Virus record (IMG/VR): IMGVR_UViG_3300042507_001132
Coordinates: 1 to 37,136 of that record
From: a virus
Reading direction: 5' to 3' (one strand)
DNA length: 37,136 nucleotides
In this document: in pieces, positions 1 through 37,136 of the stretch
How the letters are laid out: each line of letters starts with the position of its first letter
How positions within the stretch are numbered: the first letter of the stretch is position 1
Position numbers and translations under genes: made by a program
The notes under the pieces: model-generated
Database searches by the model: none
Seen by the model: the letters and a program-made list of their open reading frames with translations, nothing else
What the model was told of the DNA's origin: nothing

Positions 1-74
1 GGGCAGGTAAGCAGTTTGTTCCGAATACGCCCGCAGCAAAGGCTGCTGGGCGACGAGCAAGGACAGGTAAATAA
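1..74 (+). CDS. C-terminal fragment of the DUF5872-like basic protein (partial, cut by window edge)
   Basis: This is the last 24 codons, counting TAA at 72-74, of the gene seen complete at 36581-36994. It is present here only because the window repeats its own end. The stop codon shares its last A with the ATG of the next gene. It is not a separate gene. Confidence 0.9.
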   Translation, partial: AGKQFVPNTPAAKAAGRRARTGK

Positions 75-216
75 TGGTAGCCAAAAAGGACCCCAAACTT
101 GCTAGGGCGGGGGTGTCGGGCTACAACAAGCCCAAGCGCACCCCAAACCACCCAACCAAGTCACATGTCGTGGTAGCCAAAGTAGGGTCGAAAACAAAAA
201 CAATCCACTTTGGACA
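1..216. repeat. Left copy of 216-bp terminal direct repeat
   Basis: These 216 bases recur at 36921-37136 in the same orientation with one difference: G at 89 against A at 37009. The repeat lies inside protein-coding sequence (end of one small gene and start of the next). It is therefore most simply the overlap of a circular or circularly permuted assembly, although a true terminal redundancy of a linear virion genome cannot be excluded. The mismatch changes Asp to Asn in the downstream gene. Confidence 0.95.
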
Positions 217-361
217 ACAGGGTGTTTCCGGTTCCCCTAAGAAGGCTGGAGAGTCACCTGCTTACCGTGCCCGTCGTGAAGCATGGAAAGCCCGCCACGC
301 CAAGAACATCTCTAAAGGCAAGTTCTCGGCAGCATACTGGGCTAACAAAGAGAAATGGTGA
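74..361 (+). CDS. Small basic conserved phage protein (DUF6321-like)
   Basis: A 95-residue, strongly basic protein. It has a KPKRTPxHPTKSHVV-type segment near residues 19-33, a FGQQGVxGSP motif near 46-55, and a C-terminal half rich in Arg/Lys ending in SAAYWANKEKW. I recognise this architecture from many environmental tailed phages, where it is annotated as a domain of unknown function (I believe DUF6321). The ATG overlaps the TAA of the preceding basic gene by one base, so the two are translationally coupled. It is the last gene of the plus-strand cluster that crosses the circular join, and a terminator follows at 396-425. The charge suggests nucleic-acid contact, which is inference. A second, truncated copy at 36994-37136 differs by one residue (D6 to N). 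Confidence 0.8.
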   Translation: MVAKKDPKLARAGVSGYNKPKRTPNHPTKSHVVVAKVGSKTKTIHFGQQGVSGSPKKAGESPAYRARREAWKARHAKNISKGKFSAAYWANKEKW

Positions 362-395
362 CAGTGGCGTAGACAAGCCGGTGACGGCAATATGG

Positions 396-425
396 GTGGC
401 ACTCCGATTATGGGGTGCCACTTTT
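396..425 (+). terminator. Intrinsic terminator after the small basic gene cluster
   Basis: Arms 396-405 (GTGGCACTCC) and 412-421 (GGGGTGCCAC) pair over 10 bp with one T-G wobble around a 6-base loop. TTTT then TATT follows directly. It lies 35 bases after the stop of the 95-residue gene and should end the plus-strand cluster that starts near 36.0 kb. Confidence 0.85.
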
Positions 426-769
426 ATTATGCCCCCATATTTACACTTACGGTCATAATGCCCATTTTAAAGTATCCCCCCATAATACTGGGAATGTGAC
501 CAACGTCACACCAAGGTATCAAAATAGTACGCAACGGCTACAGGCTATAAGAATCATACACGCGCATAGGGGCGCACCCCCCCATGCCCCCCTGTGCCAT
601 GTAAGCGCACGGCTGTACCTGCGCGACTCACTTGCGAAAGCCCACGATTGCATAGTTATTCACCCCCATGAATAGTTATGCAGCCCATAATGCTGCACCG
701 AAGGTGCCGTGCAAGGCGCGGTATGCGGATAGGCACACGTTCGGGCGCGTAGGTATGTCGTGCGTGCGG
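426..769. other. Gene-free stretch with C-tracts and a 13-bp hairpin; possible origin or packaging region
   Basis: No convincing gene is visible. The stretch carries repeated C-runs followed by AT (near 431-437, 475-482, 577-583, 586-591 and 663-669). It also has a 13-bp inverted repeat (650-662 with 669-681, two wobbles) whose loop is CCCCCA. The first C-GAA-G triloop hairpin of the hairpin-rich zone lies at 695-707 (GCACC gaa GGTGC). Its position between a terminator (396-425) and a terminator/promoter pair (770-838) fits a cis-acting site such as an origin, but nothing specific proves that. Confidence 0.4.
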
Positions 770-792
770 AAAAAATCCTTTCAGGATTTTTT
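770..792. terminator. Bidirectional intrinsic terminator
   Basis: Ten-base perfect arms, AAAAAATCCT (770-779) and AGGATTTTTT (783-792), flank a TTC loop. The A-tract/T-tract form works on both strands. It sits 17 bases upstream of the -35 box at 809 and insulates the downstream promoter from read-through. Confidence 0.8.
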
Positions 793-808
793 GGACGAAA
801 AGAATAAC

Positions 809-838
809 TTGACAAGTGTTGCACCCATCCTTCAGAAT
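809..838 (+). promoter_or_regulatory. Forward sigma70-type promoter for the structured leader and early genes
   Basis: A perfect TTGACA -35 (809-814), an 18-base spacer and CAGAAT (833-838) as -10 predict a start near 845. The -35 lies in a small dyad, ACTTG-A-CAAGT (807-817). The same TTGACA-like/N18 arrangement occurs at 6348 and 7315. A strong terminator lies just upstream. There is no open reading frame for about 580 bases downstream, so the transcript begins with a long leader or an independent RNA. Confidence 0.6.
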
Positions 839-844
839 GTTTGG

Positions 845-1423
845 CATCGGCATCGGAACCGGCACCACCGAAAAGCGTCGGAACCGAACGAACGAGTCAC
901 CAACACACGGCAACGTGAGGTTGGCACATATCGGCTCGGTCCAGCCACACGGCAGGGTCCACAAGCCTGAAAAGGTGCGTCAAGGTCTGCGAGGTGGGGG
1001 ATGGGAGCGTTGCTACTCCGGAGTCGCTAAAGCGACGGTCGGGAAAGTGTGTCCTCCTGATACCAACCAAGGGTTGGTGAGTACGGCTTGCGAAAAACTC
1101 ACACCTTGCGTGGTTGACATAATGCCACCTTCGGTGGATTATGTCGATACAGCCGACTAGGTTCGGTCGTGGTTGGTATCGTGTTCACCTAAAGGTGAAA
1201 ACTAACGTCGGGCTTCAGGGTTTCGGTCCCTCCGACAGTTTCACTGTCGTCGCTAATGTGCGTCGACAACCGTCGTGCAGGTTTTGATGGTGAAAATCGC
1301 ACATCCCTCGCCTAGGACTAGGGTCGGACACCACCTTTAGGTGGTGGTTCCACGAGATGCAACTCTCTCGTCTAGGCACTAACCACCACAAGGGTGGTTA
1401 ACTATAATGGACGGAGGTCCACC
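845..1423 (+). ncRNA. Candidate large structured non-coding RNA or 5' leader
   Basis: The stretch has its own promoter (809-838), no convincing reading frame, and near-continuous base pairing. Helices I can see: 1015-1024 (palindrome), 1023-1028/1031-1036, 1062-1068/1072-1078, 1077-1082/1097-1102, a 13-bp bulged hairpin 1116-1129/1133-1145, 1184-1189/1194-1199, 1207-1211/1232-1236, 1234-1239/1243-1248, 1256-1262/1298-1304, 1330-1336/1339-1345, 1352-1357/1366-1371 and 1381-1387/1393-1399. A 10-bp long-range helix (1059-1068 with 1171-1180) competes with the local hairpin at 1062-1078, so two folds are possible. Size and phage context invite comparison with large ornate phage RNAs such as GOLLD and ROOL, but I cannot match their motifs by eye. 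Boundaries are inferred. Confidence 0.45.
1408..1421 (+). promoter_or_regulatory. Ribosome site displayed in a hairpin loop
   Basis: TGGAC (1408-1412) and GTCCA (1417-1421) form a 5-bp stem with GGAG as the loop, just before the ATG at 1424. The Shine-Dalgarno sequence is therefore presented, or gated, by a stem-loop. Similar layouts occur before the genes at 2004, 5023 and 7441. Confidence 0.55.
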
Positions 1424-1828
1424 ATGAAGATTGCACAACTTTCCCCCGTTGCCACGAAGTGGCAGAGTGGTCAGGTCCTGAAGGCAGGCTCAGGCGGTGC
1501 GTGGTCGGTTGTCGATGATATCGACACTCTCGGCTCGGAACGCCGAACGATTCGCCATTACGATACCGTAATGGGTGAGTTTGTCCGTCTTTCAGACGGA
1601 GAGTGGACGATGTTCCCGTTCTCCGTCGGACTTGGTTCCAAGTCCGACCAAGACGGCATGAACACACTCCTTCAGAGTGTCGATGCTGGACTTCGGTTCT
1701 TCCGGAACGGAGTTCCGCGATACTCTCTCAGCCGTACTGGTCGACCTGTTGCCCTGTCTTTCGACAGGAACCGGACGATGGGCGACTTCGTCGCTGACCA
1801 TAACGGCATGTGGAGCCGTGCGAAGTAA
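1424..1828 (+). CDS. Conserved phage protein of unknown function (RTIRHYDT / GSxSDQxGMN motifs)
   Basis: A 134-residue protein. The start at 1424 is chosen over an upstream ATG at 1394 because a GGAGG lies seven bases upstream. Landmarks are RTIRHYDTVMGEF near residues 41-53 and GLGSKSDQDGMN near 69-80, then a Tyr/Arg-rich segment. I recognise this combination from many phages of actinobacteria and archaea, always without assigned function. It looks soluble, with no signal or membrane segment. The coding sequence itself holds at least nine perfect hairpins, including an 11-bp one (1625-1635/1638-1648, two-base loop), so synonymous codon choice seems constrained by base pairing. It is the first gene after the long leader. 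Confidence 0.75.
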   Translation: MKIAQLSPVATKWQSGQVLKAGSGGAWSVVDDIDTLGSERRTIRHYDTVMGEFVRLSDGEWTMFPFSVGLGSKSDQDGMNTLLQSVDAGLRFFRNGVPRYSLSRTGRPVALSFDRNRTMGDFVADHNGMWSRAK

Positions 1829-1837
1829 CCACATTCG

Positions 1838-1980
1838 CAACCACTAAAGTGGTTGGGGCTACTGGTTGTGTCTCTGCTATCGTGTAGAGATGCGAGGTTC
1901 GATTCCTCGCGGTCCACTACTCCTGACGGAGTAACGGCAGGAAAGTCCTGCCACAATGCACCACCGGAGGTGGTACATTG
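1838..1980 (+). ncRNA. Back-to-back hairpins with a tRNA T-arm-like element; possible small structured RNA
   Basis: The gap between two genes is almost entirely paired: 1838-1845/1848-1855 (8 bp, AA loop), 1871-1877/1884-1890, 1893-1897/1905-1909, 1918-1923/1928-1933, 1936-1942/1946-1952 and 1954-1965/1969-1980 (one mismatch). The third is a canonical tRNA T arm: a 5-bp CGAGG/CCTCG stem closing the 7-base loop TTCGATT, followed by CGGTCCAC, which resembles an acceptor strand. I cannot assemble a whole tRNA: the preceding hairpin has a 7-bp stem and 6-base loop instead of an anticodon arm, and no good 5' acceptor partner is nearby. It could be a degenerate tRNA, a tRNA mimic or a tRNA-derived attachment core. 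Confidence 0.4.
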
Positions 1981-1985
1981 ACCAG

Positions 1986-2007
1986 CCATATTGGAGGCAC
2001 ATTATGG
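1986..2007 (+). promoter_or_regulatory. Ribosome site and start codon within a short stem-loop
   Basis: CCATA (1986-1990) pairs with TATGG (2003-2007). The stem includes the ATG at 2004, and TTGGAGG lies in the loop. This supports the start chosen for the AAA+ gene and repeats the loop-displayed ribosome site seen at 1408-1421. Confidence 0.45.
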
Positions 2008-3281
2008 CAGCACAACCCGCACCGTGGATTACCGAGGTCGACAAGTCGACCGGCATGGTGACCTACAATCGTAAAGGTTCCACCTTTACCGAGCATTGGT
2101 CGGTCCTTGACAAGGTCGCCAAAATCACCCTCGCCAAGTTCCTTGGCTTCAAGTTCACTGGCATGACCCCACTGAGGTGGGACCTTGCCGATATCGACAC
2201 GGCAATCTCGGACATTCTGTCCGGTTCCAAGAACCTGCCCACACCGAAGCCACAGCCGACGAAGTCGGCACAACGTCAGGAGGACAACATGACACCACCG
2301 AAGGTGGAAAAAGCCATTCAGGACCTGCTGGACGCAGTCCAAACTCAGGGCATCGACAAGGACGCAGTCCTTGCGATTGTGAATGAGGCGGTCGACCCGT
2401 TGGGTCGGTCGGTCGACGCAATCGCTGTCGATGTCGCTTCTGTCATCGCTCAGGTCGGAGACCTGACCGATGCGGTCGCCAAGGTCCGACCCCAAGTCAC
2501 CCAAGTCCACATTCAGAACCAGCCCGTGAAGGAACTTCACGGTGTCCAACACGCCGTGTTCCCCAAGGTGCTTTCAGCACTTGGAGCGAGGCTCTCCATT
2601 ATGATGGTCGGTCCTGCCGGTACCGGCAAAACCACCATCGCCAGCCGTGCGTCGGAAGCGTTGGGCTTGGAGTTCTCCTCCAAGTCCTGCACCTCACAGA
2701 CGACGGAGTCGTCGCTGGTCGGATTCATCCACGCCGGAGGCGAATATGTCGGAACGGAGTTCCGCAAGAGGTTCGAACACGGTGGCGTGTTCCTGCTGGA
2801 TGAGGTCGACAATGCGAACCCCAACGTGTTGGGGGTTCTCAACTCGGCTCTCGCCAACGGCACCATGGCGTTCCCCGATGGGATGGTGAAGCGTCATGCA
2901 GACTTCGTCTGCATCGCTGCTGGCAACACCTATGGGAATGGTGCCACCGCCGAATATGTCGGACGTAATCCCATCGACGCAGCCACGAAGGACCGCTTCG
3001 TGTTTGTCGATGTGAACATCGACGAGGCGGTCGAAGGTGCGATGCTGGATGCGGTCGGGTTGGACAGCACCATCGCCTCCCGTTGGCTGTCGGTGGTTCG
3101 TCAGGCTCGGTCCAATGTGCAGACCTACGGTCTGAAGGTCATCGTGTCGCCCCGTGCCACCGAAGGTGGCGCACGGCTCCTGTCGGCAGGCTGGACCCTC
3201 ACGGATGTGGTCGATGCCACCATCCTCAAGGGTGCGAAGCCCGACCAAGTCGCCAAGATTCTCGAAGGCGTGACCCTGTAA
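2004..3281 (+). CDS. AAA+ ATPase, MoxR/CobS-like
   Basis: A 425-residue protein. The C-terminal two thirds is an AAA+ module: Walker A GPAGTGKT at 203-210, Walker B VFLLDE at 262-267, sensor-1 Asn in AAGNTYG near 308, and an ATKDRF segment with a likely arginine finger near 331. The pattern matches the MoxR/CobS branch, ring-forming chaperone-like ATPases that usually remodel a partner protein. The N-terminal ~95 residues are unlike that family and end at an internal ATG (2289) with its own perfect AGGAGG, so a shorter 330-residue form may also be made. The next gene (3332) is the likely partner. The gene is packed with perfect hairpins, for example 2071-2089, 2524-2542 and 2896-2914. The target in the cell is unknown. 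Confidence 0.85.
   Translation: MAAQPAPWITEVDKSTGMVTYNRKGSTFTEHWSVLDKVAKITLAKFLGFKFTGMTPLRWDLADIDTAISDILSGSKNLPTPKPQPTKSAQRQEDNMTPPKVEKAIQDLLDAVQTQGIDKDAVLAIVNEAVDPLGRSVDAIAVDVASVIAQVGDLTDAVAKVRPQVTQVHIQNQPVKELHGVQHAVFPKVLSALGARLSIMMVGPAGTGKTTIASRASEALGLEFSSKSCTSQTTESSLVGFIHAGGEYVGTEFRKRFEHGGVFLLDEVDNANPNVLGVLNSALANGTMAFPDGMVKRHADFVCIAAGNTYGNGATAEYVGRNPIDAATKDRFVFVDVNIDEAVEGAMLDAVGLDSTIASRWLSVVRQARSNVQTYGLKVIVSPRATEGGARLLSAGWTLTDVVDATILKGAKPDQVAKILEGVTL
2278..2291 (+). promoter_or_regulatory. Internal ribosome site for a shorter AAA+ product
   Basis: AGGAGG (2278-2283) lies five bases before an in-frame ATG (2289-2291), codon 96 of the AAA+ gene. It would give a product lacking the N-terminal extension but keeping the full ATPase module. 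The site is as strong as those of real gene starts here, so it may also mark an old fusion point between two genes. Confidence 0.5.
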
Positions 3282-3296
3282 TGGGGTCACGTTCTT
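3269..3296 (+). terminator. Stop-codon-spanning hairpin, terminator-like
   Basis: CGTGACCC (3269-3276) and GGGTCACG (3284-3291) pair perfectly. The TAA stop of the AAA+ gene (3279-3281) lies in the 7-base loop, and TTCTT follows. The T-run is weak, so this may trim or stabilise the mRNA 3' end instead of terminating fully. The portal gene's stop codon (28374-28376) lies in a hairpin loop in the same way. Confidence 0.45.
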
Positions 3297-3331
3297 CACA
3301 CACCATTCACACCACACACTCAGGAGGAATC

Positions 3332-4165
3332 ATGCGAGTCATTCACACCACCAAGGCGAACCACATCGAATCTTTCGATTCGCTTTACGAAATGGCGCAA
3401 TATGCCAAGGCTAACCCGAAGCCTCAGTCATCGGAGAACGGGTCGGAAGACTTCACGGGGTCTGCCTCCCTTCAGGAGGCGACCGACCTTGCCCTGCATG
3501 GTTGGGCGGAGGTTCGACCGGAGGTCGATGCGCTGGTCGATGACCTTAATGAACGTATCGCCGGAGTCATGTCCGACCACTTCGTGGTCCACCATGATGT
3601 GACTGGTGCCGACGTAAACGTCGGGCTGTTCATGTCCGGTGAGCCGGAGTGCATGATGCAGTTCGTACAGGAGCCGGAGGCTCGGATGGGTCGCGTTGTC
3701 AAGGTGCTGGTCAACGGAGTGACCAACGCTCGGACCCCTAAGGAACACATCCTGAAGCGTGGTGCCGGTGTCATCGCCTTGGTGAATACGTTGCACCTCA
3801 TGGGGGTCGGTGTCGAACTGTGGTTCGAGTCGCCCATCCAAGGCACTGACCGTCGCACATATTCGACGGTCTGCAAACTTCACGACAGTGAACAGCCGTT
3901 GGATATCGACAACATCATGTTCGCTCTCGCTCACCCGTCGATGCTGAGGCGCCTCGTGTTCTCAGTGCAGGAACGCTCCGAGTACCAACGCCAACAGCGT
4001 GCCTTCACGGGGCAGGGCTACGGCACCTGCACCGACCTTGCACTGGACAAGGTCATCGACTTCGATGTCAAGGTCGAACGGCTGGACTACCGTGACCCCA
4101 TCGTGGACAATCCAATGGATTGGATTGTCTCCAAGGTGACCGGCTTGGGGTTGGTCACGGAGTGA
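3332..4165 (+). CDS. Conserved phage protein paired with the AAA+ ATPase (DUF7192-like)
   Basis: A 277-residue soluble protein. The ATG at 3332 follows CAGGAGGAAT at good spacing. The middle part (roughly residues 60-240) resembles a family I associate with phage AAA+ ATPases (DUF7192, moderate certainty), with a GEPxCMMQF segment and a DIDNIMFALAHPSMLRR segment. It lies 50 bases after the MoxR-like gene and is probably co-transcribed, which fits the ATPase-plus-partner pairing known for MoxR systems, where the partner is often a VWA protein. I do not see a clear MIDAS (DxSxS) motif, so a VWA assignment is not supported. Short hairpins remain frequent in the DNA (e.g. GACCAC ttc GTGGTC near 3577). 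Confidence 0.65.
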   Translation: MRVIHTTKANHIESFDSLYEMAQYAKANPKPQSSENGSEDFTGSASLQEATDLALHGWAEVRPEVDALVDDLNERIAGVMSDHFVVHHDVTGADVNVGLFMSGEPECMMQFVQEPEARMGRVVKVLVNGVTNARTPKEHILKRGAGVIALVNTLHLMGVGVELWFESPIQGTDRRTYSTVCKLHDSEQPLDIDNIMFALAHPSMLRRLVFSVQERSEYQRQQRAFTGQGYGTCTDLALDKVIDFDVKVERLDYRDPIVDNPMDWIVSKVTGLGLVTE

Positions 4166-4215
4166 CCGTAGGGGTTCCCCGTCCACCGTGCCTCAGGTGG
4201 GCGGGGCGTAGCCCC
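4153..4215 (+). terminator. Hairpin cluster at gene end, possible terminator
   Basis: Three stems follow one another: GGTCAC gga GTGACC (4153-4167), which covers the TGA stop, an 11-bp stem (4177-4187/4196-4206, one wobble) and GGGGC gta GCCCC (4203-4215, competing with the previous stem). No T-run follows, so classical intrinsic termination is doubtful. mRNA 3'-end protection or attenuation is equally possible. Confidence 0.4.
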
Positions 4216-4263
4216 ACTGGATTCGCAATACGAATATACACAACTACAGAATAGGAGAATGTA

Positions 4264-4716
4264 ATGTTTTATAATGTACGAAAGAGCGATGCTCTTTTCA
4301 TGCTGGCTGGTTTTGTCTTCGCCTTGGCGGTGACAATCATTTCGGCACGGCTAGGTGGTGGCGACCATGTTGGGGCGTGGATATTCACTATCGCCTTGTG
4401 TGGTGGTGCATGGTTCACGTTCGGCTGGCTGGTGTGGGATGCGCTGACTCGTGTCGATGGGTGGGATAATAGTGCTGGCTCATACTCTAAGGAGTATGTG
4501 GTTTATGGTGTTACTGTTCGCGTCGTCGTGACTCACCAATATGCTGACTGTTACACAGTCACATTATGGCACGCCGACGTTGACCCGTTCGACGGGTTCG
4601 ATTCGTGGGCACTTATCTCAGCATATGAATCCTACGGTACGCTATTAGATGTGTTGTACGATGCTGAACAGCAGGGCGATGCGTCCGCATACTACGGGTC
4701 GAATGACCTGTTCTAG
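4264..4716 (+). CDS. Predicted membrane protein, two transmembrane segments
   Basis: A 150-residue protein with ATG at 4264 after AGGAGAATGTA. Two hydrophobic segments are visible, at about residues 10-29 and 38-59, followed by a soluble acidic domain of about 90 residues rich in Tyr and Asp. I do not recognise the family. Its location among early genes, far from the lysis genes, argues against a holin. A membrane-anchored takeover or exclusion role is possible but speculative. Its codons still carry small hairpins, e.g. CATACTC/GAGTATG near 4482-4499. Confidence 0.6.
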   Translation: MFYNVRKSDALFMLAGFVFALAVTIISARLGGGDHVGAWIFTIALCGGAWFTFGWLVWDALTRVDGWDNSAGSYSKEYVVYGVTVRVVVTHQYADCYTVTLWHADVDPFDGFDSWALISAYESYGTLLDVLYDAEQQGDASAYYGSNDLF

Positions 4717-4730
4717 GAGGGGGTGACATA

Positions 4731-4937
4731 ATGACAGAAGAAAACACCGAAGGTGGGAAACATTCAGTAACGTTTTTCACCGTAGACGGAACGTTCGGCT
4801 GTGCGCATAGTGAATGTGTGCGTGTCGTTGAAACGACACGGTTCACGAAAGACGATTGGGATGTGATTCTCAATGCGTCGGACAGTGAACGCATGAACGT
4901 CGCACTAGAGATTGCGAAGCAACGTAATCCCGATTGA
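4731..4937 (+). CDS. Small hypothetical protein
   Basis: A 68-residue acidic protein, ATG 14 bases after the previous stop with GGAGGGGG upstream. No family recognised. It has a central CAHSECVRVVETTRFTKDDW region and an Asp/Glu-rich end, with no membrane segment. Its codons include a near-perfect 9-bp hairpin (4821-4829/4832-4840). Tight spacing with the membrane-protein gene suggests one operon. Confidence 0.55.
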   Translation: MTEENTEGGKHSVTFFTVDGTFGCAHSECVRVVETTRFTKDDWDVILNASDSERMNVALEIAKQRNPD

Positions 4938-5005
4938 CGGATGTAACACCCATCATCTAGAATGGTGGTGGGTGTCATCATCTGCCCATCGGGGGCAGAA
5001 CCCAA

Positions 5006-5025
5006 CACACTGGAGGTGTGAAATG
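5006..5025 (+). promoter_or_regulatory. Ribosome site partly in a hairpin loop
   Basis: CACAC (5006-5010) pairs with GTGTG (5016-5020) around TGGAG, so GGAGG is partly in the loop, three bases from the ATG at 5023. It supports the internal start over an upstream ATG at 4912. A second hairpin, CTGCCC/GGGCAG (about 4982-4997), lies just upstream. Confidence 0.45.
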
Positions 5026-5604
5026 TTGAAAGCAGGAGTGTTCTTTCCAGCCGGTACCGTCGAAGGTGCCGACCCCATTTTTTACGATGGGTACATGGAC
5101 ATTCAGGATGCGGTCGGTGGCTTGTTCACCACTGTGGAGAACGAGCAGGTCATCAAGGGTCAGCATATTGCGTTGACCGGATTCCTTCCGGATGAAGTGT
5201 ACGAGCGTGACGAAACCACAATGAACTGGTTTGCATCGGCACTGTTCGGATACGAACTGCACGGTCCTTGCGTCGTCGCATGGCACCTGTCCCCGAACGG
5301 ATTCAAGGACGGGGATGTGTACGACATGCCCGACTACATGACAGCGTTCCTGCTTAGGGACTTCGTCAACGGTGTTGTCTCCGCTTACAGCGAGGCGACT
5401 GCGGTAGCCGGTCTCATTGGCATGGCGATTCAGGAAGGCGTGCTGTCCGAGGTCGAAGCGACCATCATGATGGAATACATTGAAGCATCCACCGAAGGTG
5501 AGTTGGACGACATGGACGAGGACCTCAAGTTTGAGGTACTGGACTTGATGAACCGTATCGAAGCGTTCGCCATTATGAAAGGACGGGAAGCGCGTGGCAA
5601 GTAA
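5023..5604 (+). CDS. Hypothetical protein, DUF3846-like N-terminus
   Basis: A 193-residue acidic protein. The start at 5023 has GGAGG nearby, while the upstream in-frame ATG (4912) has none and overlaps the previous gene. The first ~70 residues, with a YMDIQDAVGGLF segment, resemble DUF3846, a small domain common in phage and plasmid proteins of actinobacteria (moderate to low certainty). The C-terminal half is helical and very acidic (EASTEGELDDMDEDL near 158-172). No catalytic motif is evident. The gene overlaps the next small zinc-ribbon gene by 11 bases. Confidence 0.55.
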   Translation: MLKAGVFFPAGTVEGADPIFYDGYMDIQDAVGGLFTTVENEQVIKGQHIALTGFLPDEVYERDETTMNWFASALFGYELHGPCVVAWHLSPNGFKDGDVYDMPDYMTAFLLRDFVNGVVSAYSEATAVAGLIGMAIQEGVLSEVEATIMMEYIEASTEGELDDMDEDLKFEVLDLMNRIEAFAIMKGREARGK

Positions 5605-5770
5605 GCATGCATCAGGTGGTGGGGCGGAGAAATCCGCCCCACTATACCCGAAGGGTACATACAAGTGCCCGAAGTGTTCGAACCGTATTGAGATGATGGT
5701 TCGGATGACCGCACCGCCAGTGTGTGGCAAACATCCAACAGGAGCAGTGATTATGGAGGTAATCAAATGA
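5594..5770 (+). CDS. Small zinc-ribbon-like protein
   Basis: A 58-residue protein starting at GTG 5594 inside the end of the preceding gene and ending with TGA at 5768-5770. The C-terminal 38 residues carry a YKCPKC knuckle (Cys 25 and 28) followed by PPVCGKH (Cys 44, His 47). This CxxC...CxxH zinc-binding pattern is common in tiny actinophage proteins. Its stop overlaps the next ATG (ATGA), a sign of translational coupling. Function unknown; such proteins may be small transcription or host-takeover factors, which is inference. Confidence 0.7.
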   Translation: MASKHASGGGAEKSAPLYPKGTYKCPKCSNRIEMMVRMTAPPVCGKHPTGAVIMEVIK

Positions 5771-5967
5771 GCAAGCGCAAAGATATAACCGAGTTCATTA
5801 CAGTGACCCGCACTGAAGATGGGCGTGTTCGTGCGACGGTGGTGTTGCCGAACACCGACCCTAGGGTGGCGCACGATAGCGGAATCTCTTTCGAGATTGT
5901 CCGCAACACCTACGACGAGTGCATCGCGGAGTGGCGCAAGTTTGACGGATGGATGGAGAACCGATGA
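5767..5967 (+). CDS. Small hypothetical protein
   Basis: A 66-residue protein. ATG at 5767 overlaps the previous TGA, and GGAGGT lies seven bases upstream. The sequence alternates charged and beta-prone residues (ITVTRTEDGRVRATVVLP near 11-28) and ends in an aromatic, acidic helix. It looks like a small single-domain beta-rich protein. No family recognised. Part of a chain of four overlapping genes from 5023 to 6371. Confidence 0.6.
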   Translation: MSKRKDITEFITVTRTEDGRVRATVVLPNTDPRVAHDSGISFEIVRNTYDECIAEWRKFDGWMENR

Positions 5968-6371
5968 GTGCGAAGACATGTGGGGTAGCGGAACATATTG
6001 ACGATTGTCTGTGTGACGTAATCATCAAATCATCAACACCTATTGGGGTGTTCGATGGGGTGCATGGAATGTGGATGGGTGCGGAGGTGTGTCGTGTCCG
6101 TGGCTATAGTGCGCCGTGGACCAGCGAGAAACTAGCCGACTACTTACAGGACTTGTCAACATTCTACGACAGGTGGTCTGAACTACAGGCGAATCCCGCT
6201 TCGCATCAGAACCCTGCACATGAACGCATGGTTCAGTTGTTGAAGCAGGGTCACGAGAACCGTGTGGTGGGTGACATGGTTTATGCAGAGTTCGGTGTGC
6301 GCTATCACCGTAGTGCTATTTCCCACACAAAAAAGCGTATCGGCTTGTCGACAACAAAGCCGAAGGCTTGA
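5964..6371 (+). CDS. Hypothetical protein with possible C-terminal helix-turn-helix
   Basis: A 135-residue protein whose ATG (5964) overlaps the previous TGA. The N-terminus has cysteines at residues 6, 15 and 17. The C-terminal ~45 residues (LKQGHENRVVGDMVYAEF through AISHTKKRIG) have the spacing of a small helix-turn-helix, so DNA binding is possible but not proven. Its final codons hold the -35 region of the promoter for the following nuclease gene (6348-6377), so that unit may be transcribed separately. Confidence 0.55.
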   Translation: MSAKTCGVAEHIDDCLCDVIIKSSTPIGVFDGVHGMWMGAEVCRVRGYSAPWTSEKLADYLQDLSTFYDRWSELQANPASHQNPAHERMVQLLKQGHENRVVGDMVYAEFGVRYHRSAISHTKKRIGLSTTKPKA

Positions 6372-6377
6372 TATAAT
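6348..6377 (+). promoter_or_regulatory. Forward promoter upstream of the Cas4-like nuclease
   Basis: TCGACA (6348-6353), an 18-base spacer and a perfect TATAAT (6372-6377) form a sigma70-type promoter. The -35 lies in the perfect palindrome TTGTCGACAA (6345-6354), a possible operator. It starts the replication/recombination block with a leader of about 24 bases. Confidence 0.6.
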
Positions 6378-6406
6378 GCCAACAGATTCAACTTCAGGAG
6401 GTCAAA

Positions 6407-7267
6407 GTGAGATTTCATAACGCTACTAAGCGCGTCTTCATTCGCCAGTCATGGCTCGGGGATGTGGTCATGTGTCCCGAACGTGCCCGACTTGGGGCGA
6501 CGATGCCGAACATGCGGTCAGGGTCAGATGCCACCATCATGGGGACCGCTGTCCACTATGCGATTGAACGGGTCCTAGGTGATTCGTCCATCGAACGTGA
6601 CGCGATGACCGAGATTGCGCTTGGTAAGTTCGCTGACCTACAGGCGACCGAGTCGTGGAAGGTGACGAACATCAACCCCGACAAGTACGGAACGTACATC
6701 GAATCCATGTGTACCTCGTGGCATAATGAGATTGCACCTACGGTGGAGTTCGGAGGGCAGGTCGAATACAAGTTCGCCTATCCACTTGGCATTGAGGTGA
6801 ACGGCTGGTCCGTGTGGTGCGAAGGCACCATGGATTACGTCGACCCCAACGGGGTCGTCTACGACTGGAAAACAGCCAGCCGTGCCTATAATGCCCGAGA
6901 AAAACAAGCAACCGCGATTCAACCCACCGTGTACGCTGGTGCTGTCGTGTCTGCCGGATGGACCGATTTCCCTGTCGATTTCCGTTACGGTGTGATGGTC
7001 CGTAATGAAAAGCCGAAGTCGCAGATTGTGTATGTGATGCGAACCGAGGCACACATGCGTTGGCTTCGCCACACAGTGCGCCCACTCATCCAAATGGCAT
7101 TGACCATTGGCGAAGACAACAACTGGATGATGAACGACACCGGACACTTGTGCAACGAACGGTGGTGTTCCTACTGGTCAGTGTGCAAAGGTGCATTCGT
7201 ATCAGACCCCGACATGCAGGTGCCCGATGCACCCGTAACTGTTACTATTGACAGTGGCAGTGATTAA
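6407..7267 (+). CDS. Cas4/RecB-like Fe-S nuclease
   Basis: A 286-residue PD-(D/E)XK nuclease of the Cas4/RecB type, starting at GTG after AGGAGGT. Motifs in order: Cys 23 in VMCPERA, GTAVH with His 50, Glu 120, Asp 143 in EGTMDYVD, the DWK core (Asp 153, Lys 155), Gln 172 in QPTVYA, then Cys 249, 254 and 260. One N-terminal and three C-terminal cysteines are the arrangement that holds a 4Fe-4S cluster in Cas4 and AddB. Such enzymes process DNA ends, and in phages they sit in replication/recombination modules. There is no CRISPR array or cas1/cas2 here, so an adaptation role is unlikely. It has its own promoter upstream. Confidence 0.85.
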   Translation: MRFHNATKRVFIRQSWLGDVVMCPERARLGATMPNMRSGSDATIMGTAVHYAIERVLGDSSIERDAMTEIALGKFADLQATESWKVTNINPDKYGTYIESMCTSWHNEIAPTVEFGGQVEYKFAYPLGIEVNGWSVWCEGTMDYVDPNGVVYDWKTASRAYNAREKQATAIQPTVYAGAVVSAGWTDFPVDFRYGVMVRNEKPKSQIVYVMRTEAHMRWLRHTVRPLIQMALTIGEDNNWMMNDTGHLCNERWCSYWSVCKGAFVSDPDMQVPDAPVTVTIDSGSD

Positions 7268-7275
7268 CTGTTTTT
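7258..7275 (+). terminator. Weak intrinsic terminator after the nuclease gene
   Basis: CAGT (7258-7261) pairs with ACTG (7267-7270), or alternatively ACAGT (7251-7255) with ACTGT, followed by TTTTT. The stem is short. It lies between the stop codon and the promoter at 7315, so partial termination is plausible. Confidence 0.35.
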
Positions 7276-7314
7276 GTCTTCGCAACTGTCAACAGTAAAT
7301 ATCTAGAGGTCATG

Positions 7315-7344
7315 TTGACAAAGTTTTCGGACACCGTGTAACGT
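7315..7344 (+). promoter_or_regulatory. Forward promoter with a dyad around the -10
   Basis: A perfect TTGACA (7315-7320), an 18-base spacer and TAACGT (7339-7344). An 8-bp inverted repeat (7328-7335/7345-7352, one wobble) brackets the -10, as an operator for a dimeric regulator would. It should drive the helicase-primase block. Confidence 0.6.
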
Positions 7345-7354
7345 GGTGTCTGTC

Positions 7355-7403
7355 GGGGACGGAAACGGCACCGGCAACGGTGGACCTCCACGTTTTCGTC
7401 CCC
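7355..7403 (+). promoter_or_regulatory. Long leader hairpin with inner GNRA hairpin
   Basis: Bases 7355-7367 pair with 7391-7403 over 13 bp with one wobble. Inside, CACCG gcaa CGGTG (7369-7382) makes a GNRA-capped hairpin. An alternative hairpin, GTGG/CCAC (7380-7391), competes with both. It begins only a few bases after the expected transcription start, so it probably protects the 5' end or controls leader folding. No T-run follows, so it is not a terminator. Confidence 0.5.
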
Positions 7404-7440
7404 ACCTTCTCATCAACAACACACACCAAGGAGGCGTGTA

Positions 7441-7896
7441 ATGAGTATCCAGCAAACCCCCAACAAAGACCAGTCCATCATCACTCAGGTGGCAGCGAAG
7501 ATTGCTGCCGACCTGACACCGAAGACGGATGACGTAATGAAGAACATCTCGGATTGGGTCATGGCATTCGATGCCTGCACCGATGCGTTGCTTGCCAAGA
7601 CGATGCCCACCGCGACGGTTCCGACCGCCACAGTTCAGGCTCCGTCCGAGCAGACGGTTGCTCAGGCAACGGAGCGCATTATGGAGGCGTTCCCGAACAG
7701 CAACGTTCAGACCATGACGGTGCGAGTCAAGGGCAACCAGCACGGTCCGCTCCCCGAGTGGCTCGCTCCTGCCTGTGCAGCCAAGGGCGTGACCGAAGTG
7801 TGGGACAACCGTGACAAGTTGTCGCAGAACCCGAAGCGTCCGTGGTTCAAGGCAGTCAACGGCGACGAAGCATTTTGGGCACCGCGAGGAAAGTAA
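7441..7896 (+). CDS. Hypothetical replication-module protein
   Basis: A 151-residue protein with ATG after AAGGAGGCGTGTA; the AGGAGG is flanked by ACAC/GTGT, again loop-like. The N-terminal ~90 residues are helical and Thr/Ala-rich. The C-terminal segment from about residue 97 (VKGNQHGPLPEWL) through EVWDNRDK to PRGK is compact and aromatic, and I have seen similar ends in small proteins beside actinophage helicases. No enzymatic motif. Position directly before the helicase suggests a DNA-binding or loader role, which is inference. Confidence 0.55.
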   Translation: MSIQQTPNKDQSIITQVAAKIAADLTPKTDDVMKNISDWVMAFDACTDALLAKTMPTATVPTATVQAPSEQTVAQATERIMEAFPNSNVQTMTVRVKGNQHGPLPEWLAPACAAKGVTEVWDNRDKLSQNPKRPWFKAVNGDEAFWAPRGK

Positions 7897-7902
7897 AACA
7901 CA

Positions 7903-8976
7903 ATGACCAACTCCGATTTCTCGGAGCGTTGGGCGAAACTAGGGCGGGGCGAGCATATCGCCCCGCCCGAACCGTCTATACGCTCACACAAGTTCTACGA
8001 ACCGCTGGTAAAAGCAGCCGACGAATATGTTTATTGGGCACAGCATCCGCAGGACCGTATCTATCTCGGGTTCCCCGACTTGGATGCACAGATGCGTGGC
8101 ATCGCACCATCCGAACTGTGCCTCATTAACGGCTACTCACATTCGGGCAAGACTCTGTTTCTATTGCAGATTCTTGCAGCGAACGCAGACAAGCCTGTCA
8201 TCTACTTCTGTCCGGACGAACCACGCACACTCACGCTGATTAAACTGGCGTGTGTAATGCACGGCATTGACGCTAACGAGTTGGAGCGTGCAGTCGCTCG
8301 CTCTGACGACAAGGCGATTATGTTGCTACGTCAAACAGCGCAGGAGCAGTTCCCCAAGTTGGCGGTCTTCGACCAAATGATGACACTGAACGACATGGAG
8401 AAAGCCCTGTCGGAAGTGTCCGACCTGTGGGGACAGCCAGCCTTAATGGTGTTCGACTATCTTGAGTTGCTTCAAGGTGGTGGCGAAGACGTACCGTCCA
8501 AGGCAAACACCATTAAAGCATTCGGTAAACGGCACAACATCCCGTTGCTCGTGTTGCACCAGTCATCCCGCACCGCTGGTGCAGATGGAAAGAAAATGAC
8601 CATATCGTCAGGTGCATACGGTGGTGAACAGCAGGCGACGCACATTGTTGGTGTGCGACGCAAGAAGTTCGAGATTGAATCCATGATTCGTGACGTTGAG
8701 GAACGCATCGAACGTGCGACCACATCAACGGAACGTCTGATGGAGAAACTTGACTCGTTGCGTTACGACCTGCGGATTCATCAGAACACGCTGACGGTGA
8801 ACCTAGTCAAGTGCAAACGCCCAGCGTCCATCCTGTTGGATGACATGGACTTTGAGATTGAGTACGGCACCGGCAGGTTGACACGGCTACCGACAGGGGT
8901 GTTACCTTGGAAAGCCGAAGAAGAACCCGACGCTGAGGAGGACCAGCAAATGTCTATATTGGATGAGGAGTGGTGA
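7903..8976 (+). CDS. DnaB-type replicative helicase (RecA-fold domain)
   Basis: A 357-residue ATPase. Walker A is GYSHSGKT (77-84), Walker B is ALMVFDYLELL with Asp 185, and LVLHQSSRT near 217 fits the DnaB H4-type motif. The length covers only the C-terminal motor of DnaB plus a short N-terminal extension, with no room for the usual primase-binding N-terminal domain. A charged coiled-coil-like insertion follows (about residues 255-290, MIRDVEERIERA) and the tail is acidic. It should unwind DNA at the phage fork. The stop overlaps the ATG of the primase gene, so the two are coupled and probably act together. Confidence 0.85.
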   Translation: MTNSDFSERWAKLGRGEHIAPPEPSIRSHKFYEPLVKAADEYVYWAQHPQDRIYLGFPDLDAQMRGIAPSELCLINGYSHSGKTLFLLQILAANADKPVIYFCPDEPRTLTLIKLACVMHGIDANELERAVARSDDKAIMLLRQTAQEQFPKLAVFDQMMTLNDMEKALSEVSDLWGQPALMVFDYLELLQGGGEDVPSKANTIKAFGKRHNIPLLVLHQSSRTAGADGKKMTISSGAYGGEQQATHIVGVRRKKFEIESMIRDVEERIERATTSTERLMEKLDSLRYDLRIHQNTLTVNLVKCKRPASILLDDMDFEIEYGTGRLTRLPTGVLPWKAEEEPDAEEDQQMSILDEEW

Positions 8977-9869
8977 TGGATGCAGGCACATTGGGCTTGT
9001 ATGTTTCGCTGTTCCGTGGCAGGGGCGACGTATACGGTCACGAAGAAGGTCGTTGCGTCAAGGAGCCGTTGACCCGCGACATATTCGCAGGACACCTAGA
9101 CGGGACGCACCTACCTATTGGTGTGTATCCGATTGTGCCAATGCGTGATGGCTACTACGTTGTGTGGGGCTGTTGCGACATTGACGTAGAGGACCTGTCC
9201 CAAGCGGTCCGGTTGCGTGATGCACTGCGGGCTGTCGACATTACGGCGTGGATTGAACGGTCACGTTCCAAGGGCTACCATGTGTGGGTGTTCTCCGCTG
9301 GTCTGACACCAGCGTCGGACATGCGACGCATGTTGCTACTAGCACATCAGGTTGCGGAAGTTCCTGCCCGTGAAGTCAACCCCAAACAGGAAACGCTGTC
9401 CGGCAACAACTACGGCAACTATGTACGGTTGCCATATCCTGATTATACGGCTAGCACTGACAAGCGACGAGTGCTGGATGACGACTTCCAGCCGATTCCG
9501 TTGGAACAGTTCGTCGGCATGGCATACGCTACCCGTGTTCAGCCCGACCATATTGCGGAACTTGCGAAACTGTGGGTGCCACCTGCGCCTGCTGTAGCGG
9601 TACGCAACCTAGACACATGCGAGTCGGTCGACGTTGCACTGGTCAAGTTGTCTCCGCTAGGGAAAGTCATTTGGCGTGACGGACCCCTAGAGGGTCGTGA
9701 CCGTTCGTCTACACTCATGCGGTTGGCATACGAGTCCGTCAACTCGGGTCTGAACCCGAGCGAGGTCAAGGTGCTGATTACAGATGCAGACTTGCGTTGG
9801 GGTAAGTATCACTTGCGTGCCAACGGCGAGATGGAGATTGACAAGATTGTCCAACGAGTGTTCCGATAA
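8976..9869 (+). CDS. AEP-superfamily primase (TOTE-like primase/primase-polymerase)
   Basis: A 297-residue protein. ATG 8976 shares a base with the helicase TGA, with AGGAG five bases upstream. It shows the archaeo-eukaryotic primase signature: the metal-binding DID (68-70), the SRSKGYHVWVF block (96-106, catalytic His after Ser/Lys) and EVNPKQ followed by GNYVRLPYP (133-155). The order matches TOTE-conflict-type and phage AEP primases. It should lay primers with the adjacent helicase, and some AEP enzymes also extend DNA. No DNA polymerase gene is present in the window, so this enzyme either hands over to the host replicase or contributes synthesis itself. The C-terminal third is probably a helical accessory domain. 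Confidence 0.8.
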   Translation: MDAGTLGLYVSLFRGRGDVYGHEEGRCVKEPLTRDIFAGHLDGTHLPIGVYPIVPMRDGYYVVWGCCDIDVEDLSQAVRLRDALRAVDITAWIERSRSKGYHVWVFSAGLTPASDMRRMLLLAHQVAEVPAREVNPKQETLSGNNYGNYVRLPYPDYTASTDKRRVLDDDFQPIPLEQFVGMAYATRVQPDHIAELAKLWVPPAPAVAVRNLDTCESVDVALVKLSPLGKVIWRDGPLEGRDRSSTLMRLAYESVNSGLNPSEVKVLITDADLRWGKYHLRANGEMEIDKIVQRVFR

Positions 9870-9883
9870 ACCTAGGAGGAAAC

Positions 9884-10171
9884 ATGGAAAACCCACATCA
9901 CAAATATGAGGATGCCTCAGTTAGTTGGGGCGAGATTGACATGCGTAACAGCGTCGCATTGAATGCGTCGCGTTACGGCTACCCGACCAACGACAACGTC
10001 GTGGACATCACGAAGGCGCGCCTGCATAATCTGAACGTCATCTCAGACAAATATGATTATGCGATGAGGCAGGTTGGCAAATGCCAACGGCTCGGGTTCG
10101 CGCCACAATGCACCTGCGAAGCAGAGTGCGTGTTGGTGCAGATGCACAACAAGTGGAAGTTCGAACAGTAA
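9884..10171 (+). CDS. Small hypothetical protein with Cys-rich C-terminus
   Basis: A 95-residue protein with a perfect AGGAGG before the ATG. The N-terminal half is polar. The C-terminal third has KCQRLGFAPQCTCEAECVL with four cysteines in about 15 residues, which could bind zinc. Function not recognised. The stop overlaps the next ATG (TAATG), so it is coupled to another tiny Cys-rich gene. Confidence 0.6.
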   Translation: MENPHHKYEDASVSWGEIDMRNSVALNASRYGYPTNDNVVDITKARLHNLNVISDKYDYAMRQVGKCQRLGFAPQCTCEAECVLVQMHNKWKFEQ

Positions 10172-10323
10172 TGGCATGCGACCATTGTGGTACAGTTGAG
10201 AAAGCGTTGACCCGCTGGAGTCAGCAAATCCACGACACCTGTGAGTGCGGATGCCATCAGCATCGCACCACACAAGCATTATCTCTAGCGCAGACAAAAA
10301 AAAGGAGGAAGAAGAATGCGTAA
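10171..10323 (+). CDS. Tiny zinc-binding protein
   Basis: A 50-residue protein starting at the ATG that overlaps the previous TAA. It has CDHCG (Cys 3, 6), then CECGCHQH around residues 30-37, a likely zinc knuckle, and a KKRRKKNA tail that is strongly basic. This suggests a small nucleic-acid-binding factor. Overlaps the next gene by eight bases. Confidence 0.6.
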   Translation: MACDHCGTVEKALTRWSQQIHDTCECGCHQHRTTQALSLAQTKKRRKKNA

Positions 10324-10666
10324 ACCACAACCGAAGAAGTTGGATTGGTGGCGACCCATCGAAACGGGTGGGTCGTTGTCGTGCAAGGAGTGCCCACAGT
10401 TCTTGAAGCAACGTGACGAGACATATTCGTATGCTGGCACGGTGCGTGCGTTGGAATCGGAGATTCACGCGTTGCGTTCTGAGGCTTCGTACCATCGTGG
10501 TGAGGTGGCTCGCTATCAGATTGAGTTGGATAGCGCGAGGCAGGAGTTGGAGGCGTACAAGCGTGTGGCTGCTGGGCTGGTCGATGCGGGTACGCATCCG
10601 ACCGCACATGATTATGCAGTCGATGACTATTGGAGTCTAGTTAACCCATATGGCAGGGAATCGTGA
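10316..10666 (+). CDS. Coiled-coil hypothetical protein
   Basis: A 116-residue protein with AAGGAGG before its ATG. A CKECPQFL segment near residues 23-30 precedes a long heptad-like helix (about 38-85, VRALESEIHALRSEA onward), then a polar tail. Likely a dimeric coiled coil with a small N-terminal metal site. No family recognised. It and the next two genes all have helical ExxALR-like repeats, suggesting related small phage proteins. Confidence 0.6.
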   Translation: MRKPQPKKLDWWRPIETGGSLSCKECPQFLKQRDETYSYAGTVRALESEIHALRSEASYHRGEVARYQIELDSARQELEAYKRVAAGLVDAGTHPTAHDYAVDDYWSLVNPYGRES

Positions 10667-10914
10667 GCAAGAAACATTTGAAGGAAAAGATTGTTCGCAC
10701 GGCAATAGACCGCGACAACTATAGACAAAAGTATATTGAGGCAACAGTTCGGGCAAACGATTTGCAGTTGGAGATTTTCGACCTGCATGTTGACTTGGCT
10801 GGACTGCGTAAAGAGTTGGACATATACAAAGATTTGTATGCGTCCGAGGCTAGGGACCGTGTCATGCTGGAACGTAGCGTGCTGGTTGACCCGTCGGAGG
10901 TGGACAGTGAGTGA
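10663..10914 (+). CDS. Coiled-coil hypothetical protein
   Basis: An 83-residue, almost wholly helical protein starting at GTG, which overlaps the preceding TGA. Heptad-like spacing runs from about residue 10 to 65 (DNYRQKYIEATVRANDLQLEIF onward). No enzyme motif. It shares operon position and style with its neighbours. Function unknown. Confidence 0.55.
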   Translation: MSKKHLKEKIVRTAIDRDNYRQKYIEATVRANDLQLEIFDLHVDLAGLRKELDIYKDLYASEARDRVMLERSVLVDPSEVDSE

Positions 10915-11101
10915 CGACGAAGATATTGCGAGCCGACTGATGCACTGCACCGATTATGACTGTGATTTGTTAGGCGATGCTGCCCGCGAGATTGAACGGC
11001 TACGTTCAGAGAACCTAACTTTGCGTCACGCTGTGTCAGAGCAAAACCGGCAGAACCGTCTGACCAACATCACGGGGACGAAACCGAATGGCAATCGGTA
11101 G
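10907..11101 (+). CDS. Small helical phage protein (DDEDIASRL...AAREIERLR type)
   Basis: A 64-residue protein starting at GTG 10907, within the end of the previous gene, with GGAGG upstream. The DEDIASRL start, central CDLLGDAAREIERLRSE and coiled C-terminus form a pattern found in many phage small proteins (temperate phage accessory type). Function unknown. Overlaps the following gene by 14 bases. Confidence 0.55.
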   Translation: MSDDEDIASRLMHCTDYDCDLLGDAAREIERLRSENLTLRHAVSEQNRQNRLTNITGTKPNGNR

Positions 11102-11330
11102 CGGTGCAGAGATTGGGGTCAAGTTCGGGCGGTGGGGCGACATGTCCCCCGCCGAACGCGACCTGTGGTGCGCAACATTCCGTGAACGCTTTGGTGACAA
11201 CCTTCTAAAAGGTTATGCTATATTGGCATATCCGCCAAGAGGGGAAGCCAATGGCTACACGCAAGAAGAAGCACACCTGTGTGATACCGGAGAAACCAAT
11301 AGCGAAAGGTCGCCCGAGACTAGGGCGTAG
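11088..11330 (+). CDS. Small hypothetical protein overlapping rusA
   Basis: An 80-residue frame. The first ~55 residues look coding (GRWGDMSPAERDLWCATFRE onward), with codon use like the neighbours. The last ~27 residues overlap the start of the resolvase gene in another frame by 80 bases and look less protein-like. A hairpin, AACCTT ctaa AAGGTT (11199-11214), lies within it. It may be a real gene with a long overlap, or its natural end was lost. Confidence 0.45.
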   Translation: MAIGSGAEIGVKFGRWGDMSPAERDLWCATFRERFGDNLLKGYAILAYPPRGEANGYTQEEAHLCDTGETNSERSPETRA

Positions 11331-11598
11331 AGGGCGTGTATTCACGCCCCAACGCACATTGGATGCAGAAGCAGCAATCGCAGCAGCATGGGACGGACCG
11401 AAGTTCGAAGGTCCCGTGAAACTGACAGTCGTGTTTCTGTACGACTCTATAGAGGTAACAGTGGAAAAGTACCCTGACGGGTCATCACGTTTGCGTGGTG
11501 ACGTAGACAACTATCTAAAAACAGTAATGGACGGGCTTAATGGCGTTGCATGGGAAGATGACAAGCAAGTGTTTGCCGTGGTTGCGGAGAAAACATGA
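11251..11598 (+). CDS. rusA: RusA-type Holliday junction resolvase
   Basis: A 115-residue protein, the usual RusA length. It has the KGRPRLGRRGRVFTP N-terminal block (19-33) and the acidic core RGDVDNYLKTVMDGLNG...EDD with Asp 84, 86, 94 and 103/104, the metal-binding residues of RusA. It would cleave four-way junctions made by recombination or replication before packaging. ATG 11251 follows AGGGGA, while an upstream in-frame ATG at 11215 lacks a good site. The stop overlaps the next nuclease gene (ATGA). Confidence 0.85.
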   Translation: MATRKKKHTCVIPEKPIAKGRPRLGRRGRVFTPQRTLDAEAAIAAAWDGPKFEGPVKLTVVFLYDSIEVTVEKYPDGSSRLRGDVDNYLKTVMDGLNGVAWEDDKQVFAVVAEKT

Positions 11599-12062
11599 GC
11601 AAGAATCAGTCCGATTACGACATCCCTCCCAACAAATACAACTTTCACACAGACCTGAAGTTCGGAAAGAAAGGAGAAGCCCTTGTTGAATCGTTCCTAC
11701 AGGCTCTTTCGGGTGGCGCATTTGAAGTTAAAACGGACCGCTATCGGAATGGGCGTATGGTGGTGGAGATTATGCAACACCCACGACGAAAAATGCGAGA
11801 AGACGGAACGGAACACTGGCAACCATCAGGACTGATGGTAACCAAAGCCGAATGGTGGGTGTATGTATTCACGCTAGACGGTAATGAAGGCGCATTCGCC
11901 ATCGTGTCCGTCCCCCGCATGAAACGCTACATAAAGAAAAACAAAAAGAAACTTCAAATAGTTGACTTTGCCAAGGCTAGTTCCAACCCATCCAAAGGAT
12001 ATCTGTTGCAACCCGAAGACGTAACCGACCTAATGACCAACCCCGACTACGATGAAGTATGA
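11595..12062 (+). CDS. PD-(D/E)XK-like nuclease, predicted
   Basis: A 155-residue protein. GKKGEALVESF (about 25-35) supplies a Glu, FEVKTD (43-48) resembles the E-x-K core, followed by VVEI (Glu 58) and PSGLMVTKAEWW (about 77-88). This spacing fits small phage PD-(D/E)XK endonucleases, though the core is compact and I cannot confirm the fold. It follows rusA with a 4-base overlap, so a role in DNA processing is likely. The C-terminal part is lysine-rich (KRYIKKNKKKLQ). Confidence 0.65.
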   Translation: MSKNQSDYDIPPNKYNFHTDLKFGKKGEALVESFLQALSGGAFEVKTDRYRNGRMVVEIMQHPRRKMREDGTEHWQPSGLMVTKAEWWVYVFTLDGNEGAFAIVSVPRMKRYIKKNKKKLQIVDFAKASSNPSKGYLLQPEDVTDLMTNPDYDEV

Positions 12063-12390
12063 ACCCGAAGCACCAGTAGAACACAGCCAATATGCGCTGT
12101 TAATGCAACCATTCAACTACGACGACCCAGCCGACTGGGAACCCGACTGGGAACTACTGGATATCGTAGGCGAAACCATTGCGCTCTTGTCTCCGCAAGA
12201 CCGCAAGGTCATCATCGGTATCTACTATATGCGTATGACATTCGAGGAACTGGCAGAACACATTGGTACGAAAGCAAAGTCGCATGCTTGGCGCAAGCAT
12301 AAGCAGGCAATCGGCAACTTCACTAAAGCACTGGAATCAAATCCGAAATACATTGAACATCAGCAAAGGAAAAACAATGACTCAATATAA
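12052..12390 (+). CDS. Sigma factor region 4-like DNA-binding protein
   Basis: A 112-residue protein. Residues about 47-95 read LSPQDRKVIIGIYYMRMTFEELAEHIG followed by a second helix with AWRKHKQAIGNFTKAL, the layout of sigma70 region 4 (helix, hydrophobic stretch, EELAE recognition turn). There is no region 2, so it is not a complete sigma factor. It could act as an anti-sigma or appropriation factor or as a middle/late activator, and it would be a good candidate for switching transcription to the minus-strand late operon. Overlaps genes on both sides. Confidence 0.65.
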   Translation: MKYEPEAPVEHSQYALLMQPFNYDDPADWEPDWELLDIVGETIALLSPQDRKVIIGIYYMRMTFEELAEHIGTKAKSHAWRKHKQAIGNFTKALESNPKYIEHQQRKNNDSI

Positions 12391-12859
12391 CACATGGGAA
12401 GACGGCGCACAGGCTGCGCTCAAACACATCGCAGACTTTGCCGGAATGATTAAACGTGACGACAACATCTTTGATGTAGTGTTCGAAACGTTAGGGACCA
12501 TTGTGCGCGAATACCCCGACGACACAGACATGATGGTCAACATGCTGGAACGTGCCGGTATCGGAGCGTTGCATTGCATGGCAGACATGGGACCGTTCTC
12601 GCTTGAGGAGATGCACCGCCTGCTCTGTAGCAAACAGCATGATTACGGTCATGGAAACATCTTGCACTTCGGCACCGTAGGTGTCGCAGTGCGGTTGTGT
12701 GACAAGATTGCCCGCCGAGCAAACCTGCTCGGACGAGGTGCAACAGCGATGAACGAAACGTTGACAGACACCTACATGGATATACTAGGATACGCAGCAA
12801 TCGCCCTCATGTTGGAGGACGGTTCGTTTGAACTGGAGTTGGGACATTATGGCAAGTAA
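12377..12859 (+). CDS. Nucleotide-metabolism-like protein (DUF1599/MazG-type helical)
   Basis: A 160-residue, mostly helical acidic protein. KQHDYGHGNILHF (about 87-99) then VRLCDKIARRANLL and ETLTDTYMDILGYAAIAL form a four-helix, metal-binding pattern. It is characteristic of the DUF1599/MazG-like family in phages, thought to modify or hydrolyse nucleotides. The family name is by recognition, the substrate unknown. ATG 12377 overlaps the end of the sigma-like gene. Product could adjust the nucleotide pool for phage replication. Confidence 0.7.
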   Translation: MTQYNTWEDGAQAALKHIADFAGMIKRDDNIFDVVFETLGTIVREYPDDTDMMVNMLERAGIGALHCMADMGPFSLEEMHRLLCSKQHDYGHGNILHFGTVGVAVRLCDKIARRANLLGRGATAMNETLTDTYMDILGYAAIALMLEDGSFELELGHYGK

Positions 12860-13127
12860 CCACAAGTACGGAGAGAACCCCGCCGGTCGCATCTACGGGA
12901 TTGATGGTCGCACAATCAGGGTGGACGAGAAGTTCCTTCTCGCAACTGTCATCGGCATCATCACCGCCCTAGAAAAAGTAAACGAAAACATCAGCGAAGT
13001 CATCTCCAATATCTCGGGAACCATTTATGAACACATCGAAGAAGTCGACCCCACTAGTGAACTTGGACAAACTGGAACAGACACTGGAACAGTTGCTGAT
13101 GGAAGCGAAGACAACGAAACTCCCTAA
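12849..13127 (+). CDS. Hypothetical acidic protein
   Basis: A 92-residue protein, ATG 12849 overlapping the preceding gene by 11 bases. It has a conserved-looking middle (AGRIYGIDGRTIRVDEKFLLATVIGI split around 11-36), a helix, and a Thr/Glu/Asp-rich tail. The last 101 bases are overlapped by another frame (13027-13194) that also looks coding, so part of this DNA may encode two proteins. Function unknown. Confidence 0.5.
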   Translation: MASNHKYGENPAGRIYGIDGRTIRVDEKFLLATVIGIITALEKVNENISEVISNISGTIYEHIEEVDPTSELGQTGTDTGTVADGSEDNETP

Positions 13128-13194
13128 CGCCTATGTTGGGGATATCGTTGAGATGCGCAAGGTCATCAAGATGATGCGGGCGAACCGTGGATGA
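13027..13194 (+). CDS. Small basic helical protein in an overlapping frame
   Basis: A 55-residue protein in the +1 frame relative to its upstream neighbour, starting at ATG 13027. It reads as an amphipathic helix pair (LVNLDKLEQTLEQLLMEAK, then GDIVEMRKVIKMMRANRG) with balanced hydrophobic spacing and no odd codons. Its TGA overlaps the GTG start of the next gene (GTGGATGA), the coupling style used throughout this arm, which supports its reality. A later start at 13099 would avoid most of the overlap. Confidence 0.55.
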   Translation: MNTSKKSTPLVNLDKLEQTLEQLLMEAKTTKLPNAYVGDIVEMRKVIKMMRANRG

Positions 13195-13438
13195 ACCTGA
13201 GTTCGACCCAAAGGACATAGAAGAACTAGAAGAAATCTTCGTCAGCGTTCTCGAAGACCACGAAGAAGGCTACTCAGTAGAGGTCATCGTGTCACGGGCG
13301 CAAGCCCGCGACATGGTGAAAAACTGGGTCGCAGCCATGATGGGTGACCCGCTCGCCGTGTCACGCTCATTCATGGAATACTCGCAGATAATCGTCTGTT
13401 TATTGGAGGCTCTCAAAGAAGACGGGGTAGAGGATTAG
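13187..13438 (+). CDS. Small acidic hypothetical protein, last gene of the forward arm
   Basis: An 83-residue very acidic protein (DPKDIEELEEIFVSVLEDHEEG near 7-28) starting at GTG. Mostly helical; no family recognised. Its TAG (13436-13438) overlaps the minus-strand endolysin's TAA (13435-13437) inside the loop of a terminator hairpin. Acidic composition could suit a protein inhibitor or DNA mimic, but that is speculation. Confidence 0.55.
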   Translation: MDEPEFDPKDIEELEEIFVSVLEDHEEGYSVEVIVSRAQARDMVKNWVAAMMGDPLAVSRSFMEYSQIIVCLLEALKEDGVED

Positions 13439-13460
13439 CGCGGGAGTCGGTCCTCTACCC
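13425..13460. terminator. Bidirectional terminator at the convergent gene junction
   Basis: GGGTAGAGGA (13425-13434) and TCCTCTACCC (13451-13460) pair perfectly over 10 bp with a 16-base loop that contains both convergent stop codons. TTGTCTT follows on the plus strand. No intergenic space remains, so the signal is built into the 3' codons of both genes and should separate the early and late arms. Confidence 0.65.
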
Positions 13461-13911
13461 TTGTCTTCGCACCCCACTTCGACTTGGTTGTTTCAATATG
13501 CAACCACTTAGCCCAAGCCTGACCCATACCGTTCTTCGGATTGTCCGGCTGGGACTTCCACCCGCCCTCATCGGGGGCGGGACGAGTGCTACGCCAAATC
13601 GTACCACCAAAATAGTCGTGGATAGCCTGAACACCAAGTTCCTCCGAGTTCTTCACTAGGAAACGGATGGCTGCTTGAGCCTCCTTGCGTGTACCGTAAC
13701 GCCAGTCCCACGCAGCACCATACGAATGTGATGACATTGCTTCACCGTCACGGATGGTACGTTTCCCATACAAGCCAAGGTTTGTGCCACCCCACCGCTT
13801 CATCACATAATCCTTGATTGCTGTCAGGTTCGGTGATGCCTTGCGGAAACGCAACGCATCACTCTTGGTAGCCTGCTGCCAGTTATAAAAATCGGTTCTG
13901 TTTACAGCCAT
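13435..13911 (-). CDS. Endolysin, M15-type zinc peptidase
   Basis: A 158-residue protein. It has the M15/VanY motif SHSYGAAWD (HxxGxAxD; His 62, Asp 69) and the third ligand in KWLHIET (His 138), the zinc site of L-Ala-D-Glu or D-Ala-D-Ala peptidases used as phage lysins. Domain length is typical, with no separate wall-binding domain and no signal peptide, so it would need a holin or another release route. AGGAG precedes the ATG. It is the last gene of the late operon, 11 bases after the ejection-protein gene, and far from the second wall enzyme (32334-32762). A virion-associated role is an alternative. Confidence 0.8.
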   Translation of the reverse strand: MAVNRTDFYNWQQATKSDALRFRKASPNLTAIKDYVMKRWGGTNLGLYGKRTIRDGEAMSSHSYGAAWDWRYGTRKEAQAAIRFLVKNSEELGVQAIHDYFGGTIWRSTRPAPDEGGWKSQPDNPKNGMGQAWAKWLHIETTKSKWGAKTRVEDRLPR

Positions 13912-13922
13912 AATGGTTGCTC

Positions 13923-16900
13923 CTATTTGTTCGGCAGGATAAGCCCACGGTCTTCCAAAACCTTGGCAAAATCCTTGAGAGTGAACTGCCGGTTGATAGC
14001 CTCACCACGCTGTTGCTGTTCCCCAACATTACGGATAGGAACACCAAACCAGTTGGCGATGCTAGAGAGTTGTCGCTCGCTATAGGATTCCTTGCCACCC
14101 ACGGCACCACCGCTCAAGCGTTGTGCCTGCGAAAGAGTGGGAACCAAAGCGTTCGGAATATATTGTGCCTTGTTGCTAATCAACAGGGTGCCATCTTTGT
14201 CACGCTTACCAATCCAGTCGAAGCCGAGCAGGTCGCCCAAATAGGCGACCGCAGCATCCACGCCCTTAGCCTCTTGGTACTTCTCGGTGAACGGGATATC
14301 TGTAGAGAACTGCTTGTTGGCAATCAGTTCCAGTGGTACCTTAACTATGGGTGTGACCTGCCCCAACAAACGTTGGGGGTTGGTAAACTGGGCAAGTTGC
14401 GAAGACAACCTGTTGAACGGCAGGTCGGGTGTCGCCACCCAAGTGCCACCGATACCCAATGCGTTCATTTCTTCCATCCAGCGTGGCAAGAAAATGTTGG
14501 AATCGACCGGCATCGCTTCCTGCACCTTTTGGTGTGTCAAATATACGCCGGGGCGGGTCCACTGGTTTGCAATCTGCAACGGGATGTTACGGGTTGTCCA
14601 AATCCAAAACGGCACCCACTTCTTAGCCTTCTCATCCAACGTACTCAGGTCGCTATAATCGAAATGGTACCGCTTCACTCGTGCCAACGCTTGGTCAAAC
14701 GTCATGCCCTGTTCCAACGATTCCAATGCCAACGGCATACGGACCGCCATCTCAGCCTTCTCATTCAACTTACGGAACCAGCCAGTGACCTTGTTGTTAA
14801 TGGAACGCTCAGCCCAAGTTCTGCCGATTACAGGCTCAGCCAACTCGTCCACCTGACCACCCGATGACGCAGCAGCAACCTTGCGTGCCTGCTCCAGCAG
14901 GGCACGCTCAACCTCGGGGAAATCATCCAGCCAGTTAGCACCCTTCTTCTCAATCGCCATCATCGCCTTTGCGCCACGAATAATGTTTCGCGTGGTAGTA
15001 CCAGCAATATAGTTGTTCACAGTCGCGGACATCGCATTACGAACCACAAACCCAGTCGACATCATCGCATACGTCTTAAAGAAACGCATATACCAGTCGT
15101 AGCCCTTGGCGAGATTCCCTCGCTCAGCAAGATTCCGCAACTGCAACAAGTTCGGTCGCCAAGTATCCAACAACTCTGCCGGAACCTGAACACCCAACGC
15201 CTCAATAGCCTCCCACCCGTCAAGGATGTCATCGACCATCTTGCCACCCAACTCGCCAGTCTTTGCCTTGCTCAGTTGCATAGCCGACTCGGGGATTTCC
15301 TGCGTCGACAACCAAGCCAACTTCGCCTCATCAGCATGGATAATCTTTGTCAACGCCTCGTAGACACGACGCTCATTCTCCGGCAATACACCCATCGACT
15401 CAATCGACTGTTGCACACGACGCTGCCAAATACGGGTCTGTTCCGCAGCAGCCCCGCGAGGCGGGCGCATGCGGAGAATCTCATTAAGGTTATCCACCTC
15501 ATTCTGCAATAAGACGGCAGCCTCATCATTCCAGTTCTTCAAACCCAACTGCTGGTCCATCAGCATCCCAAGACGGTCATTATAATCCATCTGACGCTTC
15601 AACAAACGCTGAGCAGTAGCCTCAGCCTTCGCATCAATACGAGCAATCTCATCCAGCATCCGCTTCTCTGCCTGCGAATACTTTGCGTCAGCCTTAGCCA
15701 GCATCTGCTGAGCCTTGTCCTTCGTCATCGTGACACGCTTACCGTCAATCGTAATGCGGACCTTGCCCGTCTGACGATACAGATTCAGCAAACCTTCCGT
15801 ATCAGTCACACGTTTCTGCGACGCACGAGACAAACCTGCAAGGCGGGCGCGTTCACTACGCGCCTGCCCCTCAAGAGTCTGCCTAGTAGCCAACCCAAGT
15901 TCCGACTCCATGATTTGGTCGGCAGCAGCCTTCATCTCCATCGAAGCATTAAGGCTTGCTGTTTCATAATCGGCTTCGACAATCGACTTCACAAACGACG
16001 AATCAGCAGTACGCTGAACAACATCACGCGGGTCGGTAGGCACCCCCTTGGGTGGCAGATTATCGCCATACTTCGGGTCCAGCAAAACAGCGAATACTTC
16101 GTCTTCCGAGTCATAGATGCCATCAGCGATAGCCCTAGGTGCGATGATACCCGACCGTGGGTCGTTCTGAAGATGGACACCAATAATGTCGTCAACAATC
16201 TGACGGGCAATCTCATCCGATTCCTCATACGAGTAACGGCTAGCAACACCACGGAAAGATTCATTCAGCGCATTAAACGCAGACTCAATCATGCCGTGAG
16301 TCAGCCCTTCCTCCGGAATCGGCAACTCGTTCAAGAAATCCAACGTCTGAATCAACTGGGTTTCCTCAGGGTACATTTCGACAAACATCGGGTCAATCTC
16401 ACCCGTGCGCTTAAAATGCACAAACTCCTCATAGAAAGTTTGCGAATCCAAACCGGCGTTCTCCATCGCCACCCGAACATAATCAGGCATAAACTCGTCG
16501 CCAAACAAGCCACGGAAATCCGCCTCACGACGAAGGTCAATCAACGACCGCTCATCAAAAGCCTGAACAGCAATATACTGCGGGTTATTCAGACTGCCCC
16601 TATCGGGAGCCGTGTCCAAAACCTTGTATGGTGCCACGCCATCAGGCAACGGCACCAACTCGTCTTCCACACCATACAACAAACCATCGGGCGCATAACT
16701 AGCGTTCATGCGCACCTCAGCAAGAGCCTCAAACCCAGCCAAATCTTCTTCAAGTTTCAACTGTGCGTCGACAAGACCCTGACGAACCTCATCATATTCG
16801 CGGGTCGTCGGCAACTCATCCAACTGCTCACGCAAAGACACCAACCGTGCCCTAACTTCACGCACCTCACGCGCAGCAGGAACCCCCTGCTTCTGCAAAA

Positions 16901-19142
16901 TACGCTCAGCCAACACATTGATATCATCCGGAATCTTCTTAGCCTTCGGATAAACTACCGCATAAATACGCTTCAGTTCTTCCGCAACAGCCAACTCAAC
17001 AGCATCACCCTTCTCAAGAGCGGTAACCAAACGTTGACGCAAACGTACCAACTCTTTATGTACCGTATTGAAATCCCCACGCTGCTGAGCCGTCTTTGTT
17101 GCAGCCGTATTACGAACATTCTGAAGTTGCGCATCAACATCGGCAAGCAAAGCCTGAACCCGAACAATCTCCTGCTCCGTCAAAGCCTGCTGCTTAATAT
17201 TGCCATCAATAACCCGACGCGCCAAACTCTGAGCGCGGTCAGCAAACTTCTTCGTACCACGCTGAACCTGAGCAACACCAGTATTAACCTTCGCCTTCAG
17301 AATCTTCTCGGTGCGCAACAACTTCGCATGCGCATCAGCCAACTCCTTGACAAGTTCCTTGTCCGGAACAACCTTCTGCGCAATCTTTGTCATCGCATCA
17401 GAACCAAAGTCCATGACGCGACGCGCCCACGCTTCGCGTCCCTTGGCAGAAGCCATCGAATACGCATACGAGTCGGCAATAGCCGACAGGCTAGTATCGA
17501 ACCACTCCTTGACACCAGTCTTTTCGAAAGCAATCTTATTCAAACCATCAATCGTTGCCTGTTCAGGGGTCAGATTTTTCACACCCATAAACTCGCCACC
17601 CACACGGGCTTTACGGTAACGGGCAGCACCAACCGCGCTGGTCAGTTCCTCCACCGACAAATCTGAAGGGTCCCAAGTGCGGGACGTAACATTTTTCGGA
17701 GAGAAAATCCAGTTCCGTGCCTCATTGGTAATCCTGTGGTGGATATAGTCATCAACAAAAGCAATCTCACGGATATTGGTACCATAATCAATACCAAACT
17801 TCCTGTAGACATCATTGACACTGTCCCGCAAGCCGTTCTGCCATGCCTTAAACTCGTCAGCCAACTGCTGAACCTCGCGGGTAGCAGCATCATAAAACGC
17901 TGGTGACTCAACAGCACGCCGAACCTGCTGTTCGGCATTCGCAGCCTCAATACGAGAAACAAGGTCTTTCACCTCAAGCACACTGTCTTTATAGACCGTA
18001 TTGCGAGTACCCTTCAGGTAACTCGCAGCACTATGCGCAGCAGCAATCTTCACAACCTCATCATCTTGGATGCCCAAGTCACGACCCAAACCGGCAGCGA
18101 CAGCAGCGCGACTAGATTTAGGTGTGACAAACTCCAAAGCCCCCGGAGCCACCTTATAAACAGCATCACCGATACTGGTGCGTGCCTTAACAAACGGGGC
18201 AGCCAACACCTCACCAGCGGTATCAGTCAACGGGATAACCTTACCAGCAAACTTGATACCAGCCTGCAAACCCTCAGCGTCACGAATGGGCTTCGGAATA
18301 GCCCAAATACCATAACGTTCAATATCGTCCAGTTTGCCCGCCAACTCCGGATACAAGTTGCGCATCGCCACGGTAGCAAACTTGTCACGCAACGCCCGTC
18401 GACCAACAGCCCCAGCAAAACCACTAGCACCCAAAGTCACCCAAGTAAGTGGGTCGGTAGCAACATCCGTTACCAACTGCGCCGGACCATCAATCCACTT
18501 AATGCCAGTTTTATAGTTAGGGTCATTATAGATTCCCCAGTTAGGGTCATTAGCGCGGTCCCACGCTTCCTGAACCGTCGTCCAGTTCAAGTCCTTCCAG
18601 TCAGTACCGCCATAAGCAAACTCGACAAGGTTACCGGCAGGCTCAGCAATAAACATTCCAGCAGACTGAATCCACCGCCCCGGCTGGGTGAGGAAATCCC
18701 CAACTCGCGCACCGCCAGTCCACGGAACCTCCTGACTAGCAACATAAACAAAAGGCTCAACGACAGGATTGACAACGTTCTCTTTAACCCAGCCCCAAAC
18801 GCCCCTGTCTGTCTTCGCACGCCCACCCTCAGAAGCAATACGCTTCGCTTCCTTCAACAACTCCTCTGTATTACCCTGCCCCCTAGCAATACGGCTAGAG
18901 ATAGTACGCAAAGCCTTATCTAGGTTTGCTTTTTCTTCATACAGACTGGACTTACCACCAGCCTCAGTGGAACCACCATAGTTAACACCCTCAACGGTAC
19001 CCATCTGCGTCGGGAACGTAGTACCCGACGGAGCAGAATACTTGTCAATACTTAGACCCGTGCCACCCTTAGGTGGCTGAGGTGTAGCACCTTTCTTGGG
19101 CGTAGGAAATGCACTGGAGAAAGGCGAGCCGTAAACCGCCAT
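13923..19142 (-). CDS. Large internal virion/DNA-ejection protein (1739 residues)
   Basis: The largest gene, at the distal end of the structural operon, where podoviruses keep their core/ejection proteins. The N-terminal ~60 residues are Pro/Gly-rich and disordered. A region at about 110-330 has amphipathic and hydrophobic stretches (NVVNPVVEPFVYVASQEVPW, ATDPLTWVTLGASGFAGAVG). Long charged coiled coils fill about 600-880 and 1120-1270. The C-terminal ~400 residues contain FKTYAMMSTGFVVRNAMSA and PFWIWTTRNIPLQIANQW, patterns I recognise from large polyvalent virion proteins of environmental podophages. No transglycosylase, RNA polymerase or kinase motif is visible. It probably enters the cell envelope with the DNA. 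Confidence 0.7.
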   Translation of the reverse strand: MAVYGSPFSSAFPTPKKGATPQPPKGGTGLSIDKYSAPSGTTFPTQMGTVEGVNYGGSTEAGGKSSLYEEKANLDKALRTISSRIARGQGNTEELLKEAKRIASEGGRAKTDRGVWGWVKENVVNPVVEPFVYVASQEVPWTGGARVGDFLTQPGRWIQSAGMFIAEPAGNLVEFAYGGTDWKDLNWTTVQEAWDRANDPNWGIYNDPNYKTGIKWIDGPAQLVTDVATDPLTWVTLGASGFAGAVGRRALRDKFATVAMRNLYPELAGKLDDIERYGIWAIPKPIRDAEGLQAGIKFAGKVIPLTDTAGEVLAAPFVKARTSIGDAVYKVAPGALEFVTPKSSRAAVAAGLGRDLGIQDDEVVKIAAAHSAASYLKGTRNTVYKDSVLEVKDLVSRIEAANAEQQVRRAVESPAFYDAATREVQQLADEFKAWQNGLRDSVNDVYRKFGIDYGTNIREIAFVDDYIHHRITNEARNWIFSPKNVTSRTWDPSDLSVEELTSAVGAARYRKARVGGEFMGVKNLTPEQATIDGLNKIAFEKTGVKEWFDTSLSAIADSYAYSMASAKGREAWARRVMDFGSDAMTKIAQKVVPDKELVKELADAHAKLLRTEKILKAKVNTGVAQVQRGTKKFADRAQSLARRVIDGNIKQQALTEQEIVRVQALLADVDAQLQNVRNTAATKTAQQRGDFNTVHKELVRLRQRLVTALEKGDAVELAVAEELKRIYAVVYPKAKKIPDDINVLAERILQKQGVPAAREVREVRARLVSLREQLDELPTTREYDEVRQGLVDAQLKLEEDLAGFEALAEVRMNASYAPDGLLYGVEDELVPLPDGVAPYKVLDTAPDRGSLNNPQYIAVQAFDERSLIDLRREADFRGLFGDEFMPDYVRVAMENAGLDSQTFYEEFVHFKRTGEIDPMFVEMYPEETQLIQTLDFLNELPIPEEGLTHGMIESAFNALNESFRGVASRYSYEESDEIARQIVDDIIGVHLQNDPRSGIIAPRAIADGIYDSEDEVFAVLLDPKYGDNLPPKGVPTDPRDVVQRTADSSFVKSIVEADYETASLNASMEMKAAADQIMESELGLATRQTLEGQARSERARLAGLSRASQKRVTDTEGLLNLYRQTGKVRITIDGKRVTMTKDKAQQMLAKADAKYSQAEKRMLDEIARIDAKAEATAQRLLKRQMDYNDRLGMLMDQQLGLKNWNDEAAVLLQNEVDNLNEILRMRPPRGAAAEQTRIWQRRVQQSIESMGVLPENERRVYEALTKIIHADEAKLAWLSTQEIPESAMQLSKAKTGELGGKMVDDILDGWEAIEALGVQVPAELLDTWRPNLLQLRNLAERGNLAKGYDWYMRFFKTYAMMSTGFVVRNAMSATVNNYIAGTTTRNIIRGAKAMMAIEKKGANWLDDFPEVERALLEQARKVAAASSGGQVDELAEPVIGRTWAERSINNKVTGWFRKLNEKAEMAVRMPLALESLEQGMTFDQALARVKRYHFDYSDLSTLDEKAKKWVPFWIWTTRNIPLQIANQWTRPGVYLTHQKVQEAMPVDSNIFLPRWMEEMNALGIGGTWVATPDLPFNRLSSQLAQFTNPQRLLGQVTPIVKVPLELIANKQFSTDIPFTEKYQEAKGVDAAVAYLGDLLGFDWIGKRDKDGTLLISNKAQYIPNALVPTLSQAQRLSGGAVGGKESYSERQLSSIANWFGVPIRNVGEQQQRGEAINRQFTLKDFAKVLEDRGLILPNK

Positions 19143-19145
19143 TAA

Positions 19146-20054
19146 TCACCCCTGAATGTTTAGACGAGTCGCAATAACCGGAAGAATCTTTTTGACCGCT
19201 TCACTATAAGGAGTCGCGTTCTTTCCAGCCTTCTTCTTGACAGTCTCCAAAAATGCTTTTTCAAACAACTCTTTTGACTTTTCAGTAGCAGCAGACGAAC
19301 GCTGCAAATCAGCCGTATCCTGCTTCGACCCCATGAAAGCATCCACCCGTGTAGCAGGCATAGACTCAATCTTCTTCTGACGCTGAGAAACATACTTCTC
19401 GGCAGCCCGCTTGCGGGCAACCTCACCAAAAGTCAAGTCGGCACTAGGCAACAAAGCCAACTCCCCAAAACCAGTCGACTTACGCAAAGCAGCCATAGTG
19501 GGAGATTCACCAGCCTGAATATCCAGCGACTTGCGCTGTTCCTGAAAATCCTTATAGCGTTGCTCTTGGTTAGCCCGACTGGTTTCCAACTCTGAAGCAA
19601 ACCACTTCGGGGCATCCTCCTTGACCTTATCAATCAATAAGAACCTAGCGTCAGCCGGAATCCCATATTGGGTTTCGAAAATCGTAGGGTCATCATACTT
19701 CTTGTCCAGTTCAGCAACACGAATAGGGTTACCACCAGCAGTCGCATAATCACGAAAATAGTCAAAAGCAAACTGTCGCGCAGCAGGTTCCATACGGGCA
19801 TACTGCTCCGTATACGGATTCGGATTCTCTACAAAATCCTCAGAATAGTTCATCTCCGGATTAAACCAATCAAGACCAGCAGCCTCCTGCTGAGCCTCAG
19901 ACTGATAAGCCTGAACAAGACTAGGATTGCGCACCAGCACCTCAAGCAACTGGCGTTGCGAAACATTCGTTTCCTTCTGCAACGTTTCCAAATCACCGCC
20001 AGCCATAATATACTGGAGAATCTGCTCGTAAGTTAAAGACCGCTTCTTCGACAT
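19146..20054 (-). CDS. Structural protein, probable internal/tail component
   Basis: A 302-residue soluble protein just upstream of the ejection protein (three-base gap). An N-terminal helix-turn-helix-like stretch (TYEQILQYIMAGGDLETLQKETNVSQRQLLEVL, about residues 8-40) is followed by acidic helices and a Lys-rich C-terminus (KKIESM, KKKAGK). Family not recognised. Position suggests a virion protein that works with the ejection protein. The helix-turn-helix resemblance is weak. Confidence 0.55.
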   Translation of the reverse strand: MSKKRSLTYEQILQYIMAGGDLETLQKETNVSQRQLLEVLVRNPSLVQAYQSEAQQEAAGLDWFNPEMNYSEDFVENPNPYTEQYARMEPAARQFAFDYFRDYATAGGNPIRVAELDKKYDDPTIFETQYGIPADARFLLIDKVKEDAPKWFASELETSRANQEQRYKDFQEQRKSLDIQAGESPTMAALRKSTGFGELALLPSADLTFGEVARKRAAEKYVSQRQKKIESMPATRVDAFMGSKQDTADLQRSSAATEKSKELFEKAFLETVKKKAGKNATPYSEAVKKILPVIATRLNIQG

Positions 20055-20056
20055 AA

Positions 20057-21115
20057 CTACTTCTTGCCCCTGCCCTTGGTTTTACCGCCAGCCCGAGCCT
20101 TCTTCGGCGGACGACCATATTGGGCAATCACCTCGGCACGCAACTTTGCAGCATCAGACTCCGCACCCAACTCGGTTTCCAAAGCCCTATTAAGAAGGTC
20201 CTGTCGCATCGCCTCAATCTCGGCGTTAACACCAGCCTGTTCGGAAGCAAACGCACCGCGTTGCGCTTCCAAATCAGCCAACGCCTGCTGGTAGCCACTA
20301 GTAATGGCACCCTCCTGCCCCATGCGCTGCAAAGCCAACTGCCTAAGAGCAGCAGCCTGCTGCGTATCAAGGTCGCTACTGGCAGCAACACGCATATTCT
20401 GTTGGGCAGCATTAAGTTGGGCAGCAGCATTCCGCGCCAACTGCGCGGTCTGCGCAGCCAAAGCAGCATCCTGAGCAGACTGTGTGTCAACCGCACCAGT
20501 GCCAGCACCAAACGTACTAAGAGCAGACATCAATTGATTCTCTTGCGGAGACAACTGGACAATCGGGACATTCGAATAAGCCTGCGCCTGAGGCAAGTTA
20601 GCCAAAGCATTCTGCGTCGCCTGCTGAATAGCCTGCTGATTCGTGCCATATTGCTGCTGCAAGAAGTTCAGCGCAGCCTGACGCTGCGCATCAATATTCG
20701 ACTGCTGTTGACCAAGAGCCATACGCTGCTGTTCAAAAACAGGATTATAAAATCCCTGCATATTAGCAACCTGCTCACCAGCACGCTGACGCAACGCCTG
20801 ACCAGCACGCTGACCAGTCTGCCTAAGACCGCGAGCAGCAGCCAAACCCCACTGCCTAGACTGCTGGCGGGTAGGCTGACCGCCACCACCGCCTCCGCCA
20901 CCACCACCGAACGTGGCAGCAAATGGGTCGCCAGTATTATTGGACAACATCTCCTCAGCAGCAGCCTCACCTGCGATTTGTTCATTCCACTGTGGAATAG
21001 TGACCGGAGCGGTAATCTTAGCAGTCCGACTACGCGGGTCAATAAGCCCAGCAGTCTGCGCCCCAGCAGGCTTATCTACCCACTTTTTATTGACGGGGTC
21101 CCACATCTTGGTCAT
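20057..21115 (-). CDS. Gln/Ala-rich probable internal virion protein
   Basis: A 352-residue protein. After a variable N-terminus comes a run of ten glycines (about residues 71-80). A long Gln/Ala/Arg-rich helical region follows (WGLAAARGLRQTGQRAGQALRQ onward), then a basic tail (KKARAGGKTKGRGKK). The composition matches low-complexity ejection or tail-core proteins, not enzymes. It lies next to another Gln-rich gene (21137-21550), and both may line or plug the tail. Confidence 0.55.
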   Translation of the reverse strand: MTKMWDPVNKKWVDKPAGAQTAGLIDPRSRTAKITAPVTIPQWNEQIAGEAAAEEMLSNNTGDPFAATFGGGGGGGGGGQPTRQQSRQWGLAAARGLRQTGQRAGQALRQRAGEQVANMQGFYNPVFEQQRMALGQQQSNIDAQRQAALNFLQQQYGTNQQAIQQATQNALANLPQAQAYSNVPIVQLSPQENQLMSALSTFGAGTGAVDTQSAQDAALAAQTAQLARNAAAQLNAAQQNMRVAASSDLDTQQAAALRQLALQRMGQEGAITSGYQQALADLEAQRGAFASEQAGVNAEIEAMRQDLLNRALETELGAESDAAKLRAEVIAQYGRPPKKARAGGKTKGRGKK

Positions 21116-21136
21116 ACTAATACCTCACTTGTTCCA

Positions 21137-21550
21137 TCAGTACGCGCCCAAACTTTTAATGGTTTGGGCACTATCAAAAATATCCGCCTGCTGCTGAAGG
21201 CGCAAAGCCGTCAGATAATCCTCAAGGTCAGCCTGCTCCGCAGCCTCCTTCATGGCAATCTGATTCAACTCCTCCTGCATATTCTGAGTCTCGGCACCCA
21301 AATCACGCTGCAACGCCTCTGCATAACGAGTCAACCCCGACCGCATAATGCCGGACTCAACCCCCGGACCCCCCAAGCCACGGCGACCATAACTGGCAAG
21401 CATCGGCTGGAAGCCCTCACCATACTGGCGTTCAATATTGGAAATCTTGCGCCTACCACGCTGCTGACCATAGAAACTAGCCTGCTGATTAGCCAGCGAC
21501 TGCTGTTGTCTACGCCGAAGCGCACCTTGTTCTGTGTAAGCATATGCCAT
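21137..21550 (-). CDS. Gln-rich probable virion protein
   Basis: A 137-residue Gln/Ala/Glu-rich helical protein (RRRQQQSLANQQ, then ALQRDLGAETQNMQEELNQ split across 82-100). Composition and location mirror the neighbouring 352-residue protein, so a shared role in the internal virion or tail is likely. Family not recognised. Confidence 0.55.
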   Translation of the reverse strand: MAYAYTEQGALRRRQQQSLANQQASFYGQQRGRRKISNIERQYGEGFQPMLASYGRRGLGGPGVESGIMRSGLTRYAEALQRDLGAETQNMQEELNQIAMKEAAEQADLEDYLTALRLQQQADIFDSAQTIKSLGAY

Positions 21551-21552
21551 AA

Positions 21553-21726
21553 CTACCCCAACCTAGACTTTTGAGGGAAACCATTATAACCAGCAACTTC
21601 TTTAAGTTCCTGAATCTCACGGTTCAATCGGGCAATCTCTTGCCCGAGTGAACGAAAGATTTGCTGCAACGCCAAAGCATCGGAACTAGTCAGCGTAGAC
21701 AAAAGGGGCGAATACCAGTCGGTCAC
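21553..21726 (-). CDS. Tiny coiled-coil protein between fibre and tail genes
   Basis: A 57-residue frame starting at GTG 21726 (minus strand) and ending with TAG two bases before the next ATG. It has an aromatic N-terminus (TDWYSPLLSTL) and one continuous helix (LQQIFRSLGQEIARLNREIQ) with heptad spacing. It fills the gap between the collar-type fibre gene and the Gln-rich gene almost exactly, which supports coding. The length and helix suggest a trimerising or chaperone-like element for the fibre, which is inference. Confidence 0.65.
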   Translation of the reverse strand: MTDWYSPLLSTLTSSDALALQQIFRSLGQEIARLNREIQELKEVAGYNGFPQKSRLG

Positions 21727-21728
21727 GA

Positions 21729-22490
21729 TTATGCCTTAATGATGTAGTTAATCGTGATGTACGGCTGGAGGTTGTTGTGCGCGGTGCTAGTGCCTGCGCC
21801 GTTGCCCGACGAACCGGAGAAAGCCGGAACGTTAATAGCGTGAGTGTGTTCCGAGTTCAAAGCAGCAGCAGTCACGCTTGCCGAAGTCGGCTGCGTAGTA
21901 CCAAGAACGTTACTGGAAATGTTGACATCGACGTTAGCGTTGAAGTTCGGAGCCGGAACACTAGTGTGCTGGTGAGAACCATCAGAACCGCTCGTATTGA
22001 ACTGGGCGTGGTCATGGTCAATAGCGTGTGCGTGAGGCGGAAGGTTAGCCTCAATAAGCGCAACAGTTTTATCGCCAGCACTTTTACCAAGGTCATTAAA
22101 CTCGGTTTGCGAAGCATCATAACCGACCGGAACACGACCCTTAAAGTTCGGCAAACGAAACTCTGCTGCGGATTCTCCACCAGTATTATATTCGGTGCCG
22201 ACAACAGCAAACAAAGCAGCATAGGTCGTCCTAGACTTTGTTGAACCATCACACAAAAACCAGCCGGTCGGTGCAACCGAACCGGCATACTGCACAATAC
22301 TTCCCGTTGGAGTCAACAACTCGGCAGTATTCGTTGCAAGTTTTGTGCTATCGATTGCCCCAGCATCAATGTTCACACCACTAGAAATGCCCTCAACGAA
22401 AGACTTAACAGCAGTAAAGTTGCTGTTCATTTCGCTAGCAATAATAGCCGTATTTGTTTGGAAAGAATAAGGAACACTAAGAGTAGCCAT
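21729..22490 (-). CDS. Tail fibre/collar-domain protein
   Basis: A 253-residue protein. Residues about 85-130 carry the phage tail-collar signature (GSVAPTGWFLCDGSTKSR, then FRLPNFKGRVPVGYD), followed by a His-rich stretch (LPPHAHAIDHDHAQF) and a C-terminal NYIIKA. The His clusters usually bind iron along a trimer axis in long fibre tips. The C-terminal half is homologous to that of the second fibre (33525-35042), so the phage has two related receptor-binding proteins. Its stop is three bases before the start of the tiny coiled-coil gene. The N-terminal ~60 residues are probably the virion attachment part. Confidence 0.8.
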   Translation of the reverse strand: MATLSVPYSFQTNTAIIASEMNSNFTAVKSFVEGISSGVNIDAGAIDSTKLATNTAELLTPTGSIVQYAGSVAPTGWFLCDGSTKSRTTYAALFAVVGTEYNTGGESAAEFRLPNFKGRVPVGYDASQTEFNDLGKSAGDKTVALIEANLPPHAHAIDHDHAQFNTSGSDGSHQHTSVPAPNFNANVDVNISSNVLGTTQPTSASVTAAALNSEHTHAINVPAFSGSSGNGAGTSTAHNNLQPYITINYIIKA

Positions 22491-24118
22491 CAGCCACCAA
22501 CCCTTCTACTATTAAACTTGTATCCGATACTGTTGATTCCCCAAGGCTCACCAACCGGACCATTAAACTGCAACTGCACAGTCTTAGCCAAACCAAGATT
22601 CTTGCCAGTCTTAATGATGCTAGAAACCTCACCCGAAGACCATAATGCAGTATCCCACAATACTGAATCCCACAAACTGGTTGTAGCGTTCGGCTGCGCA
22701 ATATTAAACTCACGCTTCCAGTTGTTATCAGCCTCGTCAAAGTTGTGGTACACACGAACGTTAACCGTCTGCGTTGTCTCCGCCTGCTTCAACACCACAT
22801 CCGGACGACGAAACATCTTCTTCTGCATATAAGAACCACCATCGAACCATTTGGTTCGATAATAACTAGTGAAACCAGCCTCGGTACCAGCAATATTATC
22901 TTTTGCAGTATCGTAACGGTCCACATTCAAAACGCGGGGAAGTGTCGGATGAATCATCAAACGATAAGGGACGTTTCCGGCAGCACGGAAATCGCAGCCA
23001 GCAAGAACACCCTTACCATCTGCCGTTTGGAACATGGTGTACGACCCCAAAGTGGGGTCGAACACAAGGTTAATCGTCGGCTCTGTAGGAATCGTCCCAG
23101 TCGTGCTATAAGGCAGAGACAACCATACGCGCCCACCAACCCAAGAAACGCTAATGCCCTGAGCGGTGCTAGATGACAGGTAGCCCAAGTCAATCAGCGA
23201 ACGGACATTCCTGAAAACATCCGTGATGCTGTTGCCATCGGTAAAGAACAAACCTCTACCTAAACTGTAGAAATATACTCCAGTGTCGGTTGAGCAGATT
23301 GCGTGATGGTTTTGGCACCCGAGCGAACTGCTGAGTTCGATAATCTGAAAGTTGCTGGAATCGTATCCGTAAAGAAGGAAGGTGGCGTTGGGTTTGAAAA
23401 TAATCAACTGACCGTTCGCCACAACCATGCCTTGGATTCCTTGTCCGCCAGCATTGATGTCAATATAATCTGCCTGCAACCAGTTGTCCGGAATAAACTC
23501 GTGTGACCATCGAATCCGGTTGGGGTATTCGACACCACCCTCGGTGGTGTTCGCAGCAAACATTTTGTTGGCGTGGACACAAATATGCTCAGCCTGAGGA
23601 ACCTTGCCAGCAGGAGTTGTCTGAGTGTATGGCTGCCAATCATTAGGGTTCGTTCCGCTTGCGCTCAAAGGCGTAGCGTAAGTATCACCAGTAGCCCAAC
23701 GGAACCCACCAGCAGTAGCAGCACTACCTGTAGCGATATAAAGCGTATTGCCCCAAGGAGCCAAACACGCACCATGAGTGCTGTTTGCCGTTACGTCCTT
23801 TATTGTCCCCGAGTCATTCCACCGCAAAATACTAAAGTCAGAACCAGTCGACTTGTAAAGTTTTGTTTCCGTTGTCAACATAACATGCGGAGTTGCACCA
23901 TAAAAAGGTGTCAACTTTTCAGGACTCCAAGTACCACTAGCAATAACAGGGGTGCTATTAATACGCTGCATGCCACCCCGAGAAAACACTCCACCACGCG
24001 GGTCAACCTCAACATTAAGCATCTTCGGGGACTCGTTGTCAGCCAACTGGAACTGGTCCGAACGCAAGTTCAAACCACCAGTAAAATCCTGTTGCTGAAA
24101 GATATTCATACTAGACAT
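22490..24118 (-). CDS. Tail nozzle/stabilisation-type protein
   Basis: A 542-residue protein with an N-terminal FTGGLNLRSDQFQLADNESPKMLNVEVDP segment (about 11-39, read in parts). I recognise it from many environmental podophages, in a beta-rich protein of this size that occupies the place of T7 gp12-like nozzle proteins. The body is beta-strand and Gly/Ser/Thr-rich with many aromatic turns (VYFYSLGRGLFF near 270). No enzymatic motif. Overlaps both flanking genes by one base, so it is produced with adaptor and fibre. Function by position and family resemblance. Confidence 0.65.
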   Translation of the reverse strand: MSSMNIFQQQDFTGGLNLRSDQFQLADNESPKMLNVEVDPRGGVFSRGGMQRINSTPVIASGTWSPEKLTPFYGATPHVMLTTETKLYKSTGSDFSILRWNDSGTIKDVTANSTHGACLAPWGNTLYIATGSAATAGGFRWATGDTYATPLSASGTNPNDWQPYTQTTPAGKVPQAEHICVHANKMFAANTTEGGVEYPNRIRWSHEFIPDNWLQADYIDINAGGQGIQGMVVANGQLIIFKPNATFLLYGYDSSNFQIIELSSSLGCQNHHAICSTDTGVYFYSLGRGLFFTDGNSITDVFRNVRSLIDLGYLSSSTAQGISVSWVGGRVWLSLPYSTTGTIPTEPTINLVFDPTLGSYTMFQTADGKGVLAGCDFRAAGNVPYRLMIHPTLPRVLNVDRYDTAKDNIAGTEAGFTSYYRTKWFDGGSYMQKKMFRRPDVVLKQAETTQTVNVRVYHNFDEADNNWKREFNIAQPNATTSLWDSVLWDTALWSSGEVSSIIKTGKNLGLAKTVQLQFNGPVGEPWGINSIGYKFNSRRVGG

Positions 24119-24828
24119 TACTGCCCCAGCGTTCTACCAAGATTCTGCAACCATCCCTTATAAGTCGGACGACCCTTCGTCGGACCGCTAGACATCGTCA
24201 ACAAAGCATGACTGTTCGGCTTCGTGATGTTACTAGCAGCAATAGCCACACCCTCATCAAACGACTGCTTATAGATAGCCGACATCTGCGCGTCTTCCAA
24301 CTGCTGATAGATACGGCTAACAGCATAATAAACCAACGGGAAATGCAGCGACGGATGTGCGTCAACCGTATCGTTCAAACCAATCCAATCCCGAGGCTCA
24401 CGATAACCACGGCACTGAAGCGTCCGAGCAGTATTCGGCTTCGGGTACAAATGAATACGGTCATTCCACACCGCATAAAACAACGGGTCACCCGAAGTGT
24501 CATACGACCCAATATAGGTGCCCTCACCCTCATCATAGCCAATCATCTCAAGGCGGGCACCAACACCCACATTGTCGACAATCGACACAACCTGAGAAAT
24601 CGGGTCATTAGTGAAACCCGAAATCAAATACGCCCGCACTTCCGGTGTGGTCGTAAAACTAAACGAAGTTTCCAACCAAGCCCACCGCTTCTCAACATCA
24701 AGAATGCGGTAGTAGCCATCTCGAATATACAAATCCAAAATGCTGTCAGGCAAATCATCAGTATCCAAGTCGACAATCTGTCGGACCGTATTACGCAACT
24801 GCGTCGCTGTCATCGTGCTGTACGCCAT
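24118..24828 (-). CDS. Head-to-tail adaptor protein
   Basis: A 236-residue protein starting after GAGGAGG. The N-terminus (MTATQLRNTVRQIVDLDTDD then ILDLYIRDGYYRI) is helical and typical of podovirus adaptor/tail tubular A-like proteins, which bind under the portal. Middle and C-terminal parts are mixed alpha/beta (HLYPKPNTARTLQCRGYRE near 115-135). The start lies 38 bases inside the previous gene. Assignment rests on N-terminal resemblance and gene order after capsid genes. Confidence 0.6.
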   Translation of the reverse strand: MAYSTMTATQLRNTVRQIVDLDTDDLPDSILDLYIRDGYYRILDVEKRWAWLETSFSFTTTPEVRAYLISGFTNDPISQVVSIVDNVGVGARLEMIGYDEGEGTYIGSYDTSGDPLFYAVWNDRIHLYPKPNTARTLQCRGYREPRDWIGLNDTVDAHPSLHFPLVYYAVSRIYQQLEDAQMSAIYKQSFDEGVAIAASNITKPNSHALLTMSSGPTKGRPTYKGWLQNLGRTLGQ

Positions 24829-25075
24829 CCGTCACCTCCTCAACCTTGTCAACGCCTTCTTCCTTTAGGATGGAACGCAAATGACCCATGCAATAATCGG
24901 TACCCTTAGCCTTCATACCCTCGCAAGTATCATCATTGGCAGCACACTTATTACCACGCCCAATATACGGTCCGGATGGTGCCGCGAGGCGGGCACCATC
25001 GACGCTAGCCAAACGCTGCCCATAAACAGGTTGCCCATAATAGGCATGTGCTGGAACGGAACCTTTAACACTCAT
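24791..25075 (-). CDS. Small zinc-binding protein in the head-tail region
   Basis: A 94-residue protein. CAANDDTCEGMKAKGTDYC followed by MGH (Cys 44, 50, 61; His 64) is a C-x5-C-x10-C-x2-H zinc site seen in small head-tail genes of actinobacterial phages. The N-terminus is Gly/Pro/Tyr-rich, the C-terminus acidic. Overlaps the adaptor gene by 38 bases. Function unknown, but its conserved position suggests a minor structural or assembly role. Confidence 0.6.
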   Translation of the reverse strand: MSVKGSVPAHAYYGQPVYGQRLASVDGARLAAPSGPYIGRGNKCAANDDTCEGMKAKGTDYCMGHLRSILKEEGVDKVEEVTDGVQHDDSDAVA

Positions 25076-25096
25076 AAAAAATATGCCCCATGTTCC

Positions 25097-26077
25097 TTAC
25101 TTTTTGTTTGTTTTCTTATTTGCAGCCATCTTCTCACGGAACAAAGACCGTGCTTCTTTTTCCGCAGCAGCCAAATCAATCTGAGCCTGACGGACGGCAG
25201 CACGGTCACCAGCATTAGCAGCATCACGAAGTTTCTTCTTCGCAATCTGAACAATGCCATATTCCTTAATGGCTTCATTCTCAATCCATTTTTTTGAAGC
25301 AGCAGAATACTGCAAATATTCGGCTTTGGAAAACTCTTTCAGTTCACCAGTTTCAGGGTCCGAATGAAACTTACGGTAACCAAACTCCTCATCCGGGGGC
25401 TTCGGTCGGCTATCAGGACCGTAAACAAATTTCTTGTTTGAAGCCATCAAACGTTTTTGCGATTCGCTTGTTGGATTAAAGAAATCGTACAACCAACTAT
25501 CCTCGGGAAGCGGGTTGCCCAACCAATCCACATCATTACCAACGGACATTTCGTTTTTGATACGGATGTCTTCCATCAACTCAGCCATAGCCCGACGCTT
25601 AGCAGACGACCTAGCCAACTGTTGCTGAAGCCGACCCGAATCAGCAGTCAATCCACCAGCAGCACCCGCCCCAAGACGAACAGCATCATCAGTAACGCCA
25701 CCCAAACCACGGATAGGTAACGCACTCATCGCAGCAATAATCGCGTCGTTAACCCCACCTTGACCCCGAACCAAGTTCTCTATTTCCTGACCAGCCAAAA
25801 AGTTATCAATCAGCCAAGTATTCATTCTTTCAGGGCTGGTCAATGTCTTCGCAACTTCGTTAGGATTGTCCATAGCCCACTGAATCGGGTCAACAACCAT
25901 ACCCTTAACCATAGAGCCACCAACGTCGCCCACCTTGGCGACGTTGCTCAAAGCAGTTCTGCCCAGTCCAGTAGCAAAATCACCAGCAGCGTCGACAAGA
26001 CTGTCAAGCCACGACTGAGACTTTTTCTTTTTCTCTCCCACCTTATTGCGTTCAGATGGATTCCTTGACTGGACCAC
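25097..26077 (-). CDS. Probable minor virion protein
   Basis: A 326-residue protein starting at GTG 26077. It has a basic N-terminus (RNPSERNKVGEKKKKSQSW), a hydrophobic/amphipathic Gly/Ala region at about 25-145 (LGRTALSNVAKVGDVGGSM, LGAGAAGGLT) and a Lys-rich C-terminal helix. It shares the RNPSxRNxVG-like start with the next upstream basic gene (PSARNNVGAKPK), hinting at a common targeting or DNA-binding tail. Family not recognised. Likely a head interior protein. Confidence 0.5.
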   Translation of the reverse strand: MVQSRNPSERNKVGEKKKKSQSWLDSLVDAAGDFATGLGRTALSNVAKVGDVGGSMVKGMVVDPIQWAMDNPNEVAKTLTSPERMNTWLIDNFLAGQEIENLVRGQGGVNDAIIAAMSALPIRGLGGVTDDAVRLGAGAAGGLTADSGRLQQQLARSSAKRRAMAELMEDIRIKNEMSVGNDVDWLGNPLPEDSWLYDFFNPTSESQKRLMASNKKFVYGPDSRPKPPDEEFGYRKFHSDPETGELKEFSKAEYLQYSAASKKWIENEAIKEYGIVQIAKKKLRDAANAGDRAAVRQAQIDLAAAEKEARSLFREKMAANKKTNKK

Positions 26078-26082
26078 AATGA

Positions 26083-26487
26083 CTACTTGCCCTTGCGACG
26101 CTGCCCCATGGACATGGGAGGCTTCTTCTTGCTAGGAGCCACAACAGCCTTACCAGCACCAACAGCCATACCAGCACCCTTCGAAGCAGCACGACCAGTA
26201 GTAGCAAGAGCCCTACCAGCAGTCTTGCCAAGAACAGTGGCACCCTTTGCCATGTCACGGCTGGCACCAGTAGCAGCCTTGCCAGCAGTTTTACCAACCA
26301 CAACAGCACCCTTGGCTACATCGCCAGCAGCACTTCTTGTAGCCTTACCAACAGCCCGACTTCCACTAGCCACGCCACGGGCAATATCATCCCAAGGTCC
26401 GGGGCGATTCTTCGACTTCGGCTTAGCACCAACATTATTGCGGGCACTAGGATTCTGAGGACGGACCTTTGCTTTCTTGGCAGCCAT
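26083..26487 (-). CDS. Basic Ala/Gly/Lys-rich protein, possible DNA-binding head protein
   Basis: A 134-residue, highly basic protein. The start is set by AGGAGC before the ATG at 26487. It consists of repeated Lys/Arg-plus-Ala/Gly/Val blocks (VGKTAGKAA, LGKTAGRAL, VGKATRSAA), resembling histone H1-like or protamine-like tails. It follows the capsid gene behind a strong hairpin, so it should be made at lower level. A role in condensing packaged DNA is plausible but inferred from composition alone. Confidence 0.55.
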   Translation of the reverse strand: MAAKKAKVRPQNPSARNNVGAKPKSKNRPGPWDDIARGVASGSRAVGKATRSAAGDVAKGAVVVGKTAGKAATGASRDMAKGATVLGKTAGRALATTGRAASKGAGMAVGAGKAVVAPSKKKPPMSMGQRRKGK

Positions 26488-26508
26488 ATTTGCTCCTATA
26501 TAGACAGA

Positions 26509-26538
26509 AATGGTGGGGGGCTTACTCCCCCCACCATT
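26509..26538 (-). terminator. Strong hairpin after the capsid gene, terminator/attenuator
   Basis: Twelve-base perfect arms (26509-26520/26527-26538) around a six-base loop, including a run of six G-C pairs. On the minus strand only TTTC follows, so termination may be partial. It sits 20 bases after the capsid stop and would let capsid mRNA exceed downstream messages. Confidence 0.75.
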
Positions 26539-26557
26539 ATCCGTTTTGTTCCTAATA

Positions 26558-27502
26558 CTAGGCAGTTGCGTCGGTGATGACACCCTGCTTGGCAGCATTA
26601 CGGCAGGTCAGGTTACCGTAGCACATGATGAGTGCGTACTGGGCATCCATGTTTTCCGGACGGACAAACTCCGTCTGCGAGAACCACTTGCCGGAGTGAC
26701 CGACCAGCGTCAGGTACTTGCTGTTCAGGAAGTACATGTAACCGGCAGGTGCATGCTCGTCGTAGGTCACCGGAGCAGCCTTGAACAGCAGGTTCTGGAA
26801 ACCAGCATCTGCCGTCTTGGTGTCGGTGTAGCGCAACTGGGGCTGCAACAGAGCCTCATACTTCTCATACAGAGTCTGAGTCGTGAGGACCATGTCGGGG
26901 TGGTCGTTGCCGACCGACACCGAGTTGTAGGCAGTTGCCATCTTTGCCAACGTAAGCGCACCAGCGTTTGCGTTGACATACGAACGCCACCACACGTTGT
27001 CGTTGTCGGCGCGGTCGATACCACCAACGGTACCAACGGACGACACGAGGTTGCCGAGACCGTTCCAGTTCTTGCCCGAGTTGCCGGTGCCGTTGCCGAA
27101 GAACATTTGGTTGAAGCCTTCACGCATCGACTCCTCAGCCTGCATAATCTTGGCTTCGAGAAGGTTGATGATTTCGGCTTCGCCGTTGTTCTTGGCTTCT
27201 TCGATACCGCTGATGGCGATGGAGGCAGCGTACTGCTTCCATTCGTATTCAGCAGCCGAAATGCCCGACTGAGCAGTCAGCGAAATGGTGTCGTAACCGG
27301 AGTAGGAAGCAACCGTGCTGTTCTGACCGTAAATCAACGGCTCAACAATCTTGGTGCCACCATCCAGCATACGGATGCGACCCTTGTCCATGAGGAAGTA
27401 GGTCAGGGGACGGGCGGTAAAAACGTTGTCAGTCAACTGGTCGCGGTAGTTAGCGAGCGTCGTTGAAAGCAGCGTATCAAAGTTGCTATTTCCAGCAGCC
27501 AT
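26558..27502 (-). CDS. Major capsid protein
   Basis: A 314-residue protein with AAGGAG before the ATG. It has the composition and layout of a phage coat protein: N-terminal helix, RPLTYFLMDKGRIRMLDGG (about 32-50), a helical spine (SGIEEAKNNGEAEIINLLEAKI), and a C-terminal beta segment ending in YGNLTCRNAAKQGVITDATA, an ending I recognise from capsid proteins of many environmental podo- and siphophages. It sits directly after scaffold and portal, and before a strong hairpin. Codon use is unusually even and C/G-ending, consistent with high expression. Confidence 0.85.
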   Translation of the reverse strand: MAAGNSNFDTLLSTTLANYRDQLTDNVFTARPLTYFLMDKGRIRMLDGGTKIVEPLIYGQNSTVASYSGYDTISLTAQSGISAAEYEWKQYAASIAISGIEEAKNNGEAEIINLLEAKIMQAEESMREGFNQMFFGNGTGNSGKNWNGLGNLVSSVGTVGGIDRADNDNVWWRSYVNANAGALTLAKMATAYNSVSVGNDHPDMVLTTQTLYEKYEALLQPQLRYTDTKTADAGFQNLLFKAAPVTYDEHAPAGYMYFLNSKYLTLVGHSGKWFSQTEFVRPENMDAQYALIMCYGNLTCRNAAKQGVITDATA

Positions 27503-27520
27503 AATATTCTCCTTGTAGGT

Positions 27521-28315
27521 TTAGAAGTTTGCGTTCAGTTGTTGTTTTGCAGCAGCCCACGCATCACGCACCGACCGGATAGGTTCAGCCTGCGGAACAA
27601 CGGCAGCACCTGAAGCACTAGAACCACCAGCAACAACTGCTGCTTGGCGTTTTGCATCCACAACCTGCTGCTCTTGTGCAGCATGTGTGGCTTGTGCCTG
27701 CTGTCGAAGTTCTACCTGCTTCATAATCTTGTCAAATGCAATCTGCTTGTAGACGGCTTCAAGGTCGGTGGTGTCCAACCGGAGTGCAGTAGTAACCACC
27801 TCGGACGGGTCAAAATCCGGATACTTGTCCTGCAACCTAGAGATTTCACGCTCAATCTGCTGCTGGGCTTGATATTCCTCGAACTGGGCAAGACGACCAT
27901 CAAGTTCACGATAACGTGCCTCAACGGGGTCCAAGTCTTCGGGTTCTCCCATCATGCCATCCATCATGTCGGAAGCAGCCTGACGGCTGATTCCATAATG
28001 TCGTGACAGCAAATCAATGGTTGCAGCAGGGTCCCTATCAAGCGCAGTCTGCAATGCGCTAGCGAACTGCATCTGCTCTCGCTGTTGCGCAAGTTCCTGC
28101 GTCTTGCGGGTATAATCTGCTTGGCGTTGATAGCCCGAGATTGCTTCAGTCAGTGGAATATACTGTTCCTCACCATCAATCTTGACCGGCACTTTATGGG
28201 TGCTATACTCATCAATTGACAGAATAGGTTCAGATACTTGACCTGTTACTTCGCCATAACTTTCGGTTGACCCAGCGGGTTCCGACCCAACGACGTTTGC
28301 GATTTCCTCGCTCAT
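27521..28315 (-). CDS. Scaffolding protein
   Basis: A 264-residue acidic, helical protein between portal and capsid genes, the classical scaffold position. VPVKIDGEEQYIPLTEAISGYQRQADYT (about 42-70, read in parts) is a signature I associate with phage scaffolds. Long Gln/Glu-rich coiled helices follow (about 125-210), and the C-terminal ~25 residues (SVRDAWAAAKQQLNANF) are a likely coat-binding helix. It would direct assembly of the procapsid and leave before DNA entry. Confidence 0.8.
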   Translation of the reverse strand: MSEEIANVVGSEPAGSTESYGEVTGQVSEPILSIDEYSTHKVPVKIDGEEQYIPLTEAISGYQRQADYTRKTQELAQQREQMQFASALQTALDRDPAATIDLLSRHYGISRQAASDMMDGMMGEPEDLDPVEARYRELDGRLAQFEEYQAQQQIEREISRLQDKYPDFDPSEVVTTALRLDTTDLEAVYKQIAFDKIMKQVELRQQAQATHAAQEQQVVDAKRQAAVVAGGSSASGAAVVPQAEPIRSVRDAWAAAKQQLNANF

Positions 28316-28361
28316 TATATTTTAACTCCTAGAGTCCTAGTTTGGTTGCTCTACCTATAAA

Positions 28362-28387
28362 CAATGCCGTTCCCTAGAACGGCATTG
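28362..28387 (-). terminator. Hairpin over the portal stop codon
   Basis: CAATGCCGTT (28362-28371) and AACGGCATTG (28378-28387) pair perfectly; the loop holds the portal TAG (28374-28376). On the minus strand TTTATAG follows. It resembles an intrinsic terminator or processing hairpin that separates portal from scaffold-capsid expression. Confidence 0.6.
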
Positions 28388-30122
28388 GACCTGCACCTTC
28401 AGGTCCCATAGCCTCAGGTGGCATTGGGGGCATCCCATCCGGTAACATCATTTGCTCAGGACCCATCGGTGGCATGCCAGCGGGACCGGCTGGTCCCTCG
28501 GGCATCGGGGGCGGTTCGGGCGTAGACAAGAACTTCTCGGGGTTCTTGACACCGAAACCATATTGCAGAACATACGCTGCCATTTCCTTCATGTTAACAA
28601 TACCTGCACCGGCAAACGGTGCCATAGCGTCAACCATCTGCAACGCCATCTGACGGCGGAAAGATTCGTTAACCGGCTGTGTTGACCCAGCAGCAACCTC
28701 ATAATCAAAGTCGCCTTCAAGATACTCGCGGGTAAACTTAACCCACAGGGGTTCGCCATCCTTGCCCATTACACGGGCAACTTGCTCACCAGTCATAAAC
28801 TGCTGTGCTAGGGCTACCATCCTGCGTCCGACCTCCGCGACGGCGGTTTCAACCGTAGCCAACTTGTCGCTGGTACGAGCATTCATCGCATCCTGAATGA
28901 GACTGGCTTCAGTTGCGGTGCGCCGGATTTCCGGCGACCCGCCACGCATAAACTCGGACACACCCGAAATGCGGTCGATGTCGTTGCTAATGAGGTCAGA
29001 CTGATTATAAAACTCAGGTGGGTTGATAACAGCAGGCATCGGGGCAATAACGGCACCCAATGGTTCGTCTGAAACAACAGGAACCAAAACGTTGTCTTCT
29101 TGGGACTGGAGCGCAGTGCGACCAAACTGGTCGAATGCCGACTCCTTATAAAGCCACTTACGGGAAAACCGCTTGCGATGATTCATCATCTGTGTGCGAG
29201 TCTCATTCAACTCTTGCTGCATCGGCTCAATCTGCTCAAGGTCACCAATCGGATAAAAAGAATCCGGAACATCATAGTTACGAATCATCACAAACGGCTG
29301 ACCAAACGAATACGGCATCCGCATCGGCTTGACAAGAAACTTGTCTGCGCCCTCAGCGAATACACACATCGTCTTGTTCGATAGGTCGTAAAACTCCCAC
29401 ACTTCGGCATAGCCGACCGATTTGTCTTGAATCTTCTTCCGACTCGGGTCATCGCTGTAACGACTAATAGACATAGCAGCAACCTGTTCGCGGGCAGACT
29501 TGTCGTACCGCTTGTCCGTGCGCACTTCGCGCAACGGACGGCGGATACGCTGGGCAATCCAACGTGCATCACGCATGCTTGTTGCATCAGGGTCCACAAA
29601 AACATCGAATGGAGAAACACGTTCAGCAAACGGGCTGTCCTCTAGGATGATTGTGGTGGGCTGTGCCTCGCCACCCTCCGACATCGGGTCGGATGGGTCA
29701 ACATCTTCTCCAACAACTTCTTCTTCAACAAACCTGTAGCCAACCTTAATCCAACCATGCCCCATGACAATGAAGTCTTTAACGGCACGGCGAAACTCGG
29801 TTCGGATATCGCGGTATTTCCACCAATAGTTTACAACCGTTTCGACAATGACTGCCTGAGCAGCATTCTCGGGATTGCGGGCATTGACGGTAATCTTGGG
29901 ATGGTTGACAGCAATCGACGGCGCAATTACGTTGACCGTAGCAAACACCATATTGACCAGCACTCTGTCTTCCTCACTATAGGAATCAAAATGCTTGCCC
30001 TTATAGAGGTCAACCAGTCTGCGCCATACCGCATCGTAGCCTTCGTCTTTGCGCCAACGCTTCGACGACACCAAACGCTCATTGTAGTCTCTGAGCATTT
30101 CACCATGTGACCGTCTAGCCAT
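28374..30122 (-). CDS. Portal protein
   Basis: A 582-residue protein between terminase/lysis genes and the scaffold. The N-terminus is basic and helical (RDYNERLVSSKRWRKDEGYD, about 11-30). It has DRVLVNMVFATVNVIAPSI (about 52-70), a DPDATSM-type clip region near 183, and a long stem helix with EPMQQELNETRTQMMNHRKRFSR. The C-terminus is a Pro/Met/Gly-rich tail (about 530-582) that may be exposed or disordered. Length and order fit P22/podovirus-type portals. It forms the 12-fold DNA gate. Confidence 0.85.
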   Translation of the reverse strand: MARRSHGEMLRDYNERLVSSKRWRKDEGYDAVWRRLVDLYKGKHFDSYSEEDRVLVNMVFATVNVIAPSIAVNHPKITVNARNPENAAQAVIVETVVNYWWKYRDIRTEFRRAVKDFIVMGHGWIKVGYRFVEEEVVGEDVDPSDPMSEGGEAQPTTIILEDSPFAERVSPFDVFVDPDATSMRDARWIAQRIRRPLREVRTDKRYDKSAREQVAAMSISRYSDDPSRKKIQDKSVGYAEVWEFYDLSNKTMCVFAEGADKFLVKPMRMPYSFGQPFVMIRNYDVPDSFYPIGDLEQIEPMQQELNETRTQMMNHRKRFSRKWLYKESAFDQFGRTALQSQEDNVLVPVVSDEPLGAVIAPMPAVINPPEFYNQSDLISNDIDRISGVSEFMRGGSPEIRRTATEASLIQDAMNARTSDKLATVETAVAEVGRRMVALAQQFMTGEQVARVMGKDGEPLWVKFTREYLEGDFDYEVAAGSTQPVNESFRRQMALQMVDAMAPFAGAGIVNMKEMAAYVLQYGFGVKNPEKFLSTPEPPPMPEGPAGPAGMPPMGPEQMMLPDGMPPMPPEAMGPEGAGPMPF

Positions 30123-30316
30123 TACTTGGACCCCTTGCCGTATGCTGAATCATTAGGATTCAGCCAGCGGATAATCGGTGGGAAAGTTGCAGCCACAATA
30201 GCAGCGACAAACTTCTTCGGTTCAGTTTCTCCAGCCAGCACCAAAGTCATAACGGTAGCAACAGCCACCCGCAAATAACTAGAAACTAGGGCTTTGGTCT
30301 GCTTACTTATTGCCAT
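30122..30316 (-). CDS. Small membrane protein, candidate holin
   Basis: A 64-residue protein, start at ATG 30316 because GAGG lies six bases upstream. One or two hydrophobic helices (about 14-30 LRVAVATVMTLVLAG and 36-52 FVAAIVAATFPPIIRWL) are separated by a charged turn, with a polar C-terminus. This fits small phage holins. It overlaps the next membrane-protein gene by 14 bases and touches the portal start. Confidence 0.65.
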   Translation of the reverse strand: MAISKQTKALVSSYLRVAVATVMTLVLAGETEPKKFVAAIVAATFPPIIRWLNPNDSAYGKGSK

Positions 30317-30503
30317 GTCCATCCTCAATATGTTTATCGAACTTCTCGTCTAGTTTGTCAACTTTGATGACAACATGTTCCAACAAACCACGCGACTCGG
30401 CGTGTTGGCTAGTATTCTCGCGCCTCAGTTTGTGTATCTGCTGCATTAACACTACGACCGGACCGGAAATGACAGCGACCACAATAGGCACCCACCATGA
30501 CAT
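30303..30503 (-). CDS. Small membrane protein with coiled-coil tail
   Basis: A 66-residue protein. An N-terminal transmembrane helix (VPIVVAVISGPVVVLMQQI, about 5-23) is followed by a soluble coiled coil with acidic/basic heptads (VVIKVDKLDEKFDKHIEDG). This arrangement resembles DUF2746-like actinophage proteins and some antiholin or spanin-like parts. Overlaps the candidate holin, so both probably act in lysis timing. Confidence 0.65.
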   Translation of the reverse strand: MSWWVPIVVAVISGPVVVLMQQIHKLRRENTSQHAESRGLLEHVVIKVDKLDEKFDKHIEDGHGNK

Positions 30504-30504
30504 T

Positions 30505-30726
30505 TCACACCCACCGGCTTCCGACAGGTTCCGGATTAAGACCGTTTGCCCGAGCCTCGTCTATCGTCTTTCGCTGGCGTTCAGCAACAGTGGGACCATG
30601 AAAATCCTCTTTGCCATGCGTAAAGCCAATACTAATAGTTTTGATATGGCACGCAAAGCAAATAGGACCCCGACGTTGGGGTTCACCTTTTGCCTCTGCA
30701 CCGCACTTTTCACACAGATAACTCAT
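30505..30726 (-). CDS. Small zinc-ribbon protein
   Basis: A 73-residue protein; ATG 30726 chosen over the TTG at 30729. CEKCG (Cys 5, 8) and CFACH (Cys 23, 26) form a zinc ribbon in the first 27 residues, followed by a helical basic/acidic tail (VAERQRKTIDEARANGL). It sits between terminase large subunit and the lysis genes. Function unknown. Confidence 0.7.
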   Translation of the reverse strand: MSYLCEKCGAEAKGEPQRRGPICFACHIKTISIGFTHGKEDFHGPTVAERQRKTIDEARANGLNPEPVGSRWV

Positions 30727-30747
30727 CAATAATACCCCATTCCGTTC

Positions 30748-32343
30748 CTAACGGGCACCCATCCGAACATTATGGGCACCAATCGGTATTTTTGAGTCCT
30801 GAACATCACTCAATAGGTGCTGTTCCCACCATAAAATGCTGTTATAGGGAACCTGAACGTCACCCCGATATTCGGGCAGCCAAACATACTTCAACATCTG
30901 ATTGGCAATAGCCAAACTAATGACACGGTCGTCATGTGGGGAACCGCCCATTTTCCCATTCTGCTTGCGAACATAGGTTCGCAACTCGGCAATGGTCCGA
31001 CCACAATAAATCTCCAACGCCTCATCACGGATACTGGCGGACAGTTCGTCAATCATCAACGGCTTAGATGTGTTCGTTGTACGCCAACCCAACGTCTGTG
31101 AGGCTTGAGCATGAACCTTATTCAACTGACGCTGCTTATAAAGATTCTTGTAACCATACCGCTGAGCGGACTTCAATGTCGTCAAACCATGGTTGTTTGA
31201 CTCCACTCCCAGCAAAGCCTGATTATACCACCAGCCCAACTCCGACAACAGTTCCCCAAAAAGGTCCGGCTCAATATGCCCATGCCAATGAGCAACAACC
31301 AAGCCTGTCGACGCATCCAATATATGCGCCGAACTGTAGTCACCATGCGATAAACCTTCTGCTACGTCAGCACCAATCGTATACACATGCGTCGGGTCGG
31401 GAGACTCCCACACCGACAACTCGCCATCCTCAGTGTCACGGAACTCCACGCTACGATTCGAATACACATGTAGATACCCAATCCTAGGCTCAATGGTCGG
31501 CAGTTTATCAAGTTGGTCAATGTCGAAAACGGGGTTACCGGACTTAATAAATGCTTCCTCGGGGAAGCGAGGGTATTCCTGATGCAACTGCCAAGGCTGC
31601 ATGTTCCTAGACTTGACTTCGTACCAGTCTTCGCCACGTTCACCGTCAGCATCCCATGGGAAGAATACTCCAACAAACTTGTTGGCTCCAGTTTGGGAGC
31701 CAACCCATAGGCTATGAAAAAAGTTACCGGAACCATTAGCGGTAGACAAACCAATGACGCGACCACCAACGTCCGTAATCGGTTCAATAGAAGCCCACGC
31801 TTCCTCGGGGTTCGGCAAGAACGCCCATTCGTCCACAATCACAAGATACACAGACTCACCACGAGCAGGGTCAGAACCCGAAGGCAAAGACTCAATAGCC
31901 GATTCGTTCTCGAACACCATTTTCAACTGGTGGTCGGTCACCTGACGCGGACCACGTTCTTTCATCCACTGGGGAAGGAACCTATAGCCGTACTTCGACT
32001 TAGCCAGCAGTTTCATAGCCTCACGTTCGGTTCGGCTCAACATAATGATAAACCTGTCGGGCTTGAAAAACACTAGCCAAAACGCATAGGCAGCAGCCAA
32101 CGTAGAGAAACCAATCTGACGAGCCTTTAGGACTACGCTATAGCGTTCTCCCAGCCATGAGCGCATTGTTTCAATCTGTGCTTCACGCAACTCGAACTTG
32201 ATACGTCCACGCTCAGGGTGCTTAATGTACCAGTAGTTTTCACAGAAGTATTTGAACGCTTCAAGTTGCTGGTCAATGGTTGCGTTCTCAGGACCGCGAC
32301 ACTTACGCCATTCACGTTCATTAATCAGTTCATTCAGGTCCAA
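30748..32343 (-). CDS. terL: Terminase large subunit
   Basis: A 531-residue packaging motor. The ATPase has a deviant Walker A KARQIGFST (73-81) and Walker B VYLVIVDE (165-172). The nuclease domain has Asp 326 in IGADVAEG, Glu 381 in GVESNNHG and the Asp pair 471/472 in HDDRV, the RNase H-like triad used to cut concatemers. Length is typical. It works with the small subunit (35461-35883) and portal. The two terminase genes are unusually far apart, separated by fibre, glycosyltransferase and lysozyme genes. Overlaps the lysozyme-like gene by 10 bases. Confidence 0.9.
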   Translation of the reverse strand: MDLNELINEREWRKCRGPENATIDQQLEAFKYFCENYWYIKHPERGRIKFELREAQIETMRSWLGERYSVVLKARQIGFSTLAAAYAFWLVFFKPDRFIIMLSRTEREAMKLLAKSKYGYRFLPQWMKERGPRQVTDHQLKMVFENESAIESLPSGSDPARGESVYLVIVDEWAFLPNPEEAWASIEPITDVGGRVIGLSTANGSGNFFHSLWVGSQTGANKFVGVFFPWDADGERGEDWYEVKSRNMQPWQLHQEYPRFPEEAFIKSGNPVFDIDQLDKLPTIEPRIGYLHVYSNRSVEFRDTEDGELSVWESPDPTHVYTIGADVAEGLSHGDYSSAHILDASTGLVVAHWHGHIEPDLFGELLSELGWWYNQALLGVESNNHGLTTLKSAQRYGYKNLYKQRQLNKVHAQASQTLGWRTTNTSKPLMIDELSASIRDEALEIYCGRTIAELRTYVRKQNGKMGGSPHDDRVISLAIANQMLKYVWLPEYRGDVQVPYNSILWWEQHLLSDVQDSKIPIGAHNVRMGAR

Positions 32344-32762
32344 GGTTCACCACCCCACGGAATCCAACCATCACGATGATACTTTTCAACATAGTCATAT
32401 ATGGCGACAAAAGCCTCCGCAGCGGTGCGGGGCTTATACAACTCCCTACAGGTGTCTAATATGTTCCAGCCAACAAGAATGCCTTTGCCGGTAGACCGGC
32501 TTGGTTTGCACCAAAACTGGTTGATTTGGAACAGCCCCAGCGACCCACCATATGGGTCTTCGGTGTTTATAGCCTTGGGGTTGCAGCGGGATTCCCGCCA
32601 CATAATAAAATCAATCTTGCGTGTTTTGTCCCAGCCAATCTCTTTGGCAACCATCTTCGTGATGTGCTTCATTTCGGGACAGCGCAACGCTTGTTGCGCG
32701 TCCACCCGAGGGGCGGAGACAAACAGGGGAATAGCAAAAGCAACTACCAACAGTTTCTTCAT
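32334..32762 (-). CDS. Secreted lytic transglycosylase/lysozyme-like enzyme
   Basis: A 142-residue protein with a clear signal peptide (KKLL...FVSAPRVDA, cleavage near residue 22). The domain follows: catalytic Glu 57 in MWRESRCNP and GGSLGLFQIN (about 72-81), the goose-type/SLT lysozyme fold. It would be exported by the host Sec system, so it can reach peptidoglycan without a holin. Lies between TerL and the glycosyltransferase. Possibly a second endolysin or a virion-associated wall enzyme; the first wall enzyme is at 13435-13911. Confidence 0.85.
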   Translation of the reverse strand: MKKLLVVAFAIPLFVSAPRVDAQQALRCPEMKHITKMVAKEIGWDKTRKIDFIMWRESRCNPKAINTEDPYGGSLGLFQINQFWCKPSRSTGKGILVGWNILDTCRELYKPRTAAEAFVAIYDYVEKYHRDGWIPWGGEPWT

Positions 32763-32781
32763 AGCACCAGCCTATCAGCGG

Positions 32782-33525
32782 TTACGCGAAACGTTCATCC
32801 AATGCACCCGCATACAGCGAATGAATCAGAGGCACAATCTCCTGTATTATAGCGTTTCGTTCCCTTTGGGCGGAAACGGGACTAATATGCTGAATATACA
32901 ACATTTCCGGAATATGCAGCATTTCTGTAGCCAAACATGTGCGGACAAGCAGTTCATAATCATCTGCGACAATAAGTTCAGGATTATGCCCATTCAACTG
33001 GCGGTACACATCGGCACGCCAAGCACGCACATGATTGGGAACCGAAACAATATGTGACATTGTTGTCCGGTTTATTTCAGGTGCGCTCATCACCCAACAA
33101 TCATACTTGCTAGACCAATAGTCCGAACCATAACCAAACGCCCAGCCCTGCGGATACCTTGTTGATTCGCCACTGGGAAGCAACTCGCACCAATCCGAAT
33201 AAACAAACCCAACATCGCCAGTCATGGCATCAGAAATCTTTTGCAAGCAATCAGGTGTCAACTCGTCGTCATGGTCCAACTCAACAAGCATGTCTCCGCC
33301 AGCAACCATAAACGCTTTATGTTTAACTTCACCAATGGACCCCGAATGTTCATCCGGATGGAAAAACCTGACCCTAGAGTCGGCGGGTGCCTGCACCGAG
33401 CCGACATCAGAGTCATCCCAAATAATCCATTCCCAATCTTGGTACGACTGGTTTCGAATTGAATCCCAAGTCCGTTCAAAGATTTCAGGTTTTGTGTTAT
33501 ATGTTGGAGTTATAATCGAAATCAT
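32782..33525 (-). CDS. Glycosyltransferase family 2 (GT-A)
   Basis: A 247-residue protein. The [11 protein letters not shown] start, DDSD near 37-40 and the DHDD metal motif (84-87 in VELDHDDE) define a GT-A fold family 2 transferase, typical in length for a catalytic domain alone. There is no membrane anchor. The gene abuts the collagen-like fibre gene (its ATG overlaps the fibre stop), so it may glycosylate that fibre, or alter host surface sugars to block superinfection. The acceptor cannot be told from sequence. Confidence 0.85.
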   Translation of the reverse strand: MISIITPTYNTKPEIFERTWDSIRNQSYQDWEWIIWDDSDVGSVQAPADSRVRFFHPDEHSGSIGEVKHKAFMVAGGDMLVELDHDDELTPDCLQKISDAMTGDVGFVYSDWCELLPSGESTRYPQGWAFGYGSDYWSSKYDCWVMSAPEINRTTMSHIVSVPNHVRAWRADVYRQLNGHNPELIVADDYELLVRTCLATEMLHIPEMLYIQHISPVSAQRERNAIIQEIVPLIHSLYAGALDERFA

Positions 33526-35042
33526 TAAAACTTGATAATATAGTTCAACAACATTGTCGGCTGCATGTTGTTGTGCGCACCGCCACCACCAGTATTTTGG
33601 TTGGTTGCTGTAGTAGCGATGTTCGTAGCGGTAGTTGCTTGGTTCGTAGCAGTTGTCGCGTTGTTTGTCGCAGTTGCATTTCGGGTGCTTACCGTACCGC
33701 TCGTGTTCGCGTTAGCAGGGTTCGACTGATTGCTTCCGGCAGCAGCAAAAACGTTAAAGTCGTAAAGGTGAGCGTGTGGGTTCTGCGTGTGGTTGTGAGC
33801 ATCCTGCGTGTGGTTGTGACTATTTTGGCTGTGGTTGTGCGAATCCTGAATGTGCGTGTGGCTCGGCATTTCCGTTGTAGTCAACGTATGCGTCTGCGTA
33901 CCACCAGCAGTACCAAGAGTATTAGCCCAATCAAGACGACCAGCATCGCTGCCACCCATATTGTCAACACCAGCAATAGTCCGACCACGCAAGTCAGGAA
34001 TATTGAAGGTTGTTGAACCATCACCAGTACCATAAGTCGTACCAACAACAGCGAATAGCGAACTATAAGTTGTTCTGCTTACCTGCTGACCGAAACAAAG
34101 CAGCCAGCCAGTCGGGGCACTAGAACCAGCAAAAGCAATAACCGAACCGACAGGTCCAACATCACCCTGTGGACCCTGCGGACCTTGAGGTCCGGTAGTA
34201 CCTTGGGGTCCAGTAGCACCTTGTGGACCAGTATCTCCCTGCGGACCAGTATCTCCCTGCGGACCTTGAGGTCCGGTAGAACCTTGAGGACCTGTCGCTC
34301 CTTGGGGTCCCGTGGCACCTTGGGGTCCAGCGTCACCCTGTGGACCCTGTGGACCTGCTACGCCCTGCGGACCCGTTGCGCCCTGTGGACCTGTCGCTCC
34401 TTGAGGACCGGCATCTCCCTGAGGACCGGCTGCACCCTGCGGTCCGGTAGCCCCAGTCGCACCAGTGTCCCCTTGCGGTCCCTGAGGACCCTGAGGACCC
34501 GTAGGACCGACATCTCCTTGCGGACCCATAGGTCCAGCCTGACCCTGCAAACCCTGAGGTCCAGTGGGACCCTGAGGACCTTGGGGTCCCTGAGGACCAG
34601 TGAAACCAGTATCGCCCTGCGGTCCTTGCGGACCAATATCACCCTGAGGTCCTGTCAAGCCCTGTGGACCGACATCGCCTTGTGGTCCTTGGGGACCAGT
34701 CGGACCCGAACCACCTTGAGGTCCTGCTGGACCCTGAGGACCCTGAGAGCCGGTAGGACCAACAGGTCCCTGTGCGCCAGTAGCACCAGTATCGCCACGA
34801 GGAATGGTGAAACTAAAAACACCGCTATTGTACGAGATACTCGCAGAACTACCAGCAGCCCCCGTTGTCACCGTACCCACCGAAATGGCGGTCGTGTAAT
34901 AGTCACGCAGCGTTGCTGCCGTGACCTTCTTATTTGTTGCGGTTGTCAGCAAGTCTGCAACGACAACGAACAGTTCATTACCGGACAGCGAAAGTGCTTC
35001 CGGTAACTGGCTGATTCGTTTATCGCTAGGGGGTGTAGGCAT
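33525..35042 (-). CDS. Collagen-like tail fibre with collar domain and His-rich tip
   Basis: A 505-residue fibre. Residues 1-82 form an attachment domain. Residues 83-299 are about 72 Gly-X-Y triplets (GPQGPQGD type) that should form a triple-helical shaft. Residues about 300-360 carry the tail-collar signature ([11 protein letters not shown], then [13 protein letters not shown]). A chain of His-x-His motifs (about 394-428) and a TNxATTATNQ repeat precede a C-terminal [15 protein letters not shown], homologous to the other fibre (21729-22490). AGAGGTCGG precedes the ATG. Probably a receptor-binding protein. Confidence 0.85.
34146..34796 (-). repeat. Collagen-like GXY repeat tract inside the fibre gene
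   Basis: About 72 consecutive nine-base units encode Gly-Pro-Gln, Gly-Asp-Thr and similar triplets. Units are degenerate at third positions but clearly related, so the tract can expand or contract by slippage or recombination. Length variation between isolates is expected. Confidence 0.9.
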
Positions 35043-35337
35043 CGTTATTTCCGACCTCTAGGGCAGCGTATTCGTCGTTCTCCATTAGGGCGTTTGTTCC
35101 GTCTTCCCACTCAAGGTTTGCAAACAAATAGTCTACATCATTCCAATAGTCGTTAGCAAGGTCACCCACCGTGGTGCCTTCGGCACCAGTAGCATCATAC
35201 CATTCATATTGTTTTGAAGCCGAATCTTCGGGGGCAAAGTTAGCAAAATAGCGTTTAAGCATGTCGCCAAGTGTTTTTGCCGGACCGTAAAACAACTCCA
35301 GCGTTTGGTACATTGCGTCGTTAGTCGGTTTCTTCAT
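35026..35337 (-). CDS. Small acidic hypothetical protein
   Basis: A 103-residue acidic protein ([25 protein letters not shown] near 57-81) with GAGGG before the ATG. No family recognised. The C-terminal ~25 residues are acidic and Tyr/Asn-rich. It overlaps the fibre gene by 17 bases and the tiny zinc-finger gene by 17 bases. Could be a packaging or fibre-assembly accessory. Confidence 0.55.
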
Positions 35338-35473
35338 AATCCCTCAGTTTTCTAGGGCGACAAGGTTCACCTTCGCAGCAGGTGTCCTTCCAGTGGCACT
35401 GTGGGCAAAGCCAGCGCGTAGCGTGAGGCGGATACTCGCAACCGCAGTTTGGGCATTCGACTAGTTCTGCCAT
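35321..35473 (-). CDS. Tiny zinc-finger-like protein between terminase small subunit and late genes
   Basis: A 50-residue protein read on the minus strand from ATG 35473 to TAA at 35321. It has CPNCGC (Cys 7, 10, 12), then CPQC (Cys 23, 26), CC (32, 33) and C (38), ending in a basic/acidic tail. The cysteine spacing is that of a zinc ribbon. It overlaps TerS by 13 bases and the next gene by 17, the operon style of this phage, which supports it being a gene. Function unknown. Confidence 0.7.
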   Translation of the reverse strand: MAELVECPNCGCEYPPHATRWLCPQCHWKDTCCEGEPCRPRKLRDYEETD

Positions 35474-35883
35474 GTCTCCGCACGCGCAGCCTTTTCGCTA
35501 CTGGCAACACTGGCAATCAAAGCGTCCAGTTCCTCATCTGTGATTTCGGACACCTTGGTAGAATGTTCCACGTTCACTTGGGTCGGAGCCATCCGACCCG
35601 TAGCCTGAAGATACAGTTGAGCAGCCTTGTTGTCGCCATCCAAAGCCCGCTGGAAGATTGTATCCAGCAACTTTTGGGTACGTTCGGGCGAACCCTGAAG
35701 TTCGTCCACCCGACGTTTCCACTCCGTGGCAAACGCAGGCTTCTTCTGCCAACGTCGCAGCGTCGAACCGTCAACACCCAGCACCTTAGCCATCTGCTCC
35801 TGAGTGCGGGGTTCACGGTGGGGGGCTGGCGTAACCAGCCAGTTCAAATACTGTTCCTGTTTTGGGTCCAAAATGCTATCCAT
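35461..35883 (-). CDS. terS: Terminase small subunit
   Basis: A 140-residue protein, first gene of the late operon. An N-terminal helix-turn-helix (TQEQMAKVLGVDGSTLRRWQKKP, about 27-49) is followed by a helical oligomerisation region (LLDTIFQRALDGDNKAAQLYLQATG). This is the pattern of phiBT1/Sf6-like small terminases, which recognise the packaging site. ATG 35883 used; a GTG lies one codon upstream. No strong ribosome site is visible, which could keep its level low. It is separated from terL by about 3.1 kb of other genes. Confidence 0.8.
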   Translation of the reverse strand: MDSILDPKQEQYLNWLVTPAPHREPRTQEQMAKVLGVDGSTLRRWQKKPAFATEWKRRVDELQGSPERTQKLLDTIFQRALDGDNKAAQLYLQATGRMAPTQVNVEHSTKVSEITDEELDALIASVASSEKAARAETWQN

Positions 35884-35932
35884 CACTAGTAGAGCGTCTG
35901 TTCGCAGTTTAGACTATTAGTAGGGAACGTGT

Positions 35933-35966
35933 GGGGGGGATTATAGGGGGGGTAAGGGAAAAAGGG
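35933..35966. promoter_or_regulatory. Minus-strand -10 inside a G-quadruplex-like motif
   Basis: The plus strand reads G7-N6-G7-N3-G3-N5-G3 (G-runs at 35933-35939, 35946-35952, 35956-35958 and 35964-35966), satisfying the G3+N1-7 quadruplex rule. The first spacer is exactly a minus-strand TATAAT (35945 down to 35940), the expected -10 for the late operon starting at TerS. No clear TTGACA lies upstream on the minus strand, so the promoter may need an activator. Confidence 0.55.
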
Positions 35967-35995
35967 TTGACGGCGAACGTTAGTGGAGCCGTCAA
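35967..35995. repeat. Inverted repeat in the divergent promoter region
   Basis: TTGACGGC (35967-35974) and GCCGTCAA (35988-35995) are perfect 8-base arms with a 13-base spacer, between the minus-strand -10 and the plus-strand small genes. It could be an operator for a dimeric regulator controlling both directions. Confidence 0.5.
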
Positions 35996-36008
35996 CGGAG
36001 ACTGTAGA

Positions 36009-36185
36009 ATGGGTCTATGCGCTGCCCTAGTGGGGCAGCGGGACGGTTGCGGAGACAAGACAGTGTTTAGGGTGGTTTCGGTCCTTTTAGGGGTTGTTGT
36101 GGGTGTTGTTGTTGGGCTGCTTGTTTCTGTGTGGGTAGCCTCGGGTTGGTGGGCTAGTCGGGGTTCCGAGTATTTTTGGGAATGA
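36009..36185 (+). CDS. Small single-span membrane protein
   Basis: A 58-residue protein with CGGAG eight bases before ATG 36009. A hydrophobic helix of Val/Leu/Gly (VSVLLGVVVGVVVGLLVSVW, about 23-42) is flanked by charged residues, then a Trp-rich short tail. First gene of the plus-strand cluster. It starts about 125 bases from the divergent late operon. A hairpin (36020-36027/36033-36040) lies in its first codons. Holin-like or membrane-anchor roles are possible; unproven. Confidence 0.6.
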   Translation: MGLCAALVGQRDGCGDKTVFRVVSVLLGVVVGVVVGLLVSVWVASGWWASRGSEYFWE

Positions 36186-36203
36186 AACGGGTCGCCTATT
36201 TAT

Positions 36204-36467
36204 ATGGGTGAGTATTCGTATCTTGAGGATTGGGAGCCGGTTGTTGTGCGTTGGCGTGACGCTCATGCTGCTAGTGAGGCTTGGACGGATGTTCATTCTT
36301 ATGCCCCATCCGAGTGCATCATTACAACCTACGGTCACATTTGGAAAGATTGTCTAGAGGGACATCTGACGTTGGCGGGGTCCGTTAATGATGAGAAGGA
36401 TATCGCGGGTGACGTTAATCACATCCCGTTTGGGATGGTTCTAGAAGTCAGGAGACTTGATGCCTAA
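36204..36467 (+). CDS. Conserved phage protein of unknown function
   Basis: An 87-residue protein. VVRWRDAHAASEAW near 14-27, ITTYGHIWKDCLEGHLTLAGSVND and a final IPFGMVLEVRRL match a short beta-rich family widespread in tailed phages, unnamed. No clear ribosome site precedes ATG 36204. The end overlaps the next small basic gene by eight bases. Confidence 0.65.
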   Translation: MGEYSYLEDWEPVVVRWRDAHAASEAWTDVHSYAPSECIITTYGHIWKDCLEGHLTLAGSVNDEKDIAGDVNHIPFGMVLEVRRLDA

Positions 36468-36591
36468 GGTTGGAAAGAAAGAGTACCCGTACACCCCGAA
36501 GGGGATGGCGATGGCTAAGAACGCTGCTAAGAAGCAGGGTGTCAAAGTCAAGTATGGTAAAAGCAAGAAAGCCTCCAAGGGTGGCAAATAG
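36460..36591 (+). CDS. Very small basic protein
   Basis: A 43-residue protein (PKVGKKEYPYTPKGMAMAK then AAKKQGVKVKYGKSKKASKGGK, read in parts), nearly one third Lys. AGGAG lies five bases before the ATG. It overlaps the preceding gene by eight bases and the next by 11. The KxYPYTPKG start is typical of tiny phage basic proteins, probably nucleic-acid-binding or packaged. Confidence 0.7.
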   Translation: MPKVGKKEYPYTPKGMAMAKNAAKKQGVKVKYGKSKKASKGGK

Positions 36592-36994
36592 CAAATACAC
36601 CAAACCTGACCTGAGAGAAAGACTTAAAAATCAGGTTATGGCTGGGTCCAAAGGTGGGCGTAGCGGGCAGTGGTCTGCCCGTAAAGCCCAACTGTTGGCA
36701 CAGAAATATGAAGCAGCCGGTGGAGGCTATAAAGGTGGCAGAGACAGCCGACAAAAATCTCTAGGGAAGTGGACGAAAGAGGAATGGGGTACCAAATCCG
36801 GTAAACCGTCCACACAAGGTCCCAAGGCTACAGGTGAACGGTATCTTCCGAAGCGGGCTATCAAGAACTTGTCGGCAGCAGAGTATGCTGCTACCTCCCG
36901 CAAGAAGCGTGAAGGCACTAGGGCAGGTAAGCAGTTTGTTCCGAATACGCCCGCAGCAAAGGCTGCTGGGCGACGAGCAAGGACAGGTAAATAA
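36581..36994 (+). CDS. Basic conserved phage protein (DUF5872-like)
   Basis: A 137-residue basic protein starting at GTG 36581, inside the end of the previous gene. YTKPDLRERLKNQVMAGSKGG near 5-25, GQWSARKAQLLAQKYEAAGGGY (27-48), then KSLGKWTKEEWGTKSGKPSTQGP and RYLPKRAIKNLSAAEYAATSRKKR form a family I recognise as DUF5872, found in phages and large DNA viruses. Its function is unknown, with DNA-binding suspected from charge. Lys/Arg/Gly-rich C-terminal tail. Stop overlaps the next start by one base. Confidence 0.75.
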   Translation: MANSKYTKPDLRERLKNQVMAGSKGGRSGQWSARKAQLLAQKYEAAGGGYKGGRDSRQKSLGKWTKEEWGTKSGKPSTQGPKATGERYLPKRAIKNLSAAEYAATSRKKREGTRAGKQFVPNTPAAKAAGRRARTGK

Positions 36995-37136
36995 TGGTAG
37001 CCAAAAAGAACCCCAAACTTGCTAGGGCGGGGGTGTCGGGCTACAACAAGCCCAAGCGCACCCCAAACCACCCAACCAAGTCACATGTCGTGGTAGCCAA
37101 AGTAGGGTCGAAAACAAAAACAATCCACTTTGGACA
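36921..37136. repeat. Right copy of 216-bp terminal direct repeat
   Basis: Identical to bases 1-216 except at 37009. See the left copy for interpretation. Confidence 0.95.
36994..37136 (+). CDS. Truncated second copy of the small basic protein (window edge)
   Basis: The first 47 codons of the gene complete at 74-361, cut by the end of the window. It differs by one base (37009) that gives Asn where the other copy has Asp. In the circular genome these are one gene. Confidence 0.9.
   Translation, partial: MVAKKNPKLARAGVSGYNKPKRTPNHPTKSHVVVAKVGSKTKTIHFG

Follow-up and report, generated by a model that had tools for sequence, protein, structure and literature searches.

The window analysed in this study is a stretch of 37,136 nucleotides, positions 1 to 37,136 of the IMG/VR virus record IMGVR_UViG_3300042507_001132. 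Its proteins are of the dsDNA-phage kind and include a P22/SU10-type portal, an Mx8-type capsid and a terminase; a 1739-aa protein encoded on the minus strand (13923-19142) was without Pfam or PHROG match. The early region lies on the plus strand and runs from a terminator-like palindrome and a promoter, through an untranslated leader, into coding genes (Table 1). An AAA_5 ATPase gene followed by an uncharacterised gene, as at 2004-4165 of the window where the second gene is DUF7192, was also seen in Gordonia phage Kudefre and in MW202803. An earlier note on this DNA had proposed a large non-coding RNA with alternative folds at 845-1423, and the terminator palindrome, promoter, bulged 13-bp hairpin, 10-bp long-range helix and competing 7-bp hairpin that it described were all found.

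Table 1. Features of the early region, in coordinates of the window
Feature	Position	Strand	Basis or remark
Palindromic (bidirectional) terminator-like hairpin, AAAAAATCC-TTTCA-GGATTTTTT	770-792		Sequence; 5' of early promoter
Early sigma70-type promoter, TTGACA-N18-CAGAAT	809-838	+	10 of 12 consensus letters
Conserved transcript 5'-end motif	843-862	+	GGCATCGGAATCGGCAACGG in relatives; window copy with 3 mismatches
Structured untranslated leader RNA	843-1407	+	Fold z; covariation in homologous leaders
Whole hairpin-dense zone of early transcript	845-5500	+	Hairpin counts against shuffles
Long-range 10-bp helix (1059-1068/1171-1180) against competing local 7-bp hairpin (1062-1068/1072-1078)	1059-1180	+	Sequence
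13-bp hairpin with one bulged G	1116-1145	+	Compensatory changes in L002; bulged G conserved
Hairpin TGGAC-ggag-GTCCA, Shine-Dalgarno site in loop	1408-1421	+	Sequence
134-aa ORF, unknown family	1424-1828	+	12 hairpins against 2.4 in synonymous shuffles
tRNA-like element	1838-1917	+	Covarying hairpins; T-arm; 3' tail GTCCACTA
MoxR/CobS-like AAA_5 ATPase gene	2004-3281	+	Hairpin-packed
DUF7192 gene	3284-4165	+	Hairpin-packed; start position approximate

The leader and its predicted start site

The ATPase was used as a query and 34 loci were found with it in IMG/VR, while close relatives sought through the 134-aa ORF were not found, and a scan of bacterial genomes for the host returned distant ATPases only. 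At the nucleotide level, the 134-aa ORF has a recognisable counterpart in the nearest homologue, L002. The -35 region of the early promoter is kept in the relatives, and the 20-nt motif is placed directly after the -10 region, at the predicted start site; the letters of the upstream palindrome are not conserved in L002. In an exact search of IMG/VR, the 20-mer occurred in only 20 stretches. Of these, 13 were contigs that the ATPase query had also found, and from the other 7 the leaders of five were aligned.

The 579-nt stretch 845-1423 folds at -235.9 kcal/mol (z -5.33), a value matched by none of 100 shuffles, and its minus strand has a fold z of -4.40. Homologous leaders in uncultured podophage-like contigs showed clear compensatory changes on the plus strand, and covariation was present in 38 of the 124 consensus pairs of the leader alignment, with changes on both sides. 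The consensus energy was -137.5 kcal/mol for the plus strand versus -95.2 for the minus strand. Among one-sided changes, those giving G.U were two to three times commoner than those giving A.C (23:8 and 60:27). By these several signs, i.e., covarying pairs, preference for the plus strand and excess of G.U, the leader acts as RNA, and the early operon does have a structured 5' leader at 845-1423. There is no plausible gene in it, as had been noted before, because the leaders of relatives often differ by indels whose length is not divisible by three. Moreover, when L002 was read by eye, the bulged hairpin and each of the two competing helices were still present with altered letters, and the alternative folds at 1059-1180 are therefore unlikely to be due to chance.

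The leader comes first in the early operon, its start motif and complex fold are conserved, and structure sets in at the start site, all of which would suit a cis-acting antitermination RNA that modifies RNA polymerase, with the downstream hairpins preventing backtracking, Rho action and R-loops. The put RNA of phage HK022, likewise a structured RNA acting in cis at the start of early transcripts, consists of two small hairpins, unlike the leader described here. It is a known example of antitermination in phages (PMC9378689). Such a role would cover the leader but would leave the hairpins in 4 kb of translated sequence unexplained, and we consider it rather unlikely.

tRNA-like elements and known RNA families

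The tRNA-like sequence reported near the leader was borne out. A canonical T-arm with a TTCGATT loop is present at 1892-1910 and is conserved in relatives. The element to which it belongs is not a tRNA, as no match was obtained for 1838-1917 with ARAGORN or RF00005. In L002 the element is kept with compensated stems; the T-arm and tail are conserved, and the 5' acceptor partner is not evident. Early-operon spacers contained elements ending in a T-arm and TCCRCTA in 26 of 32 scanned loci, the window among them; two of the remaining six loci begin too close to the gene.

Two types were distinguished. Type A combines an acceptor-type stem of 7 bp, a D-like arm of 5 bp with the loop AGGCA, and a T-arm with TTCAATT. 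Where a tRNA has its anticodon arm, type A has a helix of 12-13 bp with a 3-nt loop and a conserved internal loop, UGGAC/UAGAG. The acceptor was outside the minimum-energy fold in four members; the acceptor pairs of A3 (444-449/532-537) and the T-arm are contained in the leader alignment, where the acceptor is nearly invariant. Type B lacks a D-arm and consists of an acceptor, a hairpin that covaries and a T-arm with TGCRATT. Here 95.6% of cells were paired versus at most 48% in any slid version, and the acceptor showed C-G to G-C switches in four of eight. In the general sense, tRNA-like structure is therefore present in the relatives, where an acceptor-type stem closes on the T-arm with covariation, while a cloverleaf with a 7-nt anticodon loop was found neither in the window element, with ARAGORN or RF00005, nor in the type A and B elements of relatives, which had no match in Rfam, tRNA and tmRNA models included. 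A covariance model built from a mixed tRNA-like alignment retained 6 pairs only and was discarded.

The tRNA-like domain of tmRNA, bacterial Y RNA, viral TLS and mascRNA have in common with these elements the acceptor-like stem and the T-arm with a TTCRA loop, and with one type also a D-like GG loop. They differ from type A in its long helix and from type B in its variable hairpin and missing D-arm. Type B elements are located about 100 bp before the ATPase gene in L022, L024, L027, L028, L019 and L031. In type A, for example at L024:5119-5215, an invariant hairpin tip, GCATTATGC, resembles the CATTATG start context of early genes, which may be a coincidence.

The earlier note had also suggested membership of, or kinship with, the large RNAs GOLLD and ROOL, which are likewise phage-borne, large, elaborately folded and near tRNA-like sequence. 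This was not supported by covariance-model searches. No family of Rfam 15 was matched at the gathering score in the window or in seven relatives, and a lax search of 780-2010 gave weak unrelated matches only; neither the ROOL model nor that of GOLLD, with its universally conserved 3' domain, matched in any of these searches. GOLLD is often near real tRNA genes, whereas no ordinary tRNA was detected near the window leader by ARAGORN, and among seven relatives scanned only L009 and L017 have one upstream of the leader. The features described for GOLLD and ROOL (PMC12286853) were not found in our leader. Moreover, those are discrete RNAs, whereas the leader belongs to a coding operon, is continuous with its genes and has tRNA-like elements, themselves not tRNAs, as integral parts. 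A stand-alone large ornate RNA of this type, be it a member or a relative, is thus hardly credible, and the leader and the tRNA-like elements represent RNA families absent from Rfam. The tRNA genes of L009 (4759-4831) and L017 (2509-2581) are genuine and lie upstream of the early promoter, with the anticodon GTT read by eye in L009.

Hairpin packing of the early coding genes

The abundance of helices had been regarded as a property of 845-1423. The helices are real, but an equal or higher density was found in the downstream coding genes. When perfect stems of at least 5 bp with loops of 3-8 were counted, overlaps included, there were 49-55 hairpins per kb between 1 and 3 kb of the window versus 6-8 in dinucleotide shuffles, with a gradual fall to background by about 5.5 kb; short perfect hairpins were 5-9 fold above shuffles, and those in coding sequence were as dense as non-coding ones. 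The densest point of the window has 21 non-overlapping hairpins per kb, whereas the maxima were 4 to 9 in T7, lambda, Mx8, N4 (first 40 kb), P12053L, a Gordonia phage, C72C1, MS2, Qbeta and the GenBank relative ct52p938. A regular spacing was rejected, as gaps were barely more even than random ones (CV 0.96 vs 1.03) and showed no fixed period. Because the packing continues past the leader through the 134-aa ORF, the ATPase gene and the DUF7192 gene, it is a feature of the early transcript as a whole. The structured RNA proposed to start at about 843 is thus conserved and covarying but is not a self-contained non-coding RNA, since about 4 kb of coding sequence is packed in the same way. An odd tRNA with a two-base anticodon, called by ARAGORN at 4004-4095 on the minus strand, antisense inside the DUF7192 gene, is probably a by-product of hairpin density.

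In the ATPase gene, 19 hairpins with stems of at least 6 bp were counted, versus a mean of 3.2 and a maximum of 7 in 200 synonymous-codon shuffles, and the hairpins are therefore made by codon choice and not by the protein or the composition. All 21 homologous ATPase genes tested, or 20 of them by a cautious count, had more hairpins than any of their 60 synonymous shuffles, the smallest margins being 7 vs 4 in L019 and 10 vs 8 in L015. Against codon-preserving shuffles, the folding z of the 21 genes ranged from -1.6 to -9.5 (mean -5.8).

The dense zone lies at the same place in nearly all close relatives (43-65% amino-acid identity, best segment); it is weak in L029 and L030 and absent in the most distant L033-L035. 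In 18 loci anchored at the start site, density rose sharply from about 0.4-0.9 per 250 bp upstream to 2.2 in the first 250 bp and 4.4-4.6 between +500 and +1000, and was at baseline again by about +5.2 kb. The GenBank relative MW202803 has the same early gene order without a comparable zone (maximum 9/kb), so the zone is clade-specific.

In codon alignments, about 60% of hairpin positions were common at roughly 76-81% nucleotide identity, versus about 4% expected, while below 60% identity they were mostly replaced by different ones. Watson-Crick replacements on both sides of a stem numbered 58 vs 6.5 expected at 86-99% identity, 89 vs 19 at 78-86% and 159 vs 39.5 at 70-78%, ratios which are not p-values, related sequences being non-independent. 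Perfect stems, very short loops and confinement to one region could also be caused by quasipalindrome template switching, which writes perfect hairpins without function. However, only 2 of 11 two-change cases had both changes on the same arm, versus 50% expected, hairpin positions were kept by changes on both arms, and coding hairpins do not fall behind non-coding ones in density. This explanation is very improbable.

Proposed selection as RNA and its possible role

For the hairpins in coding genes, the RNA-level reading is weaker than for the leader, because the wobble preference is slight (one-sided G.U:A.C 248:202 in the three closest identity bands), the folding z hardly differs between the strands and there are almost no GNRA loops. 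The strand z-score was rejected as a discriminator between RNA and DNA, being uninformative: even ssRNA phage genes differ only mildly between strands. Stems that are perfectly Watson-Crick and show next to no wobble bias, together with an enrichment of C(GNA)G triloops, which are unusually stable in DNA, would fit hairpins acting as DNA, either extruded or single-stranded at an origin or at a site of packaging or entry, or recognised as in N4. However, the sharp onset at the RNA start, the fading along the direction of transcription and the plus-strand preference of the leader consensus are against a role as DNA. Loops are also strand-asymmetric (TNNG 38 vs CNNA 4; TTT 26 vs AAA 3), and cumulative GC skew has no clear extremum at the zone. 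A phage-encoded RNA polymerase that reads hairpins was considered as well, and no polymerase family was matched in the proteins scanned. A DNA role appears unlikely; the start-site onset, the fading direction and the placement of Shine-Dalgarno sites favour the transcript over DNA.

Shine-Dalgarno sites were inside hairpins of at least 5 bp in 80 of 154 cases in the zone, versus about 3 of 180 in other phages; the fraction was 11 of 30 further downstream in the same phages, and in the window such hairpins are much rarer (3 of 17) than in relatives. This display of the GGA of the Shine-Dalgarno site in hairpin loops raises the alternative of binding-site arrays for a phage or host regulator that binds RNA, such as a CsrA/RsmA-like protein or a translational repressor of the phage, whose operators would be the Shine-Dalgarno hairpins. 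Short-hairpin runs, some with GGA loops, are likewise found in CsrB/RsmZ, and L024 had a weak match to RsmZ/PrrB (E 0.009). However, this match reached 21.8 bits versus a cut-off of 44, and the loops are of the GNA and TNNR kind (among 304 triloops, GAA 35, GTA 26 and GGA 23), with no single consensus. A regulator array is decidedly unlikely, and a CsrB-like sponge was rejected, as the loops are not GGA-specific; they also lie inside coding genes. The RsmZ/PrrB match (L024:5566-5697) is accounted for by series of short hairpins that contain GGA. In the early region of L019-L032, the Shine-Dalgarno site is in the loop or 3' arm directly before the start codon, e.g., TTACAAC-tggag-GTTGTAA-CATTATG, and the habit extends outside the dense zone in these phages.

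A structure that is conserved, evolves by compensatory changes and sets in sharply at the predicted start is best read as that of an early polycistronic mRNA selected mainly as RNA, a reading to which we give an even chance. The transcript from about 843 would begin with a 560-nt structured leader and carry tRNA-like elements in its intergenic spacers. Short Watson-Crick hairpins, perfect for the most part, would follow one another at intervals of some 30-60 nt in the leader as well as in the coding genes, fading by about 5 kb. Selection on the RNA would keep the earliest mRNA without long unpaired stretches. Its folding may stabilise the mRNA and shield it from agents that seek single strands, such as host RNases, Rho and RNA-guided or toxin-type defences; the Shine-Dalgarno sites in hairpins would set translation, and the tRNA-like elements could punctuate processing via RNase P/Z. 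It is a more tentative and somewhat doubtful suggestion that hairpins in coding genes and tRNA-like punctuation serve these dsDNA phages as an armour of the earliest mRNA, so that transcripts produced before the host is taken over leave scant single-stranded target for RNases, Rho and RNA-targeting immunity.

Extreme conserved RNA structure in coding genes has so far been associated with RNA viruses, and a higher hairpin density in one dsDNA-phage transcript, beginning at the predicted start, would point to a pressure, so far unrecognised, on the mRNAs that a phage makes first in a cell, and bear on how phages survive RNA-level defences. Searches of open-access papers found no comparable system in dsDNA phages. 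The early-transcript structure seems to work most like the genome-scale ordered RNA structure (GORS) of RNA viruses. As in the ssRNA phage genomes of MS2 and Qbeta, structure pervades coding sequence by synonymous choice, with the folding energy of the 21 ATPase genes beyond that of codon-preserving shuffles, and is conserved more as a property than as single stems. However, GORS is spread over the genome of an RNA virus, whereas here the phage has dsDNA and the structure is confined to one transcript, over the early 5 kb or so, where perfect short hairpins reach 21 per kb versus at most 7 in MS2 and Qbeta.
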